Shown here: piece after piece, positions 1-64,000 of the stretch | How the letters are laid out: each line of letters opens with the position of its first letter | Position numbering within the stretch: position 1 is the stretch's first letter | NCBI RefSeq assembly: GCF_000422885.1 | Contig: NZ_AUGX01000001.1 | Location: forward strand, 373,238-437,237 | DNA length: 64,000 nt | DNA from: Ottowia thiooxydans DSM 14619 | GTDB taxonomy: Bacteria > Pseudomonadota > Gammaproteobacteria > Burkholderiales > Burkholderiaceae_C | Reading direction: 5' to 3' | Translations under genes and position numbers: made by a program | Notes under the pieces: generated by a model | Database searches by the model: none | The model's input: the letters and a program-made list of their open reading frames with translations, nothing else | What the model was told of the DNA's origin: nothing

Positions 1-373
1 CGTCGGTTTGGAGGCGCTTCAGGCTGGCATGGCATGAGGCTTCAATATCTGCTGCAGTCAGGCCCTGTCCCTCACGGACCCAAGGCATGCCGCGCGAGGG
101 GCCGGCCACTTTGCTGGCCAACACGATTTTCTCCCGGAGGCCCGGGCGGGCCTTAAGCCAGTTACCAATGAAGGTTTCAGTCCGTCCATAAGTGGGCTCG
201 CTCGGCGGCACGGGATACATCTCGGCCGTATCCAAAAAATTGACACCGCGCTCAAGGGCGCGGTCCATGATGGCATGTGAAGTGGCTTCATCCACCTGTT
301 GGCCGAAGGTCATGGTGCCAAGACAGATGGGTGTAACGCGCAGATCACTGCGCCCAAGGTTTATGGTTTGCAT
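1..373 (-). CDS. tas: Aldo/keto reductase, Tas-like (partial)
   Basis: This leftward gene starts with ATG at 371-373 and runs off the window at base 1, so only about 124 N-terminal residues are present. The N-terminus reads MQTINLGRSDLRVTPICLG, followed by TMTFGQQ, a DTAEMYPVPP segment with the aldo/keto reductase active-site Asp, and an ASKVAGPSRGM segment. These follow the E. coli Tas/YajO subfamily closely. Members are NADPH-dependent TIM-barrel oxidoreductases that reduce aldehydes and ketones; the physiological substrate is generally unknown. The catalytic Tyr expected about 5 residues after the Asp is the Y of EMYPVPP. The gene diverges from the hydrolase at 465, with about 90 bp between them. 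The family call is firm; the exact subfamily is inferred from the N-terminal part only. Confidence 0.85.
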   Translation of the reverse strand, partial: MQTINLGRSDLRVTPICLGTMTFGQQVDEATSHAIMDRALERGVNFLDTAEMYPVPPSEPTYGRTETFIGNWLKARPGLREKIVLASKVAGPSRGMPWVREGQGLTAADIEASCHASLKRLQTD

Positions 374-464
374 TTGATGAGACGAAGTTCAAACTTTGGC
401 GGAATCGTAACGCGTAGAACGTGTTCTTTTCCAAATTTGGATAATGGGGCCAATGTACCAAGTC

Positions 465-1394
465 ATGCGCCCCTCCCGCAGCGAGTTCATTCCGATCCGG
501 TTTCATCGCTATCACGTACGGCTGTGGGGTGACTCCTCCCCAGGCCAAAAAAGCGCCCTGCCCCCTCTCGTGCTGGTGCACGGCTGGATGGATGTAGCCG
601 CGTCGTATCAGTTCATGATTGATGCACTTTCGCCAGAGTTTTTTGCTGGGCGCATGATCATCGCCCCTGATTGGCGAGGTTTTGGCCAATCCACCGGCCC
701 GGCCACAGATCATTACGAGTTTCCAGAATATCTGGGCGATCTGGAGATGCTTCTTGATCATTACGTGGGGGATCAACCTGTAGATCTGGTAGGCCACAGC
801 ATGGGTGGCAACGTCGCCATGATGTATAGCGGCGTGCGCCCAACCCGTATCCGGCGGCTGGTGAACCTCGAAGGCTTTGGTATGCCGGGCACTCAACCCG
901 ATCAAGCCCCGGCGCGCTATGGAAAATGGATTGACGAGATCAAGAATTTGCACGCGGGCAAGGACATGCTCAGAAGCTACGAGAATGAAAGCGGCGTAGC
1001 GGCCAGACTGATGAAAACCAACCATCGGCTGCCGCAAGACAAAGCCGACTGGCTGGCTGGCTACTGGTCCGAGCCGCGCCCCCAGGCCGATGGCAGCACG
1101 CGCTGGGAAATCTTGGGCGATGGCGCGCACCGAATTCCCACCGCGCAGCTTTTCCGCGTGGAGGAAATGATCGCCCTGTACAAACGAATCACCGCACCTG
1201 TCTTGATGGTGGAAGCCACCGAGGGCAGCTTGAAGGACGCGTGGAGAGGCAAGTACACCCAAGCCGAATTCGACGAACGCATCGTGCATGTGCCCAAGCT
1301 GCAACGGAAAAAGATTCAGGATGCGGGCCATATGCTGCATCATGATCAGCCGCAGGTCTTAGCGGGCATGCTGGAGCAGTTTTTAACCCCCTGA
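465..1394 (+). CDS. Alpha/beta hydrolase
   Basis: A 309-residue alpha/beta hydrolase-fold enzyme. The oxyanion motif LVLVHGWMD lies near residue 34, the nucleophile elbow is GHSMGGN and the C-terminal catalytic His is in QDAGHMLHHD. A DWRGFGQS segment is typical of haloalkane dehalogenase/epoxide hydrolase-like esterases. In-frame ATGs also exist at 444 and 453. I chose 465 because homologous enzymes usually begin just before the first beta strand, but no start has a clear ribosome-binding site. It sits between the reductase and the phenol cluster. A role as the meta-pathway hydrolase (DmpD) is conceivable from position only: the sequence is longer than DmpD and lacks an obvious DmpD signature, so no substrate is assigned. 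Confidence 0.88.
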   Translation: MRPSRSEFIPIRFHRYHVRLWGDSSPGQKSALPPLVLVHGWMDVAASYQFMIDALSPEFFAGRMIIAPDWRGFGQSTGPATDHYEFPEYLGDLEMLLDHYVGDQPVDLVGHSMGGNVAMMYSGVRPTRIRRLVNLEGFGMPGTQPDQAPARYGKWIDEIKNLHAGKDMLRSYENESGVAARLMKTNHRLPQDKADWLAGYWSEPRPQADGSTRWEILGDGAHRIPTAQLFRVEEMIALYKRITAPVLMVEATEGSLKDAWRGKYTQAEFDERIVHVPKLQRKKIQDAGHMLHHDQPQVLAGMLEQFLTP

Positions 1395-1410
1395 AAGGCT
1401 TTTGGATCCC

Positions 1411-1580
1411 CCTGAGTCGCTATCGCGCCTTCCCCCAGAGGACGCAGCCAACGGCCTGGAGGTTGAGATCCCCCCTTAGGCGCTATCGCGCCTTCCCCCC
1501 AGGGGGACGCAACCAGCGGCCTGGCAAAGCCAGCTCCGCGGTTACTCCCGCATGGCCTGCTCCGCGGCCATCTGATCTGA
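1411..1580. repeat. Intergenic repeat, family A (two degenerate copies)
   Basis: The gap 1395-1713 between two convergent genes has no gene. It carries two degraded copies of a GC-rich repeat recognised by CTGAGTCGCTATCGCGCCTT, a CCCCC-rich run, and a GGCCTGGCAAAGCC..CTCCGCGGT tail. The same family recurs three times at 8380-8777 inside the phenol operon. The copies read through in several frames without a conserved protein, so I treat it as a non-coding dispersed repeat. Confidence 0.7.
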
Positions 1581-1582
1581 CC

Positions 1583-1606
1583 CCCTCTCCCGCACGCGGG
1601 AGAGGG
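1583..1606. repeat. Perfect hairpin, family H
   Basis: A 10-bp perfect stem (CCCTCTCCCG with its complement) closes a 4-base loop. Near-identical hairpins occur at 22299-22322, 23020-23037, 52759-52779 and, imperfectly, near 22213-22236, so this is a dispersed palindromic repeat. It lies between the convergent hydrolase and dmpR genes and could also act as a bidirectional stem-loop, but there is no U-tract. Confidence 0.7.
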
Positions 1607-1624
1607 AGTGAGAATCCAACCGCC

Positions 1625-1666
1625 GCCCGTCGCCCGTCGCCCGTCGCCTGTCGCCTGTCGCCTGCC
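1625..1666. repeat. Heptanucleotide tandem repeat (6 units)
   Basis: Six head-to-tail 7-bp units: three GCCCGTC, two GCCTGTC, one GCCTGCC. It lies just downstream of the dmpR stop in a gene-free gap. The number of units may vary between strains. Confidence 0.85.
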
Positions 1667-1713
1667 GTCACGCCTCACGCCATCGCGCCTTGCTCAAGCA
1701 CCTCCCGGAAGCC

Positions 1714-3399
1714 CTATCCTACCGAGTCAACATCCCTGGCTTTGATGCGCTCCAACCTGTAGCTCATCTGCGGCCGAGTCAGTCCCAACATCCGCGCAGC
1801 CGCAGAGAGGTTGCCCTCGCTGGCCTGCATAGCCGCCTGGATCAACTCCGACTCCAGATCCTCCAGACTGATCCCTCGGACAAGCGCCTCTCGCGCAACA
1901 GTAGCAGCCGGGCCGTCAGCGCTCCGCTCCAGCCGACCTGCCTGGTTCACGGTCATCTCACTGCGACTTGGCAACGACGGGAACAGATGGCACGCATCTA
2001 CCATCTCGCCGGCACCTGCCAGGATCACGCCGCGCTCCACCAGGTTTTCAAGCTCGCGTACGTTGCCAGGCCAGTCGTGGTGTCTCAGAGCATCCAGCGC
2101 TCGGTCAGTAAAACCGGGAACGGTTTTCTCATGCAGACTCGTGAAGCGTTGCAGAAGATGCAATGCCAATGGTTCGATGTCGTCCGGGCGCTCTCGCAGT
2201 GCCGGGATAAGGATGGGATAGACATCTATGCGGTACATCAGGTCTTGACGGAAGCGCCCACTTTTTACGGCCGCTGCCAAATCGAGGTTGGTGGCTGCCA
2301 CTATTCGTACGTTGACCTTGCGCGCCTGCGTAGCGCCCAAGCGCTCCACCGCCCCATCTTGCAATACACGCAGTAGTTTCGCCTGTGCTGAAAGCGGTAA
2401 TTCACCCAATTCGTCCAGAAACAAAGTACCACCATCAGCGCGTTCGAACCGACCTGGCCGGCTGGCAGCGGAGCCGGTGTAGGCCCCTTTCTCGGCACCG
2501 AAGAGCTCCGATTCAATGAGATCACCTGGCAACGCGGCGCAATTCACCGCGATGAATGGTTTGTCCTTACGGGAACTCATGGCGTGCAAGCCGCGCGCAA
2601 AGCGCTCCTTGCCAACCCCCGTCTCGCCAGTGAGCAGCACCGTGACGTTGGTGGCAGCAGCTTTGCGAAGCAAATCCAGCGCCACATTGAAGGCACGCGA
2701 ATGGCCGACCAGTGGTCCAAGATCATCTGCCGCCTGCAGGGTGCTGCGCAGTGACTGCACTTCTGATGCCAGGTTTTCCAGCTTGAGCAGCATGGAGTCT
2801 GCATCGTAATCACGCGAGAGCTGTTCACCATCAGGCCATTCAGCGACCGGACGCCCTTCTATGCGGCAACTCGCCGCGCCGCAGGCTTCACACGCGACCT
2901 CCTTATAGAGAATAGGGCGACCCATGAAGGCGCTGGTGTACCCGGAGGCATACCCCAACAACATCCAGCATACGGGCTCGGCTTGAGGACCGAAATCGCG
3001 CACGTGGGTTTCCACCTCCCAAGAGTGATCCCAGCGAAAAATCCCATGGAAGCTGCCGGCTTCAGGATCGAGGTTGAGCAACTCCGGGGTCACCTGAACT
3101 GATCCTTCCAGCATGTGTAGCTGAGGCCCCACCGCAAACATCTCCTGCAAGGGACGACCCGGGCGGATCTGGCGTGCCAGAGCGGCATCTTGTTCGCCAG
3201 CGGCGAACCCCGCACGCAGCAACAACCGCCGCGTGGCAATGGGACCAATCGTGTTGATCAGCTCGCTCCGGAGTGAGCTCAGCGCTGCAGCGTGTACCAA
3301 CACCATGCGCTGTCCGGCCAGCCAGATACGGCCGTCGCCGCTTGAAAACTGGACCAACCGGCGCAAATCGCGATCGCTGGGCAATTGTGGGGCAGTCAT
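1714..3399 (-). CDS. dmpR: Sigma-54-dependent phenol-responsive activator, DmpR/XylR type
   Basis: A 561-residue activator in the usual order of the DmpR/PoxR/XylR family. Residues about 10-185 form the XylR_N/V4R sensor, which in this family binds phenol; Cys at about 144, 170, 173 and 178 fit its zinc site. A B-linker follows at about 190-225. The AAA+ domain has Walker A GETGVGKE and Walker B GGTLFLDELGELP. The C-terminal Fis-type helix-turn-helix contains NLSAAARMLGLTR. The sigma-54 contact loop reads GAYTGS rather than the common GAFTGA. ATG at 3399 matches the length of known members; an in-frame ATG at 3438 would add 13 residues. The gene is divergent from dmpK, and the activator sites and promoter lie between them. 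DmpR-type proteins are released from A-domain inhibition by the aromatic effector. Confidence 0.93.
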   Translation of the reverse strand: MTAPQLPSDRDLRRLVQFSSGDGRIWLAGQRMVLVHAAALSSLRSELINTIGPIATRRLLLRAGFAAGEQDAALARQIRPGRPLQEMFAVGPQLHMLEGSVQVTPELLNLDPEAGSFHGIFRWDHSWEVETHVRDFGPQAEPVCWMLLGYASGYTSAFMGRPILYKEVACEACGAASCRIEGRPVAEWPDGEQLSRDYDADSMLLKLENLASEVQSLRSTLQAADDLGPLVGHSRAFNVALDLLRKAAATNVTVLLTGETGVGKERFARGLHAMSSRKDKPFIAVNCAALPGDLIESELFGAEKGAYTGSAASRPGRFERADGGTLFLDELGELPLSAQAKLLRVLQDGAVERLGATQARKVNVRIVAATNLDLAAAVKSGRFRQDLMYRIDVYPILIPALRERPDDIEPLALHLLQRFTSLHEKTVPGFTDRALDALRHHDWPGNVRELENLVERGVILAGAGEMVDACHLFPSLPSRSEMTVNQAGRLERSADGPAATVAREALVRGISLEDLESELIQAAMQASEGNLSAAARMLGLTRPQMSYRLERIKARDVDSVG

Positions 3400-3454
3400 A
3401 TTTTTATCGATATTTTTACTTAAGGCGGAATAGCGCACTGATCAATCGCGGAAC

Positions 3455-3508
3455 TTCATCAAATCATGAAATACGGGTAACAGCTTTGCTTCAAATCATG
3501 AATTTGAA
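3455..3508. promoter_or_regulatory. Two putative DmpR upstream activating sites
   Basis: Two palindromic sites share TCAAATCATGAA: 3455-3470 (TTCATCAAATCATGAA) and 3490-3508 (TTCAAATCATGAATTTGAA, a perfect 7-5-7 inverted repeat). The shared cores are 32 bp apart, about three helical turns. They sit roughly 183 and 151 bp upstream of the predicted transcription start. That geometry matches the paired activator sites of the Po and Pu promoters recognised by DmpR and XylR. Confidence 0.7.
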
Positions 3509-3621
3509 ACAGAAATCACTCCGCAGGATAGTGAGCTTTCCTAGAGCATCACACTCAAAAGCACTGACACCCTCATGGTTTTCCCTAGATTTATCGATAT
3601 TTCACCATTTCTCGCCCCATG

Positions 3622-3637
3622 TGGCACGGGCCATGCA
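3622..3637 (+). promoter_or_regulatory. Sigma-54 (-24/-12) promoter of the phenol hydroxylase operon
   Basis: TGGCACGGGCCATGCA matches the sigma-54 consensus TGGCACG-N4-TTGCW at all but one position. The GG and GC doublets are separated by exactly 10 bp. Transcription would start near 3648, 18 bp before the dmpK ATG. A sigma-54 promoter is what a DmpR-type activator requires. Confidence 0.85.
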
Positions 3638-3665
3638 GCTGTCTTGGGCAAGGAATCAAACCACC

Positions 3666-3941
3666 ATGACCGAATCCCTTCCATTCAACCCCAACCACCG
3701 ATTCATCCGCCTGATCAAAGCGCGAGCCGATGGAATGGTTGAGCTCGAGTTCGCCTTGGGCGAGCCGCAACTGTTTGTGGAATTGGTGTTGCCCAAGGCG
3801 CAGTTTGAGCAATTCTGCAAAGACCAGCAAGTGACGCCCACGGAATGGCCGCTGCCAGAGAACGCGGCTGGCACCGCTGAGCACGAATGGGATTGGAGCT
3901 TGCGCGAAGCGCGAGATCAGCATTTCCGCCACGCGCCTTGA
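3666..3941 (+). CDS. dmpK: Phenol hydroxylase assembly subunit, DmpK type
   Basis: A 91-residue protein at the expected first place of the operon and of the expected length (DmpK about 92 residues). The sequence starts MTESLPFNPNHRFIRL and ends in an EHEWDWSL segment typical of the PoxA/DmpK family. DmpK is not needed for catalysis by the mature enzyme; in Pseudomonas it helps load iron into the hydroxylase. The reading frame is open upstream to 3273, but the ATG at 3666 just downstream of the promoter is the only one that fits the family. dmpL follows after 68 bp. Confidence 0.9.
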   Translation: MTESLPFNPNHRFIRLIKARADGMVELEFALGEPQLFVELVLPKAQFEQFCKDQQVTPTEWPLPENAAGTAEHEWDWSLREARDQHFRHAP

Positions 3942-4009
3942 GCAGATTCTGAGGGCCTTGCCCCGCCGAACCGGCACCGTCATCAAAACCAAAAAGGAGA
4001 CATCGTTTC

Positions 4010-5008
4010 ATGCAAATCGATCTTAGAACTGTCAGCATCACGCCCCTGCGGCAAACCTACGCCAACATTGCCGAGCGCCTGGGTGCAGACAAGGCGGCCT
4101 CGCGCTACCTGGAAGGCACGATGGATGTCCAGGCCAACGCGAACTTTCACTACCGCCCTACCTGGGATCCTGAGCACGAGATCTTTGATCCCACGCGCAC
4201 CAAGATCACCATGGCGGATTGGTACGCGTTGAAAGACCCGCGCCAGCTCTACTACGGCACCTACACGCAAGCACGCGCTCGCATGCAGGAAACCGCCGAG
4301 GCTGATTTCGAATTCGTTGAAACACGCGGCCTGGCGGACCAATACGATGACACCGCACGCCGCACTGCGCTCGACTTTTACGTACCGCTTCGTCATGTGG
4401 CTTGGGGCGCCAACCTGAACGGCGCCTCCCAGTGCGCCTATGGGTATGGCACTGCCATCACCCAGCCCTGCCTCTACGCAGCGATGGACCAACTAGGCAT
4501 TGCGCAATACCTCACTCGCCTTGGTCTACTCCTTGGGCAACCAGGCGATCTGGAAGCGGCCAAACATGCCTGGATGGAAGCTCCAGCATGGCAAGGCCTG
4601 CGGCGCCTGGTGGAAGACACCTTGGTCATGAAAGATTGGTTCGAACTCTATGTGGCGCAAAACGTCGTACTCGATGGTTTGCTCTTCGCGCTGGCCTACA
4701 AGGAAGTCGACAACGCGCTTATTGAACGAGCAGGCCCGGCAGTGGCCATGCTCACCCGCTTTCAGGCCGAGTGGTTCCAGGACACCTGCAAATGGGTAGA
4801 TGCGGTTGTCAAAACAGCAGCAGCGGAGAACCCTGAAAACAAGACCCAGTTATTGCAGTGGTACGCCCATTGGCGCACTCGCTCGCTCGAAGCGCTGGAG
4901 CCTGTCGCCAGATTGGGCCTGGGAGACGGGGGAAGCGCTGCGCTGGAGCGCGTTGCCTCAGCACTCGATTCGCGCATGGTCAAGGCCGGCTTGCCGGCTT
5001 TGACATAA
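4010..5008 (+). CDS. dmpL: Phenol hydroxylase beta subunit, DmpL type
   Basis: A 332-residue protein, against about 331 for DmpL. This is the smaller subunit of the (LNO)2 hydroxylase dimer. It has the ferritin-like fold of the large subunit but lacks the iron ligands. Motifs include the N-terminal RTVSITPLRQTYANIAERLG and a helical core with SQCAYGYG and DWFELYVAQN. An AAGGAGA ribosome-binding site precedes the ATG. It is the second gene of the operon. Confidence 0.93.
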   Translation: MQIDLRTVSITPLRQTYANIAERLGADKAASRYLEGTMDVQANANFHYRPTWDPEHEIFDPTRTKITMADWYALKDPRQLYYGTYTQARARMQETAEADFEFVETRGLADQYDDTARRTALDFYVPLRHVAWGANLNGASQCAYGYGTAITQPCLYAAMDQLGIAQYLTRLGLLLGQPGDLEAAKHAWMEAPAWQGLRRLVEDTLVMKDWFELYVAQNVVLDGLLFALAYKEVDNALIERAGPAVAMLTRFQAEWFQDTCKWVDAVVKTAAAENPENKTQLLQWYAHWRTRSLEALEPVARLGLGDGGSAALERVASALDSRMVKAGLPALT

Positions 5009-5057
5009 ACCCTGCCGCCTCCGATATCCATTCCCAAACGCTTGAACAGGAGTGCCT

Positions 5058-5327
5058 GTGTCCAACGTATTTATCGCCTTCCAACGCAACGAAGAAACGC
5101 GCGCCATTGTGAACGCCATCGTGGCGGACAACCCTGGGGCCATCGTCAATGAACAACCTGCCATGGTGAAGATCGACGTGCCCCGCAGCATGGTCATCCG
5201 AAAAAGCACCATCGAAGAAGAGCTGGGGCGTGAGTTCGACCTGCAGGAGATGCAGGTCAACCTGATCACCCTGTCTGGCTACATCGACGAGACGGACGAC
5301 GAGTTCACCCTCAGTTGGAACAGCTGA
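5058..5327 (+). CDS. dmpM: Phenol hydroxylase effector (coupling) protein, DmpM type
   Basis: An 89-residue coupling protein of the MmoB/DmpM family, with no cofactor. It binds the hydroxylase and tunes substrate access and oxygen activation. The sequence contains FIAFQRNEETRAIVNAI and EELGREFDLQEMQVNLIT, as in DmpM (90 residues). I place the start at GTG 5058, five bases after AGGAG (5048-5052). A GTG at 5052 is in frame but would overlap the ribosome-binding site. Confidence 0.92.
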   Translation: MSNVFIAFQRNEETRAIVNAIVADNPGAIVNEQPAMVKIDVPRSMVIRKSTIEEELGREFDLQEMQVNLITLSGYIDETDDEFTLSWNS

Positions 5328-5369
5328 TCGCCCGCCCCCGTACGTAACAACAGATCAAAGGAGACAAAC

Positions 5370-6917
5370 ATGGACATGAAAGTCAACAAGAAGCTGAGTC
5401 TGAAAGACCGCTACAACCTGATGACAAGAGATTTGGCCTGGACGCCTACCTACCAGGCCGTGAATGACGTATTCCCGTATACAGAGTACGAGGGAATCAA
5501 GATTCATGACTGGGACAAGTTCGAGGATCCGTTCCGCATGACGATGGATGCCTACTGGAAATACCAGGCAGAGAAAGAGCGCAAGCTCTACGCCATCATG
5601 GACGCGTTCACGCAGAACAATGGCCATCTGGGCGTCACCGATGCACGCTACATCAATGCACTGAAACTCTTCCTCACGGGCGTGAGCCCACTCGAGTACA
5701 TGGCGCACAGAGGCTTCGCTCATGTGGGCCGGCAGCTCGCAGGCGCTGGCCCGCGCGTGGCCTGCCTTATGCAGAGCCTGGATGAAATGCGCCACGCGCA
5801 AACCCAGCTCCACTCACTTTCAAACTACAACAAACACTACAACGGCTTCCAGCACTGGCGCCATCAGCATGACCGCGTGTGGTATCTCAGCGTGCCCAAA
5901 TCATTCTTCGACGACGCCGTTAGTTCGGGCCCGTTCGAGTTCATGATCGCCATCGGGTTCGCGTTCGAATACGTGCTGACCAACCTGTTGTTCGTGCCTT
6001 TCATCAGTGGAGCGGCCTACAACGGCGATATGGGGGCCATGGCATTTGGCTTCTCGGCGCAGTCCGATGAGTCGCGCCATATGACCTTGGGGCTGGAGAT
6101 GATCAAGTTCATTCTCGAGCAAGACCCGGACAACCTGCCCATCGTGCAACGCTGGATCGACAAATGGTTCTGGCGTGGGTATCGCGTGCTGACCTTGGTG
6201 GCCATGATGATGGACTACATGCTGCCCAAGCGCGTGATGAGCTGGAAGGAGGCATGGGAGGTTTACGCCGAAGAGAACGGTGGTGCCCTGTTCGCCGATC
6301 TGGCCCGCTACGGCTTGCGCCCACCTAAGGGATGGGAGCAGGCATGCAAGGAAAAAGACCACCTCAGCCACCAGGCGTGGAACGTGTTCTACAACTACGG
6401 CGCCGCCGCCCCATTTCATACATGGGCCCCCAGCGAGAGCGAAATGAAATGGCTAAGCGAAAAGTACCCCGACACTTTCGATCAGCACTACCGCCCTCTT
6501 TGGGAGCACTTCTCTGAGGAGCAGAAGGAAGGCAGGCGCTTCTACAACGGCACCTTACCCATGTTGTGCCAGACCTGCCAGATTCCCATGTTCTTCACCG
6601 AACCTGACGATCCCACCAAGATCGCATTTCGCGAAAGCGACTGGCGAGGCCAGAAATACCACTTCTGCTCAGACGGCTGTAAAGACATCTTTGACTATGA
6701 GCCGGAAAAGTACAGCCAGAGCTGGCTCCCCGTGCAGCAAATCTATCAGGGCAATTGCTTCTGCCCCGACGCTGACCCCACGCAACCTGACTTCAACCCC
6801 TTGGCTGAAGTGCTTCGTTGGTATCGGATGACCTGGGGAGAAGACAACCTCGACTACGCAGACTCGACCGACAAGAAAAACTTTGACAAGTGGCGCGAAC
6901 AAGCCACCGGCAACTGA
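5370..6917 (+). CDS. dmpN: Phenol hydroxylase alpha (di-iron) subunit, DmpN type
   Basis: A 515-residue catalytic subunit that hydroxylates phenol to catechol at a carboxylate-bridged di-iron centre. The six ligands are visible with family spacing: E109 (SPLEYMAHRG), E139 and H142 (LDEMRH), E200 (FAFEYVLTN), and E234 and H237 (SDESRH). A C-terminal YHS-like part has CQTCQIPMFF and HFCSDGCKDIFDYEP. The ribosome-binding site is AAAGGAG. The length equals the family norm, and the full set of ligands suggests an active enzyme. Confidence 0.96.
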   Translation: MDMKVNKKLSLKDRYNLMTRDLAWTPTYQAVNDVFPYTEYEGIKIHDWDKFEDPFRMTMDAYWKYQAEKERKLYAIMDAFTQNNGHLGVTDARYINALKLFLTGVSPLEYMAHRGFAHVGRQLAGAGPRVACLMQSLDEMRHAQTQLHSLSNYNKHYNGFQHWRHQHDRVWYLSVPKSFFDDAVSSGPFEFMIAIGFAFEYVLTNLLFVPFISGAAYNGDMGAMAFGFSAQSDESRHMTLGLEMIKFILEQDPDNLPIVQRWIDKWFWRGYRVLTLVAMMMDYMLPKRVMSWKEAWEVYAEENGGALFADLARYGLRPPKGWEQACKEKDHLSHQAWNVFYNYGAAAPFHTWAPSESEMKWLSEKYPDTFDQHYRPLWEHFSEEQKEGRRFYNGTLPMLCQTCQIPMFFTEPDDPTKIAFRESDWRGQKYHFCSDGCKDIFDYEPEKYSQSWLPVQQIYQGNCFCPDADPTQPDFNPLAEVLRWYRMTWGEDNLDYADSTDKKNFDKWREQATGN

Positions 6918-6934
6918 TTGGAAGGAGAACCAGT

Positions 6935-7291
6935 ATGACCATCGCCTCCATCGGCAAGTATGAGTTTCCGCAAAAAGACGGTGTCGAGAAATTCCCCGCC
7001 CCTCTGCTGTTCTTCTCTTGGGAAGATCACAAGATGTTTTGCGCGCCCTTTGCCGTGCCACTGCCACCCACGCTGAAGTTCGCGGACATGTGCCGCGGCG
7101 CGTTCCCAGGATTTTTTGGTGCCCACCCTGATTTCGCCAACATCGACTGGGACAAGGCCGAGTGGTTCAAGTCTGGCCAACCCTGGGCCCCAGACATGGA
7201 AAAGACTTTGGCTGAAAACGGCTTGGGACACAAAGATGTCATCCGCTTTCGCACGCCGGGCTTGACCGGCCTGAAGGGCTCCGCTCACTGA
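6935..7291 (+). CDS. dmpO: Phenol hydroxylase gamma subunit, DmpO type
   Basis: A 118-residue protein at the DmpO position and of the DmpO length (about 119). This is the small structural subunit of the hydroxylase. It begins MTIASIGKYEFPQKDGVEKF, eight bases after a GGAAGGAG ribosome-binding site. The segment HKMFCAPFAVPLPP and the PGFFGAHPDF part are characteristic of the family. dmpP starts 22 bp downstream. Confidence 0.92.
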   Translation: MTIASIGKYEFPQKDGVEKFPAPLLFFSWEDHKMFCAPFAVPLPPTLKFADMCRGAFPGFFGAHPDFANIDWDKAEWFKSGQPWAPDMEKTLAENGLGHKDVIRFRTPGLTGLKGSAH

Positions 7292-7313
7292 GCAACTACC
7301 CCGGAGGAGCAGC

Positions 7314-8375
7314 TTGAGCTACCAACTCACCATCGAACCCCTGGGCCAGGTGCTGGACATCGAAGATGGTCAAACCATCCTCGATGCAGCGCTCCGCGCG
7401 GGCATCTACATTCCTCACGCCTGTTGCCATGGCCTGTGCGCCACTTGCAAAGTCAACGTGACGGACGGAGAAATCGATCACGGCGAAGCAAGCACCTTCG
7501 CTCTGATGGACTACGAACGCGACGAAGGCCAATGCCTGGCCTGTTGCGCTACCTTGTTATCCGACACCACCATAGAAGCCGAAATAGATGAGGAGCCAGA
7601 CGCAAGATTCCTTCCGGTTCAGGACTACCAAGGTACGGTTTCGCGCATCGAAGACCTCACGCCTACCATCAAAGGCGTGTGGATTGAGTTGGACAGGCCC
7701 ATGGATTTCCAGGCTGGTCAGTACATCAATCTGCACGTCCCTGGGGAGAGTGCACCCCGCGCTTTCTCGATCGCGAGTGCCCCTGCGCAAGCGTCGGAGA
7801 TTGAGCTCAATATCCGCCTTGTGCCAGGCGGCAAAGGCACGGCATGGGTTCACCAACAACTGAGCAGTGGTGAGGAAGTCAAGTTATCAGGGCCGTATGG
7901 CCGCTTCTTTGTGCGGGAATCGGCACACAAAAAGGATGAGTTGGGATACATCTTCCTGGCCGGTGGCTCAGGCCTTTCCAGCCCTCGTTCGATGATCCTG
8001 GATCTGCTGGAGAGCGGTTGCGAAAAACCTATTGCTCTCATTAACGGAGCGCGCAGCTCTGAAGAGCTCTATCACCACGAAGAGTTCACGGACCTTGCCA
8101 GCAAGCACAGCAATTTCAGCTACGTGGCCGCACTCTCCTCGGATGATGCCGGTTGGCCGGGTGCGAGAGGATTCGTGCACGAGGCCGCCAAGGCTCATTT
8201 CAGGAACGACTTCCGGGGTCACAAAGCCTATCTTTGCGGTCCACCGCTCATGATTGACGCCTGCATCAGCACCTTGATGCAAGGTCGCCTTTTTGAGCGC
8301 GACATTTATACCGAGAAGTTCATATCGGCTGCTGATGCTCAGCAGGTGCGCAGTCCTTTGTTCAAAAAAATATGA
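7314..8375 (+). CDS. dmpP: Phenol hydroxylase reductase, DmpP type
   Basis: A 353-residue NADH:acceptor reductase that feeds electrons to the DmpLNO hydroxylase. An N-terminal plant-type [2Fe-2S] domain has the Cys pattern HACCHGLCATCK (Cys37/42/45) with the fourth ligand in QCLACC. Then follow an FAD domain with PRAFSIAS and an NAD domain with GGSGLSSPRSMI. The start is an unusual TTG at 7314, chosen because GGAGGAG lies five bases upstream and the protein then begins MSYQLTIEPLG like its relatives. The next gene does not follow directly: about 400 bp of repeats intervene. Confidence 0.95.
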   Translation: MSYQLTIEPLGQVLDIEDGQTILDAALRAGIYIPHACCHGLCATCKVNVTDGEIDHGEASTFALMDYERDEGQCLACCATLLSDTTIEAEIDEEPDARFLPVQDYQGTVSRIEDLTPTIKGVWIELDRPMDFQAGQYINLHVPGESAPRAFSIASAPAQASEIELNIRLVPGGKGTAWVHQQLSSGEEVKLSGPYGRFFVRESAHKKDELGYIFLAGGSGLSSPRSMILDLLESGCEKPIALINGARSSEELYHHEEFTDLASKHSNFSYVAALSSDDAGWPGARGFVHEAAKAHFRNDFRGHKAYLCGPPLMIDACISTLMQGRLFERDIYTEKFISAADAQQVRSPLFKKI

Positions 8376-8379
8376 GACG

Positions 8380-8534
8380 CCCCCTGAGTCGCTCACGCGC
8401 CTTCCCCCAAGGGGGACACCACTGGCGGCCGGGCAAAGCCCGCTCCGCGGTGGTTCTCTTGTGGCTTGCTCCGCAGCCGTTCGAGTTGGAACTGAGGCTG
8501 GGGTGGCGGGTCGCGGTAGGTTGTTTGGGTGGTT
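8380..8534. repeat. Intergenic repeat, family A, copy 1
   Basis: About 155 bp, starting five bases after the dmpP stop with CCCCTGAGTCGCTCACGCGC, then GGGGGACACCAC, GGCGGCCGGGCAAAGCCCGC, CTCCGCGGTGG, and an A/G-rich tail around TTCGAGTTGGAACTG. It is nearly identical to 8612-8777 and related to 1411-1580. It separates dmpP from the ferredoxin gene. Confidence 0.85.
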
Positions 8535-8608
8535 GCTCGCTCACGCGCCTTCCTCCGAGGGGGACACCACCGGCGGCCGGGCAACGCCCGCTCCGCGGTG
8601 GAGCTGAG
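8535..8608. repeat. Intergenic repeat, family A, copy 2 (short)
   Basis: A roughly 75-bp partial copy between two fuller copies. It contains CTCACGCGCCTTCC, GGGGGACACCACCGGCGGCC and CTCCGCGGTGG and lacks the tail. The three copies together form a direct-repeat array of about 400 bp. Confidence 0.8.
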
Positions 8609-8611
8609 ATT

Positions 8612-8777
8612 CCCCCTGAGTCGCTCACGCGCCTTCCCCCTAAGGGGGACACCACTGGCGGCCGGGCAAAGCCCGCTCCACGGTGGTTCTCGTGTGGCTT
8701 GCTCCGCAGCCGTTCGAGTTGGAACTGGGGCTGGGGGGCTGGGGGGCGGGTCGCGGTGGGTGGTGTGGGTGGGTGAG
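8612..8777. repeat. Intergenic repeat, family A, copy 3
   Basis: About 165 bp with the same order of blocks as copy 1, ending in a G-rich tail directly against the ATG of the ferredoxin gene. As a result that gene has no typical purine-rich ribosome-binding site; GGGTGAG at 8771-8777 is the best candidate. Confidence 0.85.
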
Positions 8778-9128
8778 ATGAGTTTGGGTGCCTACACGAT
8801 CACTTTGATGGAGACCGGCGAAAGCTATCGGTGTGCTGGGTATCGCTCGGTGCTTGAAGGCATGGAAGCGCTGGGGAGAAAGGGCATTCCTGTGGGCTGC
8901 CGAAACGGTGGTTGCGGTGTTTGCAAGGTGCAGGTGATTGAAGGTCAATACACGCGGCGCGTGATGAGCCGTGAGCACGTCAGTGCAGCTGAGGAAGCTG
9001 CTGGCCGTGCGCTCTCGTGCCGGATCAAGCCCACCAGTGATCTACGGATCTTGGTGCTTGGACAAATGAAAAAGAACGTCTGCAGGCTGGTTGAGCCGGC
9101 AGACGATTCCCCCCTGCGCTCAACCTGA
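8778..9128 (+). CDS. dmpQ: Plant-type 2Fe-2S ferredoxin, DmpQ/XylT type
   Basis: A 116-residue [2Fe-2S] ferredoxin with Cys ligands in GCRNGGCGVCK and a fourth in ALSCRI. DmpQ/XylT ferredoxins re-reduce the active-site iron of catechol 2,3-dioxygenase after oxidative inactivation. The dioxygenase gene begins 24 bp downstream, which supports that role. The frame is open upstream through the repeat array, but ATG 8778 gives the family N-terminus. The ribosome-binding site is weak, and translation may have been affected by the repeat insertion. Confidence 0.88.
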   Translation: MSLGAYTITLMETGESYRCAGYRSVLEGMEALGRKGIPVGCRNGGCGVCKVQVIEGQYTRRVMSREHVSAAEEAAGRALSCRIKPTSDLRILVLGQMKKNVCRLVEPADDSPLRST

Positions 9129-9151
9129 AGAAAACTAAAGGAGATTTTGAA

Positions 9152-10078
9152 ATGGCAATGACAGGTGTTTTGCGTCCAGGTCACGCACAGATTCGCGTTC
9201 TGGATATGGAGGAATCCGTTCAGTTTTACACCCAAGTAATGGGGTTCATGGAAACCGGGCGTGATAGCTCCGGCCGCGTATATTTCAAATGCCGGCAGGA
9301 ACACGATCACAACAGCATTGTGTTGCGCCAAGCCGATCACGCCGGGATGGACTTCTTTGGCTTCAAGGTGAGTGACAAGAGCACTTTGGAAGAACTTGAC
9401 CAAAAACTGCAAGCGGCTGGCGTCAAAACCGAGCGCATGCCCGCAGGCGAGATGCTCGAAACTGGAGAACGCGTACGCTTTCAGATTCCCACGGGCCACA
9501 CCATCGAATTGTTTGCCGAGAAAACATGCGTAGGCAGCATTTGCGGCTACAACGATCCCGACGTAGATGTGATCGACGGCCCAGGCATCCGCCCGGTACG
9601 CATGGATCACGCGTTGATCTATGGGGGAGACATTGACGGCAATCTGAAGCTGTTCACTGAAATTCTGGGTTTCAGCCTGGTGGAGCGCGTGAAGCTCGAA
9701 GACGGGAATACCGATCTAGGCACATGGCTCACTTGCAGCACCAAGGCACATGATCTGGCCATGGTGCGGCACTCGGAAGATGCCAAACTTCACCATGTGA
9801 GTTTCATGATGGAGAGTTGGGAGCAGGTACTGCGGGCCGCTGACATCCTTAGCCGCAACCGCGTATCAATAGACATTGGCCCCACGCGCCACGGCATTAC
9901 TCAAGGCACCACGATCTATTTCTTCGATCCATCTGGCAACCGCCTTGAAACCTTCGCAGGAGGTTATCAGTGGTACCCGGATATGCCGCCCATCACGTGG
10001 AGCTGGGAAGAAGTGGGCCGCGGAATCTTCTACCACGACAGGAAATTGAACGAGGCTTTCCTGAGCGTATTGACTTGA
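9152..10078 (+). CDS. dmpB: Catechol 2,3-dioxygenase (extradiol)
   Basis: A 308-residue two-domain type I extradiol dioxygenase of the XylE/DmpB family. It opens catechol to 2-hydroxymuconic semialdehyde. Iron ligands are visible: H153 (MDHALIY), H214 or H215 (KLHHVSF) and E266 (NRLETF). The catalytic His at 200 and 247 and Tyr at 256 also correspond to XylE. A strong AAAGGAG precedes the ATG. It is the last gene of the phenol operon in this window. The convergent copS gene ends 18 bp beyond, so no semialdehyde dehydrogenase or hydrolase follows. Confidence 0.95.
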   Translation: MAMTGVLRPGHAQIRVLDMEESVQFYTQVMGFMETGRDSSGRVYFKCRQEHDHNSIVLRQADHAGMDFFGFKVSDKSTLEELDQKLQAAGVKTERMPAGEMLETGERVRFQIPTGHTIELFAEKTCVGSICGYNDPDVDVIDGPGIRPVRMDHALIYGGDIDGNLKLFTEILGFSLVERVKLEDGNTDLGTWLTCSTKAHDLAMVRHSEDAKLHHVSFMMESWEQVLRAADILSRNRVSIDIGPTRHGITQGTTIYFFDPSGNRLETFAGGYQWYPDMPPITWSWEEVGRGIFYHDRKLNEAFLSVLT

Positions 10079-10096
10079 GTGGAAAGCGCCCTGGGT

Positions 10097-11521
10097 TCAG
10101 CTTGATGGCCGAGGGCCATGGAGAGGAAACACCAGGGCGAAGCAAGTTTTTCCGTCTGTAGATGTTGCCGTCACACGCCCGCCGTGGGCATGTGCGATGG
10201 CGCGTGTAATGGCCAACCCCAGCCCGGAGCCATCGGAGTCCGGGTGCGCCCTGGACGCATCTGCGCGGTAGAACCGGTCGAACAATCGAGGTAGTGTCCT
10301 GGGATCGATGTCTGTGCCGGTGTTTTCTACCTCCACGGTCGTTGCTTGTGGCGCGCTGGTGATGCGGATGGTGATTTCGCCTGATTCTGGGGTGTAACGC
10401 AAGGCGTTGGAGAGCAGGTTGCTCACCGCACGGCGGAACATCAGGCGATCACCATCAATCTGACCGTCGCCCTCCAACTGGAGTCGAATGCGCTTTTCCT
10501 CGGCTACTGCCTCGTAAAATTCCATCAGCGCCAGCGAGTCCTGTCGGGCGGAAAACCGCTCCTTGCGTGGCAGATCCACACCACGCTCGGTCTTGGCCAA
10601 AAACAACATGTCAGAGACCATGCGCGCTAAACGCTGAAATTCCTCGGCGTTGGAAGCCAGAATGTCTCGGTAGATTGCGGCATCGCGCTTGGTGGCCAAG
10701 GCTACCTGCGTCTGCGTCAGTAGATTACTGATGGGAGTGCGTAACTCGTGCGCCAGGTCTGAAGAAAAGTCAGTCAGACGCCGGAAGTCTTCCTGGAGGC
10801 GATCCAACATGCGGTTCAGCTCTTGCGCAAGATCTGCCATTTCCACCGGTACGGCTTGCACGGGCATGCGCTCAGACAACTTCTGGCCTGTGACCACGGC
10901 GGCACGTGACTTCATTTCACGCAAGGGCGCCAGCCCTTGGCGCGCAGCGAACCAAGACAGCAGACCGCACACGATGACCGCGGCGATCACATAGAGCGTC
11001 AAACTGCTGCGTAGCCCTTCCAGGAAGTGGGTGTGGTGTTTGGTGTCCGTAGCAAGCAATACCTTCAGCGCGGATGTGGAGTAGGCCGGAGTAGCCTCAA
11101 AACTCAAAGTGTGGAATTCGGTATTCTGGTCTCGCCATACACCGAAAACCCCCTTTTCATCGGTGCTCACGGCTTCACCGCTTTGCACCCTGAGGTTGGA
11201 TGTTGAAGTTTGAAAGATCGTTTCACCTTGCGAGCTTTGTACCAAGACGCGAAGATCGTGGTGATAGTTCAAAGCTTCGCCCAGACGCTCTCGGGCACTT
11301 TCCGCTGAGTCCGCGTTGCTGAGGATTTCCTCTATCAAATGCCGCTTCTCCTGCAAAGCCATTCGATCCAGTTCCACGAAGTGCCGCTCGGTTTCCACAA
11401 GAAACAGCGCTCCCAACCCAAGGACCACTGCGGCGGCGGCCACGGTGAAGAAAAGGCTCAAACGGCTGGTGAGCGAGAGTTTTTTCAAAAGAAGCTTGCT
11501 CAGAAACGGTTTCTGCGTCAC
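10097..11521 (-). CDS. copS: Heavy-metal sensor histidine kinase, CopS/CusS type
   Basis: A 474-residue membrane kinase. It has a first transmembrane helix at about 18-42, a periplasmic sensor, and a second helix at about 175-195. A HAMP segment follows, then the phospho-acceptor DLAHELRTPISNLL and an ATPase domain with N-box NLLSNALRY and G-boxes DGSGLGLAI. The architecture is that of the CusS/CopS/CzcS family, which senses periplasmic copper or other metals. The start codon abuts the stop of the response regulator at 11522, so the two are translationally linked. Copper as the signal is inferred from the divergent copper genes. Confidence 0.9.
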   Translation of the reverse strand: MTQKPFLSKLLLKKLSLTSRLSLFFTVAAAAVVLGLGALFLVETERHFVELDRMALQEKRHLIEEILSNADSAESARERLGEALNYHHDLRVLVQSSQGETIFQTSTSNLRVQSGEAVSTDEKGVFGVWRDQNTEFHTLSFEATPAYSTSALKVLLATDTKHHTHFLEGLRSSLTLYVIAAVIVCGLLSWFAARQGLAPLREMKSRAAVVTGQKLSERMPVQAVPVEMADLAQELNRMLDRLQEDFRRLTDFSSDLAHELRTPISNLLTQTQVALATKRDAAIYRDILASNAEEFQRLARMVSDMLFLAKTERGVDLPRKERFSARQDSLALMEFYEAVAEEKRIRLQLEGDGQIDGDRLMFRRAVSNLLSNALRYTPESGEITIRITSAPQATTVEVENTGTDIDPRTLPRLFDRFYRADASRAHPDSDGSGLGLAITRAIAHAHGGRVTATSTDGKTCFALVFPLHGPRPSS

Positions 11522-12205
11522 CTAATCTTCCTCTGGAACGTCGAGCACATAACCCATGCCGCGGACGGTCTGAATGAGTTTGACTGGGTGGCCTTCATCT
11601 ACCTTCACGCGCAGGCGGCGCATAGCCACTTCGATGACGTTGGTGTCGCTGTCAAAGTTCATGTCCCACACCTGGGAAGCGATCAGGGAGCGCGGCAACA
11701 CCTCTCCGTGGCGACGCATCAGCAGCTCTAAAAGGCCAAACTCCTTGGCCGTGAGATCCACACGTTTGCCGTTTCGTGAGACCCGCCGGCGCAGCAAATC
11801 CAGCTCCAGATCCGCCACCCTCAAAACGGTGCTCTCATTGCTTGCGTAACCTCGTCGCAGAATGATCCGTACCCTTGCCAGCAGTTCGGCAAACGAAAAG
11901 GGTTTGACAAGATAGTCGTCAGCCCCCAATTCCAAGCCTTTGACACGATCTTCCACCTGGTCGCGAGCGGTCAGGAACAGCACCGGCATTTGAAGGCCGC
12001 GCTCACGCAAGGATTGCAGAACCTGCCAGCCGTTCAACCCAGGCAGCATGACATCCAGAATCACCAAGTCGTATTCACCTTGCACGGCCAAATGCAGGCC
12101 ATCAGCGCCATTGGGCACCAAGTCCGATATGTAGCCAGCCTCGGTTAACCCCTGGCGCAAGTATTCACCCGTCTTGGGCTCGTCTTCAACGATCAATATT
12201 TTCAC
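11522..12205 (-). CDS. copR: Response regulator, CopR/CusR type (OmpR family)
   Basis: A 227-residue regulator. The receiver domain has the acidic pair near the N-terminus ([11 protein letters not shown]), phospho-acceptor Asp in [13 protein letters not shown] and Lys in YLVKPFSF. The C-terminal winged helix contains [20 protein letters not shown] and the recognition helix [23 protein letters not shown] is typical of the heavy-metal regulators CusR/CopR/PcoR. It is divergent from the copper operon, and a CopR-box-like palindrome lies between at 12284-12299. Confidence 0.92.
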
Positions 12206-12283
12206 GTTTGCGTTCCGCTGCTACCAACTCGGTATGAATCTCTTGGCGAGAGTTTGCCGCGTTTGGAGCGGCCTGACACGAAG

Positions 12284-12299
12284 ATAACAACAATGTAAT
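12284..12299. promoter_or_regulatory. Putative CopR/CusR box
   Basis: ATAACAACAATGTAAT matches the copper-box form ATTACA-N4-TGTAAT with one mismatch in the left arm, including the invariant ACA-N4-TGT core. It lies between the divergent copR start (12205) and the copper operon start (12378). It could serve both directions. Confidence 0.6.
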
Positions 12300-12377
12300 G
12301 TTCAGAACATCCGGATGAAAGGGTGGCCTCTTCAGAATCGCTACATCGTGAGATTCAAGATTCTTTCAGAAGAGGCC

Positions 12378-12719
12378 ATGGTCACTTTCACCCCCCTGCC
12401 CCGCCTTGGCGCCTTGTTGCCTTGGGCCTTGGCAATTTTTTCGGGAGCAGTTTCTGCACAAGCTCCAGCAGAAGCCGAAGCTTCCAAGCCTGCACCGTTG
12501 ACGGCACTGCGGTATTCGTCCCCCATTCAAGCTTATCAAGCCTATGTGGATCAACCCCTGCAGTCCTGGCGCGAAGCCAATGACCGCGTAGGCCAAATTG
12601 GCGGCTGGCGTGCCTATGCCAAGGAAATCGCTTCAGACGAAACCACAACAGCCAAGGATTCTGCTCCCACCTCCGGTAGCCATCCGCATGCTGGCCATCA
12701 CGGGGGGCATAGGCCATGA
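12378..12719 (+). CDS. Small exported His-rich protein of the copper operon
   Basis: A 113-residue protein with a signal peptide (residues 1-24, ending SGAVSAQA). A conserved-looking middle contains AYVDQPLQSWREANDRVGQIGGWRAYA. The tail is His-rich, HPHAGHHGGHRP, and plausibly binds metal. Small proteins with an IGGWRAYA segment are common at the head of copper operons with a TolC-like gene, but their function is not established. ATG 12378 follows AGAGG and begins the signal peptide; ATG 12315 would put charged residues before it. The stop overlaps the next start (ATGA). Confidence 0.78.
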   Translation: MVTFTPLPRLGALLPWALAIFSGAVSAQAPAEAEASKPAPLTALRYSSPIQAYQAYVDQPLQSWREANDRVGQIGGWRAYAKEIASDETTTAKDSAPTSGSHPHAGHHGGHRP

Positions 12720-14155
12720 TGGCTTTGGGTGCTATTCAGGCCAAATTGACTCTGTCAGCGCTGGTGCTGATATTGCTGGCCGGATGTGCCAGCGTTAACC
12801 CGGATCAGAACATCCGCCGCATCAACGACGAGGCTGCAAGCTTTACAGGGGGCAATCTCGCATTAGTCCGCACACAGCAGGAGCGAGACGAGCGTGCAAA
12901 GGCCGCGCAGACCTTGCTGGCTCAACCGTTGCAGCAGAAGGATGCTGTCCAGTTGGCATTGGTAAACAGTCCATCCCTGCAGACTCTCTTAGCACAGGGT
13001 TGGGCAGCATCGGCAAGTGCCGCGCAGGCCGGCCGAATTGGCAATCCCGTTTTCAGCTTTGAGCGCATGGCCTCCGGCGATGGGCTGGAGCTAGGGCGCG
13101 CTTTATCTATCGGCTTGCTGGATATCCTGACACTCCCCGCACGGCATAGCATCGCTATCCGGCGCATTGAGCAAGCGCAATTGCGCTTGACCAGTGACGT
13201 GGTGGACCAGATCACCCGGGTGCGCCAGGGATGGGTGCGAGCCGTGGCTGCGCAGCAAACGCTCAAATATGCCCAGCAGGTCTATGAGAGCGCGCAAGCG
13301 AGTGCAGAACTGGCTAAGCGCATGCAGGCTGTAGGCAACTTCAACCGGATGACACGCGCCCGCGAACAAGCGTTCTACGCGGATGCCGCCACCCGGCTCA
13401 GCACCGCGCAGCATCAGGCCACAGCCAGCCGCGAAGAACTCGTTCGATTGCTTGGTTTGGATGAGGCGCAGGAACAAGCACTCAAGCTGCCGGAGCGTTT
13501 GATGGATCTGCCCAAACAGCCACTGGCACCAGAGGCCGTAGCCACGCAAGCAACGCAATCCCGTCTGGACATCCGTCTGGCACAAGCCGCGTTGGATGAC
13601 GCTGCCAAAGCCCAAGGCCTGAACATGGTGACCAGTTTCACCGACATCGAACTGGAGGGGCGCCGCAACACCGGCTTTGATGGTGCTGAAGGTACACGCT
13701 CAACCGCACGCGGCTGGGAAATCTCGGTACGTTTGCCAATCTTCGACAGCGGCGCAATGCTGCGAGGCGCCATGAATGCTCAAACCCTGGCAGCGGCCAA
13801 CCTGCTTGAATCCACGATGCGTTCCGCCGGTTCCAACCTGCGTGAAAGCTACTCGGCGTATCGCTCAGCCTATGACGTGGCGCGCCACTACCGTGATGAA
13901 ATCGTGCCTCTGCGCAAGGTGATCTCTGAGGAAAACCAGCTTCGCTACAACGGCATGTTGATCAGCGTGTTCGAGCTATTGGCAGACGCCCGCGATCAGG
14001 TCAGCACCGTCACGGCGGCCATCGATGCACAGCAGCAATTCTGGCTGACCGATGCCGCCATACAGGCAGCCGTGATCGGGCGTCCCTCGAACCCCAACCT
14101 ACCCGTTACACCGTCCACCACATCCAGTGTGTCCAGCGGTGGCGCCGGTCATTGA
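12716..14155 (+). CDS. TolC-family outer-membrane lipoprotein
   Basis: A 479-residue outer-membrane channel protein of the TolC/OEP family, which forms the outer-membrane duct of tripartite efflux. A lipoprotein signal ends in LLAGCAS (lipid on Cys). Two long coiled-coil helical repeats follow; the second contains RGWEISVRLPIFDSGAMLRGA, as in other OEP proteins. It overlaps the preceding gene by 4 bp. No membrane-fusion or RND gene is adjacent, so its partner pump must be elsewhere or it works differently. Some copper operons carry such a CopB/TolC-like gene next to a multicopper oxidase. Confidence 0.87.
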   Translation: MMALGAIQAKLTLSALVLILLAGCASVNPDQNIRRINDEAASFTGGNLALVRTQQERDERAKAAQTLLAQPLQQKDAVQLALVNSPSLQTLLAQGWAASASAAQAGRIGNPVFSFERMASGDGLELGRALSIGLLDILTLPARHSIAIRRIEQAQLRLTSDVVDQITRVRQGWVRAVAAQQTLKYAQQVYESAQASAELAKRMQAVGNFNRMTRAREQAFYADAATRLSTAQHQATASREELVRLLGLDEAQEQALKLPERLMDLPKQPLAPEAVATQATQSRLDIRLAQAALDDAAKAQGLNMVTSFTDIELEGRRNTGFDGAEGTRSTARGWEISVRLPIFDSGAMLRGAMNAQTLAAANLLESTMRSAGSNLRESYSAYRSAYDVARHYRDEIVPLRKVISEENQLRYNGMLISVFELLADARDQVSTVTAAIDAQQQFWLTDAAIQAAVIGRPSNPNLPVTPSTTSSVSSGGAGH

Positions 14156-14171
14156 TGCAGAAACGATTTCC

Positions 14172-15584
14172 ATGACATCCAGAAGAGAGTTCTTCAAGTT
14201 CGCCGGTATAGCTGGTGGCGCTGTTGCAGTCAGCTCGGTCAGCCGGGTGGCTATGGCTGCACTGCCTGAGCCCATCACGCAAACCAGCCCGAACACCATG
14301 GCCCCACTGGTGCCTAGCTCTGGGCGCCCATATAACCCCGTGGTAACGCTTAACGGCTGGACCCTGCCCTGGCGTATGAACCAAGGTGTGAAGGAGTTTC
14401 ACCTCGTCGCCGAGCCGGTAGTACGCGAAATGGCCCAGGGCTTCAAGGCCCATCTTTGGGGTTACAACGGCCAGAGCCCTGGCCCCACGATCGAGGTGGT
14501 GGAGGGAGACCGCGTGCGCATTTTCGTCACCAACAAGTTACCCGAGCACACGAGCATCCACTGGCATGGTCAGCGCCTGCCCAACGGCATGGATGGCGTT
14601 TCGGGCCTCACGCAGCCCGCAATTCAGCCTGGCAAGACGTTTGTCTACGAGTTTGTGGCGCGCCGCCCTGGCACTTTCATGTACCACCCGCACGCTGACG
14701 AGATGGTGCAAATGGCTATGGGCATGATGGGTTTCTGGGTCACCCACCCAAAAGCCAAGCACCCTTTGATTGATGAGGTGCAGCGGGATTTCTGTTTTCT
14801 GCTCAGCGCCTATGACATCGAACCAGGGGCCGCTACACCCAAGGTGGCAGAGATGACGGATTTCAATCTATGGACATGGAACAGCCGGGTCTTCCCCGGC
14901 ATCGACTCTTTGAACGTGCGGCTTGATGACAAAGTTCGCATTCGTGTCGGCAATCTCACCATGACCAACCACCCGATGCACCTGCATGGGCACGAGTTCG
15001 TGGTGACTGGCACCGATGGCGGCCCCACACCCAAGAGCACTCGCTGGCATGAAGTCACCACGGATGTCGCTGTAGGTCAGATGCGCCAGCTTGAGTTCGT
15101 GGCTGATGAGGAAGGCGATTGGGCGTTCCACTGCCACAAGAGTCACCACACCATGAACGCCATGGGTCACGACGTCCCTACGCTCATTGGGGTGGATCAC
15201 ACCGGCCTTACCAAGAAAATCAATAAGCTCATTCCTGACTACATGGTGATGGGTGAGCGCGGTATGTCTGATATGGCTGAGATGGAAATGCCCATCCCGG
15301 ACAACACGGTACCCATGATGAGTGGCCAGGGGCCGTTCGGATCAGTAGAAATGGGCGGAATGTTCAGCGTGCTGAAGGTGCGCAGAGAGCAAAAACCCGG
15401 TGACTACACAGATCCTGGCTGGTTCAAGCATCCGGCTGGCACGGTGGCGTATGAGTACACCGGCCCGATCGCTGAGCCCGCACGCTTTAGCGCTGAAGGC
15501 GGGCAGTCCATGCAGCGCGCACACAAGCCGGCATCGCCCACAGAAGTCAGGGTACGAAAACCTGGCTCACATGGCGCGCATTGA
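14172..15584 (+). CDS. Multicopper oxidase (Tat-exported, copper tolerance)
   Basis: A 470-residue periplasmic copper oxidase. The Tat signal is SRREFFKFAGIAGG. All four copper-ligand motifs are present: HWHGQRLPNGMDG, GTFMYHPHADE, HPMHLHGHEF and HCHKSHHTMNAMGH, where the last holds the type 1 copper Cys, His and Met. Methionine-rich stretches near the C-terminus (MGERGMSDMAEMEMP, MMSGQG, MGGMFSV) resemble those of CueO/CopA that bind Cu(I). The family oxidises toxic Cu(I) to Cu(II). The start at 14172 places the twin Arg at residues 4-5. It begins 16 bp after the TolC-like gene. Confidence 0.93.
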   Translation: MTSRREFFKFAGIAGGAVAVSSVSRVAMAALPEPITQTSPNTMAPLVPSSGRPYNPVVTLNGWTLPWRMNQGVKEFHLVAEPVVREMAQGFKAHLWGYNGQSPGPTIEVVEGDRVRIFVTNKLPEHTSIHWHGQRLPNGMDGVSGLTQPAIQPGKTFVYEFVARRPGTFMYHPHADEMVQMAMGMMGFWVTHPKAKHPLIDEVQRDFCFLLSAYDIEPGAATPKVAEMTDFNLWTWNSRVFPGIDSLNVRLDDKVRIRVGNLTMTNHPMHLHGHEFVVTGTDGGPTPKSTRWHEVTTDVAVGQMRQLEFVADEEGDWAFHCHKSHHTMNAMGHDVPTLIGVDHTGLTKKINKLIPDYMVMGERGMSDMAEMEMPIPDNTVPMMSGQGPFGSVEMGGMFSVLKVRREQKPGDYTDPGWFKHPAGTVAYEYTGPIAEPARFSAEGGQSMQRAHKPASPTEVRVRKPGSHGAH

Positions 15585-15617
15585 TTTTTTTCATTCAATC
15601 TTCAACGAAAAAATCCC

Positions 15618-16115
15618 ATGAAATTCACACGATCCACCATTCCTCTGGCCCTTGCGATGGCCGTGCTGGCCGCATCCGGTGCCGCGTTGGCCAGCGGCAA
15701 TCACGGAGGCGGCCATGGTCATGGAGATAGCGGTGAAACAGCCATTGGCAAGCCTGGCGTTGCAGCCAATGCCAGCCGCACCATCACCATAGCCATGAGT
15801 GACAACATGCGTTTCACGCCATCAAGCATGCAGGTCAAACAAGGCGAAACCGTGCGTTTTATCGTCAAGAACACAGGGCAGGTCAAGCACGAACTCAGCC
15901 TGGGCACGCAAAAGGAATTGCTGGAGCATCTGGAGCAAATGAAGAAATTCCCTGACATGGAGCATGACGAACCCGGCAAGATCACGCTGCAGCCTGGCAA
16001 ACAAGGCGAGATCGTCTGGCAATTCACCAAGGCGGGAACCGTGGACTTCGCCTGCCTGATACCAGGCCACTATGAGGCGGGCATGAAAGGCGCTATCAAG
16101 GTGGGCCGCAAGTAG
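15618..16115 (+). CDS. Cupredoxin, CopI-like periplasmic copper protein
   Basis: A 165-residue exported blue-copper protein. A signal peptide (1-25) is followed by a His/Gly segment NHGGGHGHGDSG and a plastocyanin-like domain. Candidate type 1 ligands are His in VKHELSLG and Cys, His and Met in CLIPGHYEAGM. The layout of a His-rich N-terminus plus cupredoxin resembles CopI of Rubrivivax, which protects against copper in the periplasm. It lies 33 bp after the oxidase, as its probable redox partner or copper store. Confidence 0.88.
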   Translation: MKFTRSTIPLALAMAVLAASGAALASGNHGGGHGHGDSGETAIGKPGVAANASRTITIAMSDNMRFTPSSMQVKQGETVRFIVKNTGQVKHELSLGTQKELLEHLEQMKKFPDMEHDEPGKITLQPGKQGEIVWQFTKAGTVDFACLIPGHYEAGMKGAIKVGRK

Positions 16116-16192
16116 GGCTATGAAGCGCCATCAGATGTAAGCCAACCATCTCGGTGCGGAACACAAGCACCAGCCAATCAACGACAACCGCC

Positions 16193-16534
16193 ATGAAACC
16201 CATCCAACGTCTGCTCACTATTTCCGCACTGGCCATGGGCATCGCCCTGCCCATCGCTACCCACGCACAGGAAAATTCCAATTCAGGCCAAGCTACGGCG
16301 CCACCATCAGCATCGATGACCTACGGGGAGGTCAGAAGGATCCAGGCCGAAGAAGGCAAGATCACGCTCAAGCATGGGGAGATCAAGAACCTGGACATGC
16401 CCCCAATGACCATGGTCTTTACAGCCCGAGACAAAAAGCAGCTCACCACCCTCAAGCCCGGAGACAAAGTGCAATTCACAGTCATCCAGGAAGGTGGGAA
16501 GATGATCGTGACCGATATTCAGACCGCTCCTTGA
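16193..16534 (+). CDS. CusF-like periplasmic copper-binding protein
   Basis: A 113-residue protein with a signal peptide (1-25, ending ATHAQ) and a CusF OB-fold domain. Ligand region KHGEIKNLDMPPMTMVF keeps the His and both Met of the E. coli CusF Cu(I) site. Met stands where CusF has the capping Trp. Proteins with this DMPPMTM variant are common metallochaperones. Lacking a CusCBA pump next door, it may pass copper to the oxidase or simply buffer it. Confidence 0.88.
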   Translation: MKPIQRLLTISALAMGIALPIATHAQENSNSGQATAPPSASMTYGEVRRIQAEEGKITLKHGEIKNLDMPPMTMVFTARDKKQLTTLKPGDKVQFTVIQEGGKMIVTDIQTAP

Positions 16535-16619
16535 GATACGCCGCGAACGCTTTGAACGGAGTGTCCGATGAGCCGACGACGGACCTCCGTGTGAGATGCT
16601 TGAGATCAAGGAAGTTGCA

Positions 16620-17123
16620 ATGAAGATGAAGCCGCTAGCCCTGGGAGCCGCAGGTGTTCTGGCCTTGGTGCTAGCCGCGGGGGCGACCTATTTTTCCCTG
16701 AACGCCAGCAAGCAACAAGTCACGGCGTCGCTACACAGCCTGCGGCCCGATGACCCCCATGTGCTTCAAGTTGGCGCGAAGATCTACGCACAACAATGTG
16801 CGGCCTGCCATGGCGCCAAGGGCGAAGGCCAACCCAACTGGCGCGACCAGGGGCCCGATGGCCAGCTTCCGGCGCCCCCCCACGATCCCAGCGGGCACAC
16901 CTGGCACCATCCCGATGAGCAACTCTTCGCCATCACCAAGCATGGACTCGCCCAGTTGATCAAACAACCCGGCTACCGCACAGCAATGCCCATTTACAGC
17001 GGCATACTGAACGACGATGAAATAGTAGCCGTGCTGTCATGGATCAAGGCGCAATGGCCACCCGAAATACGCCGCAGTCACGATGAAATCAATGCCCAGT
17101 ACCGACAGTCCTTGTCACGCTGA
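16620..17123 (+). CDS. Membrane-anchored or exported cytochrome c
   Basis: A 167-residue single-haem cytochrome c. A hydrophobic N-terminal segment (residues 5-27) is followed by the haem motif QQCAACHGAKGEG, and TAMPIYSG supplies the axial Met. It is last in the copper operon and could accept electrons from the multicopper oxidase or cupredoxin, an inference from position. The start at ATG 16620 is preferred over 16596 because it begins the positively charged signal MKMKP. It overlaps the end of the convergent transglycosylase gene by 35 bp. Confidence 0.88.
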   Translation: MKMKPLALGAAGVLALVLAAGATYFSLNASKQQVTASLHSLRPDDPHVLQVGAKIYAQQCAACHGAKGEGQPNWRDQGPDGQLPAPPHDPSGHTWHHPDEQLFAITKHGLAQLIKQPGYRTAMPIYSGILNDDEIVAVLSWIKAQWPPEIRRSHDEINAQYRQSLSR

Positions 17124-18432
17124 CTTGGTCTTTTACTGACACGTTGAGTTGTGCAGAAGCGAGCACCCTCAGCTCCTGGGTCAGCATGCGTTGTTGGGGC
17201 CTTGACACTCCGCGAACCTGCTCAGCCACCCACAGCAACCGGCCCGCACTGGCATCGTGCGCGGGATTGCGCAATATGGCGGCCAGGGTAACGGATTGGC
17301 GCGCGTCGATCTGTTTGGCAGATACGCCGAAATAATGCCTCGCGGCTGCATCGGCGCCGCAAACCAGTTGGCCTTCTACCGTTTGGCCCCAGGGAGCCAG
17401 ATTCAGGTAGAGCTGAAGAATGCGCGCCTTGCCCAGGCTTTGCTCAATCTCGACGGCGTACAGCAGTTCACGCACTTTGCGTGTCAGCGTGCGTTCACCC
17501 CCCGCCACCATCAATTTAGCAACCTGCTGAGTCAAGGTGCTTCCACCGCGCCGGATGGTTGCGTTCCGCTCGTTGATCGCCAGCGAAGCCTGAAGCTCCT
17601 CCAGGTCGTAACCTGGGTGTTCGTAAAAGCGCTGGTCTTCAGCAGCCACTACCGCTCGCGCCAACCAACCACGCGCATCGAGCTTATGGCTAGGGCCACA
17701 AGACGAACGGGCGTGCGCCCAGGTTTCGGTGCCCAGGCCACTGACAGCCAGCCCCTGCACTTGCGGAGTCAGCTCAAACCTTCCTGAAGGCAATTGCACA
17801 CGGGCGGTGGCAGCCACATGACCTTCTATATGTGCCACGCGAAGCTCCGCAAGCCCCGGCGCCAACAAGGCCACCCAATGGCGTGCCGGCGCATCAGGCC
17901 ACCGCATCGTCACATCCCACCCTGGGCCATGACGGCGGGCCTGCCACTTCGCGCTCACAATGGCTCGCTCACCCTGCGGAGACTCAGAGGCGAGCAGCAG
18001 TTGGCCTTGCAGCCGGTCTACGCCCTCCCCACGGGACAAAGCGATCTGCGCTGCGGGCACCCTCAGCCGCTCCTGCCCCAATGCGGCCGGCACGGGAAAC
18101 GTACATGGCTCGCAGTGCAAGGTCAGCACCGGCTCCGGGCCTTCTACCCCGGCGGGCTTCCATCCCAAAGTGATGAAGCCAATGCGGCTAGGCACACGCA
18201 CCCCATCAAGCACCTGGCCAATCCACGGCGTGGTCGCCAGCCACACAAGCTGCGGCACGCTGGCCTCCATCTTGAGCGGGCCACGCCCTACCCTGACAGA
18301 CCACTCATCGGCCTTGGGCGCCAGCGCGATGCGCGCGGCGCCCCATAACATAGCCAGCAATGTTGCGGGGATCAACAGCGAGCAAATCAGAATCACGAGG
18401 AATCTGAATCGGGACTTTGTCGACTTGTTCAT
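17089..18432 (-). CDS. GT51 peptidoglycan glycosyltransferase, monofunctional
   Basis: A 447-residue membrane protein with an N-terminal anchor (about 9-32) and an unassigned periplasmic region of about 210 residues. The GT51 lysozyme-like domain spans about 245-410. Catalytic Glu is in AEDQRFYEHPGYD (about residue 264), with GGSTLTQQVAK and RKVRELLYAVEIEQ also present. There is no transpeptidase domain, so it would polymerise glycan strands only. It is longer than MtgA because of the N-terminal region, which may be a regulatory or targeting domain. The start overlaps the stop of the upstream small gene (ATGA), which puts it in the exosortase operon. Confidence 0.87.
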   Translation of the reverse strand: MNKSTKSRFRFLVILICSLLIPATLLAMLWGAARIALAPKADEWSVRVGRGPLKMEASVPQLVWLATTPWIGQVLDGVRVPSRIGFITLGWKPAGVEGPEPVLTLHCEPCTFPVPAALGQERLRVPAAQIALSRGEGVDRLQGQLLLASESPQGERAIVSAKWQARRHGPGWDVTMRWPDAPARHWVALLAPGLAELRVAHIEGHVAATARVQLPSGRFELTPQVQGLAVSGLGTETWAHARSSCGPSHKLDARGWLARAVVAAEDQRFYEHPGYDLEELQASLAINERNATIRRGGSTLTQQVAKLMVAGGERTLTRKVRELLYAVEIEQSLGKARILQLYLNLAPWGQTVEGQLVCGADAAARHYFGVSAKQIDARQSVTLAAILRNPAHDASAGRLLWVAEQVRGVSRPQQRMLTQELRVLASAQLNVSVKDQVSVTRTVGTGH

Positions 18433-19031
18433 ACAGCCCCCGCAGCCAGCGCACGCGTGACGGTGACCGCGCGCCACGGGCCTTTAGATTGCCCCATGGT
18501 GGCGGCCCAGTACCATGCCGAAGTATCTGCAAAGCGTTGACCATTGGCGTCTTCTATCTGCTCGCATACCCTCAGCGCAACGCCTTCCTTGCGAGCAATG
18601 AAGCAGCGCTGAAGGCCGCTGCCGAGAGATTCTTCCGAAACCATTGCCACCGTAGTCATCGCAGATTGAGCAGGCGTACTTTCCAGGTGCTCGCCTTCTA
18701 TGCGGTAACCCAGAGCACGGTAGCAATCCGCAGCGGGATGCAACATGCGCGTGGGGGCAGTGACATCTCTCAACACAATGATCTGACGCTCATCGGTCAA
18801 ACGCGTGATACGGCCGGGAAATCGATCGGCAAAGCGCCGCTCCACAGCAGACAAAGCCAGAGGCCGCACGATGGCCCCCTCCCACTGCTGCGGTACCTCC
18901 ACAGCCTGCATGGCAGGTGAAGGTACCACCTCACGGGCACTCGAGAATGCGCCTGCCAACGCACACGCCAGCATGGCGCAACCGAACATAACTTTGCCCA
19001 GCACCCGATTCTGAAAAGTGTTCTCTATCAT
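18429..19031 (-). CDS. Exosortase-operon exported protein (possibly EpsI-like)
   Basis: A 200-residue protein with an N-terminal hydrophobic segment (about 12-30). Its middle holds MLHPAADCYRALGY and the C-terminal half holds CFIARKEG, CEQIED and WYWAATMGQSKGPWRAV. The combination of HP..CYRA.GY and a W-rich end recalls the EpsI-type accessory proteins found next to exosortases. I infer that relation from context and weak motif similarity. It sits 19 bp after the exosortase gene and overlaps the transglycosylase gene by 4 bp. Confidence 0.7.
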   Translation of the reverse strand: MIENTFQNRVLGKVMFGCAMLACALAGAFSSAREVVPSPAMQAVEVPQQWEGAIVRPLALSAVERRFADRFPGRITRLTDERQIIVLRDVTAPTRMLHPAADCYRALGYRIEGEHLESTPAQSAMTTVAMVSEESLGSGLQRCFIARKEGVALRVCEQIEDANGQRFADTSAWYWAATMGQSKGPWRAVTVTRALAAGAV

Positions 19032-19050
19032 GCTGATCTCCTACGTTCGA

Positions 19051-19968
19051 TTAGCGGCTACCTGAAGGCCTTGGTTCGGCACTGACAGGCCGCCCCATCA
19101 ACAGAGCGATGGCACCACACGCCACCGCCAACGCCAATAATCCAATGCCCTGATGGACCATCTGAGAAGATGCATTTCCAGTGGCTTCCAGCGCGACCAA
19201 CGCGGTGTTGCGCAGCACATTGCCGGCTAACACCGTAAGGCCCACCAGCGGAAGGCGCAAAGCGAAGCCGCGGTTGCTTTGCCCTTTGAACAGCGCTACG
19301 GCGCACGCCGTAAAGTAACCCGCCCAGGCCATCTGCACACCGGAGCACGGCGCATCGACAATGACCAGACGCCCATCCACCAGCAGACTGCCGCCTTCGC
19401 GCTGCACAGAGAACGCCACGCTCAGCAACCAACGACTAGCCTCGGCGGTGAGCACGCGCAGCGGGTAACCCGCGTAGAACTGCAGCGAGGCAATGAGTGG
19501 CAGTGCCAACACCGCAAGCCCCAGCACAGGCACCGCAGCGACGATGTGGCGCGAGGCGGGCCAAAGCACGCCATTGCGGGCTTGCATGGCGCCGCGGCGC
19601 ACCGAGGGCATGAACGCCAGCAGTCCGCAGGCCCAGCTGGTGATCGCCAGCAAGCTGGTGGCCAGCGGGGTAACTTCCCCTCGCATGGAGGTAGCCGCCA
19701 ACGTACCCACCAAAGCCACTGCCATCCAGGACAGGCGTGGTGAAGAGCGCAACTGACCACGCACAGACCACAACAGTACTCCCAGTGCTGCAAGTGCCAA
19801 CAAACCCAGTGGATCGTCGGAGCCGTCCGCTACGCGTGCAATCATCCAGCGCCAGGTGGGCCAGAGCGCGGCAGCTTGCAGCCCAAGCCACACCCATGCT
19901 GGCGCGCGGTCAATACGCATGGCGTTGCGAAGAATGGGCGCGTGGCGCAGTAGAAGAGATGAGCTCAT
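19051..19968 (-). CDS. Exosortase (Xrt family transpeptidase)
   Basis: A 305-residue polytopic membrane protein with about eight hydrophobic segments. It carries the exosortase catalytic set: Cys in DAPCSGVQM (about residue 207), Arg in AGNVLRNTALV (about 252) and His in MVHQGIGL (about 271). Exosortases cut PEP-CTERM-type tails at the cytoplasmic membrane. The gene follows the VIT/VWA gene by 6 bp, and that protein ends in a PEP-CTERM signal, so it is the likely dedicated substrate. Subtype is not certain; several Xrt subtypes are known with a single neighbouring target. Confidence 0.9.
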   Translation of the reverse strand: MSSSLLLRHAPILRNAMRIDRAPAWVWLGLQAAALWPTWRWMIARVADGSDDPLGLLALAALGVLLWSVRGQLRSSPRLSWMAVALVGTLAATSMRGEVTPLATSLLAITSWACGLLAFMPSVRRGAMQARNGVLWPASRHIVAAVPVLGLAVLALPLIASLQFYAGYPLRVLTAEASRWLLSVAFSVQREGGSLLVDGRLVIVDAPCSGVQMAWAGYFTACAVALFKGQSNRGFALRLPLVGLTVLAGNVLRNTALVALEATGNASSQMVHQGIGLLALAVACGAIALLMGRPVSAEPRPSGSR

Positions 19969-19974
19969 GGCAGT

Positions 19975-22050
19975 TCAACCAGTGAACGCCCGGCGCTCAC
20001 GCCTGCGAGCCATCTGTGCGCCAAGCACCGCAAGTACTACCAGCATCGCTGCCCAGGTCTCAGGCTCAGGGGTGCTGCTGACATCAGCGCCCAGGGCACT
20101 GGCTTCGCCCACAGCCAGATCACTCACACCTTCGGGCATTGGGCTGGGCTGGTTCGCGGTGGCGCCTTGCCCGCCTGGATTGCGCACCACCTTGTCCACT
20201 GCGATGAAGCTGGTGTACTGGGTAAGCAGGTTGTAGTCCAAGCCCAGGCGGGTGATAGCCGCCTTTTGCGCGTCGCCGCCCGTCAAGGCTTCTTCATCGC
20301 TCAGGCCAGCAATGCGGTGGCGCGCCCAAAGGTAGCGCAGCGCGGTGGTGCTGCTGTCAATTCCTTGCAGATCGATAGGCAAAGTCTGCTGATACGCACC
20401 GCTGGCAGCGCGGCCTTCGATCAGCAACTTGGGGTTTGCCGATTTACTGGTCTCGCGCCACTTGCCGAACACGATGACGGGGCGCTCTGCCAATACGTCG
20501 GGCAAGACCTGGGGTTCCACGTCGTACACATCCAGGCCTTCAAAGCGTGCCTTCACACTGGTAAGCACAGGAGATTCAATCATGCGGCGAAAGCGTTCAG
20601 CCTGAGCCTTGGCTTCGCTCGGCTGGGTGACGATGAACGGCTCACCCATACCAGCGCGGGCCAAGCCTTCCATCAGGTGGCGGTTCACCGAAGATCCGAT
20701 GCCAAAGGCGAATACGTTGGCCTGCCCAAGTTGCTTGCGCACCAGTGCAAAGGCTTCGCTTTCCACGGTGACATAGCCATCCGTGACTACAACCACGGTG
20801 CGCGAAAGGTCAGCCGGCTTGGGTTCTGCGTAAACGCGGCGCAACGCCGGGAGCAACTCAGTCGACCCACCGCCGCCCATCTGCTCGATAGTCCGGATAG
20901 CCGCGTTGACATTCGCAGGGGTGGCCGGCACCGATTGCGGTGCCAGGAACCGGTTGCTGCCTGAAAACAGCAACACATTGAAGGTGTCACTGGCTTTCAG
21001 GTTGCCCAGGAGCTGGCGCATCAAGGCCTTGGTGGTGTCCAGTGGAAAGCCATGCATGGAACCAGAGATATCCACCACGAAGACATAGTCGCGCGGCGTG
21101 ATCGCTGCTTGCGGTACGGCCTTGGGCGGTTGCACCATGGCAATGAAGAAGTTCTCCTTTTCCCCCCTTTGCAGCAGCACGCCGGACTGAATTTGCGCGC
21201 CCGCCAGGCGGTAATCGAGAATGAAGTCGCGGTTATTGCTCTTGCTCACGCCGCGCGAGGCGCTGCCAGCCAGTTGCACGCTGGCGCGCTGCCCATTCAT
21301 CTCTGTGTCGATGGAGTGGCTGGGGGAGCGCACTTCCTGGATGCCAATAGGGCTTGCCAGGTTGACCTTGAGGTCGAAAGCGCTGGCGCTTGGCTGATTG
21401 CTGCGCAAGACCGCCTGGGCCGGAAAAGACTCCGCGACCGCGCTACCTGCAGCGCCTGCGTAACGTGGGCCTACCACGGTAGGAAAGACGAACTGATATT
21501 GCCCCTCTTCCGGGACGAGCAGCTCGTTGTAGCGCAGCTCCACCTGCACGTCATCGCCAGGCAGGATGTTGGCCACATTCATCTGAAACACATTGGGCCG
21601 ATGCTGTTCCAGCAAGGCTGCGGTCTTGCCCGCGCGTTTGGCCTCGTCGTATTCCACCCGAGCCTGTTGTTTCTCGCGGATCTGAGCGACCACCAGGCGA
21701 TCACCCACACGCACGTTCAAGCCGTTGACCGCAGCACGCGTGGAACCCGGGAAGATGTACTTCGCTTCAATAGGCGTCGTACCTTCGTTCTTATAGGTCT
21801 GAGTTACCACCACGTCGGCGATCACACCGCTGATGTTCACTTTGACATCTGTGCGCTTGAGCGGTAGCGCCTCTACACCGGCTTGCGCGCCCTGGACAAA
21901 GAAGTACGGGCTTTCAGCCTTGGCCGGTGCGTCCGTCGAAGCACGAGCGGACGGCGCCAAGAGCACAAAGGCCGTCAGTGCCAAATGCCAGGTGAGCCGC
22001 TGGGCCAAAACGACGGAGGCGGACTTAACAATGAGTGCGGCAGTGCGCAT
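19975..22050 (-). CDS. VIT and VWA domain protein with PEP-CTERM sorting tail
   Basis: A 691-residue exported protein. In order: a signal peptide (about 1-38); a VIT domain (about 50-175, with EAKYIFPGSTRAAV); a linker; a von Willebrand A domain whose metal site reads DISGSM (about residue 326); and a C-terminal domain. It ends with a PEP-CTERM signal, PEPETWAAML, then a hydrophobic helix and RRRERR. VIT/VWA proteins resemble the inter-alpha-trypsin inhibitor heavy chain and usually mediate surface adhesion or complex assembly. The neighbouring exosortase should remove the tail. This is the first gene of a four-gene leftward operon. Confidence 0.92.
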   Translation of the reverse strand: MRTAALIVKSASVVLAQRLTWHLALTAFVLLAPSARASTDAPAKAESPYFFVQGAQAGVEALPLKRTDVKVNISGVIADVVVTQTYKNEGTTPIEAKYIFPGSTRAAVNGLNVRVGDRLVVAQIREKQQARVEYDEAKRAGKTAALLEQHRPNVFQMNVANILPGDDVQVELRYNELLVPEEGQYQFVFPTVVGPRYAGAAGSAVAESFPAQAVLRSNQPSASAFDLKVNLASPIGIQEVRSPSHSIDTEMNGQRASVQLAGSASRGVSKSNNRDFILDYRLAGAQIQSGVLLQRGEKENFFIAMVQPPKAVPQAAITPRDYVFVVDISGSMHGFPLDTTKALMRQLLGNLKASDTFNVLLFSGSNRFLAPQSVPATPANVNAAIRTIEQMGGGGSTELLPALRRVYAEPKPADLSRTVVVVTDGYVTVESEAFALVRKQLGQANVFAFGIGSSVNRHLMEGLARAGMGEPFIVTQPSEAKAQAERFRRMIESPVLTSVKARFEGLDVYDVEPQVLPDVLAERPVIVFGKWRETSKSANPKLLIEGRAASGAYQQTLPIDLQGIDSSTTALRYLWARHRIAGLSDEEALTGGDAQKAAITRLGLDYNLLTQYTSFIAVDKVVRNPGGQGATANQPSPMPEGVSDLAVGEASALGADVSSTPEPETWAAMLVVLAVLGAQMARRRERRAFTG

Positions 22051-22298
22051 GGGGTCTTCCTTTCAGTAGTGAGCTTCTATGTCCGCTACTGTGCAAATCG
22101 GCTTCGAAGGAGCTATGAAGCCTGCGAGAAGACGCCAGGAAAATTGCGCAAGGTTTGGGCGCTGTGTGAAGTCTGTGTGAAGTCTGGGTGAAAGCGAGCG
22201 GGGATTGCTTTACTCCCTTTCCCGCTCGCGGGAGAGCCTGATGCAAGCGCGCTTGCCGACTTGAGCCCCAGAACCCGAGGCTGCGAGCTGGTTTTACC

Positions 22299-22322
22299 CC
22301 CTCTCCCGCTTGCGGGAGAGGG
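22299..22322. repeat. Perfect hairpin, family H
   Basis: An 11-bp perfect stem, CCCTCTCCCGC with its complement, closes a 2-base loop. It is the best of five copies in the window. It lies at the left edge of the long repeat 22299-22770, and a matching hairpin lies at the same edge of the second copy (52759-52779). Confidence 0.8.
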
Positions 22323-22770
22323 TTGGGGTGAGGGCAAGCGGCGGTTGATTTAGACGCTGCGGATGCGAATTGCCTTCTGCTCTTTTCTTGAGGTCGGAGG
22401 CCGGGAGTTGCGCCCGGCAGCGCACCTACTTGTTCTTTGCTTCGCCACCGGAGCGCCGGCCGAAGAAAAGTAGGCAAAAGAAAGGCGACCCCAAGTCCGT
22501 GTCCCTGCGCTGCGCTCCGGGCACCCTCCGGTGCTCGGTCAACGGGCGGTGCGGCAGAACTCGCTTCGTTCGCTTCGCTCTCTACCCTCAAACAGCTGCC
22601 GCAAGCTAGTTCTTGAAGCAAGAGCATCTTTCAGTGCTCTTGCCCGCCCCCGGATGGCCGGCCCCTTGACCTGCGCTCCTCGGCACGGCCTCAAGGGGTG
22701 GGATACCCACTCGGGCCATTGCTGCGCTCGGCCCTCAGAGTGCTCGTCGTTCCCAATCAGGAAAGAAAAA
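22299..22770. repeat. Long interspersed repeat, copy 1 (about 470 bp)
   Basis: The gene-free stretch 22051-23135 is mostly repeat. This element recurs at 52756-53195 with the same order of blocks. The blocks are a family H hairpin; GGTGAGGGCAAGC; GAGGTCGGAGGCCGG; GCGACCCCAAGTCCGTGTCC; GCGGTGCGGCAGAACTCGCT; CCCTCAAACAGCTGCCGCAA; CAAGAGCATCTTTCAGTGCT; CTCCTCGGCACGGCC; and CACTCGGGCCATTGC. The copies differ by substitutions and small indels and keep no common reading frame, so I read it as non-coding. The remaining sequence 22771-23135 holds another hairpin (23020-23037) and nothing else I recognise. Confidence 0.8.
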
Positions 22771-23019
22771 TTCAAGGCTTTGACCAAGCCGGCCTCTAGC
22801 AACACGTTCACGATCCGCGCAGGTTCATATATTCATCTCTACATGAAAAATCAGCGCTTTATCAGGGTTCTTGGGTAGGGCTGGCAGCGTCGCTGGGATC
22901 ACCACGCTTCGTTCAAGCACCGCGTCGTCAGCTTTTTAGTGATCTTTGGTGCCACTGATGAGCTTAGTCCACATGGATACGCCGCCTACCCTCACCGGTT
23001 GGCCGACCCCGCCCAACCT

Positions 23020-23037
23020 TCTCCCGCAAGCGGGAGA
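23020..23037. repeat. Perfect hairpin, family H
   Basis: An 8-bp perfect stem (TCTCCCGC with its complement) closes a 2-base loop, in the gap downstream of creC. It is the same palindrome as at 22299 and 1583, with shorter arms. Confidence 0.7.
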
Positions 23038-23135
23038 GGGCGCAAAAACCAGACGCCCACCTCAAAGAGAAGGGTAAAAACCACCCGCCCCCCTCTTAGG
23101 GCAGATGAATTAAGAACGACCTCGATCGCTCGCTC

Positions 23136-24605
23136 TCAGACCTTCATCAACGGCAGCCGCAACACCGCCAGCGCCCCCGGAGTATCCCCAGCATTCCCAA
23201 GCGCAATACTCCCCTGATGCAGCGTAGCAATCTCCCGCACAAACGCCAGCCCCAACCCCGTACTGCGCTTCCCCGAACCAGGCCGCGCCAGCGAAAAGAA
23301 CTTCTCGAACACCTTGCCTTCAGCGAAGACAGGCACACCCGGCCCGTGATCACGCACATCAATTCGCGCCATCCGACCTTCACGCGCCAGAGTGAGCAAG
23401 ATGTCAGGTTCAGAGCCCCCGGAAGGCGTCGAGAACCCCACCGCGTTGTCCAGCAGGTTGCCAATCGCACGGCGCAGCAAGAACGGATCCCCCTCCACCA
23501 CCAGCTCCGCATCAATACGCACCTCAATTCGCAGTGCCGGCGCCTGATGGCGCGCACCACCCGCCAGCTCATGCAGTAGCGGCGCCAAATCTACTGGCTG
23601 CTGGTCTTGGAGCAACCGGCGGCTCTCCAGTGCGGTGAGCTCCATCATGCGGTCCACCACTTCTTGCAAGCGGTGGGTCTCGCGCGCAATATTGGCGGTG
23701 AATCGCTGCCGCTGCTCGGGCGGCATGCCGGGCTCTTGCAGCAGCTCTGCAGCGCCACGAATGGCAGAGATAGGACTTTTCAGCTCGTGCGTGAGCTGCT
23801 CCACATACTCTTGCACATAGTTGCGCCCGGCAATAGCGTCTCGCACCTCCTGCGCTGCTGCGCGCGTTTGCGCACGCACGGCACGCCAGGCCCGGCGTGG
23901 GCTGAAATGGCGTCTGCCCTCAGGGTCACGCCACCACGCCGTGCGCAGCGCCGCCAGCAGATCGCTGGTAATGCCTAGTGGGCGAATCAGCAGGAAGGAT
24001 AAAACGCAAGCCAGCAGCAACACCGAAAAGGCCGAGGCCACGCCCACCGAGATGATGTTGCCCCGCGCCGCAGAGACAAACTGCTCCAGGCTCTGCACCG
24101 GCTTGCCGATGACCACAGCACCTACGATCTCACCCTCCCATCGGATAGGTGCGCCCACATACATCACACTGCTGTGCGGGTCCTGCGGCACATCACGCGT
24201 AGTGCGAGAACCATATTCACCGCGCAGGGTGTAGCTCACGTCTCGCCAGGTTGAATAATCCTTGCCGAAGTCTCGCCCAGTGGAGTCATACACCACGATG
24301 CCGTGGCGATTGGTCACGTAGGCGCGCAAGTCCACGCGGGTCTTGTGCAAGCTGTAAACCTGGGCCGAGAAGCGTCTGGCGTATAAATCCCGGAAAATGC
24401 CGGCGATGCGATCTGCAGGCAACGCGCCCTGCTCTACATCCTGCTCAATCACGGTCGCCAGCAGCTGCGCGGTCTCCACGAGCCCCTCCTCGGCCGATTC
24501 CCGGTACCGAGGATCCAGATCACCCAACAGTTGGTAGAGCAGCGCCGCCATACCGATGGCGTAGACCACCACCAGCGCAAGGAAAATTCGGGTTCGACGG
24601 CTCAC
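23136..24605 (-). CDS. creC: Sensor histidine kinase CreC
   Basis: A 489-residue kinase. It has a transmembrane helix at about 7-27, an extracytoplasmic sensor (about 28-185) with YVTNRHGIVVYDS, and a second helix at about 187-210. A HAMP-like linker follows, then the phospho-acceptor QLTHELKSPISAIRG and an ATPase domain with NLLDNAVGFS and STGLGLAFV. The N-terminal sensor follows the E. coli CreC pattern (a Cache-like fold). CreBC responds to carbon-source and cell-wall stress signals in other bacteria. The start overlaps the creB stop by 4 bp. Confidence 0.9.
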   Translation of the reverse strand: MSRRTRIFLALVVVYAIGMAALLYQLLGDLDPRYRESAEEGLVETAQLLATVIEQDVEQGALPADRIAGIFRDLYARRFSAQVYSLHKTRVDLRAYVTNRHGIVVYDSTGRDFGKDYSTWRDVSYTLRGEYGSRTTRDVPQDPHSSVMYVGAPIRWEGEIVGAVVIGKPVQSLEQFVSAARGNIISVGVASAFSVLLLACVLSFLLIRPLGITSDLLAALRTAWWRDPEGRRHFSPRRAWRAVRAQTRAAAQEVRDAIAGRNYVQEYVEQLTHELKSPISAIRGAAELLQEPGMPPEQRQRFTANIARETHRLQEVVDRMMELTALESRRLLQDQQPVDLAPLLHELAGGARHQAPALRIEVRIDAELVVEGDPFLLRRAIGNLLDNAVGFSTPSGGSEPDILLTLAREGRMARIDVRDHGPGVPVFAEGKVFEKFFSLARPGSGKRSTGLGLAFVREIATLHQGSIALGNAGDTPGALAVLRLPLMKV

Positions 24606-25423
24606 TTCAGCGCATATCCGATGCCGCGAAGGGTGCGGATGGGATCTTCGTCATCGCGCACTGATCGCAGCTTGGCGCGCAAGGTCTTGATGTGCGCGTC
24701 CACGGTGCGATCGAAACTCTCACCCGGGTCATCCCACACGCGTTCCAGCAATTCATTGCGTGTGAACACGCGGCCAGGCCGTTGCATCAGCGCAGCCAGC
24801 AGTCCGTATTCGTAGCGAGACAGGTTCAGAGCTTCGCCGTGGTAATGGATCAAACGGCACTCTTCGTCCAGCATGAAAGCGCCAGTGGGTGCTGCGCCGT
24901 CCATCCGGATCGGCGCGGAGCCATCCGCTCCGGTCGCCGGAGTGTCTTCAGTCTTGACGACGGGCACTGTCTGAGGGGCAGGCGCTGGAATTGAGTCTGA
25001 ATTTGAAGAAATGCGCTGGCTGCGGCGCAAGATCGTGCGTACTCGCGCCACCAGTTCACGCGGTGAGAACGGCTTGGCAATGTAGTCATCCGCGCCCAGC
25101 TCCAACCCCACCACCCGGTCAATCTCGCTCGCGCGTGCAGTAAGAAAAAGCATGGGCACTGCCTTGCCACCCGGCAATTCCTGCAGGCGGCGCAGCAGTT
25201 CGAAGCCATTCATGTCTGGAAGGCCGACATCCAGAATCGCCAGCGCGGGTGGCCGTTCGGCAAAGCGCTCCATGGCTTGGCGCGCGCTCACGCAGACTTC
25301 GGGTAAGAAGCCGTCAGACGACAGCGCATAGTGGATGGTCTCGGCAATACCGGGTTCGTCTTCCACCACCAGAATCAAGGGCAACTCACCATGCATGCGG
25401 AGCGATTCTAGGCTCAATGTCAT
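24602..25423 (-). CDS. creB: Response regulator CreB
   Basis: A 273-residue OmpR-family regulator. The receiver has VVEDEPGIAETI, phospho-acceptor Asp in AILDVGLPDMNG and Lys in YIAKPFSP. The DNA-binding domain includes LSRYEYGLLAALMQRPGRV and VDAHIKTLRAKLR, typical of CreB. Between the domains is an unusually long linker of about 45 residues rich in Pro, Ala, Ser and Thr, which makes the protein longer than E. coli CreB (229 residues). An in-frame ATG nine codons into the frame (MHGELPLILVV) is a possible alternative start. No creD is found nearby. Confidence 0.9.
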   Translation of the reverse strand: MTLSLESLRMHGELPLILVVEDEPGIAETIHYALSSDGFLPEVCVSARQAMERFAERPPALAILDVGLPDMNGFELLRRLQELPGGKAVPMLFLTARASEIDRVVGLELGADDYIAKPFSPRELVARVRTILRRSQRISSNSDSIPAPAPQTVPVVKTEDTPATGADGSAPIRMDGAAPTGAFMLDEECRLIHYHGEALNLSRYEYGLLAALMQRPGRVFTRNELLERVWDDPGESFDRTVDAHIKTLRAKLRSVRDDEDPIRTLRGIGYALK

Positions 25424-25559
25424 TCAGTTAGCCTGCGGGAATGGAGCTTCTAACTGAATTGAATCTCCACCGACTTTTTCCCGTCAGTTGTTTCACCGAA
25501 GCCGAGCTTCCCAGGCTGGGCGGCACAGGGAGAACTGAGTCTCCCCGCTACGCTCCAGC

Positions 25560-27416
25560 TTAGTCCAGCAGAGACAAGTCCCGCACCGCACCCTTGTCCG
25601 CAGACATCACCAGCTTGGCATAGGCCTTCAGTGCAGCTGAAACCTTGCGAGGGCGTGCCTCAACCGGCTTCCAACCTTTGGCGTCTTGCTCTGCACGGCG
25701 TTTAGCCAGTTCCTCATCACTCACCAACACATCAATCGTGCGATTGGGAATGTCGATACGGATGCGGTCGCCATTTCTCACCAGGCCAATAGCCCCTCCT
25801 GCCGCTGCCTCTGGCGAGCAGTGGCCGATGGAAAGGCCAGAAGTACCGCCTGAGAAACGCCCGTCAGTCAGCAGCGCGCAAGCTTTGCCCAGACCTTTGG
25901 ATTTGATGTAGCTCGTGGGGTAGAGCATCTCTTGCATACCAGGGCCACCTTTGGGACCTTCGTAGCGCACCACAACCACATCACCTGCCTTCACTTCATC
26001 GGCCAGGATGTGGGCAACAGCCTCATCCTGAGACTCGACCACATGGGCCGGGCCCTCAAACACCAGAATGGATTCGTCCACACCCGCAGTCTTCACCACG
26101 CAGCCATTCAGTGCAATATTGCCGGTGAGCACGGCCAGGCCCCCCTCCTTGCTGAAAGCGTGTTCGTAGGAACGGATGCAACCATCTTCGCGGTCCACGT
26201 CCAGGCTGGGCCAGCGGGTGCTTTGGCTAAAGGCCACTTGAGTTGGGATGCCCGCAGGACCAGCCATGAAGAAGGTCTTCACAGCTTCGTCATTCGTGCG
26301 CGTGATGTCCCATTGCTCCAGCGCTTCGCCCATGGTCTTGGCGTGCACGGTGGGCACATCGGTATGCAGCTTGCCTGCGCGCTCGAGTTCACCCAGGATG
26401 GACATGATGCCGCCCGCACGGTGAACATCTTCCACGTGGTACTTGTTGGTATTGGGAGCCACCTTGCACAACTGAGGCACGGTGCGAGAGAGGCGATCGA
26501 TATCGGTCATTCCGAAGTCGATTTCTGCCTCCTGCGCAATCGCCAGCAAATGCAGAATGGTGTTGGTTGAACCGCCCATGGCGATATCCAGGGTCATCGC
26601 GTTCTCGAACGCCTTGAAACCCATGGAGCGCGGCAAGATGGATTCGTCGTCCTTCTCGTAGTACTGCTGAGCCAACCCCACAATGCGGCGACCAGCGCGT
26701 TTGAAGAGCTGCTCGCGGTCTGAATGCGTAGCCACCACCGTGCCATTGCCGGGCAGCGCCAGGCCAAGCGCTTCGGTCAGGCAGTTCATGGAGTTCGCTG
26801 TGAACATACCCGAGCAAGAGCCGCAGGTGGGGCAGGCAGAGCGCTCCACCTCAGCCAGATCCGCATCGCTGACCTTGTCATCCGCGGCCATCACCATGGC
26901 ATCGATCAGATCCAGCTTCTTGAATTGAATGGTCGCCGACTCTGGCACCGCCAGACGCACCTTGCCAGCCTCCATAGGCCCGCCGGAGACAAACACCACA
27001 GGAATGTTCAGCCGCATGGCGGCCATCAACATACCGGGGGTGATCTTGTCGCAGTTGGAGATACAAACCATGGCATCAGCGCAGTGCGCGTTGACCATAT
27101 ATTCCACGCTGTCGGCAATGATGTCGCGGCTTGGCAGCGAATACAGCATGCCGTCATGGCCCATCGCGATGCCATCATCCACCGCAATCGTGTTGAATTC
27201 CTTGGCCACACCACCTGCCGCCTCAATTTCACGGGCGACGAGCTGGCCCAGGTCCTTCAGATGCACGTGGCCGGGTACAAACTGGGTGAAAGAGTTGACG
27301 ACCGCAATGATGGGCTTGGAGAAATCCTCGTCCTTCATGCCGGTGGCACGCCACAGTGAACGGGCACCAGCCATGTTGCGGCCAGCGGTGGAAGTCTTGG
27401 AACGGTAAGCAGGCAT
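25560..27416 (-). CDS. ilvD: Dihydroxy-acid dehydratase
   Basis: A 618-residue enzyme of branched-chain amino acid and pantothenate synthesis. It dehydrates 2,3-dihydroxy-isovalerate and 2,3-dihydroxy-3-methylvalerate. Iron-sulfur cluster Cys are visible in [11 protein letters not shown] and [12 protein letters not shown]. Other family blocks are [25 protein letters not shown] and [15 protein letters not shown]. The length equals E. coli IlvD (616). It is divergent from a LysR-type regulator; the gap has a hexanucleotide tandem repeat 30 bp upstream of the start, within the probable leader. Confidence 0.97.
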
Positions 27417-27444
27417 CGTGGTTTTTTGAATGGTTGTAAAAAGG

Positions 27445-27490
<46 letters not shown>

Positions 27491-27630
27491 TACTCTAAGG
27501 CTTCTCTCTTCACTTCCCCCTCTTCCCCGGCGGAGAAAAGACAGAAACCAGAGTTGCCAAGCGTCGAGTATGGAACGATCCGCTAATTTGATCCAATACC
27601 TTTAAAGATCTCGACTAATATGTTTTACAT

Positions 27631-28542
27631 ATGAGTCTACCCTTGATCGACATCCGGGCCTGGCGGCAATTCATCATGGTGGCTGATGAATTGCACTTTG
27701 GCCGCGCCGCCCAGCGCCTCAATATGACCCAGCCTCCGCTGACCCAGGCCATTGCTGGCCTGGAGCGGCAATTGGGTGTTCGGTTGTTCGATCGCACCAA
27801 ACGCAGCGTGCAACTTACCCCTGCCGGGGCAGCGCTACTGCCGCAAGCGCAGGATCTGGTGGCCAGAGCATTGGCCCTTCCAGAGCAAGCCCGAGCAGCG
27901 GCCAGCGGCGAGGTGGGGCGCCTTCGCCTTGCTTTTGTTTCCACGGTGGGGTTTGGCGGATTGCCAGGCTGGGTTAGAAATTTCCGTGCCACAAGCCCTG
28001 GCGTGCGGCTGGAATTGACCGAGGCCACTGGGGACGTTCAGCTGCGTCTGCTGCGCGAGGGGCGCATAGATGCCGGCATCGTGTTGCATGCCCACGAGGA
28101 GCCAGCCCCGCTGGGCATTACACGCCAGATGATCGGTCAGGAGCCGCTTTGGTTAGCCCTTCCCCAGGCCCATCCGTTGGCAAAAACGGCCAACTTGGCC
28201 TTCGAGCAGGTCGCCCGGGAGCCCTTGGTGTTGTTTCCTCGCGCCATTTTGCCGGCTATCTACGACGGGCTTCTGGCCTGCTACGCCGCAGTGGGCAGGG
28301 CCCTGAATGTGGAGCAGGAGGCCATTCAGATGCAGACCATTGTCAACCTGGTATCTGCAGAACTGGGCTTGGCCTGGGTACCGCAAAGTGTCAGTCAATT
28401 ACAGCGCGCAGGCGTCGTGTACCGCGGGTTGCAGGAAGCCCCCTTCCTTCCTGTTTGCGAAACCAGTGTGATGTGGATGTCCAGCCAGGAAACACCGGTA
28501 CTAAGCAGGTGGCTGCAGGTAGTCCGGGAAACGAGTTCCTGA
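27631..28542 (+). CDS. LysR-family transcriptional regulator
   Basis: A 303-residue LysR regulator. The N-terminal winged helix reads FGRAAQRLNMTQPPLTQAI; then come a linker helix and a periplasmic-binding-protein-like effector domain (about 95-300). It diverges from ilvD, and LysR proteins usually control the adjacent divergent gene, so regulation of ilvD is a reasonable inference. The effector is unknown. An ATG at 27631 opens the protein at the expected distance from the helix-turn-helix. Confidence 0.92.
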   Translation: MSLPLIDIRAWRQFIMVADELHFGRAAQRLNMTQPPLTQAIAGLERQLGVRLFDRTKRSVQLTPAGAALLPQAQDLVARALALPEQARAAASGEVGRLRLAFVSTVGFGGLPGWVRNFRATSPGVRLELTEATGDVQLRLLREGRIDAGIVLHAHEEPAPLGITRQMIGQEPLWLALPQAHPLAKTANLAFEQVAREPLVLFPRAILPAIYDGLLACYAAVGRALNVEQEAIQMQTIVNLVSAELGLAWVPQSVSQLQRAGVVYRGLQEAPFLPVCETSVMWMSSQETPVLSRWLQVVRETSS

Positions 28543-28623
28543 TCCGCCGCCAAAGCGCCTGCCACCATGAGAAAATGATGGATTCGCCTGTTTTTACAGG
28601 CTCCCCCACATCAGGATCAAATC

Positions 28624-29728
28624 ATGGACGCAGAACACATCAACCAGATCGGCTCACAAATCGAAGATCTCACCGCGCGCACGGTAGATTTACGGAGGTA
28701 TCTTTGACTACGATGCCAAAGCTGAACGCCTGCGCACGGTAAACGCCTCGCTCGAAGACCCTTCCGTCTGGAACGACCCCAAGAAGGCCCAGGAACTGGG
28801 CAAGGAAAAGAAAGCGCTTGATGGCGTGGTCGAAGTGATCGACACGCTTTCGCGCGAGCTCGCGGACAACGCCGAGCTCTTCCAGATGAGCCGCGATGAC
28901 GGCGATGAAGACGGTATCAAGACCATAGAAGCCGAAGCCGCCAAGCTCGCGGCGCTGGTCGAGGATCTCGAATTCCGCCGTATGTTCAACCAGCCAGCTG
29001 ATCCGAACAACGCATTCCTCGACATCCAGGCTGGAGCCGGGGGTACTGAGGCACAGGATTGGGCCAGCATGCTGCTGCGCCAGTATCTCAAGTATGCGGA
29101 GCGCAAGGGCTTCAAGACTGAGATTGAAGACGAAACCCCAGGTGAAACCGCCGGCATTAAAGGCGCCACCATCAAAATTGAAGGCGAATACGCCTACGGC
29201 CTGCTGCGCACTGAAACAGGCGTGCACCGTCTCGTGCGCAAGAGCCCGTTCGACTCCTCCGGCGGCCGGCACACCAGCTTTGCCAGCGTGTTTGTCTACC
29301 CTGAGGTGGACGACTCCATCGAGATCGACATCAACCCCTCAGACGTACGCACCGACACCTACCGCGCCAGCGGCGCCGGCGGCCAGCACATCAACAAGAC
29401 CGATTCGGCCGTGCGCCTGACGCACATCCCCACCGGCATCGTGGTGCAGTGCCAAGATGGCCGTAGCCAGCACAGCAACCGCGACGTGGCTTGGAAACGC
29501 CTGCGCTCGCGCCTGTACGACCATGAAATGCGCAAGCGCCAAGAGGAAGCTCAGAAGCTCGAAGACAGCAAGACCGATGTCGGTTGGGGCCATCAGATCC
29601 GAAGCTACGTGCTGGACAACAGCCGTATCAAGGATTTGCGCACCAACGTCGAAATCAGTAACACACAGAAAGTGCTTGACGGCGATCTCGATGCCTTCAT
29701 CGAAGCCAGCCTGAAGCAAGGCGTCTAA
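28624..29728 (+). CDS. prfB: Peptide chain release factor 2 (with +1 programmed frameshift)
   Basis: RF2 recognises UAA and UGA stop codons. The gene is in two frames. ATG 28624 is followed by 27 codons ending CTT and an in-frame TGA at 28705-28707. Translation shifts +1 so that GAC at 28706-28708 is read, then runs to the stop at 29726-29728, giving 367 residues (E. coli 365). The downstream frame has the codon-recognition SPF motif ([15 protein letters not shown]) and the catalytic GGQ ([18 protein letters not shown]). The arrangement is the classic autoregulation: low RF2 slows termination at the UGA and favours frameshifting. Confidence 0.97.
28691..28708 (+). promoter_or_regulatory. prfB programmed +1 frameshift site
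   Basis: The sequence CGGAGG-TAT-CTT-TGA-C contains an internal Shine-Dalgarno-like CGGAGG three bases before CTT, and the slippery CTT-TGAC. This is the canonical prfB shift site. The ribosome slips from CTT to TTT and continues in the +1 frame. Confidence 0.97.
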
Positions 29729-29741
29729 GAGCTTGCTCTGG

Positions 29742-29901
29742 GAGCCTGTTCAAAATCTCCTCGCGGTCCTATTGCGCTCGAAAAACAGCGTCTGCGGCGT
29801 TAAAAATACTCGCGATACCACGAGGTATCCCTGCGTTTTTCGCCTTGCATCCACAGTCTTTCGAACACAATAGCCCTCGCGCAGAGAGTTTGAACAGGCT
29901 C
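29742..29901. repeat. MITE-like element with terminal inverted repeats, copy 1
   Basis: A 160-bp non-coding element between prfB and pepN. Perfect 13-bp terminal inverted repeats GAGCCTGTTCAAA (29742-29754) and TTTGAACAGGCTC (29889-29901) enclose a core with CTCGCGATACCACGAGGTAT. The reverse complement of the element at 51348-51521 contains a very similar core (CTCGCGATACCACTCGGTAT) and the following CTGCG and CCTTGC blocks. No transposase is encoded, so it would be a non-autonomous element. Confidence 0.75.
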
Positions 29902-29936
29902 TAGGTACGCCACCACTGAAATAAAAAGGAATTCCC

Positions 29937-32708
29937 ATGCGTGAAGGACACACCACCGTCACCCGGCGGCTGGACTATGCCCCCCCCGCGTTCTGGATCG
30001 ACACGGTCGATCTCACGTTCGATCTGGATCCCACCAAAACGCGCGTTCTCAATAAAATGACGCTGCGCCGCAACCCGGACCAGGCGGCACAACCGCTCAA
30101 GCTCGATGGCGACGAGCTGAATCTGGCACGTGTACTGGTGAACGGTCAGGGCACCTCCTTCCGCATGGAAGGCGAGCAACTGGTGCTGGAAAGCCTGCCA
30201 GAAGGCCATGAGCCTTTTGAGCTGGAAATTTTCACCACCTGCAATCCCGAGAAAAACACCAAACTGATGGGCCTGTTCCTCAGTGGCGGTGCGTTTTTCA
30301 CGCAATGCGAGGCCGAAGGGTTTCGCCGCATTACCTATTTCATAGACCGGCCTGACGTCATGGCCAGCTACACCGTGACCCTGCGCGCGGACAAGGCCAA
30401 ATACCCAGTGCTGTTGTCCAACGGCAATCTGGTGGATGAGGGTGAACTCGAAGGTGGGCGCCACTTTGCCAAGTGGCAAGATCCGCACAAGAAGCCCAGC
30501 TACCTGTTTGCGGTGGTGGCGGGCCAACTGGTGGCTCGCGAGCAACGCATCATCTCCCGCTCAGGCGGTGAGCACCTGTTGCAGGTCTATGTGCGTCCGG
30601 GTGATCTTGATCAGACCGAACACGCCATGAATTCCCTCATCCACTCCGTATTGTGGGATGAAGCGCGTTTTGGCCTTCCGCTGGATCTGGAAAGATTCAT
30701 GATCGTCGCCACCAGCGATTTCAACGCCGGCGCCATGGAGAACAAGGGCCTCAACATCTTCAACACGAAGTATGTGCTGGCCAAGCCCTCCACCGCCACT
30801 GACGCTGACTTCGACGCCGTGGAAAGCGTGATTGGTCATGAATATTTCCACAACTGGACGGGTAACCGCGTCACCTGCCGCGACTGGTTCCAGCTCTCAC
30901 TGAAAGAAGGCCTCACTGTATTCCGCGACCAGGAATTCAGTATGGATCTGGCCAGCACGCCGAGTGCGCGGGCCGTGAAACGCATTGAAAACGTCATCGA
31001 TCTGCGCTCAGCGCAGTTTCCGGAAGACGGCGGTCCCATGGCGCACCCGGTGCGGCCAGACGAATATCTGGAAATCGGTAACTTCTACACCTCCACCGTC
31101 TATGAAAAAGGCGCGGAAGTGGTGCGCATGTACCAGACGCTCGTAGGACGCGATGGATTCCGCAAAGGCATGGATCTTTACTTCCAGCGCCACGACGGCC
31201 AAGCTGTGACCTGCGATGACTTCGCCCAAGCCCTGGCTGATGCGAATCCGGATAGCGACCTCCCCCGCCTTCTCCCCCAATTCAAACGCTGGTATAGCCA
31301 ATCTGGCACACCTGTGGTGAAGGCCGAAGGAAATTACGACGCGGCAGCGCGCACCTATACGCTGAAGCTCTCCCAAAGCTGCCCACCCACACCTGGGCAG
31401 CCGGTGAAAGAGCCTTTTGTGATCCCGGTTCGCCTGGGTCTGGTGGCAGAAGATGGCCGTGATCTTCCCTTGCGGCTTGAACAAGGAAGCCTCTCGCAGG
31501 AGCAAGGCGAGCCAACCGGCAGCATGACTTATGTGCTGACTGAGCCGCAAGCTACGCTCACGTTCGTAGATGTGGGAAGCGAGCCTGTGCCCTCCCTGAT
31601 GCGCGGCTTCAGCGCTCCGGTGAAACTCGATTGCAACTACACCTCAGAGCAATTGCTGCGTCTGCTGGCCAAGGACAGCGACTCCTTCAACCGGTGGGAA
31701 GCCGGCCAGCAGCTAGGCCTGCGCGTTGCGCTCAATGCCCTGTCGTCCAGCGCGAACGCACTCCCAGAGCGACCACTGGATGATGCCTATATAGCCGCCC
31801 TGCGCGAAGTGTTGCGCCATCCTGATCTGGACGCAGCCTTCAAGGCCTTGGTGCTCAGCCTGCCAGATGATGACTACATCGCCGAGCAGATGGAAGAGAT
31901 GGACCCGCAACGCATTCATGCCGTCCGCGAAGCGATCTCAGTGCAGTTGGCCACAGAATTGCGGGACGATTGGGAATGGGCCTACGAGCAATACAAAGAC
32001 ACTGGCGCTTACCAACCTGACCCGGTTTCAAGTGGGCGCCGCTCCCTGGCCGGGATGGCTCTGAGTGCCCTCTGCGTGTGGGCCTGCAAAACGAACGACG
32101 CCGTGTGGCCTGGCAAGGCCTACCAGCGCTTCAAGGATGCCGGCAATATGACCGACCGCCTGAACGCACTGGGCGCCCTGCTGAACTGCGGCCACGAACT
32201 CGCCGAACGGGCGCTTACCCGCTATTACGAGTTGTTCCGTGCCGAGCCGCTTGCGCTCGACAAGTGGTTCTCCTTACAGGTTCTCACCTCTGACCGCTCC
32301 GGGAACATTCTGCCCATCGTGCAGAAGCTCACACGCCACCCTGACTTCAGCCTGCGCACACCTAACCGTGCGCGCAGCGTGCTCTCCAGCTACTGCCACG
32401 GCAACCTGGCGGGCTTTCACCGCCTTGATGGCGCTGGCTACACATTCTGGGCGGATCGCGTCATTGAGCTGGACAAGCTCAACCCGCAGGTGGCCTCGCG
32501 TTTGGCACGTGCCATGGACCAATGGGCACGCCTTGCCCAGCCGTACCGCCAAGCTGCCCTGGCCGCTATCGAGCGCGTTGCCGCCAAGACCGACCTCAGC
32601 AACGACGTGCGCGAAGTCATCACACGCACGTTGGCAGCCGAGGCAACGGATGCGCCCTCTTCTGAAATCCATGAAGACTCGAATTCCGAGCAGAAAGCCA
32701 ACTCATGA
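29937..32708 (+). CDS. pepN: Aminopeptidase N
   Basis: A 923-residue M1-family zinc aminopeptidase that removes N-terminal residues from peptides. It has the substrate-recognition motif [13 protein letters not shown] and the zinc site [11 protein letters not shown] (first His about residue 300), with Glu in [13 protein letters not shown]. The C-terminal half contains the ERAP-like helical repeats of the bacterial PepN family. Length is slightly above the E. coli enzyme (870). Its stop overlaps the fbp start (ATGA), so the two are probably co-translated. Confidence 0.96.
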
Positions 32709-33730
32709 GCAGCCGCAGTATCTCCCTCACCCGGTACCTGGTTGAAAAACAGCGCGTTGATGGCCACATCCCTTCACAACTGCGCTTGTTGCTCGAAGTG
32801 GTGGCCCGTGCGTGCAAACGCATCAGCCACTCGGTCAACAAGGGCGCACTGGGTGATGTGCTGGGCACCGCCGGTAGCGAGAACGTTCAAGGCGAAGTGC
32901 AGAAAAAGCTCGACATCATCGCCAACGAAGTGCTGATTGAAGCCAACGAATGGGGTGGCCATCTGGCCGCCATGGCCAGCGAAGAAATGGACGCCATCTA
33001 CCTGGTGCCCAACCGTTACCCACGCGGTGAATACCTGCTGCTGTTCGATCCCCTTGATGGTTCCAGCAACATCGATGTCAACGTGAGCATTGGCACCATT
33101 TTCAGCGTGCTGAAAATGCCCGAGGGTGATCGTGGTGTGGAAGAGCGAGACTTCCTGCAGCCCGGCAAATGCCAGGTAGCGGCCGGCTATTGCGTGTATG
33201 GCCCTCAGACCACACTCGTGCTTACGGTGGGCGATGGGGTCGCCATGTTTACGCTGGACCGTGAGCAAGGCTCCTTCGTGCTGACGCAAGACGACGTGCG
33301 CATTCCCGCTGACACCAAGGAATTTGCCATCAACATGAGCAATATGCGCCACTGGGACACCCCGGTGAAGCGCTACGTGGACGAATGCCTGGAAGGTCGG
33401 GAAGGCCCGCGCGGCAAGGATTTCAATATGCGCTGGATCGCCAGCATGGTGGCTGACGTTCACCGCATCATGACGCGTGGCGGCATCTTTATGTACCCAT
33501 GGGATAAGCGCGAACCCGGCAAACCCGGCAAGCTGCGGCTCATGTATGAAGCCAACCCCATGGGTTGGCTTGTGGAGCAAGCAGGGGGTGCTGCTACCAA
33601 CGGCCGCGAGCGCATCCTCGATGTGCAACCCACCCAGCTGCATGAACGCGTCAGCGTCATTCTGGGCAGCAAGAATGAAGTAGAACGGGTGACCTCCTAC
33701 CATCAGGAACAGGCCAGCTCAGGTCAATGA
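32705..33730 (+). CDS. fbp: Fructose-1,6-bisphosphatase class I
   Basis: A 341-residue gluconeogenic phosphatase that converts fructose 1,6-bisphosphate to fructose 6-phosphate. Metal and substrate motifs: [18 protein letters not shown] (metal site) and [20 protein letters not shown] (substrate/AMP region). The length and N-terminal [14 protein letters not shown] agree with beta-proteobacterial class I enzymes. It overlaps pepN by 4 bp. Confidence 0.97.
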
Positions 33731-33925
33731 GACTGATCAACGCGTCATCGCGTTGATCGCTACGGTTGCAATCAGGCTTGGTGCAACCGCAGCCAACAAG
33801 TAGTGTGGACTTGACCAGCCACAAGCGTTGTTGCCGACCGACACGCACAAGGAATATCGCCAGATTTCGCGACTGCTCATGCGGGTAGTACTGGTGTTGC
33901 CAGCCGCATCGTCATTGGGCCCTGC
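33731..33925 (-). pseudogene. Degraded 3' end of an rcnB-like gene
   Basis: Directly after the fbp stop, reading leftward, the sequence decodes as YLLAAVAPSLIATVAINAMTR-stop. The intact rcnB-like gene at 35726 ends YLLAAVATGLITAVVINAMTR-stop. Upstream similarity persists in patches (GGTAGTACTGGT near 33884 against GGTGGTACTGGT near 35930) with indels. The rest of the gap to 34117 holds no gene. The remnant lies on the far side of the DUF11 protein gene from the intact copy and in the same orientation. Codons for INAMTR form a perfect 10-bp stem here (33735-33758, GATCAACGCG, loop TCAT), which might serve as a stem-loop after fbp. Confidence 0.8.
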
Positions 33926-34117
33926 ACTATGTCGACCAAGCAGATGCTCCTACCCATGCCACCAAAAAGGGGCGTACCGCCCGCGAAACCAACTTTGGGC
34001 AAAGATCGGGCAATTTGAACCGATACAAATTGATACCCAAGCCGACAAAGAGAGATAATTGGTTCCAACTAACGGTCACCCCGCTAGCGACTTCTATCTT
34101 GGCCACTTACCCGCCCA

Positions 34118-35650
34118 ATGAGTAAAAAAATCCTGGTCTTGGCACTGGCAATGAATGCGGTGTCTGCATTCGCCCAAACTGCACCTACTCTCTCGTGCGC
34201 CAGCTTGTCTTCCGAGCTGAACACGGGCGTGCTTAGCGGAACGCCATTGGGTTTGTATCAACCCGATCCGATCTGGGCACAGTTCCAGGAGCGCACAGTC
34301 ACTCCCCAAACGCCGCCGCCTAACTCCAGCGCATGGGTCCAGGCGCGCACGACTGGCGCCATAGACGGCGTCTGGAGCACTTTTACAGATGCTCAATGGC
34401 TAAGTCCCGGTTATCCCAGCCGATCCGGGGTCTACATTCAATCGGCCAGCGGCGATTGGTGGCCGCGCCCCATGGCCGCCACCACTCCGTTTTACAACCA
34501 CTACAGGGTGCAGTTCAACCTTTCGCCTGAAGTGCCTCCTTCGGCGGTAAGTTTTGAACTCGAATACATGGGTGACGACACGGTCACCGCCGCCTATGTG
34601 AACGGCAATGCAGTTTCTCCGTTCACCTCTGCCGGATTTGTTAGTGGGGTCTACACAACCATGAATAGCGGCTGGGTCGCGGGCGCCAATTCATTGATTT
34701 TCACCACCGGAGACACCGGTTGGTCAGCCGGTTTTCTGATGCGTGCCCGCACTGCGGGGCAATCGATCTGCTCAGTCTCTCCCATCAGCATCACGAAAAC
34801 GGCCAATCAGGCCAGCTACGTTCCAGGAGATACAGCGAGCTACACCGTCACTGTCGCAAATATAGGTTTGGTAAATGCGACCGGTGCCAGCTTGGCTGAC
34901 CCAGTACCTGCCGGGCTTGCCAATCCCGTTTGGACGTGTGCAACGGCTTCCGGAACGGCAGCATGCCCAGCTCCCGCAACGCCCGGAATCACGTTTGATT
35001 TGCCGGGCCAATCCAGCCTTGTATTCACATTGACTGGCACGGTGACCGGGCGAGACACGCTAGACAACACCGCCACTATTGCACCCGGAACTGGCGGGGT
35101 GTGCGCGGCGACCACCGGGTGCTCGGCGACTGTCACACCAAGCTACACAGCTTCGCAGACTTCACCCATCAGCATTACAAAAACGGCGAACCAGGCAAAC
35201 TATCGTCCCGGCGAGACTGCAAGATACGCCATCACAGTCACAAACGAATGGACAGTGAATGCCACTGGGGTGGTGTTGACCGACCCCACCCCTCCCGGAA
35301 TCACAGGGGCTAGCTGGTCTTGCACACCCGCCACGGGCTCCGCGGTGTGCCCGAACCCACCCACGCCCGGAACGCCATTCAACCTTCCGGGCCGGTCAAG
35401 CTTGTTGTTCACGCTAGAGGGCACCGTAACTGGCCGCGCCTCCTTGGAAAATACTGCAACGATTACCCCAGGGGCGGGTGGAGAGTGTTCACCGGCTACA
35501 GGTTGTTCCGCTACGGCAAGCCCTACCTACACACCTGCCCCAGCTCCCGCGCCGGCTCACCCGGTGCCAACCGTGGGATATGGCGCATTGGCAGCCCTGG
35601 CGGCATTTATAGGCTTCATGGCTTGGCGCCGCAGAAAACCCCAGATGTGA
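34118..35650 (+). CDS. Secreted DUF11-repeat protein with IPTL-CTERM-like sorting signal
   Basis: A 510-residue surface protein. Signal peptide 1-19 (ends VSAFAQ). An N-terminal beta-rich domain (about 20-215) has repeated Trp/aromatic motifs. Two DUF11 repeats follow (about 222-340 and 348-470), each starting SPISITKTANQA and containing TATI.PG.GG with a Cys pair. A C-terminal signal VPTVGYGALAALAAFIGFMA ends in RRRK. The tail is a variant of the IPTL-CTERM signal processed by exosortase H. The two DUF11 units are similar at DNA level and could recombine. No XrtH gene lies in the window. The gene sits between the rcnB remnant and intact rcnB. Confidence 0.85.
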   Translation: MSKKILVLALAMNAVSAFAQTAPTLSCASLSSELNTGVLSGTPLGLYQPDPIWAQFQERTVTPQTPPPNSSAWVQARTTGAIDGVWSTFTDAQWLSPGYPSRSGVYIQSASGDWWPRPMAATTPFYNHYRVQFNLSPEVPPSAVSFELEYMGDDTVTAAYVNGNAVSPFTSAGFVSGVYTTMNSGWVAGANSLIFTTGDTGWSAGFLMRARTAGQSICSVSPISITKTANQASYVPGDTASYTVTVANIGLVNATGASLADPVPAGLANPVWTCATASGTAACPAPATPGITFDLPGQSSLVFTLTGTVTGRDTLDNTATIAPGTGGVCAATTGCSATVTPSYTASQTSPISITKTANQANYRPGETARYAITVTNEWTVNATGVVLTDPTPPGITGASWSCTPATGSAVCPNPPTPGTPFNLPGRSSLLFTLEGTVTGRASLENTATITPGAGGECSPATGCSATASPTYTPAPAPAPAHPVPTVGYGALAALAAFIGFMAWRRRKPQM

Positions 35651-35660
35651 GAGAGAAACA

Positions 35661-35691
35661 AAGAGGATCGCCAGGTCGTGGTAATCCTCTT
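35661..35691. terminator. Possible stem-loop terminator between convergent genes
   Basis: AAGAGGAT and ATCCTCTT form a perfect 8-bp stem with a 15-base loop, between the DUF11 gene and the convergent rcnB-like gene. There is no long U-tract, so termination is only plausible. Confidence 0.4.
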
Positions 35692-35725
35692 TATATGGGC
35701 AAAACCCTGAACAGCTCCTAACCCA

Positions 35726-36196
35726 TCAACGAGTCATCGCGTTGATCACCACGGCTGTGATCAGACCGGTTGCAACGGCAGCCAGCAAGTAGTCTGAGCC
35801 GTTCTGCACCCAGTAATACCCCCTCGGCGGTTGGCGCAGCCCATGGCCCCGCCAGTCATTGACCACGTACTGACGCTGGCGGAACTCCTGCGGAAGGCGA
35901 TCACCGCGATTGAAACGACGATATTCCGGGTGGTACTGGTACCCAGGCCGATTCACCCATACCTGCGGACCAGGGCCCGGCCGGTGTGGGCCAGCGTGTG
36001 GAGGGGGCCCCGGCCTATGGTTGTATGAAGGTGGCGGGCCACGGCGGTCCGGTCCACCTTGGTGGTAGCCAGGATTTCGCCCGTCACGGCCATGATCGCG
36101 TCCGTGATCACCACGGCCCGGCTGCGCCAGCACCGGAGCGCTCACCATACACAGGGCCAGCAGGCCCACAAGTGTTTTTGTCGCTTTGACTTTCAT
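35726..36196 (-). CDS. RcnB-family exported protein
   Basis: A 156-residue periplasmic protein. Signal peptide 1-24 (ends VSAPVLAQ). A low-complexity Gly/Arg/His/Pro region (about 25-75, GDHGRDHGRDGRNPG) precedes the RcnB domain with QFRQRQYVVNDWRGHGLRQP-like character (YVVNDWRGHGLRQPPRGYYW). The C-terminal helix is LLAAVATGLITAVVI. RcnB of E. coli moderates periplasmic nickel and cobalt; many RcnB-domain proteins have no known role. His residues in the disordered part could bind metal. A degraded copy of its 3' end lies at 33731. Confidence 0.85.
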   Translation of the reverse strand: MKVKATKTLVGLLALCMVSAPVLAQPGRGDHGRDHGRDGRNPGYHQGGPDRRGPPPSYNHRPGPPPHAGPHRPGPGPQVWVNRPGYQYHPEYRRFNRGDRLPQEFRQRQYVVNDWRGHGLRQPPRGYYWVQNGSDYLLAAVATGLITAVVINAMTR

Positions 36197-36339
36197 GGAA
36201 TGCCCTTCTTACGTCGCATATAGCAACTGCACATGCTATCCGATGCAGGGCCATATGGCCCTGTAGGCCAAGGCCGCGAACCCATGTCAGCCGCTCATCC
36301 GCACCTGGGTTTGAATAGTGATTCCAGACCGTCGGGATT

Positions 36340-39300
36340 TCAAAATGAGCCTTTTCTTCTCCATACGAGCAGCGTCAAGCCGGCCACCAGGATCATCACC
36401 CCCCATTGCGAGAGCGTTGGCACAGGCACCATGTTTGCTTCGGTCGACAAAGGTATGCCAATGCCTGAAGGATCGGCAATCACGTTTTTGGTATCCAGCG
36501 CGGAGTCACCCAAGCCACCGTCTGCAATACGCAGCGTCAGTGTCTTTCTATCTTGCGAGAGGCTGTAACTACCAGGCTGACCTTCTGCGCCCTCCGGGAG
36601 CATGTACCAATGAGCCTGCGGCTTGGCCGCGGTCGCCCCGTATTTCCACAAGACAGCGCCCATCGGAACCGCAGACGGCAAGGTGAAATGGGCGGTCAAC
36701 ATCGAGTCGGCATCACCGTTCACCGCTACAAAGTCGAGCAATCCATATGGAAAGCTGTACCCGGATGGCAATGAAGGCGGTGATTTGGGCGCGCCGCTCG
36801 CAGCAATCCAACCGCCTGAGTCCATGGCCCCGGAGCCGACAGGCGCGAATGCCCAGCCATGATCACCAGACAAAACAGCCTGCGCTCCCCCCGCCGCACC
36901 CAAGGCAAGGCGTTTCAGCGAGGCACTCGCCACAACTCCCGGCGTATCACCCACCACCACTACCCCGTGCAAGCTGTAGTTCTCACTGGCCAATAAGCCA
37001 CTCGCGCTGAAGCTGGTGGGTGATGCAGATGCCACGGCGAGCTGACCCGAAAAAGCGCTTGGCGTCCCAGTGCCATCCAAACCAGCCATCACTTGCGCAA
37101 AATCAGGTGCTGGCGCCGAAGCCGGCAATACCACCCAGTAGAACTGGCCGGCCTGGCTCGCCGTCACACTAGCGCGGAGCCCCGTCGCTTCACTAACCGT
37201 GGCGCTCACAGAGGCAGTCGCCAGCGTATCGAGAACAACGCTATCAGTGCGGAATTTCTTCCACTCATTGAACTCCAGATCTTTGGCCACATTGCCATCG
37301 TCATAGAAGACGGCATCGCCGCAGTCGCTGATGAGGCCTGTATCACCTCCCGCCATCATGTTGGCAGGCAATTCCGCAAACCCTTCTGGTGAGCAACTAG
37401 TCACGCTTGGGCTAAGTGAAGCCAGCGAAGTCGCGCGCGGGCGCAGATTGGTGGCCAGGCCGTTGGAAGCGACACTGCCGTCCCAGCTGTACAAGCGAAA
37501 ATCCTTCGGTGCTACGCCCGTGGCACTGCCAGGCGGGCCGGCAATGATGAGGTATTGCCCGCTTGCGTTCTTGCTGATTTCGCGAATGGCCCGCCCACCT
37601 AGATTGAGCCAGATCGGGGCACCGAATTGCGCGCTACCTATGTTGCCGCCGCCGCTACTCGTCGCAAGCGCGTCATAGTTGTTCACCTGAACGATCAGCG
37701 CGTGGTTGCGCCCCTGCGCATTGCCAAAAACAGGAGCAGGTTGCCCAGGCGCGGGCACCAAAGGCGCGCGGAATGCGAACCAGGCTGCGCTGTTGCTGGG
37801 GTTACTGGAGAGCCCTTCTATTGAAAACCCATCAAGCGACTCGCTCTCAGGAATACCGCCGCCGGCAGATCCTGCCACGAGCCCAAAGCGGTGGTCATTG
37901 GCTGCATCCCAGGCGCGCAGATCTTCGCGCAACCAGCGGTAGTAGCCTTTGATATCCAGGGAAGGAGTGGCACCATCTGACACGTCTGCGGCAAATACGC
38001 GCCAGCGATCCGCGCGCGAGTTTCCGCTCTTATTATTCGAGTGCGAGCCCGTGACGTAGAGACGGTCACCAATGCGCATGCTGGCTTCAAGATCGACTTC
38101 TCCATCCGCCTTGCAATTGCTGGTGATGCCTGTGAGCCCCTGCACAGTGCAACTGGTTGCCTGGCTGAGACCCAACGCTGAGTCAATAGCCAAAGGCGCC
38201 GAAGGGGCTCCTGAACCGCTGCGAGAGTAGGCCCACAAAGCGTTGCCACCAGGCAGAGGTTGACCAGAAAGATCAACAGCCGGCGCCTCATCGTCTCCCA
38301 CGAGTACGAGCGCACCACCATTGAGCATGCTGCCGGTGGAGCCATCTGAACGGCCGGTGTACCAGCGCGTCGAGGGCGTGGCGGAGATGGCCTGTGAAGC
38401 AGCGTAGCGAATCGTCCGCGCAATAGAGAGGCCGCGGCTATTCGTGACCGTGACAGTGATGTCCGCAAAGCCCACCCTGCTGGCCGCAATCCTTAAAGTG
38501 ACATCGTTGCCGCTCTTCAGAATTTGCAAACCTGACTGCGCTACCACGTTCGTGTTGCTGCTTTCGGCCTTCACTTCAAGAATGGCAGCTACATCCTGGG
38601 CGTCACTGACTTGAAACTGCAAGCCGAGCGTGGCGGCAGGATCAGTGGCATCGCCAATTACCCCAGAGAGAGCGAATTGATTGGCAAGCCCTGCAATATC
38701 TGGCGGCTGGACCGTGACGGTGCCAGCGTAGGTGAGATGGGCGCTCCCTCCCTTGCTGTTCACCGCACGCACGCGAAAACCATACGTGCCATTGGGCAGC
38801 CCTGTCACCGCCCTGCTGAGCGCGGCGCCACTGGCGGGCACGACATGCTCACGAACCACCGTGGCAAAACTGTCCGTTGACAACTCCAGCACGTACCAGG
38901 CGACCGCCGCACCTGAAGCTGGCGCAGACCATTGGGCAGTGAAGCCATTGGCCGCGGGGCTGGTGGACGCATTCGTCGGCGCATTCGGCGCCGCCGCAGG
39001 CAAAGTGGCCTCAGGCGTCAGCGTCAGGCCAAAGAAGCGTGCCGGAGAAGATTGGCTTGCCTCGATGGCATGAATGGAGGTCCATGCTCCTGTGAGCGTT
39101 CCGGTGGGTCCGGAGCGATCGAACGCGCGATAGACCTTGCCGTCTGATCCGGTGGCAAACACCACCACCTGGCCACTACCGGTATCCAGGGCCAGAACAC
39201 CATGCGCATCAGGAACTGGCATGCGACCTTTGAGAGACCAGGTGGTACCGTCGAAGCTGTATTTTTCTATGGCGGGGGTGCTGGCGTTATTGTTGGCCAC

Positions 39301-40077
39301 ATAAGCCGTATCCGTCACGGCGGGGCCGCTGCCCAGCTTGAGCAAAGCCAGACCCCGGAAATTGTTCGCGGGCACGCCAGGCAGAGGCACCACCGTGGAA
39401 GGGCTGGGCGTGCTTGTCGGCAGGTTGAGGCCAAACTTGTTCACGGTGCCACCACCGGCGAAAGCGGCGTAGAGCTGGCCTGCGGAGATCTGTATGCCTT
39501 GCGCATTCGTCGTAGACAACTGCGCATTACTCGCAGGCAGGCCACCATTGGGTGCATACCAGAGTCCACGCGTAGCGCCTCCGCTGCCAGCGCCGCTGGC
39601 CCACACCTGAGTACAGTCGCTGCTGACGGCACTGCGGATTGAATCACCCATGAAAGCGGAGCTGGCTGAGCTCCCAAAGGTCACGCCGCCAACCTGTTCT
39701 CCAGTGGCTCCTATCAAGACCACCCGGCGCGGCGCTGCCGTCGCCGCGTCAACCAGAGGCGTAGTGCCGGCCGCGACGCTATAGCCAGGTACCGCAAGAC
39801 AACGCCCGTCTGCCGAGCGATTTAGCAGGCCCTCCGAGCGCGTGTCACTGGCCGTCAGAACGCTGGCGCCCGTGCCCGTGGATGGCAAGCTCAGGGTCTG
39901 CACCAGAGTACCTTCAGGGCTGAGTTCAAGCAGCGACACAGGCTGCGCCGTCTTGGTCGCTCCGCCATCGAATCGGTACACGACCACATTTCCTGGACTG
40001 AACGGTGCAGCCCAAACGAATGGACTTCCCACTGCGATCAATAGCGTGACCGCACCCACCTTGAATTTATTCTTCAT
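36340..40077 (-). CDS. Large secreted protein with fibronectin III, choice-of-anchor U and IPTL-CTERM signal
   Basis: A 1245-residue surface protein. A signal peptide (1-23, ends SPFVWA) is followed by a beta-propeller-like region (about 24-365). A fibronectin type III domain (about 375-465) contains PNGTYGFRVRAVNSKGG. A cadherin/Ig-like stretch (about 470-560) and a second repeat-rich region follow. A choice-of-anchor U domain lies at about 1075-1215 (FPYGLLDF, LTLRIADGGLGD). The C-terminal sorting signal is VPTLSQWGVMILVAGLTLLV then WRRKGSF, a clear IPTL-CTERM. ATG 40077 begins a canonical signal peptide; ATG 40104 is in frame but adds nine residues. Function is unknown; adhesion or surface display is plausible. 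Confidence 0.87.
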   Translation of the reverse strand: MKNKFKVGAVTLLIAVGSPFVWAAPFSPGNVVVYRFDGGATKTAQPVSLLELSPEGTLVQTLSLPSTGTGASVLTASDTRSEGLLNRSADGRCLAVPGYSVAAGTTPLVDAATAAPRRVVLIGATGEQVGGVTFGSSASSAFMGDSIRSAVSSDCTQVWASGAGSGGATRGLWYAPNGGLPASNAQLSTTNAQGIQISAGQLYAAFAGGGTVNKFGLNLPTSTPSPSTVVPLPGVPANNFRGLALLKLGSGPAVTDTAYVANNNASTPAIEKYSFDGTTWSLKGRMPVPDAHGVLALDTGSGQVVVFATGSDGKVYRAFDRSGPTGTLTGAWTSIHAIEASQSSPARFFGLTLTPEATLPAAAPNAPTNASTSPAANGFTAQWSAPASGAAVAWYVLELSTDSFATVVREHVVPASGAALSRAVTGLPNGTYGFRVRAVNSKGGSAHLTYAGTVTVQPPDIAGLANQFALSGVIGDATDPAATLGLQFQVSDAQDVAAILEVKAESSNTNVVAQSGLQILKSGNDVTLRIAASRVGFADITVTVTNSRGLSIARTIRYAASQAISATPSTRWYTGRSDGSTGSMLNGGALVLVGDDEAPAVDLSGQPLPGGNALWAYSRSGSGAPSAPLAIDSALGLSQATSCTVQGLTGITSNCKADGEVDLEASMRIGDRLYVTGSHSNNKSGNSRADRWRVFAADVSDGATPSLDIKGYYRWLREDLRAWDAANDHRFGLVAGSAGGGIPESESLDGFSIEGLSSNPSNSAAWFAFRAPLVPAPGQPAPVFGNAQGRNHALIVQVNNYDALATSSGGGNIGSAQFGAPIWLNLGGRAIREISKNASGQYLIIAGPPGSATGVAPKDFRLYSWDGSVASNGLATNLRPRATSLASLSPSVTSCSPEGFAELPANMMAGGDTGLISDCGDAVFYDDGNVAKDLEFNEWKKFRTDSVVLDTLATASVSATVSEATGLRASVTASQAGQFYWVVLPASAPAPDFAQVMAGLDGTGTPSAFSGQLAVASASPTSFSASGLLASENYSLHGVVVVGDTPGVVASASLKRLALGAAGGAQAVLSGDHGWAFAPVGSGAMDSGGWIAASGAPKSPPSLPSGYSFPYGLLDFVAVNGDADSMLTAHFTLPSAVPMGAVLWKYGATAAKPQAHWYMLPEGAEGQPGSYSLSQDRKTLTLRIADGGLGDSALDTKNVIADPSGIGIPLSTEANMVPVPTLSQWGVMILVAGLTLLVWRRKGSF

Positions 40078-40220
40078 GAAACTCGCAACGCAAAAATTTG
40101 ACAAAATCGCGTGACGATAAAGACGCCAGATGTCAGCCGTGTGACTGCACGTGCGCCCGGTGACTCACGAGAGGCCCGCCATCTGGTTCATTTCCTCTTT
40201 TCCATACGTGTTCCCAACGC

Positions 40221-40874
40221 ATGAACAACCACAGCCTTTCCCGCCGCCATCTGCTGGCCTTGGTGTCCATGACCACTCTGCTCGCAGCCTGCGGCAAAAA
40301 GAGCACGCCAACAGCCCGAGCCATAGCCGCGGGCAGCACTGTTCTGGCACTAGGGGACTCCCTGACCTCTGGCGTTGGAACTGATGCCACCACCGCCTAC
40401 CCGGCTGTGCTGCATGAGCTGACAGGCTGGCAAGTGATCAATGGGGGCGTCTCAGGGGAAACATCGGCCCAGGCGCTTGTGCGCACGCCCGCCCTTCTCA
40501 AGGAACATAACCCCGAACTTGTCATCTTGAGCATTGGCGGCAACGACTTTCTTCGCCAAATGAGTGCGGCCAGTACCAAGGAAAACATCCGATCAATCTG
40601 TGAAGCCGCCACAGCCTCCGGCGCGCAAGCGCTTCTCGTGGCGGTACCGCAGTTTTCGCTGCTCGCGGCCAGCACAGGGCGCCTCACAGATCACCCGCTT
40701 TATGCAGAACTGGCGGACGAGTTGAAGCTTCCCTTGCACCAGAACGGCTGGGCGGAGGTGCTTGCCGACGCCAGCTTACGATCCGATCAAATACATGCAA
40801 ACGCTCAGGGTTACCGACGCTTTACTGAGGGATTAACGGGGCAACTACGTGCGTCAGGCCTGTTGGCCGGATAG
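40221..40874 (+). CDS. tesA: SGNH/GDSL esterase, TesA-like lipoprotein
   Basis: A 217-residue esterase/lysophospholipase. The N-terminus has a twin-Arg (SRRHLLALV) and a lipobox LLAAC, so it is probably an exported lipoprotein. Block I is LALGDSLTSG (nucleophile Ser47), block III is SIGGNDFL, and block V is SDQIHAN with catalytic Asp and His. TesA is an acyl-CoA thioesterase and lysophospholipase L1; the substrate here is not known. Part of its 3' half is duplicated in degraded form at 41022-41324. A 9-bp inverted repeat (AAGGATGGC at 40885, GCCATCCTT at 40922) follows the stop. Confidence 0.9.
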   Translation: MNNHSLSRRHLLALVSMTTLLAACGKKSTPTARAIAAGSTVLALGDSLTSGVGTDATTAYPAVLHELTGWQVINGGVSGETSAQALVRTPALLKEHNPELVILSIGGNDFLRQMSAASTKENIRSICEAATASGAQALLVAVPQFSLLAASTGRLTDHPLYAELADELKLPLHQNGWAEVLADASLRSDQIHANAQGYRRFTEGLTGQLRASGLLAG

Positions 40875-40927
40875 GTACTTCGCCAAGGATGGCAGTCACT
40901 GACCACGACGACGGAGGTTTCGCCATC

Positions 40928-41013
40928 CTTACCGCTTGGAAAAAGTCAGTTCGGGATAACCGATGACGCTGTGACGACAGGAGAAGACTCAGGCAAAGGC
41001 TGCGCCAGAGGAC
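40928..41013 (-). pseudogene. Degraded 3' end of a PACE transporter gene
   Basis: This stretch matches 42619-42704, the stop codon and last codons of the PACE-family gene plus some downstream bases. Shared blocks include AAAAGTCAGTTCGGGATAAC and CTGTGACG.CAGGAGA, with point changes. It sits between intact tesA and the tesA remnant. The region therefore looks like a tandem duplication of a tesA-3'/PACE-3' segment. Confidence 0.85.
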
Positions 41014-41021
41014 CGCAGTCG

Positions 41022-41324
41022 GTGCCAAGAAAACATCCGATCCATCTGCGAGTCCGCTACAGACTCCGGCGCGTAGACGCTTCTCGTGGCGATACCTCAG
41101 TTTTCACTCCAGACGGCCAGTACGAGCGGATACCCAATCACCCGCTCTACGCAGCGTCGGCCGACGAATTGAAACTTCCTTTGAATGCGAATGAATATGC
41201 AGCAGTGCGCTGCTGTTCCAGTTTGCGTTCAACTCCTATCCTTGCGAACGCGCGCGGGCACCGCCGAATCGCCTAAAAGAATGGACAGCGCAACTGCGTG
41301 CGTCAGGCTGCTGGTCTGATAAGT
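41022..41324 (+). pseudogene. Degraded 3' half of tesA
   Basis: The sequence is clearly homologous to 40571-40874 of tesA. AAAACATCCGATC.ATCTG, CTTCTCGTGGCG, CAGTTTTC.CT, ATCACCCGCT and the final CAACT.CGTGCGTCAGGC are shared in order. In-frame stops (TAG in the GA.ALLVA segment) and indels destroy the reading frame, and no start is present. It is a non-functional remnant of a duplication. Confidence 0.88.
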
Positions 41325-41947
41325 GAAGGTATCCAGCCTCTGAGAAGACTTCTTTTTTTGCATATGCATGCAATTCCAAGGTGGGACCTACTCAAGAAAC
41401 AGTCTCCTTCATAGCTTAAATAAATAGAAGCACTTGAATCCATAAGTTCAATTTTTACTGCAACTAGAGGAAATGCATTAACCTGAAAGAACCCTTTCTT
41501 ACGGAACGGAACCCATGACTCTTTTTCGCCGAAGATCTCCTCAGTGGTGTGCCCGTGCCGATGCATACGCATGTGTTCCATGGCAGCGTGTGCAGACCCC
41601 AGGTCCCCCGGCCACTACCTAGCCCATTCCTATAGCCTCCGCATTCGTACTCGTCGTCTCTGATCCGGGACTGACTACTTTGGCTACAAGGGTTGCGGTG
41701 GCGGTATACCACTACAGTCTTGCACGTTCAGTCAAATCAGTCATGCAACAAAGAAACAAATCTTTCTTGTGAATTTTTTCCTATTCAACTGCCCTATTAC
41801 AAAAGACAGGAAAACTACGTAGTCCGGCATTCATTCAAGATAATAAAATCGAGACATCCATTACATTAATTTTAGAAATTTCAATAAGCTAAAATTATTT
41901 TCCATGGATACATTATCTAAATAATAAACTCCACGAATTAAAATCAA
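41325..41947. other. Gene-poor AT-rich gap
   Basis: No convincing gene is present between the tesA remnant and the exported protein at 41948. The sequence becomes strongly AT-rich from about 41740. A 92-codon leftward open frame (41303-41581) overlaps the remnant and resembles nothing I recognise. The A+T-rich part just upstream of 41948 probably holds its promoter. Confidence 0.6.
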
Positions 41948-42499
41948 ATGATTAAATTTTTCGGCACGCTCCCGCGAATAGGTGCTATCGGCGTAACGGC
42001 TAGCCTGTCCTCGGTTACAGCTTGGGCACAACCCTTGATGTGCGAGGTCGCTATCAGCTATGTTTCGGCAGCTCCACCAGTCACGGTAGCCCCAGTCGTC
42101 CCAACAGCTGTACCTAGCCTGTCTCACTTAGGCCTTGCTGTTTTGGTGGGGGGTGTCGCGTTCGTGGCTTGGCGCCAACGCAAGTTACCCGGCGCCCGCC
42201 CATTAGCAGCCGCGCTTCTGGCCATGGCCGCCTTCATGGCCAATCAGGGTGGGGGTGGGTTGATACAGAAAGCTTATGCCGCCACGGCAGATATCCTCAG
42301 CCCCTCTGGCACGCTGAATGTGCAAGTTCCTAACGGCGAACAGCTGACGTTTACCAACCGATCAGGCGTTCGCGTCCGTATCACCGGTGTCGTTCCCGAT
42401 TGGATCGGTTGCTCAGCAGATACGCTGCTGGAAAACAATGCATCCTGTACGACCGATTACCCGATCTCCTGCGATGGCGGCGGCGGCGGCAACAACTAG
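41948..42499 (+). CDS. Midcut-by-XrtH type protein (internal IPTL-CTERM signal)
   Basis: A 183-residue protein with its sorting signal in the middle rather than at the end. Signal peptide 1-28 (ends TAWAQ). A short linker rich in Pro, Val and Ala precedes the IPTL-like motif VPSLSHLGLAVLVGGVAFVA, followed by WRQRK (about 55-79). A second hydrophobic segment is at about 85-98. A C-terminal domain (about 110-183) holds two Cys pairs and ends DGGGGGNN. This matches the layout of the midcut-by-XrtH proteins, where exosortase H is thought to cut internally. Its upstream DNA is very AT-rich. It lies between degraded and intact copies of the PACE gene end. Confidence 0.8.
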   Translation: MIKFFGTLPRIGAIGVTASLSSVTAWAQPLMCEVAISYVSAAPPVTVAPVVPTAVPSLSHLGLAVLVGGVAFVAWRQRKLPGARPLAAALLAMAAFMANQGGGGLIQKAYAATADILSPSGTLNVQVPNGEQLTFTNRSGVRVRITGVVPDWIGCSADTLLENNASCTTDYPISCDGGGGGNN

Positions 42500-42638
42500 A
42501 ACGCTCAGCGCCAAGAGATCTCGACGTAGAGAAATCTCCCCTGCGGGGAAAATTCGGCCTCGGCACAAAGCCGTAGGCGCGACGTTTCACATTGTTTGAA
42601 GTTAGACCCAGCTCAACTTCTTGTCACTTTGGTAAAAG

Positions 42639-43109
42639 TCAGTTCGGGATAACGGATGAAGCTGTGACGGCAGGAGATGGCTCAGGTAAAGGCTGAGCCG
42701 AGGCAGGCAACCCGAAAACGCGGTCAAACCAGAGATTGAAGAGGAAGGCATAGACCAGGAAGAAGACGATGAGTCCCACATCCAAAATCAATGCCTCCCA
42801 CAAGGACACCTTCAGCCACCACGCAAATAGCGGCACCAGCATCACCGTCAAACCCGTTTCAAAGCCGAAAGCATGCGCCAGGCGCCGCTTCAGGCCTCGT
42901 CCGCGCACTTTCTGGCGAGACTCCCACTTCTCAAAGGCCGTGTTGTAAGAAAGATTCCACACTGTGGCAATGAGTGAGGAAGCCACGGCCAAAAAGGTGG
43001 AGTGCCCTGCGCCCTGCCCTGAGTAAGCTGCAAACGCCACAGTCGTGACGGCCACAGCAATCAGTTCAAAAAGGGTAACGTAAACAATCTTGCGCTTAAT
43101 ACCTTGCAT
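42639..43109 (-). CDS. PACE-family multidrug efflux protein (AceI-like)
   Basis: A 156-residue inner-membrane protein. Four predicted transmembrane helices are arranged as two tandem bacterial transmembrane pair domains. It has the N-terminal RKIVYVTLFELIAV and the family motif WNLSYNTAFEKWE. PACE proteins are proton-driven exporters of biocides such as chlorhexidine and other cations; substrates here are unknown. A proline-rich tail follows the last helix. Its last codons are duplicated in degraded form at 40928-41013. The polA stop lies 12 bp downstream. Confidence 0.9.
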   Translation of the reverse strand: MQGIKRKIVYVTLFELIAVAVTTVAFAAYSGQGAGHSTFLAVASSLIATVWNLSYNTAFEKWESRQKVRGRGLKRRLAHAFGFETGLTVMLVPLFAWWLKVSLWEALILDVGLIVFFLVYAFLFNLWFDRVFGLPASAQPLPEPSPAVTASSVIPN

Positions 43110-43121
43110 TGCGACGTTTGC

Positions 43122-45947
43122 TTAGTGCGCCTGTTCCCAGTTGGGGCCCACGCCCACCTCAGCCAATAAAGGCACCTTCAGCGCAGCCACCCCCGCCATC
43201 ACACGTGGAATCTCGCTGCGCATCCATTCGATCTCGTCTTCTGGCACTTCCAAAACCAATTCGTCATGCACTTGCATGATCATTCGCGTCTTGCGCTTCT
43301 GATCATCCAGCACTTTCTGCACTTGCACCATGCTCATTTTGATCAAATCCGCCGCAGTGCCTTGCATAGGTGCATTGATGGCGGCTCGCTCAGCACCTGC
43401 CCGGCGCGGGCCGTTCGGTGAAGTGATCTCGGGCAAGTACAAACGCCGGCCGAACACGGTCTCCACGTAACCAGTTTCCTTGGCCGATTGGCGTGTATCG
43501 TCCATGTACTTCTTCACGCCGGGATAACGCTCAAAATAGCGCGCGATGTAGTTGCGCGCAGCCGTGTTATCAATTCCCAGATTGCGCGCCAGGCCGAAGC
43601 TGCTCATGCCGTAGATCAGGCCAAAGTTGATCACCTTGGCATACCGGCGCTGCTCACTCGTGACCTGCTCGGTCTCCACACCAAACACCTCCGCAGCCGT
43701 GGCACGGTGCACATCCAGTCCGTCGCTAAAGGCGCGCAGCAACGCCTCATCGCCACTGATATGCGCCATGATGCGCAGCTCGATCTGGCTGTAATCAGCA
43801 CTGGCAATCACACAGCCGGCAGGCGCCACAAACGCTTCGCGCACGCGGCGCCCCTCCGCATTGCGGATAGGAATGTTCTGCAGATTGGGGTCATTGCTGG
43901 ATAGCCGCCCCGTCACAGCCACGGCCTGCGCGTAATGGGTGTGCACCCGGCCGGTGGTGGGATTCACCATCAGCGGCAGTTTGTCCGTGTAAGTGCCTTT
44001 GAGTTTGGAAAGCCCCCTGTGCTCCAGAATCCGCGCTGGCAGAGGGTAATCTTCTGCCAGTTTTTCAAGCACCTCTTCATCGGTACTGGGGGCTCCTGTA
44101 GCCGTTTTCTTGACCACCGGCAGGCCGAGCTTTACAAAAAAGATTTCACCGATCTGCTTGGGCGAACCCAGGTTAAACGGTTGCCCCGCCAGCTCATGGG
44201 CTTCTTTTTCAAGCGCCAGGATGCGTTGGCCCAATTCATGGCTTTGGGCTCTGAGCGCGTCGCTATCGATCAACACGCCTGTGCATTCGATGCGGTAGAG
44301 CACTTCACTGCTCTCCATCTCAAGCTCATAGATGGCACGCAACTTCTCGTTTTCTTGCAAGCGCGGCCAAAGCGCCAAATGAACATCCAGCGTCTGGTCT
44401 GAGTCTTCGGCGGAATACTCTGCAGCCTTGTCAACCGCCACCTGCGCAAAGGGAATCTGGTGCGCGCCCTTGCCGCATAAATCTTCGTATTGAATACCCT
44501 GGCGACCCAGATGGCGCTCCGCCAAACTGGCCAAGCCGTGCGGCCTATGCACTTCCAGCACGTAGCTTTGCAGCATGGTGTCGTGCGCGAAGCCCTGCAC
44601 TTCAATGCCGTGATTGGCAAACACATGACGGTCGTACTTGATGTGCTGACCCAGTTTTTTCTTTTCCGGGTTTTCCAGCCAGGGTTTCAGCCGCGCGAGC
44701 ACTTCCTCCAGGGGCAGTTGCTCTGGCGCGTCAGGTCCCGTATGGGCGAGCGGAATATAGGCCGCTTCGCCTGGTTTCACGCTGAATGAAATGCCCACAA
44801 TGCGCGCCAGCATTTCATCCAGTGAGGTCGTTTCGGTGTCCAGGGCGGTCAACTCAGCGGCTTCGATCTTTGCAAGCCAGGCATCAAAGGCGGGCCAATC
44901 GAGCACCACGTCGTACTTCAGCTCGCCTGCACGAGAGGCGGCAGGCGGATCAGCGAAAAGATCGCCGGTGCCACTGGTGTCTTTGGCAGCCACTGGCGCG
45001 CTCGCTTTGGCCTTCGAGCCAGGTTGGCTAGTCTCCAGCGGTTTAGCCAAGCTCTTGAAGCCATACTTTTTGTAGAACTCGACGATCGCCTCGGTATTCA
45101 TCTCGCGGCCAGTCACCGAATCCAATGAAGGCAAGCCGTCCACGTGCCCGGTCAGATCGCAGTCCGTACGGATGGTCAGTAGCTGGCGGCCGGTAGGCAG
45201 CCAATCCAGCGCCTTGCGCAGGTTCTCACCTGCAGCGCCCTTGATCTGGCTGGCATTGGCTACGATGGCATCCAGCGAACCATACTCCCCAAGCCACTTG
45301 GCGGCGGTCTTGGGCCCCACCTTGTCCACACCGGGCACGTTGTCTACCGAGTCGCCCAGGAGCACCTGGTAATCGACCATCAGCGAAGCGGGCACACCAA
45401 ACTCTGCCTGCACGCCGGCCATATCGCGGCGCTTGCCACTCATGGTGTCGATGATGGTGATGTTGTCCGTGACCAGTTGCGCGAGATCCTTGTCTCCGCT
45501 GCTGACAATCACCTCAATACCTTGTTCCGCCGCCGTTTTGGCCAGCGTTCCAATCACATCATCTGCCTCCACGCCAGGCACCATTAATACCTTCCAGCCC
45601 AGGAGATCCACCGCCTCATGAATAGGTGCGATCTGGCTGCGCAGGTCATCCGGCATGGGAGCGCGCTGCGCCTTGTAATCTGGATAGATTTCGTCGCGAA
45701 ACGTGCCACCAGGGGCGTCGAAGACGCAAACCGCGTATTGAGCACGCGGGTACTGCTTGCGCAGCACGGTCAACATGTTGATCACGCCGCGGATGGCTCC
45801 GGTGGGCTGGCTCTCCCGGTCATTGGGGTCCACACGCAGATCAGGCATGGCATGAAATGCACGATATAAATAGCTGGAGCCATCCACGATCAGTAGTTGA
45901 GGCTGGCTGGAGGCTTGGTCGGCGGACGCTGGGACAATTTCGGTCAT
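43122..45947 (-). CDS. polA: DNA polymerase I
   Basis: A 941-residue three-domain polymerase for Okazaki fragment processing and repair. The N-terminal 5'-3' exonuclease has LLIVDGSSYLYRAFHAMP and GVEADDVIGTLA. The 3'-5' exonuclease has ALDTETTSLDEM. The polymerase domain has DYSQIELRIMAHISGDEALL (motif A), RRYAKVINFGLIYGMSSFGL (motif B) and MQVHDELVLEVP (motif C). All metal-binding acidic residues seem present. ATG 45947 (MTEIVPAS) is preferred; an in-frame ATG at 45962 adds five residues, and neither has a strong ribosome-binding site. It is transcribed with the PACE gene. Confidence 0.96.
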   Translation of the reverse strand: MTEIVPASADQASSQPQLLIVDGSSYLYRAFHAMPDLRVDPNDRESQPTGAIRGVINMLTVLRKQYPRAQYAVCVFDAPGGTFRDEIYPDYKAQRAPMPDDLRSQIAPIHEAVDLLGWKVLMVPGVEADDVIGTLAKTAAEQGIEVIVSSGDKDLAQLVTDNITIIDTMSGKRRDMAGVQAEFGVPASLMVDYQVLLGDSVDNVPGVDKVGPKTAAKWLGEYGSLDAIVANASQIKGAAGENLRKALDWLPTGRQLLTIRTDCDLTGHVDGLPSLDSVTGREMNTEAIVEFYKKYGFKSLAKPLETSQPGSKAKASAPVAAKDTSGTGDLFADPPAASRAGELKYDVVLDWPAFDAWLAKIEAAELTALDTETTSLDEMLARIVGISFSVKPGEAAYIPLAHTGPDAPEQLPLEEVLARLKPWLENPEKKKLGQHIKYDRHVFANHGIEVQGFAHDTMLQSYVLEVHRPHGLASLAERHLGRQGIQYEDLCGKGAHQIPFAQVAVDKAAEYSAEDSDQTLDVHLALWPRLQENEKLRAIYELEMESSEVLYRIECTGVLIDSDALRAQSHELGQRILALEKEAHELAGQPFNLGSPKQIGEIFFVKLGLPVVKKTATGAPSTDEEVLEKLAEDYPLPARILEHRGLSKLKGTYTDKLPLMVNPTTGRVHTHYAQAVAVTGRLSSNDPNLQNIPIRNAEGRRVREAFVAPAGCVIASADYSQIELRIMAHISGDEALLRAFSDGLDVHRATAAEVFGVETEQVTSEQRRYAKVINFGLIYGMSSFGLARNLGIDNTAARNYIARYFERYPGVKKYMDDTRQSAKETGYVETVFGRRLYLPEITSPNGPRRAGAERAAINAPMQGTAADLIKMSMVQVQKVLDDQKRKTRMIMQVHDELVLEVPEDEIEWMRSEIPRVMAGVAALKVPLLAEVGVGPNWEQAH

Positions 45948-46053
45948 GGGTGAATTGTGCATGCACGGCTTCCCGCATGCCGCAACATGTGCTTACGTAT
46001 CCGCAACCAAGCCTTGATGAGATTCATACTGCCGCGCGTCCAAGAATATAAAT

Positions 46054-46113
46054 CCGTTCAGGCTGAGCTTGTCGAAGCGCCGCGCAAGGCTTCGACAAGC
46101 TCAGCCCGAACGG
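46054..46113. repeat. Inverted repeat (25-bp arms)
   Basis: CCGTTCAGGCTGAGCTTGTC and five further bases (46054-46078) face the complement at 46089-46113, with one mismatch and a 10-base loop. This GAGCTTGTCGAAGC palindrome is a widespread REP-type element in beta- and gamma-proteobacterial genomes. It lies in the divergent gap between polA and the exported protein at 46184. Confidence 0.85.
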
Positions 46114-46183
46114 TATTTGTTGACTCAACGCAATTCGGCCTGAAACGTGCGTTGACCGGGTGCGGCCTCTACAATCCCCATAT

Positions 46184-46543
46184 ATGCCACTCTCGATTAC
46201 CTCCAAGGCTGCCCTGCTGGCGGCCACCTGCCTCGTTGGCGTCGCGGCGTTGGCGCAAGCCCCTGCCCCAGCAGCAGCCTCCAACGCCCCCTTAGCGCGT
46301 GAAAACCCGGTTCAGCACGACAGCAAGACCCAGCGTATTGAAAACATTCGGGTTGAAGATGCTGGAAGCCGGGTTGACGAAGTTCGGGCCGGCGGCGAAA
46401 CCAAGAGCATTACGGTGCAACCCAAAGCGGGCGTTCCCGCTTACGAAGTGCAGCCTGCCGGTAATACCAGCACCGGCGCAAACAGCGGCGAAACGGCGCC
46501 CGGGGGCGCTGGCCGGCGCGTGTGGAAAGTCTTGAGCTTTTAA
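46184..46543 (+). CDS. Small exported protein, DUF2782-like
   Basis: A 119-residue protein with a signal peptide (about 1-26, ending LAQAPAP). A mid-region contains KTQRIENIRVEDAGSRVDEV and VRAGGETKSITVQPK, which recalls the DUF2782 proteins often found beside polA and thrB in beta-proteobacteria. A Gly/Thr/Ser-rich stretch ends in GRRVWKVLSF. Position here (polA divergent, thrB 6 bp downstream) agrees. ATG 46184 starts the signal peptide; GTG 46160 is less likely. Function unknown. Confidence 0.8.
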   Translation: MPLSITSKAALLAATCLVGVAALAQAPAPAAASNAPLARENPVQHDSKTQRIENIRVEDAGSRVDEVRAGGETKSITVQPKAGVPAYEVQPAGNTSTGANSGETAPGGAGRRVWKVLSF

Positions 46544-46549
46544 CATCTC

Positions 46550-47536
46550 ATGGCGGTTTTTACAGAAGTCTCCGAAAACGAGGCAGGCCAGCTCCTGCAC
46601 TCGCTGGGTCTAGGCACCCTCACCGAGCTGCGAGGCATAGAAGGTGGCATAGAAAACACCAACTACTTCGTCACCACCACTGATGGCAGTTGGGTGCTCA
46701 CCCTGTTCGAGCGACTGACGCACGCTCAGTTGCCGTTCTATCTGCACCTCATGAAGCACCTGGCGGGCAAGGGCATTCCGGTACCGGCGCCCTGCGCCAA
46801 GCCAGCTGAGATGCGCATCCCGGCCGGCGAAGACGACCTGCTGCATACCCTGAAGGGCAAGCCAACCACAGTAGTAAACCGCCTGCGCGGCAAGAGCGAG
46901 CTAGCCCCCACGGATGCCCATTGCGCCGCTGTAGGCGACATGTTGGCCCGCATGCACCTGGCAGGGCGCGACTACGAAGGCCGTCAACCCAATCTGCGCG
47001 CGCTGCCTTGGTGGAACGAAACCGTGCCGGTGGTTCTACCCTATTTGAGCGAAACACAGGCCGCGCTGATCCGATCCGAGCTGGCCTATCAGAACCACAC
47101 TGCTCAAAGCTCGGCTTACGCGGCGTTGCCTCGCGGCCCGGTGCACGCTGATCTGTTCCGAGACAACGTCATGTTTGAAGGCACCAGGGAGCAGCCCAAG
47201 CTTTCAGGGTTCTTTGATTTTTACTTTGCCGGTATCGATACCTGGCTGCTGGATCTAGGCATCACCCTCAACGACTGGGCCATAGACCACCCCAGCGGGC
47301 GGGCCGATCCACAGCGCACGCAAGCCATGCTGCAGGCGTACGAGGCCGTTCGCCCTCTCACCAGTGCCGAGCGCCGCTTGCTGCCAGCCATGGTTCGCGC
47401 CGGTGCGCTGCGTTTTTGGATCTCCCGCCTGTGGGACTACCACCTCCCACGCGAAGCTGCGATGCTGAAAGCACACGACCCCACGCACTTCGAACGTGTG
47501 CTCCTGGCACGCATTGCTGAGCCGCTGCTTCCATGA
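46550..47536 (+). CDS. thrB: Homoserine kinase (type II)
   Basis: A 328-residue enzyme that phosphorylates homoserine in threonine synthesis. It has the aminoglycoside phosphotransferase-like (APH) fold, not the GHMP fold of E. coli ThrB, as is usual in Pseudomonas and Burkholderiales. Motifs are GGIENTNYFVTT near residue 30, the catalytic loop GPVHADLFRDNVMFE, and FDFYFAGIDTWLLDLGIT. It is followed directly by the membrane protein gene, the start of which (47544) is only 8 bp away. Confidence 0.95.
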   Translation: MAVFTEVSENEAGQLLHSLGLGTLTELRGIEGGIENTNYFVTTTDGSWVLTLFERLTHAQLPFYLHLMKHLAGKGIPVPAPCAKPAEMRIPAGEDDLLHTLKGKPTTVVNRLRGKSELAPTDAHCAAVGDMLARMHLAGRDYEGRQPNLRALPWWNETVPVVLPYLSETQAALIRSELAYQNHTAQSSAYAALPRGPVHADLFRDNVMFEGTREQPKLSGFFDFYFAGIDTWLLDLGITLNDWAIDHPSGRADPQRTQAMLQAYEAVRPLTSAERRLLPAMVRAGALRFWISRLWDYHLPREAAMLKAHDPTHFERVLLARIAEPLLP

Positions 47537-47543
47537 AGTCCCT

Positions 47544-48338
47544 ATGAAGCTCAATATCGTCCCCGCCCGCACAGGTACCAGATGGGTCCGAGACGGCGTC
47601 CGCACCTTTTTCCGGCAACCGTTAGCCATTACCGGGCTTTTTTTCATGTTCATCGTCAGCATTTCGCTGGTGGCGATCATTCCTTTTGTGGGCGGTGTTC
47701 TGGCGCTGATACTGGTACCAGCCGCCACCGTGGGCCTGATGGCAGCTGCTCGCGAAGCAGAAGCCGGACGTTTCCCGATGCCGCTCACGCTGGCCATCGC
47801 CCTGCGCCAGGGACCACAGCGCAGGCGTGCCATGCTCCTGCTCGGCGTCCTCTACGCTATCGGCGTGCTGATCGTGATCGGGATTTCTGCGCTCATTGAT
47901 GGCGGAAGCTTCGCGGAGCTCTACATTGGTGGTGGTGGCATCACCACTGAAATGGTGGAAGACCCCTCGTTTCGCACCGCGATGTGGGTGTCGACCCTGC
48001 TCTACCTCCCGCTGTCCATAGCCTTCTGGCATGCACCGGCGCTGGTGCATTGGCACGGTGTACCTCCCCTGAAAAGCCTGTTCTTCAGTGCGGTGGCCGT
48101 GTTTCGCAACGTAGGCGCATTTCTTCTCTACGGCCTGATGTGGATGGCCATGTCTTTCGCAGCTGGCCTTGCTTTGCTGGTCCTGTCGGCCGTCACTGGC
48201 AGCGCCACCATTGCCTCGTTCGGCCTCATGCCGGTAGCGATCTTGATCGCCTCCATGTTCTTCAATTCCCTCTGGTTCACCTTCCGCGACAGCTTTTCGG
48301 CGGACGAAGACCCGTCTCAAACTGCTCCAAAGCCATAA
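47544..48338 (+). CDS. BPSS1780-type integral membrane protein
   Basis: A 264-residue protein with about six predicted transmembrane segments, beginning GTRWVRDGVRTFFRQPLAIT. This N-terminal motif and the position downstream of thrB match the BPSS1780 family of beta-proteobacterial membrane proteins of unknown function. ATG 47544 is selected because the frame upstream overlaps thrB. Confidence 0.85.
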   Translation: MKLNIVPARTGTRWVRDGVRTFFRQPLAITGLFFMFIVSISLVAIIPFVGGVLALILVPAATVGLMAAAREAEAGRFPMPLTLAIALRQGPQRRRAMLLLGVLYAIGVLIVIGISALIDGGSFAELYIGGGGITTEMVEDPSFRTAMWVSTLLYLPLSIAFWHAPALVHWHGVPPLKSLFFSAVAVFRNVGAFLLYGLMWMAMSFAAGLALLVLSAVTGSATIASFGLMPVAILIASMFFNSLWFTFRDSFSADEDPSQTAPKP

Positions 48339-48344
48339 ACCAGC

Positions 48345-49418
48345 ATGCCATCTCCGTGGGTATCCGACGCCATCCGGCGCATTGAGCGCGATTTTCAGCG
48401 CTCCGCCGACACGCACCTCTTTCCAATCGAGTTGCGTGCATTTCCTGGCGTGCAGATTTATCTTAAAGATGAATCTACCCACCCTACCGGCAGCTTGAAG
48501 CACCGGCTGGCGCGTTCCTTGTTCCTCTATGCCCTGTGCAATGGCTGGATCCAGGAAGGCACTACGGTCATCGAATCATCTTCAGGCAGCACGGCCGTCT
48601 CTGAAGCCTATTTCGCCCGGCTTTTAGGTCTGCCATTCATTGCCGTGATGCCGCGCAGCACTTCACCCGCCAAAGTTGCCCAGATCGCTTTCTATGGCGG
48701 CCAAAGCCACTTCGTTGACAAGGGAGACGAGGTCTACGCTGAAGCCGAGCGCCTGGCGCGTGAAACCAATGGTCACTACATGGACCAATTCACTTACGCA
48801 GAGCGTGCCACAGACTGGCGCGGCAACAACAATATTGCGCAGTCCATCTTCCAGCAAATGAGTGCAGAGCCCAACCCTGTCCCGCGCTGGATCGTTGTGG
48901 GCGCAGGCACTGGCGGCACCTCAGCCACCATTGGACGCTATCTTCGCTACCAAGGCCATGCCACCCAGCTGTGCGTGGTGGATCCTGAGCACTCGGTGTT
49001 TCTTGACTACTATGAAACCCGCGACCTCACCCTCACCAGCCCTCGCGGGTCGGGGGTAGAAGGCATTGGACGGCCTCGGGTAGAACCCTCATTTGTGCCG
49101 GGCGTGATTGATCGCATGATGCGCGTGCCCACAGCTGCATCTTTTGCTGCGGCACGGTACCTTGAAATGGTGGTGGGACGGCGCTTTGGCGGCTCCACCG
49201 GCACTGATTTTTATGGTGCGCTGCAACTTGCCTGCGAAATCCGTGCACGCGGCGAAACAGGCAGCATCGTCACCCTCGCCTGCGACGGCGGTGAGCGCTA
49301 CCTCGACACCGTCTACAACGACGAATGGCTGAAAACCAACGGGCATGACATTACCCCTTGGCTACACCGGTTCGAGACGACTTGCACTCAAGGTAGCTGG
49401 GCCGAATCGGCCAGCTGA
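48345..49418 (+). CDS. PLP-dependent cysteine synthase-like enzyme
   Basis: A 357-residue fold-type II PLP enzyme. PLP Lys is K52 in [12 protein letters not shown]. The substrate loop is [19 protein letters not shown], the phosphate loop is [13 protein letters not shown], and [15 protein letters not shown] closes the active site. Sequence features ([24 protein letters not shown]) resemble Cds1-type cysteine desulfhydrases rather than CysK/CysM. Likely cysteine breakdown to sulfide and pyruvate, or cysteine synthesis; not decided by sequence alone. It starts 6 bp after the membrane protein gene. Confidence 0.88.
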
Positions 49419-49491
49419 AAATCCGCCTCCCGGCCCTGGCCGGAACGAATTCCGTCGTTCCGGCCACAGCCGTCATCCCGCTTGGATTCAC

Positions 49492-51348
49492 GTGGCTATA
49501 TCAGCATCGGTTTCCCTGGTCATGACACTGGCCTTCCTACTGGCTTCATGCGGCGGCATGGGTACCCACAGGGGCACCCCCTTGGAGCTGACCATTGCCC
49601 ACATTAACGATCACCATTCCCACCTGGAAGCGCTCCCTGATCAGATCGTTCGGATAGGTGGCGTGGATACGCAGGTGGAACTGGGCGGGTTCACTCGCCT
49701 GGCCAGCGCATTCAGATCGTACGAAGGTCGCGACAACGTGCTCAGGCTGCATGCGGGCGATGCCAGCACGGGCACGCTGTACTACACCCTCTTCAAGGGC
49801 CGAGCCGACGCCGACATGATGAACACCATCTGTTTTGACGCCATGGCGGTAGGCAACCATGAGTTCGATGACGGTGATGCCCAACTCAAAAGCTTCATTG
49901 AACAGCTGCACACCGGACCTTGCAAGACGCCTGTGCTGAGCGCCAACGTCCACCCTCAGCGGGGTACGCCGCTGGCCCCCCAGAACGCTGAAGACTACAT
50001 TCAACCCTACGCCATCAAGAACATCCGCGGAATCCCTGTGGGGATCATCGGCATCACCATCAAGCGCAAAACACAAGACTCGTCCAGCCCTCTGCCCAGC
50101 ACCAGCTTCGAAGACGAAACCTCCGCGGCACAACGCACCATAGATCAGCTCAAAGCCCGGGGTATACGCCACATTGTTCTGCTAACCCACCAGGGTTACC
50201 AGGCCGACAAAGCCATGGCCACCAAGCTGAGCGATGTGGATGTCATCATTGGCGGCGATTCGCACACGCTATTGGGCAACTTCAGTAAACAACGCCACCT
50301 GCCCAAGTCAGCAGGCCCCTACCCCACGCGGGTGGCCAATCGAGATGGCAAACCAGTTTGCGTAGGGCAAGCCTGGGAATTCAGCAAGGCCATGGGTGAA
50401 ATGAATGTCAGCTTCAACGCGGAAGGCGACGTCACCAGTTGCACAGGGCAAGCGTCGCTCATCATCGGAGACCGTTTCAAGCGCAAGGACGCCGCAGGCA
50501 AATGGGTGGCCGTCGATCCCGCCACGCCTCAGAAAATAGCAGCCGAGGCCGCTACGGACGCCAGTCTGAAAATGCTGGCGGAAGATGCCATCGCATCGAA
50601 TGTGCTTCGCTCTTATTCCAGCCAGACAGAAAAAATGCAGAAGGAATCGATTGGCGAAGCCTCTCAAGCCCTCTGCCTTGTACGCACACCAGGCGAGAGT
50701 TTCAACGCCAGCGGGGAAGTCGCTGGCTGCGAGGAGGCCAACCAGCGCGCACACGGCAGCGATGTGACGCAGTTGGTGGCGCAATCCTTCTTGAGAACCA
50801 GCTTGCGTGCTGACCTGGCCCTTCACAACGCTGGTGGTGTCCGCATTCCAGTGCCGGCTGGCGCTATCACCTTGGGCCAAGCCTTTGCTCTGATGCCCTT
50901 CAACAACGTACTGATCGAATTGCCGGTGACAGGCGAGCAGATCATTGCCGTGCTGGAAGATGCCGTGTCCAGCTATCTGGACGCTGGGCGCTCCTCTGGC
51001 GGAGGCCACCCTTACGCGGCAGGCCTTCGCTGGCATCTTGACATGAGCCAACCCAAAGGGCGCAGATTCAGCCGGCTGGAAACCAAGGACCGCCAAAGCG
51101 GCACTTGGGCATCCCTGGACCCAGCACGCACCTATATCGTTGCCACGCATGAATTTCTGGCTAGGGGACAGGGAGGATATGCCAGCTTCAAACCTATCTA
51201 CGACAGTGGAAACTACGTGAATACGCATTTCCTTTACACCCAAGCTTTCGTAGACTACGTCCGCGCCCACGGTAAGGTGCAACGCCCTGCGCCGGCAGAC
51301 TACTCTCACCAGGCAGTGACCACCCAGGCTGGAGTCGTGCTTCACTAG
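49492..51348 (+). CDS. nadN: NadN-type 5'-nucleotidase lipoprotein (paralogue 1)
   Basis: A 618-residue exported lipoprotein: MAISASVSLVMTLAFLLASC gives a lipid-attachment Cys. The calcineurin-like phosphoesterase domain has IAHINDHHSHLE, HAGDASTGTLYYT, VGNHEFDDGDAQLK, VLLTHQGYQ and DVIIGGDSHTLLG. The C-terminal 5'-nucleotidase domain has NAGGVRIPVPAG and SSGGGHPYAAGLRWHLD. These blocks follow NadN of Haemophilus, which cleaves extracellular NAD and nucleotides. The frame is open from 49345, but that would overlap the PLP gene and place the lipobox far inside; GTG 49492 gives a proper signal. Its relative lies at 53408. Confidence 0.88.
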   Translation: MAISASVSLVMTLAFLLASCGGMGTHRGTPLELTIAHINDHHSHLEALPDQIVRIGGVDTQVELGGFTRLASAFRSYEGRDNVLRLHAGDASTGTLYYTLFKGRADADMMNTICFDAMAVGNHEFDDGDAQLKSFIEQLHTGPCKTPVLSANVHPQRGTPLAPQNAEDYIQPYAIKNIRGIPVGIIGITIKRKTQDSSSPLPSTSFEDETSAAQRTIDQLKARGIRHIVLLTHQGYQADKAMATKLSDVDVIIGGDSHTLLGNFSKQRHLPKSAGPYPTRVANRDGKPVCVGQAWEFSKAMGEMNVSFNAEGDVTSCTGQASLIIGDRFKRKDAAGKWVAVDPATPQKIAAEAATDASLKMLAEDAIASNVLRSYSSQTEKMQKESIGEASQALCLVRTPGESFNASGEVAGCEEANQRAHGSDVTQLVAQSFLRTSLRADLALHNAGGVRIPVPAGAITLGQAFALMPFNNVLIELPVTGEQIIAVLEDAVSSYLDAGRSSGGGHPYAAGLRWHLDMSQPKGRRFSRLETKDRQSGTWASLDPARTYIVATHEFLARGQGGYASFKPIYDSGNYVNTHFLYTQAFVDYVRAHGKVQRPAPADYSHQAVTTQAGVVLH

Positions 51349-51521
51349 TGCCGTGAGTTGGAAGTTCGTTGAAAAAACAAATCTGTCGAAATCGGTGTCA
51401 GGCAAGGAACAAACCGCAGTGATACCGAGTGGTATCGCGAGGAGTTGTGGGGCCGCCTAGGTGACGCCGCATGGCGCCGATTCTCGACGGATTTGTTCAG
51501 CGAACTTCCAATTCACGACAC
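51348..51521. repeat. MITE-like element with terminal inverted repeats, copy 2
   Basis: A 174-bp element. About 45-bp imperfect terminal inverted repeats start GTGCCGTGAGTTGGAAGTTC (51348) and end with the complement at 51521. The core GATACCGAGTGGTATCGCGA corresponds, reversed, to the core of the element at 29742. The left repeat begins at the last base of the nadN stop codon. Non-coding. Confidence 0.8.
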
Positions 51522-51674
51522 TAGGAGACTGTCTGACCTGGAGCCCCTGCAGGCTCTCAGGCAGAATTTCGCCAACTCTACGGCCACCCCTGAGTCAGAA
51601 CGTGCACCACCATTCCACCCAATGGAAACTCGCGACTCGTTTGCCACACAAATGAGATACTGACATACAATTTC

Positions 51675-51697
51675 TTAGCATACCAAGATCATGCTAA
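51675..51697. promoter_or_regulatory. Operator-like palindrome upstream of the BKACE gene
   Basis: TTAGCAT and ATGCTAA form a perfect inverted repeat with a 9-bp spacer, 52 bp upstream of the BKACE start codon. This size and symmetry suggest a binding site for a dimeric regulator. No regulator gene lies nearby. The rest of the gap 51522-51749 holds nothing I recognise. Confidence 0.5.
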
Positions 51698-51749
51698 CCA
51701 ACCACATGGCCTGCCCCGGGCCTGTTCAGCACTAAGAAAGAGGCAAGTC

Positions 51750-52679
51750 ATGGCCGGTCAAAAAGTGATCATCAGTTGCGCCGTCACCGGTGCGATTCAT
51801 ACCCCTTCGATGTCTCCCTATCTGCCGGTCACGCCGGAAGAGATCGCCAAGTCCTCCATTGAGGCGGCCGAGGCGGGTGCGGCCATCATTCATTTGCACG
51901 CCCGCGATCCCGTGACTGGCAAGCCGGATCAAACACCAGAGGCATTCCGCCCTTTCCTGGAAAAAATAAAGGCCGGATGCGATGCCGTGGTGAACCTGAC
52001 CACTGGCGGCTCGCCCTACATGTCCGTGAATGAGCGCATCCAACCGGCCATGGTGCTCAAGCCCGAGGTCGCCTCCATGAACATGGGAACCATGGGCTTC
52101 GGCCTCTTTCCCATGTTGGAACGCTTTAAAGAGTTCAAGCACGACTGGGAACGTCCTTATCTCGAAGGTAGCAAAGACCTCATCTTTCGCAATACCTACG
52201 GAGACATCGAGACTGCGCTCAAGAGCATGGCACCCAACGAAACGCGTTATGAATTTGAGTGCTATGACACATCGCACCTCTATAACTTGGCTCACTTTGT
52301 AGATCGCGGTTTGATCAAGGCACCATTTTTTGTGCAAACAGTGTTCGGGATCCTGGGCGGCATCGGCGCCCATCCTGAAGATGTGATGCATATGAAGCGC
52401 ACGGCCGACAGGCTGTTCGGCAACAGCTATCGTTGGTCAGTTCTTGGGGCTGGGCGCAACCAGATGCCTGTGGCGGCCATGGCAGCTTCTATGGGTGGGA
52501 ATGTGAGGGTTGGGTTGGAGGATAGTCTTTGGATTGGGGCGGGAAAGCTGGCGCAAACCAATGCAGAGCAGGTGCTCAAGGTACGCAAGATCATTGAAGG
52601 CTTGGGGCTTGAGGTGGCTACGCCGGCTGAGGCTCGTGAGATTCTTGGGCTTAAAGGGATTGCGAAGGTCGCGTTCTGA
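51750..52679 (+). CDS. 3-keto-5-aminohexanoate cleavage enzyme family (BKACE)
   Basis: A 309-residue TIM-barrel enzyme of the BKACE (DUF849) family, which splits beta-keto acids with acetyl-CoA. Family marks are MAGQKVIISCAVTGAIHTPS, the metal-ligand HLHARD, and VRVGLEDSLWIGAGKLAQTN near the C-terminus, containing the conserved Arg and Glu-Asp. BKACE enzymes act on varied beta-keto acids (aminohexanoate, dehydrocarnitine and others), so the substrate cannot be told. An AAGAAAGAGGC segment serves as ribosome-binding site. Confidence 0.9.
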   Translation: MAGQKVIISCAVTGAIHTPSMSPYLPVTPEEIAKSSIEAAEAGAAIIHLHARDPVTGKPDQTPEAFRPFLEKIKAGCDAVVNLTTGGSPYMSVNERIQPAMVLKPEVASMNMGTMGFGLFPMLERFKEFKHDWERPYLEGSKDLIFRNTYGDIETALKSMAPNETRYEFECYDTSHLYNLAHFVDRGLIKAPFFVQTVFGILGGIGAHPEDVMHMKRTADRLFGNSYRWSVLGAGRNQMPVAAMAASMGGNVRVGLEDSLWIGAGKLAQTNAEQVLKVRKIIEGLGLEVATPAEAREILGLKGIAKVAF

Positions 52680-52755
52680 TAGTTTTAGTTACCTCGACCC
52701 CGGTCGGGGTGCGGGGGTCGGAGTGTGGGGGTCGGGGTGCGGCGTGAGGGTTTTA

Positions 52756-53195
52756 ACTCCCTCTCCCTCTGGGAGAGGGCGGGGGTGAGGGCAAGCAGCC
52801 GTGGATTTGTTGGCAGCTCGTAATAGTTATCTTCTGCTGTTCTTTTGAGGTCGGAGGCCGGGATTGCGCCCGGCTGCGCAGTCCCTTTCTTTGCTCGCAC
52901 AAAGCAAGTAACCAAAGAAATGCGACCCCAAGTCCGTGTCCCTACGCTGCGCTCCGGGCACCCTCCGGTGCTCAGGCAAGGGGCGGTGCGGCAGAACTCG
53001 CTGCGTTCGCTTCGCTCTCTACCCTCAAACAGCTGCCGCAAGCTAGATCACGAAGCAAGAGCATCTTTCAGTGCTCTTGCCCGCCCCTCGCCCTGCGCTC
53101 CTCGGCACGGCCTAAAGGGGTGGATACCCACTCGGGCCATTGCTTCGCTCGGCCTTCGGGTTGCTGGTCTTTCCCTTACTGGGGAAAGATGAATC
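52756..53195. repeat. Long interspersed repeat, copy 2 (about 440 bp)
   Basis: Same element as at 22299-22770, in the same orientation, beginning with a family H hairpin (52759-52779, 9-bp stem, 3-base loop). The gap 52680-53407 is otherwise gene-free and separates the BKACE gene from the second nucleotidase. Confidence 0.8.
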
Positions 53196-53407
53196 CGAAA
53201 CCTCGAAAGTCTGAGTCTAAGCGCGGACGAGTTGAAGCGCACTTCAGCTGCAACGCCGTCTGCAACGCTCAAAGCTGAGGTGACCAAGTCACGCTGATCA
53301 GCTTAGTCCGAGCCTGCTGACGTCATCTCACCGTCACGAATAAGTCAACGTATTTTCACGCGAGCACAGCAGCATGACGCGGTACTTAACGTCCGCTTCA
53401 TGCCAAG

Positions 53408-55288
53408 ATGAATACTCAACTGCTGAACCCTCGCCGCGCCCTCTTTCTGGCTCCCCTGGCCCTCGCCGCCGCCCTCGCTGCTTGCGGTGGCGGTGACGAT
53501 GATTCCGACAAGACCGCCCCTCTTGATCTGACCATCGCTCACATTGGAGACCATCACTCCAACCTGGACCCTTTTACCGCCCAGGCGATGAAAATCGGCG
53601 GCGTCGATACGCAAGTTGAGCTGGGTGGCTTCAGCCGCGTCACTGCAGCATTCAAGCAGTACGCTGGGCGTGACGACGTGCTCAAACTCCACGCGGGCGA
53701 CGCCAATACCGGCACCCTGTACTACACGCTCTTCAAGGGCAAGGCCGACGCAGACATGATGAACACCATCTGTTTCGACGCCATGCCCGTAGGAAACCAT
53801 GAATTCGACGATGGCGATGCCCAGCTCAAGAGCTTCATCGATCATTTGCAAGCAGGCGCCTGCAAGACGCCCGTGCTCGCCGCCAACATTCATCCGAAGA
53901 TCGGCACACCTCTGGCGCCCAAAGCAGAGAACGATTACCTCAAGCCCTACACGATCAAGACCATCAAGGGCATCCAGGTGGGTATCGTTGGCCTGACCAT
54001 CAAGTCCAAAACTCAGAACTCCTCCAGCCCGCTAGCCACCACCGTTTTCGACGACGAAGCCGTGGCCGCCCAGCGCACTATCGACCAGCTAAAAGCTCAA
54101 GGCATCCGCCACATCGTGCTGCTGACCCACATGGGCTACGACGCTGACAAAGCCATTGCCCCCAAACTGACAGATGTGGATGTGATCATTGGCGGTGATT
54201 CACACACCCTGCTAGGCGACTTCACCGCCCAGGGTAGCGGCTACTCCACTTCCGGCGCTTATCCCACCAAAGTCACCAACAAGGATGGCAAGCCAGTCTG
54301 TATTGGCCATGCGTATGAATACAGCAAAGCCATGGGCGAAATGCGTGTGAGCTTTAACGAATATGGTGAGATCACCTCGTGCGCCGGCCAGGCCTCGCTC
54401 ATCATTGGTGACAGCTTCAAGCGCCAGGGCGCTGACGGCACCTGGGCTGAAGTGGATGCCACCACCCGGCAACAGATCACCACTGCCGTGGCCGCTGACA
54501 AGGGCCTGAAAATGCTCACGCCGGACGCCAGCGCCGCCACCGTGCTCAAAGCCTACTCCGGTCAGGTAGAAGTACTGAAGAAGGAGCCCATCGGCGCCAC
54601 TACTGAAGCGTTATGCCTCGTACGCACGCCGGGCGAGAGCACCAACCGCAGTGCAGGCGTGGCTGGTTGCGAGAATGCCAACAAACTGGCGCGCGGCAGC
54701 GACGCAGCGCAAGTGGTTGCACAAGCCTTCCTGAATGCCAGCCTGCGGGCCGATATGTCCATCCAGAACGCCGGTGGCGTACGGGTGCCGATGGCGGCTG
54801 GCACCATCACCATGGGAGACGCGTTCACGGTACTTCCTTTCTCCAACGTGCTGGTAGAGCTGCCCGTCACAGGCCAGCAGGTTGCTGCCGTATTGGAAGA
54901 TGCCTTATCGAACTACCTCGACGCAGGTCAAACCACTGGTGGCGGTCATCCTTATGCAGCGGGCCTGCGTTGGCACCTTGACATGAGCAAAGCCAAAGGC
55001 GCACGCTTTACCCAGCTTGAAGTGAAAAACCGCACCACTGGCGTCTGGGCAGCCATCAACCCTACACAAACCTACATCGTGGCCACTAACGATTTCGCCG
55101 CGAAAGGCCAGGATGGTTACGCTACTTTCAAGCCAATCTATGACAGTGGCAACTACGTGAACAACTACTTGCTCTACACGCAAACCTTTGTGGATTACAT
55201 CCGCGCCAAGGGAACTGTCGGCCGCCCCGCCGCTGGCGACTATTCCCACCAAGTGGTCATCACCAAGGCAGGCGTAACACTGCCCTGA
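53408..55288 (+). CDS. nadN: NadN-type 5'-nucleotidase lipoprotein (paralogue 2)
   Basis: A 626-residue lipoprotein, signal ending LAAALAACGGG. It shares every block of the gene at 49492: IAHIGDHHSNLD, HAGDANTGTLYYT, VGNHEFDDGDAQLKSF, IGGDSHTLLGDF, NAGGVRVPMAAG and TGGGHPYAAGLRWHLD. The residues that bind the two metals are retained. The two genes are close paralogues 2 kb apart in the same direction, probably from local duplication. Both would hydrolyse NAD or nucleotides at the outer surface or periplasm. Confidence 0.9.
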   Translation: MNTQLLNPRRALFLAPLALAAALAACGGGDDDSDKTAPLDLTIAHIGDHHSNLDPFTAQAMKIGGVDTQVELGGFSRVTAAFKQYAGRDDVLKLHAGDANTGTLYYTLFKGKADADMMNTICFDAMPVGNHEFDDGDAQLKSFIDHLQAGACKTPVLAANIHPKIGTPLAPKAENDYLKPYTIKTIKGIQVGIVGLTIKSKTQNSSSPLATTVFDDEAVAAQRTIDQLKAQGIRHIVLLTHMGYDADKAIAPKLTDVDVIIGGDSHTLLGDFTAQGSGYSTSGAYPTKVTNKDGKPVCIGHAYEYSKAMGEMRVSFNEYGEITSCAGQASLIIGDSFKRQGADGTWAEVDATTRQQITTAVAADKGLKMLTPDASAATVLKAYSGQVEVLKKEPIGATTEALCLVRTPGESTNRSAGVAGCENANKLARGSDAAQVVAQAFLNASLRADMSIQNAGGVRVPMAAGTITMGDAFTVLPFSNVLVELPVTGQQVAAVLEDALSNYLDAGQTTGGGHPYAAGLRWHLDMSKAKGARFTQLEVKNRTTGVWAAINPTQTYIVATNDFAAKGQDGYATFKPIYDSGNYVNNYLLYTQTFVDYIRAKGTVGRPAAGDYSHQVVITKAGVTLP

Positions 55289-55543
55289 TCACACCATAGC
55301 TTGTTCGGAAAAGCCTGGCGCCGTCTTCGAAGAAGACGGTGTCCAGAGGCGCATATCAGGATTGATGTCGTGTAAAACTTCATCAGGCAGGCTGTTGACC
55401 TGGGTCCGCCGAGCTCCTGCTCGGCATCTTGGGCCTCTCCAAGCCCTGCAGTGCGGAATAAATTCTAGAGATTCAGGTTACGGCATGGTCAAGCCAGTCG
55501 CCATCTCGACCGGCACCGTCATCACCTTGAAAACGTGGAAGAA

Positions 55544-55993
55544 CTATTTGCTCGTGAGAAGCGGCTTCAAGGCGTTCACGAGTTCGGTGTGGCCCCATGC
55601 AACCCGGACCTCCTCACTGCGAACCTTCCCGCAAAGCAATATGTGCCGCGGCTCAAAGTCGTTATCAACTTGCTCCACGCTAACGAAGTCAGCAAAGCTG
55701 TAATCCTTGATCGCGACTTTCCATCCATTGTGCTTTCTCGGATGGCTCTTGCTCAAAATCCAGTCAACTTCTTTCTGGGCAAGGTAGATTTTTTGGTCTC
55801 TTGAATGAAAAGCCAGTGCGGACTCATCAAGCACAGATAACTTGTCAGCTTGAGAAAATCTGCTGTCTCCGGCGAGCTTTTTCCGGAGCCAATCCTGATT
55901 TCCCATGGATCTCTTGGCGCCGATTGCTTGGAAGCCCTTAAAACATAGGTATCCAATACCGAGGAAGGCTAGAAATCCAAGCACTAAAAGCAT
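55544..55993 (-). CDS. Single-pass membrane protein of unknown function
   Basis: A 149-residue protein with an N-terminal transmembrane helix (about 2-22) and a soluble part containing WLRKKLAGDSRFSQADKLSV and VRVAWGHTELVNALKPLL. I do not recognise the family. It is oriented leftward between two rightward genes, and no repeats or mobile sequences overlap it. Intergenic sequence on both sides (55289-55543 and 55994-56235) shows no other gene. Confidence 0.6.
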   Translation of the reverse strand: MLLVLGFLAFLGIGYLCFKGFQAIGAKRSMGNQDWLRKKLAGDSRFSQADKLSVLDESALAFHSRDQKIYLAQKEVDWILSKSHPRKHNGWKVAIKDYSFADFVSVEQVDNDFEPRHILLCGKVRSEEVRVAWGHTELVNALKPLLTSK

Positions 55994-56235
55994 GCCACTC
56001 TCCGTTGATGTCGCGCACTAAGTGTAGTGGCACGTTTGAGAAGCATCGGTGGCACGACGGCATGCGTCGATCTCAGTACAGCAGCCGGTATGTCAACCGG
56101 TGCGCCCCAGGTTAAGAGCAGATCCGGGGTTTTGACATAAAACGAAACAAACCGATACCCCACTGACAGGACGCCGTGCGGTCCCAACGGCACCATTACA
56201 GCCATGTTCAACCCCTGTCTGTAGAAAGACCTGTC

Positions 56236-56706
56236 ATGAAATCCTGGATCAAACGAAGCCTTTTCGGTGTTGTCGGCGCCTCCATACTGCTGGCTGGCCT
56301 CACGGCTTGCGGTACACGCGGAGAAAGCCATCGCTGGCAGACCAGCGCGGAGGACTCAGCCAAATTCCGCGTCAAGATGGTCGACCGCGTGAGCGGCAAA
56401 CTCGATCTGAATGCTGACCAGAAGCAGCGCCTCACTGTCGTGGCAGACAAGCTGCACGCGCAGCGTACTGCGCTGATGGGCAGCAGCGCCAACCCGCGTG
56501 CAGATGTGACTGCGCTGGTGGCCGGTGAGAAATTCGACCGTACACGCGCCCAGGCACTGGTCACCGAGAAGACCGCCGCGCTGAATAGTCAGAGCCCCGA
56601 GGTGATCACTGCGCTGGGTGACTTCTATGACAGTCTGAACCCTGCGCAGCAACAGAAGGTGCGTGACTTCATGAACCGTGGCTCGCGTTGGGGCCGGCAC
56701 GGCTAA
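56236..56706 (+). CDS. Spy/CpxP-like periplasmic lipoprotein
   Basis: A 156-residue lipoprotein (signal ending LLAGLTACG). The rest is helical with the Spy-family features LDLNADQKQRLTVVADKL and a C-terminal LNPAQQQKVRDFM. The LTxxQ motif of Spy/CpxP has the variant form here (LNADQ, LNPAQ). Such proteins act as periplasmic chaperones or inhibitors of a stress sensor. It precedes a two-component system, so a CpxP-like feedback role is plausible. ATG 56236 starts the signal peptide. Confidence 0.83.
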   Translation: MKSWIKRSLFGVVGASILLAGLTACGTRGESHRWQTSAEDSAKFRVKMVDRVSGKLDLNADQKQRLTVVADKLHAQRTALMGSSANPRADVTALVAGEKFDRTRAQALVTEKTAALNSQSPEVITALGDFYDSLNPAQQQKVRDFMNRGSRWGRHG

Positions 56707-56791
56707 GGAGACCAGGGACCCTGCCCTGTCCGCCGCGGCGACTTCGCGCATGATGGCGGGACACGGACGAAGTGAATGGGACAATCCTGTC

Positions 56792-57481
56792 ATGCAACGC
56801 ATACTGCTGATTGATGACGACGCGGACCTTGGTGCTCCGCTGGCCACCTACTTCGCCCGTTTCGAATATGGGCTGGAGCAGGCGCTGCGGCCCAGCATTG
56901 GTTTGCAGAAGCTGTCCCTGGGTGGCTTCGAAGCCGCCATCCTCGATGTGATGTTGCCCGAGATGGATGGCTTTGCGCTTTGCCGCGAGATCCGCAAAAC
57001 CAGCGACATCCCCATCATCATGCTCACCGCACGCGGAGATGTGATGGATCGTGTAGTGGGCCTGGAACTCGGCGCAGACGATTACCTGCCCAAGCCTTTC
57101 GAGCCGCGCGAGCTAGTGGCCCGGCTGCAGACTGTGCTGCGCCGACGCCAGCCTTCGCGTGCACCGCCTGCAGCAGGGCCGTTGCACTTCGATGGTTTGA
57201 TGGTCGACCCGGTTACCCGCACAGTGCTGCGCCAGGGCCAACCGGTAGAGCTCACCAGCACAGAGTTCGATCTGCTGCACCTGCTGGCGCGCGAGCCGGG
57301 CAAGGTGTTTAGCCGCGACGATATTCTGAACCAGCTGCGTGGCCATGAAGCCGAGCTCTATACCCGCGCGGTCGATATCGTGGTGAGCCGGCTACGCAAG
57401 AAGTTGGAGCCGCTTGACTGCATCAAGACCCTGCGCAACGCTGGCTACGCGTTGGGTCTGGCCAGGGTTGCCGATGTTTGA
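56792..57481 (+). CDS. Response regulator, OmpR family (CpxR/RstA-like)
   Basis: A 229-residue regulator. Receiver: IDDDADLGAPL, phospho-acceptor Asp in AILDVMLPEMDGF, Lys in YLPKPFEP. Winged helix with LTSTEFDLLHLLAREPGKVF and VDIVVSRLRKKLE. The pairing with a Spy-like protein and a kinase with periplasmic domain resembles CpxRA or RstAB. The frame is open upstream to 56678, but ATG 56792 begins the receiver. The stop overlaps the kinase start by 8 bp. Confidence 0.9.
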   Translation: MQRILLIDDDADLGAPLATYFARFEYGLEQALRPSIGLQKLSLGGFEAAILDVMLPEMDGFALCREIRKTSDIPIIMLTARGDVMDRVVGLELGADDYLPKPFEPRELVARLQTVLRRRQPSRAPPAAGPLHFDGLMVDPVTRTVLRQGQPVELTSTEFDLLHLLAREPGKVFSRDDILNQLRGHEAELYTRAVDIVVSRLRKKLEPLDCIKTLRNAGYALGLARVADV

Positions 57482-58838
57482 GCGCTTGCACACGCATCGC
57501 AGGCGGCTGAGCCATTCGCTGGGCCATTCCCTGCGCTTGCGGCTGGTGTTGCTTTTCCTGGTGCTAGCGCTGGCCGTGACGGTGGTATTCCTGGGCGGCA
57601 TGCAGAAGGCACTGAGTGGTGGCTGGCGAGATGCAGCGCGCCCCTTGGTGGCCGATTACATAGACCGGCTGGTCACCGAACTCGGAAGCCCACCCAGTAT
57701 TGAACGGGCAGAGGCTCTCGTGAAGCGCCTCCCCATCTCGCTGCGCATCAGCGGCCCGCAGGTGAACTGGCAATCTGAACCTGCGCCTCGCCTGGACAGC
57801 TGGCGCCAGCGCCGCGGCTGGATGGACGACGACCCCGAGGGCCGTGATGGCAATGACGGCGATACGCCGCTCTTAAAGCGCACCACGGCCGATGGTCACC
57901 ATATTGCGTTTGGCCTGAGCACGACGCACTGGCAGCACCCGTCACGCGGGGTGGGTTGGTTCACGCTCGGGCTGCTGCTGTTGCTCACCGCCGGTGCCTA
58001 TGCCTATGTGCGGCGGATGCTGCGTCCGCTGGACGACATTCGCGCGGGCGCGCAGCGTTTCGGTGCCGGCGATTTTGCGGCGCAGATTCCAGTTCGCCGC
58101 CGCGACGAACTGGGCACCTTGGCCTCCGATGTGAATGCCATGGGACAATCCATTCACCAGATGCTGCAATCCCAGCGCGGCCTGCTGCTAGCCATCAGCC
58201 ACGAACTGCGAAGCCCGCTCACGCGTGCCCGCCTCAACACCGAACTTCTGCCCGAGACTGCCGATACTCTGCCCCTGCGCGAGGCACTGCTGCGCGATCT
58301 TGCCGCGATGCGAGACTTGATCACAGATCTGCTGGAGAGCGAACGCCTGGGACTTGGACACGCCGCACTGCATCTGGAGTCGACCGACCTGGCTGAGTTG
58401 GTAAGCGACGTAGCAGCGAGCATTCAAGCGCATTCTGGCGCCGGAACAACCGTGTCAATGCACTTGGCGAGCGGCCTTCCACACCCCATGCTCGACCGTA
58501 CCCGCACGCGCCTGCTCGTGCGCAACCTGCTGAGCAACGCCCTCCACCACAGCGCCGGCGCCCCCCTTCCCCCCGAAATTCATCTGCAAGCAGAAGAATC
58601 CGGTACCGTGCGGCTGGTAGTACGCGACCACGGCCCGGGCGTACCCGAAGCGGTGTTGCCACACCTGGCCGAGCCGTTTTACCGCCCCGATGCAGCCCGC
58701 GAACGCGCCACCGGCGGTGTCGGCCTGGGGCTCTACCTGTGCAAGCTGGTGGTGTTAGCGCACGGTGGAAGGTGGAGTGTGCGCAACGCGGGGCCGGGGC
58801 TGCAAGTATCAGTCAGCTTGCCTGTACGGGGGACATAG
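57474..58838 (+). CDS. Sensor histidine kinase (CpxA/RstB-like)
   Basis: A 454-residue kinase with a first membrane helix (about 23-43), a periplasmic domain (about 45-160), a second helix (about 163-182), a HAMP domain with RRRDELGTLASDVNAMGQS, phospho-acceptor AISHELRSPLTRARL, and an ATPase domain with NLLSNALHHS and GGVGLGLYLCK. It overlaps the regulator gene by 8 bp. A 24-base piece of its HAMP coding sequence reappears exactly at 59802-59825. Confidence 0.9.
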   Translation: MFERLHTHRRRLSHSLGHSLRLRLVLLFLVLALAVTVVFLGGMQKALSGGWRDAARPLVADYIDRLVTELGSPPSIERAEALVKRLPISLRISGPQVNWQSEPAPRLDSWRQRRGWMDDDPEGRDGNDGDTPLLKRTTADGHHIAFGLSTTHWQHPSRGVGWFTLGLLLLLTAGAYAYVRRMLRPLDDIRAGAQRFGAGDFAAQIPVRRRDELGTLASDVNAMGQSIHQMLQSQRGLLLAISHELRSPLTRARLNTELLPETADTLPLREALLRDLAAMRDLITDLLESERLGLGHAALHLESTDLAELVSDVAASIQAHSGAGTTVSMHLASGLPHPMLDRTRTRLLVRNLLSNALHHSAGAPLPPEIHLQAEESGTVRLVVRDHGPGVPEAVLPHLAEPFYRPDAARERATGGVGLGLYLCKLVVLAHGGRWSVRNAGPGLQVSVSLPVRGT

Positions 58839-58900
58839 GACCCACACTGAGAGCATTCGAGTCGGGTGTACTCCTCTCATCGCGTGTGAATTCCGCTTAA

Positions 58901-59086
58901 CAGGCTGCTGAAATACTCCATGCGCTCACTAGTCCGAGTTGCCCGGTAAGCTGACACCTATCCCTTGACCGATTCAAATCCCAGACCATGCGCGGAGCCG
59001 ACACCTGCACTGAAAGCCTCTTCACGCTGAGCAAGGGGGAGGATTTCGTGCCGACCCTGTGGCGGGAATGTATTTTTTTTTCTTGA
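58901..59086 (+). mobile_element. Insertion sequence remnant with truncated transposase N-terminus
   Basis: CAGGCTGCTGAAATACTCC at 58901 resembles the terminus of IS5/IS1182-like elements. From ATG 58988 the frame reads MRGADTCTESLFTLSKGEDF and then VP, the N-terminus of a common transposase family, but stops at 59084-59086 after 32 codons, next to poly-T and poly-G runs. The rest of the element is gone. It marks the left border of an AT-rich island. Confidence 0.7.
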
Positions 59087-59115
59087 AAGAATTCGGGATC
59101 ACGAGTTGTGGAGAA

Positions 59116-59133
59116 TTTTTTTTGGGGGGGGGG
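59116..59133. repeat. Homopolymer T8-G10 tract
   Basis: Eight T (59116-59123) directly followed by ten G (59124-59133), about 130 bp upstream of the gene at 59263. A further run of about ten T lies at about 59072-59081. Such tracts slip easily. The G tract could be variable in length, or be prone to sequencing error. The gap 58839-59262 contains the IS remnant and no gene. Confidence 0.85.
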
Positions 59134-59262
59134 TAACAACCACTTGCAAAGCCGAACGATTTGCGGCAAAAGCGAGTTAGAACCTTAAAAAATCAAAGCC
59201 ATGATTTACCACTGAATAAATAAAAAAAAGTAAAAAACAGCCACCCAAAATGAATATAAATT

Positions 59263-59727
59263 ATGTTGAATAAAATTAATACGCATATTCATTCATATGT
59301 AGTTAATTTCCCAGAAAATGACTTTGAAAAGAAAATTTTAGATGACGAATTGGCTGAGCTTGATAATTGTTTGAGCGATTTAATGCCAGTGGGCTGGAAG
59401 TTGGATATCACATATTTCTTCATTAACACAGATCACACCGGCATAACGAAAAAGCAACAGACAATCAATTCAGATAAGCAATATCGGAGCACTTTTTTAT
59501 TGCCAATTCCATCTATTGATGAAGTAAGTTATGGTTTAAAGAAAAGTAGATTTCCAAAACATGCAAAACCCAGTCTTCTATACGATTCATATTTGCATGA
59601 AAATATTGATTTTCAAAAATATACGTCCCTGACAAACATGCTTTTGGGATCTATGAGCGTGTGCACTCGCCTTTTTATGGAGAAAGGCATAAAAATAGAT
59701 GGGAAAATTCATAAATTTAAAAGGTAA
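59263..59727 (+). CDS. Hypothetical protein on an AT-rich island (immunity-like?)
   Basis: A 154-residue protein with no signal peptide and no membrane helix. It is strongly acidic/basic mixed with an AT-rich codon bias (many AAA, AAT, ATT) unlike its neighbours, so it was probably acquired. The middle reads WKLDITYFFINTDHTG and FLLPIPSIDEVSYGLKKS. I do not recognise the family with certainty; the size, composition and neighbourhood resemble immunity proteins of polymorphic toxin systems, which is inference only. No toxin gene is in the window. Confidence 0.6.
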   Translation: MLNKINTHIHSYVVNFPENDFEKKILDDELAELDNCLSDLMPVGWKLDITYFFINTDHTGITKKQQTINSDKQYRSTFLLPIPSIDEVSYGLKKSRFPKHAKPSLLYDSYLHENIDFQKYTSLTNMLLGSMSVCTRLFMEKGIKIDGKIHKFKR

Positions 59728-59801
59728 ATTTCAATAGCTGCCGTATCTCAGATGAGTATGTGTCTGCTTGTGGAATGACGACGAAGCCAGGCACTGGGCA
59801 A

Positions 59802-59825
59802 GGCCTCCGATGTGAATGCCATGGG
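59802..59825 (+). repeat. Fragment of the upstream kinase gene
   Basis: These 24 bases are identical to 58121-58144 in the HAMP region of the histidine kinase gene (encoding ASDVNAMG). Flanking bases also match (ACTGGGCA before, AATCC/AGTCC after) with a 3-bp gap. It lies within the island between its two genes and is out of any obvious frame. It indicates a recombination event involving the kinase gene or a close homologue. Confidence 0.8.
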
Positions 59826-59945
59826 TCAGTCCTATTTGTAGATGTCGAAGCCGCAGGACTATTGCCAATGACCTTACCTGGATTGCCCCTATCCGCCGAA
59901 TGAAATACTTGACACTGACCATCAGGGCGTATCGAGGCACATACC

Positions 59946-60698
59946 ATGCATGACAAAATAACCTCAGATATTACTGTCAACAATATCACATATGACGAGG
60001 CTATCGAGTACAACCAGCAGAGCTTTACGGCTTTTAATGCTGAAAACTCAGATTTCAATGGGCCTATATTTTTCAGCTGCCATTTTGATGGTTGCCATTT
60101 TAAAAAATCAAATCTAAGCAGTTCCAGATTTTTCACTGCTTGTAGTTTTTACAATTGCACATTCGAAAAATGTGACATGCGAGCCATTGGAATCGGGGAA
60201 GATGGCTCGAAATTTGTGAAGACTACGTTCAAAGATTGCGACTTCCGAGGAACCGCGCTCGATCGTGCCCATTGGGTCGATTGCAGTTTTGAACGATGCA
60301 ATTTGAGAGACTTGACACTCCACGCCTCCAATTGGATAAATTGCCGATTCACAGGTGTTCTTAGAGAAATTCACTTCACTGGCAAGGGTGAGCCGCTACT
60401 TATTGATTTTGAAAATTGCAAACTCGATTGCGTCAGTTTTGAACATTGCACACTAACGGAGTGCGTACCTCCAAACCAAAAATTTCACCACTATGTGGAC
60501 TTTCTTAAGGAAAAAATAGAACGCGCGTCTCTCTTATTGCAAACGGTCGATGAGCCAACAAGAAAAATAGTTACCCGCAGGCTAAAAAGCTACGCGAGCA
60601 TGAATGAATATATATTCAACAAAAAATCCCTAACAGAAATAGAGGGGGTTGTTGTTGCCGATATTTTGGCTCGCATCTTCTCTCTTGGCGATAGCTAA
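59946..60698 (+). CDS. Pentapeptide-repeat-like protein on AT-rich island
   Basis: A 250-residue protein. From about residue 36 to 160 it contains degenerate five-residue repeats: SDFNGPIFFSCHFDGCHFKK, CTFEKCDMRAIG, CDFRGTALDRAHWVDCSFER and CNLRDLTLHASNWINCRFTG. These predict a right-handed quadrilateral beta-helix. The C-terminal part (about 180-250) is helical. Such proteins can shield DNA gyrase or bind partner proteins; some serve as immunity factors. The DNA is AT-rich like the neighbour at 59263. It converges with the PepSY gene. Confidence 0.85.
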   Translation: MHDKITSDITVNNITYDEAIEYNQQSFTAFNAENSDFNGPIFFSCHFDGCHFKKSNLSSSRFFTACSFYNCTFEKCDMRAIGIGEDGSKFVKTTFKDCDFRGTALDRAHWVDCSFERCNLRDLTLHASNWINCRFTGVLREIHFTGKGEPLLIDFENCKLDCVSFEHCTLTECVPPNQKFHHYVDFLKEKIERASLLLQTVDEPTRKIVTRRLKSYASMNEYIFNKKSLTEIEGVVVADILARIFSLGDS

Positions 60699-60737
60699 AC
60701 ACTCTGTATCCGCTACCCCGGGGGAGGTCTGCCGTTC

Positions 60738-62261
60738 TCAGAAACGGCGCTGGATCTTTTGCCTGATAAACAGCACAAGCCGCCTGTATCCAAGCACGAC
60801 ACCCGTGAAGGAGAGGGCAAAGGCTCCGATGCTGAGCAGCACCAGGGCGGCATCACGAAGCCAGGCGTGCCGCAGCATCCAGGACAAATCCCAGCTGTGC
60901 AGGAAATTGAAAAGCCAGCGGCCCGTGCGTTGCGCCTGGTCCATGCTGAGCACTACATCCCCTGAATCTGGGCTGATGTACACAAGGGTACGCCCCGGGT
61001 CTTCAAACTGAAGCCGCAACACCGGCAGATCACGTGCCGACCCGCCATACATCGACGCATCTCCGCGGCGGAAATAATAGGCGTCATAGGTGTTCAAGAC
61101 ACTGGCAGATTGAGGACCAGATCCAAACAAACGCAGCGCCGCTCGCTCCAGCATTGCAAGCTCTATGGTTTCTCGCACCCTGTAGCCGCCACCGGTTGAC
61201 GTCACCACGCGCGTACTACCCGCACCATCAGATGCTAAAAGATAAGGCTGCCCATCCAGCACCTTCCACTCGACTTCCCGAGTGTCGAACCCATCGGTGT
61301 TCAGCAAGTTCAAGGCCTCGCCTGTAGAGATGCCAGGCCGAGTGTTCCCCGGGCTGCCCTGTTGATACGCTTTCACATCCGGACGTGGCCCCGCTGGGTT
61401 AAAGATGCCCAGCGGATTCATAGACATCAAGCCACTGAAAATCCACAAGATCATGATCACCCCGAACACCAGGCCGGTGAGGTGGTGCCAGCGCATCTGA
61501 AATTCCCGATACGGGGTCTTGGCTCCTGACTTGTAGTGCCCGGAAAACCGCCATCGCCAGATACCCACGAAAGCCCCGGCTATTGCGGAGACTGTCCCCA
61601 CCGCTGACAAGCCAATGACCAGCCAGCTCCATACCGGGTCCCTCGATCCGTCACGAAACATATACACCCAGTGCAGCCACGCGCCAACATAGTTCCAAAG
61701 CCGCTGGTAACGCGGTACATCCATGACCACTTCACCCGTCGTGGAGGACACGTACAACAGGCTTGACGCAGCATCATTCATCTGCATCTTGATCAGCGGC
61801 CGGTGAGGGTCCAGCGAGCCTGAATGCGTCCAGCGGTCGTCCTGCGTGTGGCCTCGCGAAATGGCAGTCGATCCTGGCAAAAAGTCCTGGGCGCTGCGCA
61901 GCACGGCGGCGTCGTTGGGCAAAGGTGCCGCGTGGCCGGTGGTGGCGTCAACCACCCGCAGGGTACCCCCCTCCTCTTTCAAACGGTAGCTGGGACGCCC
62001 GGCGATGGTGGTAAGAACAATTTGCTGCACCTTGTCCGGCGCACGGCTTTGCAGCAAGGCCGCCTCCACCGGAACGCAGCAAGGCTGCGCAGAAAGCGGT
62101 GGCAGCGCAGCCAGCCGCTCAGTGGGTAGCAGCTTGGGATACCCCACAAAGAGCATCACCACTCCGCTGAAAACCCACAATGCCATCAGCAAGCACGCAG
62201 CGACTCCAGTCCATCGATGGACCAGAAACACCAACCGCTTGGCGCGCGAAGCAGACCACAT
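60738..62261 (-). CDS. PepSY-associated transmembrane protein
   Basis: A 507-residue inner-membrane protein with a PepSY_TM architecture. It has an N-terminal helix with FLVHRWTGVAACLLMALWVF and further helices about residues 205-235, 260-280 and 465-490. Periplasmic PepSY segments lie between. His-rich helix faces (LVHRWTG, WLHWVYMFRDG, MRWHHLTGLV, FLHSWDLSW) suggest haem or metal coordination. Such proteins occur beside TonB-dependent siderophore receptors and probably reduce or release iron from siderophores. It begins 11 bp after the receptor gene, so they form an operon. Confidence 0.9.
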   Translation of the reverse strand: MWSASRAKRLVFLVHRWTGVAACLLMALWVFSGVVMLFVGYPKLLPTERLAALPPLSAQPCCVPVEAALLQSRAPDKVQQIVLTTIAGRPSYRLKEEGGTLRVVDATTGHAAPLPNDAAVLRSAQDFLPGSTAISRGHTQDDRWTHSGSLDPHRPLIKMQMNDAASSLLYVSSTTGEVVMDVPRYQRLWNYVGAWLHWVYMFRDGSRDPVWSWLVIGLSAVGTVSAIAGAFVGIWRWRFSGHYKSGAKTPYREFQMRWHHLTGLVFGVIMILWIFSGLMSMNPLGIFNPAGPRPDVKAYQQGSPGNTRPGISTGEALNLLNTDGFDTREVEWKVLDGQPYLLASDGAGSTRVVTSTGGGYRVRETIELAMLERAALRLFGSGPQSASVLNTYDAYYFRRGDASMYGGSARDLPVLRLQFEDPGRTLVYISPDSGDVVLSMDQAQRTGRWLFNFLHSWDLSWMLRHAWLRDAALVLLSIGAFALSFTGVVLGYRRLVLFIRQKIQRRF

Positions 62262-62272
62262 GGCGTGGATGC

Positions 62273-64000
62273 TCAGAAACGGTGGTTTAGCGTCACTTCA
62301 ATGCGCCGGCCTTCCCCCACCAGCCACTGACTGGTGGTGTAGTAGGCGGTGGAGAAATAGTTCTTGTCAAAAACGTTGAAGCCACGAAGGGTCAGCGTGG
62401 TGTCGGCCGTCGCCTTCCATTGCAGCGCCACGTCAACCGTGGTGTAGCCAGGAAGCTTCAGGGTATTGGCGTTGTCAGCATAGCGTTTGCCAACATGGCG
62501 CAGGCCACTGGAAAGCGTCCAGGCTGGCGCCAGCTTCCAACCCACCCAGACATTGGCTACCCGCTCCGGCACATCAGTGGGCACATTACCGTTGCGCGAG
62601 ACAGCTACGCCGCCCACAGACTCTCTGAAATCGTCATAGCGGGCTTTGAGCAACGCCACATTGGCATCAAGCTGCAGTGCCTTGGTCACACGCATGGAGA
62701 GCGTGCCCTCAACCCCCTTGGACGAACGCTGCCCCACCTGAACCCGCAACGAAGGGTTGGCGGGATCTCTCGTCAACAAGTTGTTCTTGGTGATGGAATA
62801 CGCCGCCAGCGTCCATTCGCCCTTGCCTTCCCAGAATGTCTGTTTGACTCCCACCTCGAACTGCTTGCCAGTCGAGACATCAAACGCGGCATTAGCGGCT
62901 GACAGCATCAGTAAGCCGCTCACTGGATCTGCCGCTTTCGAGGCCTGGGCATAAAGCGAGGTAGACGGGGTTAGCTTGTAGACCGTACCCAGACGCCATC
63001 CGGTATTCGCGTAGCTGCGTTTGAAGGCCTGGCTGCCGGCAATCAAATCCTGGCGCGATAGTTCGGCATGGTCGAACCGCGCGCCCCCCACCACAGACCA
63101 GCGATCGGTCAGCTCCAGCCTGTTTTCCAGGAACACGGCGTATTGCTCCGCCTTGTTGCGGTAGCGCGGAATGAATGGAACAGAGCTGTTGAAATAACCT
63201 GAATCAGGGTGATGGGGGTCTACCGAACCAGAGCTGCCGGTGTAGGTATTGTTGGTGTGCTGGAACGAGGCGCGATTGACGTCAAAACCCACGGAAACCT
63301 GGTTAGGAAGGCCAAAGAGTTTGCCGGTAAAGGTGACATCAGTGGTGTTGCCAGTCTGCGTCTGGTCATGGGCAATCTCTGTGTTGTCCGAGCGGTCTAT
63401 CAGCCCCGTTCGGGCGTTGTACGCATAGGCTTCAGCGTTACGCCAGTACCGGTTGCTGGTGATGTGATAGAGCTTGCTGCGCACCATTACGTGGCTGCTG
63501 GGCGCCCACTGAGCCATCAACTCTGTCCAGCGATCCTTGTATTGAATTCGGCTGTCGAGCACGTTGTAGTTGCGCTCGCGGATAGCGGGGTCTTGCACGC
63601 CGTTGATCAAGGGCGTACCAAAGTAACGCATGGGGTTTTGCCGCCCCTGCGCATGAGAAAGCTGAAGATTGAAGTCTCGCGTCACATCCCAACGCAAAGC
63701 ACCTGAGGCCGATCGGTTGCTGGAATCGCCCCTGTCCACCCAGCCGTCAGAACGGTCACCACTGAGGTCTACACGGTAAGACCACTGCTCACTGATGGCA
63801 CCTCCGCTGCCAAACGCCAGGGCGCGTTTGCCATCCGTTCCGCCGATCGCCTGGATCTCATTACGGATGGGTCCACGCGAGGGTTTCTTGGGAACCACAT
63901 TCACGACGCCGCCAATGGCACCATCGCCATAGATCACCGAAGCGGGGCCACGCAGCACCTCGATGCGGTCGATAGACCAGGTATCAAAGGGAAAACTCAC
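62273..64000 (-). CDS. TonB-dependent siderophore receptor (C-terminal part)
   Basis: At least 575 residues; the N-terminus lies beyond the window end. The plug domain has DRIEVLRGPASVIYGDGAIG GVVN, the barrel contains aromatic-ended strands, and the protein ends RRIEVTLNHRF, the terminal Phe motif of outer-membrane beta-barrels. Receptors of this type import ferric siderophores with TonB energy. The start upstream is not visible, so signal peptide and TonB box could not be examined; the M at the edge is not the true start. It is first in an operon with the PepSY gene. Confidence 0.92.
   Translation of the reverse strand: MSFPFDTWSIDRIEVLRGPASVIYGDGAIGGVVNVVPKKPSRGPIRNEIQAIGGTDGKRALAFGSGGAISEQWSYRVDLSGDRSDGWVDRGDSSNRSASGALRWDVTRDFNLQLSHAQGRQNPMRYFGTPLINGVQDPAIRERNYNVLDSRIQYKDRWTELMAQWAPSSHVMVRSKLYHITSNRYWRNAEAYAYNARTGLIDRSDNTEIAHDQTQTGNTTDVTFTGKLFGLPNQVSVGFDVNRASFQHTNNTYTGSSGSVDPHHPDSGYFNSSVPFIPRYRNKAEQYAVFLENRLELTDRWSVVGGARFDHAELSRQDLIAGSQAFKRSYANTGWRLGTVYKLTPSTSLYAQASKAADPVSGLLMLSAANAAFDVSTGKQFEVGVKQTFWEGKGEWTLAAYSITKNNLLTRDPANPSLRVQVGQRSSKGVEGTLSMRVTKALQLDANVALLKARYDDFRESVGGVAVSRNGNVPTDVPERVANVWVGWKLAPAWTLSSGLRHVGKRYADNANTLKLPGYTTVDVALQWKATADTTLTLRGFNVFDKNYFSTAYYTTSQWLVGEGRRIEVTLNHRF

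Follow-up and report, generated by a model that had tools for sequence, protein, structure and literature searches.

The pairing of a VIT/VWA protein with a dedicated sorting enzyme of its own is already known from the proteobacterial dedicated sortase system (TIGR03784/03785/03787/03788). According to the part of the source available (PMC3237569), a substrate of the same broad family as the one considered here is served there by one dedicated enzyme; unlike the exosortase described below, that enzyme is an unrelated LPXTG sortase. PEP-CTERM/EpsH (XrtA) systems, in which EpsI is encoded beside the exosortase or fused to it (PMC1569441), have many substrates and are associated with exopolysaccharide genes and PrsK/PrsR. 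A further point of comparison is the exosortase T locus (NF033770; genome G262, locus L166), with a VIT/VWA protein, an exosortase with a fused EpsI-like domain, and CreB/CreC-like regulators. The operon reported here, from a 64,000-nucleotide stretch of the Ottowia thiooxydans DSM 14619 genome (the window), has a VIT/VWA protein and an EpsI-like protein in common with the XrtT locus, and a PEP-CTERM tail and EpsI proximity or fusion in common with XrtA systems, but has a GT51 peptidoglycan glycosyltransferase and CreBC where the latter have exopolysaccharide genes and PrsK/PrsR. In the 19.5 kb of the XrtT locus that were examined, there is neither a GT51 gene nor an exact cre tag, and its regulators fall below the CreB and CreC cut-offs, unlike those of the operon. 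The XrtT model itself found a match in 66 of 398 genomes, only one of them over the cut-off, and that locus is without GT51. In our view the operon probably encodes an XrtQ-type dedicated exosortase system that is controlled by CreBC and has the GT51 enzyme as an accessory.

The operon consists of four ORFs, which, like every other feature given coordinates below, lie on the minus strand of the window: the VIT/VWA protein (19975..22050, 691 aa), the exosortase (19051..19968, 305 aa), a small exported protein (18429..19031, 200 aa) and the GT51 enzyme (17089..18432, 447 aa). They are separated by 6 bp and 19 bp and then overlap by 4 bp, so the four nearly touching leftward genes of the first-pass annotation, including the small exported protein between exosortase and GT51, are all confirmed. 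The exosortase scores 398 bits against NF012182, far over the curated cut-off of 270, which places it, by model name and cut-off alone, in the exosortase Q (XrtQ) family; the Cys/Arg/His set that marks such enzymes, and that had been pointed out earlier, corresponds to Cys208, Arg253 and His272 and is invariant in 81 of 81 aligned sequences. XrtQ is the sole PF09721 match in this genome and, by analogy, is predicted to cleave PEP-CTERM substrates and transfer them. Our literature search retrieved no paper naming XrtQ as an exosortase, the string otherwise occurring in papers whose titles place them outside biology.

The small exported protein has one N-terminal helix, and the only model that it matches in NCBIfam or Pfam at an E value of ≤1 is the C-terminal half of XrtT (NF033770, 36 bits); none of the EpsI family models is among these matches. 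Its AF2 model (pLDDT of 86) matched no fold with an E value of ≤0.001. This EpsI-like protein and XrtQ form a single ORF in 7 of the 80 XrtQ loci, and these fusions suggest that it is the partner of XrtQ.

The presumed substrate combines a signal-like N terminus, a VIT domain (PF08487, 123 bits), a VWA domain with a DxSxS MIDAS motif and matches to VWA families over their cut-offs, and a C-terminal PEP-CTERM tail. Against TIGR03788, the marine proteobacterial sortase target, it scores 415 bits, below the equivalog cut-off of 552, and it is a relative rather than a member of that family. The MIDAS D/S/S residues are present in 78 of 79 aligned VIT proteins, with a gap in the remaining one, and the PEP tripeptide is invariant in all 79. 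The sorting signal (19999..20076, residues 659-684) comprises the PEP motif, a hydrophobic stretch and an Arg-rich tail. Its profile scores are borderline, with 17.5 bits against PF07589 (cut-off 20.7) and, against TIGR02595 (cut-off 16), 18.4 bits in the genome search and 13.8 bits with hmmscan; read directly from the sequence, the C-terminal PEP motif, the transmembrane helix and the basic tail are all there. The substrate with a PEP-CTERM tail that had been placed next to the exosortase is thus retained. As a side observation, the VIT protein of locus L035 has a different tail after the PEP tripeptide. The genome search also gave a possible further PEP-CTERM substrate. This C2 match, which is over the cut-off, ends an ORF of Ig-like repeats with a hydrophobic stretch and an Arg tail that lack PEP, and we do not count it as a substrate; two weaker matches are below the cut-off. 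A system with one substrate is therefore likely.

The fourth protein (PF00912, 142 bits) has a transmembrane helix, an uncharacterized domain and a GT51 domain, with no transpeptidase. Its ATG start overlaps the stop codon of the preceding gene, and a GTG start listed at 18477 would lengthen the protein by 15 aa. Both catalytic glutamates are present in 72 of 73 aligned rows, the exception (L003) being cut by a contig end, and the GT51 domain of the AF2 model (pLDDT of 91.4) matches solved GT51 structures; the complete set of residues points to polymerization of lipid II as its activity. It shares with MtgA (TIGR02070) a GT51 domain without a transpeptidase and one transmembrane helix, but has about 220 aa more between that helix and the GT51 domain, and its 134 bits, below the cut-off of 183, do not make it an equivalog member; the genome also encodes a separate 252-aa GT51 ORF of MtgA size. 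The periplasmic N-terminal domain (17677..18333) is distinguished by a conserved CxPC pair, both cysteines of which are invariant in 40 of 40 aligned N-terminal domains. These 40 members match no Pfam family over its cut-off, and no PDB fold stood out when the confidently predicted domain was searched against solved structures. The long N-terminal region accordingly stays as uncharacterized as it had been described, with no standard cell-wall enzyme emerging from the structure search. Weak Pfam matches to AsmA/YhdP appear in 2 of the 40 members (best, YhdP with an E value of 0.085), and hhalign against 15 YhdP proteins gave a probability of 9.3%, only slightly above the 2.6% and 3.6% of reversed controls. 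A 426-aa YhdP-like ORF in G400 turned out not to be a GT51 protein. The N-terminal domain is unassigned, and the operon defines the GT51 architecture that contains it.

Gene order is widely conserved around XrtQ. The GT51 gene lies downstream in 72 of the 80 loci examined, and in 68 of the 73 that have more than 2.5 kb of downstream sequence; the VIT gene is present in 78 and the EpsI-like gene in 79 of the 80, the missing ones (two and one, respectively) being truncated there by contig ends. Since 49 of the 80 loci are titled Variovorax, the loci are phylogenetically related and not independent. The order is also kept in two further Burkholderiales families (G560 and G752, the latter with XrtQ and the EpsI-like protein fused), and it persists where GT51 identity to the window protein falls to 36%. 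Distances among XrtQ and among GT51 sequences are correlated (Spearman, 0.87; 67 sequences including that of the window). Among 399 Burkholderiales genomes, 9 have a match of over 100 bits to the XrtQ model and constitute the XrtQ clade; the GT51 N-terminal domain is encoded in 6 of these 9 versus 2 of the other 390 (Fisher P = 4e-10, with kinship ignored). The gene is missing beside XrtQ in 5 of the 73 loci and in 3 of the 9 genomes, and two genomes (G681 and G708) have the GT51 architecture without XrtQ; their other exosortases (one and three, respectively) are encoded elsewhere in the genome, none of XrtQ type and none near the GT51 gene. We favor the view that the GT51 enzyme is an accessory gained or retained in part of the clade and not obligate to sorting.

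The genes upstream, creB (24602..25423; NF008296, 303 bits, cut-off 273) and creC (23136..24605; NF008312, 505 bits, cut-off 356), encode a response regulator and a sensor histidine kinase that both exceed their curated cut-offs. The start of the VIT/VWA gene is preceded, at a distance of about 115 bp, by a tandem cre/blr tag, TTCAC-N6-TTCAC-N6-TTCAC (22166..22192). Within it, two exact matches to TTCAC-N6-TTCAC, the CreB/BlrA site given in the available parts of the published accounts (PMC4689548, PMC3660660), overlap each other; the window has no others. From this site and the regulators, transcription of the operon is predicted to depend on CreB. Of the 74 loci whose upstream sequence exceeds 400 bp, 71 carry the exact tag ahead of VIT, L074 among them, where the alignment implies a distance of 131 bp to the VIT start. 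The tag is present at the locus in 8 of the 9 XrtQ-clade genomes, from four families; no exact tag was found in the 19 kb examined of two genomes with XrtQ-type enzymes (G651 and G146). Where 5.5 kb or more of upstream sequence is available (69 loci), 57 loci have a creC gene on the same strand in that region, and CreC exceeds its cut-off in all 9 genomes of the clade, the only ones counted. Among 20 VIT/VWA loci outside the clade, 8 have a nearby CreBC-like two-component system, but none has the tag or a GT51 with the N-terminal domain. In Pseudomonas and Aeromonas, CreBC responds to peptidoglycan stress. The E. coli system answers metabolic signals, not wall damage, according to the part of the source available (PMC4689548). 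The locus shares with the CreBC/BlrAB regulon regulators over the cut-off and the exact tag, but no sorting operon is among the members named in the portions of the published accounts at hand; it adds a protein display operon to the likely CreBC regulon. Among the papers listed by a search of open-licence literature, none links an exosortase to CreBC or GT51; a Dechloromonas paper among them has, in the part available, lytic transglycosylases as its subject.

These observations bear on the proposal, made in the first-pass annotation, that display of the VIT/VWA protein is coupled to local cell-wall synthesis, as opposed to the association of other exosortases with exopolysaccharide genes. The conserved order, in which the transglycosylase is kept in most relatives, and the GT51 catalytic motifs speak for a link to the wall, and the conserved predicted CreB site makes that link stronger than was then thought; the accessory status of the GT51 enzyme and its absence beside some XrtQ genes and XrtT weaken the coupling, and synthesis that is local, or physically coupled to display, would be a step beyond these data. 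The whole suggests a display system linked to the cell wall and not to slime production. In the XrtQ-type system that we favor, CreC, which elsewhere answers peptidoglycan or metabolic stress, would signal to CreB, which would activate the operon through the tandem tag. After export, the VIT/VWA protein would stay anchored in the inner membrane through the helix of its PEP-CTERM signal. The EpsI-like protein would serve XrtQ either as a subunit or as a cofactor, and XrtQ, by analogy with other exosortases, would cut at PEP by means of its Cys and pass the new C terminus to some acceptor. The GT51 enzyme would simultaneously polymerize lipid II, either to repair the wall where the protein is displayed or to make it ready for the adhesin-like VIT/VWA protein. 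The system is compact: a single enzyme, one substrate in evidence, an EpsI-like partner, a candidate wall enzyme and a predicted inducer would allow what bacterial exosortases attach their substrates to to be studied directly in a soil bacterium such as Variovorax.

It is conceivable, though we think it improbable, that XrtQ has lipid II, or a nascent glycan strand, as the acceptor for the VIT/VWA protein and that the dedicated GT51 enzyme polymerizes the tagged precursor into peptidoglycan, as sortase together with a transglycosylase does in Gram-positive bacteria; a Gram-negative exosortase with such an acceptor, its own GT51 enzyme and a CreBC switch would be a nonhomologous counterpart of the Gram-positive sortase pathway, an equally doubtful prospect. 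Co-inheritance of GT51 with XrtQ and its substrate, the CreB tag in the operon and the presence of other exosortases in the XrtQ-less genomes with the GT51 architecture would fit this, as would the use of lipid II as the sortase acceptor (PMC1569441) and the apparent use of true sortases, judged by their tails, by VIT/VWA relatives in other Gammaproteobacteria (PMC3237569, in the part available). Against it, the GT51 gene is absent beside several XrtQ genes and at the XrtT locus, and therefore transfer would be independent of GT51; of the 20 VIT/VWA loci outside the clade, some of them apparently sortase systems, none has the GT51 with the N-terminal domain and one has a GT51 gene of another kind; and exosortase-type enzymes are described, in the available part of PMC11980579, as keeping their substrates membrane anchored. 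Somewhat better placed, though still well behind the XrtQ-type system with a GT51 accessory, is plain co-regulation, with the GT51 enzyme a general stress polymerase for wall repair that shares the CreB promoter without functional contact. The distance between GT51 and the exosortase genes in G681 and G708 agrees with this, as do the XrtQ lineages that lack GT51. So does the retention of the tag beside sorting genes that have no GT51 (loci L048, L069 and L078; genomes G421 and G461 of family f111); regulation alone is therefore no argument for a GT51 partnership. What co-regulation explains poorly is the persistence of GT51 downstream of the sorting genes across three families and the near restriction of its architecture to XrtQ genomes in the sample.

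That the adjacency is fortuitous, preserved by close kinship next to a chance CreB-like repeat, gains something from the predominance of one genus among the loci; we give it hardly any credence in view of the order being kept at low GT51 identity and, together with tags, in other families. In the window's own genome the pattern is not rare, with 48 matches versus 9 for the reversed control; 32 of these are one repeat, TTCACACTAAATTCAC, 2 are the operon's and 14 are others, and inspection by eye of the ORFs at 9 of these 14 gave no clear second regulon member. The 1.37 Mb of XrtQ loci hold 76 tags, all upstream of VIT, versus 1 match to the reversed pattern, and the tag has been kept there while much of the flanking sequence has diverged.

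The four leftward genes that the first-pass annotation described as an operon are present on the minus strand with the spacing it gave: ORFs for a VIT/VWA protein (691 aa), an exosortase (305 aa), an exported EpsI-like protein (200 aa) and a GT51 protein (447 aa counted from its ATG) are separated by gaps of 6 and 19 bp and then by an ATGA overlap. The last 35 bp of the GT51 gene are shared with an ORF running rightward, which marks the end of the operon. Curated models settle the subtype of the enzyme as exosortase Q (XrtQ; 398 bits against a cut-off of 270) and place the last product in GT51 (142 bits). Beside the operon, on the plus strand (12716-17123), lies a probable copper-resistance cluster, whose ORFs, read by eye, resemble an outer-membrane efflux protein, a multicopper oxidase, cupredoxin-like and copper-binding proteins, and a c-type cytochrome.

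Species genomes were scanned for relatives of XrtQ; of the 142 recovered, 80 loci were retained (49 from Variovorax, counted from titles), and their neighbor genes were identified by searching the locus ORFs with the window proteins. The VIT/VWA gene is present in 78 of these and the EpsI-like gene in 79, with a contig end cutting the two loci without the former and the one without the latter; GT51 is present in 72. When only the 73 loci whose sequence continues for more than 2.5 kb past XrtQ are considered, GT51 is found in 68 (it is missing from L004, L048, L058, L069 and L078). The gene order on which the annotation rested its proposed coupling of protein display to cell wall synthesis holds in most of these loci. 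XrtQ and the EpsI-like protein form a single ORF in 7/80 loci, which supports a predicted functional partnership between them; an earlier description (PMC1569441) mentions EpsI as adjacent to or fused with EpsH-type enzymes.

An independent sample of 399 Burkholderiales genomes was searched with the XrtQ model and with a profile of the periplasmic N-terminal domain of the operon GT51. The former matched 15 genomes, nine of them above 100 bits (the XrtQ clade), and the six matches below 25 bits were left out of the counts; the latter matched eight, and the two cooccur in six. Members of other families (G560 and G752) retain the order VIT/VWA, XrtQ, EpsI-like, GT51, with XrtQ and the EpsI-like protein fused in G752. 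No GT51 was found in the 19 kb read around the XrtQ-type enzymes of G651, G421 and G461. Two further genomes, G681 and G708, possess the N-domain GT51 architecture without XrtQ and without CreC over the cut-off; they carry one and three other exosortases, respectively, on different contigs or more than 1 megabase away, and thus some exosortase is present in all eight sample genomes with this architecture. In both (L161 and L162), the GT51 gene is near an apparent mpl ligase and a TonB-like gene (ORF starts read by eye).

The AF2 model of the GT51 protein is confident (pLDDT 91.4), and fold comparison matched its GT51 half to solved enzymes. No solved structure convincingly covered the N-terminal domain, and no Pfam family exceeded the cut-off there among 40 members. 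Both catalytic glutamates occur in 72 of 73 aligned rows, the remaining row (L003) being cut by its contig, as do three of the four conserved cysteines; the other, the first of the CxPC pair, is likewise present in 72/73 and is a glycine in L044. Three further GT51 ORFs are encoded in the O. thiooxydans genome. The curated model ruled out the MtgA equivalog as the identity of the operon protein.

Directly upstream of the operon, on the same strand, are creC and creB, each over its curated cut-off. Three TTCAC blocks at six-base spacing upstream of the VIT/VWA gene (22166-22192) constitute two overlapping cre/blr tags, and the window contains no others. This tag is the published CreB/BlrA binding site, and the signal for CreBC/BlrAB is given as PBP4 loss in Aeromonas and Pseudomonas and as metabolic in Escherichia coli (PMC4689548, PMC3660660, PMC2654508). 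Of the 74 loci in which more than 400 bp precede the VIT/VWA gene, 71 carry an exact tag in the 600 bp before it (70 by script, plus L074, counted from the alignment at 131 bp upstream because the script had misplaced the VIT start); L035, L058 and L076 have forms with one mismatch. All 76 tags in the 80 loci (1.37 Mb; 75 by script plus L074) are upstream of this gene, versus one match to the reversed pattern in the same sequence, and the tag is kept where much of the surrounding sequence varies. Where the upstream sequence extends for 5.5 kb or more (69 loci), it includes creC on the same strand in 57. In the genome sample, CreC exceeds the cut-off in 9/9 XrtQ-clade genomes and the tag is at the XrtQ locus in 8/9, with an additional ORF between tag and VIT/VWA gene in G752. 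In G421 and G461 (L192 and L193), the slot before the XrtQ-like enzyme is occupied by a divergent multihelix VIT-like protein with a PEP-CTERM tail, a likely substrate. Because these two keep the tag without GT51, it belongs to the sorting core rather than to GT51.

Tag mimics are also present: of 48 tag matches across the O. thiooxydans genome, 32 stem from one repeat, TTCACACTAAATTCAC, several of them forming opposed pairs about 130 to 260 bp apart that resemble a small palindromic mobile element (e.g., C1:468496-468774, C9:81258-81521 and C13:90455-90703). Separately, in a Variovorax locus (L023:2752-5205) and others like it, the stretch from creC to the VIT/VWA gene contains a PBP1A-family gene in antisense orientation; an antisense GT51 match occurs in 57 of the 69 loci with enough upstream sequence.

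Among 274 genomes of the class, 44 had matches to the VIT/VWA model TIGR03788. Twenty of the 52 matches listed, all outside the XrtQ clade and picked to include sub-cut-off and canonical members, served as controls (7.6 to 19.5 kb of context each, some contig cut), and none of these stretches contained an exact tag or an N-domain GT51. Another GT51 gene is nearby in one and CreB/CreC-like regulators are in eight. Several of their VIT/VWA tails, read by eye, are LPXTG-like or glycine rich, some with a sortase-sized gene downstream, and a 2011 report (PMC3237569) describes three types of sorting signal in this family. From these controls and that report, the dedicated VIT/VWA system is already a known kind, and GT51 and the CreB site are the marks of the XrtQ branch. 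The sole locus over the cut-off for exosortase T (L166, in G262) combines a VIT/VWA protein with that enzyme and CreB/CreC-like regulators, and hence VIT/VWA sorting beside such regulators recurs outside XrtQ.

The enzyme, substrate motif, catalytic residues, conserved neighborhood, regulator and tag are established. On the mechanism built on them, CreB would activate the operon, the substrate would be cut at its PEP motif by XrtQ acting with the EpsI-like protein as partner, and GT51 would polymerize lipid II. Read conservatively, the operon encodes a display system that responds to wall stress and has a glycan polymerase as an accessory. A bolder reading, in which the XrtQ substrate is anchored to nascent peptidoglycan, would give GT51 a direct part in display, but it is weakened by the XrtQ loci that have no GT51. 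A second sorted protein may be encoded in the O. thiooxydans genome, with its single exosortase match: an ORF of Ig-like repeats (L083; C2:48308) ends in a hydrophobic stretch and an Arg tail, without PEP.
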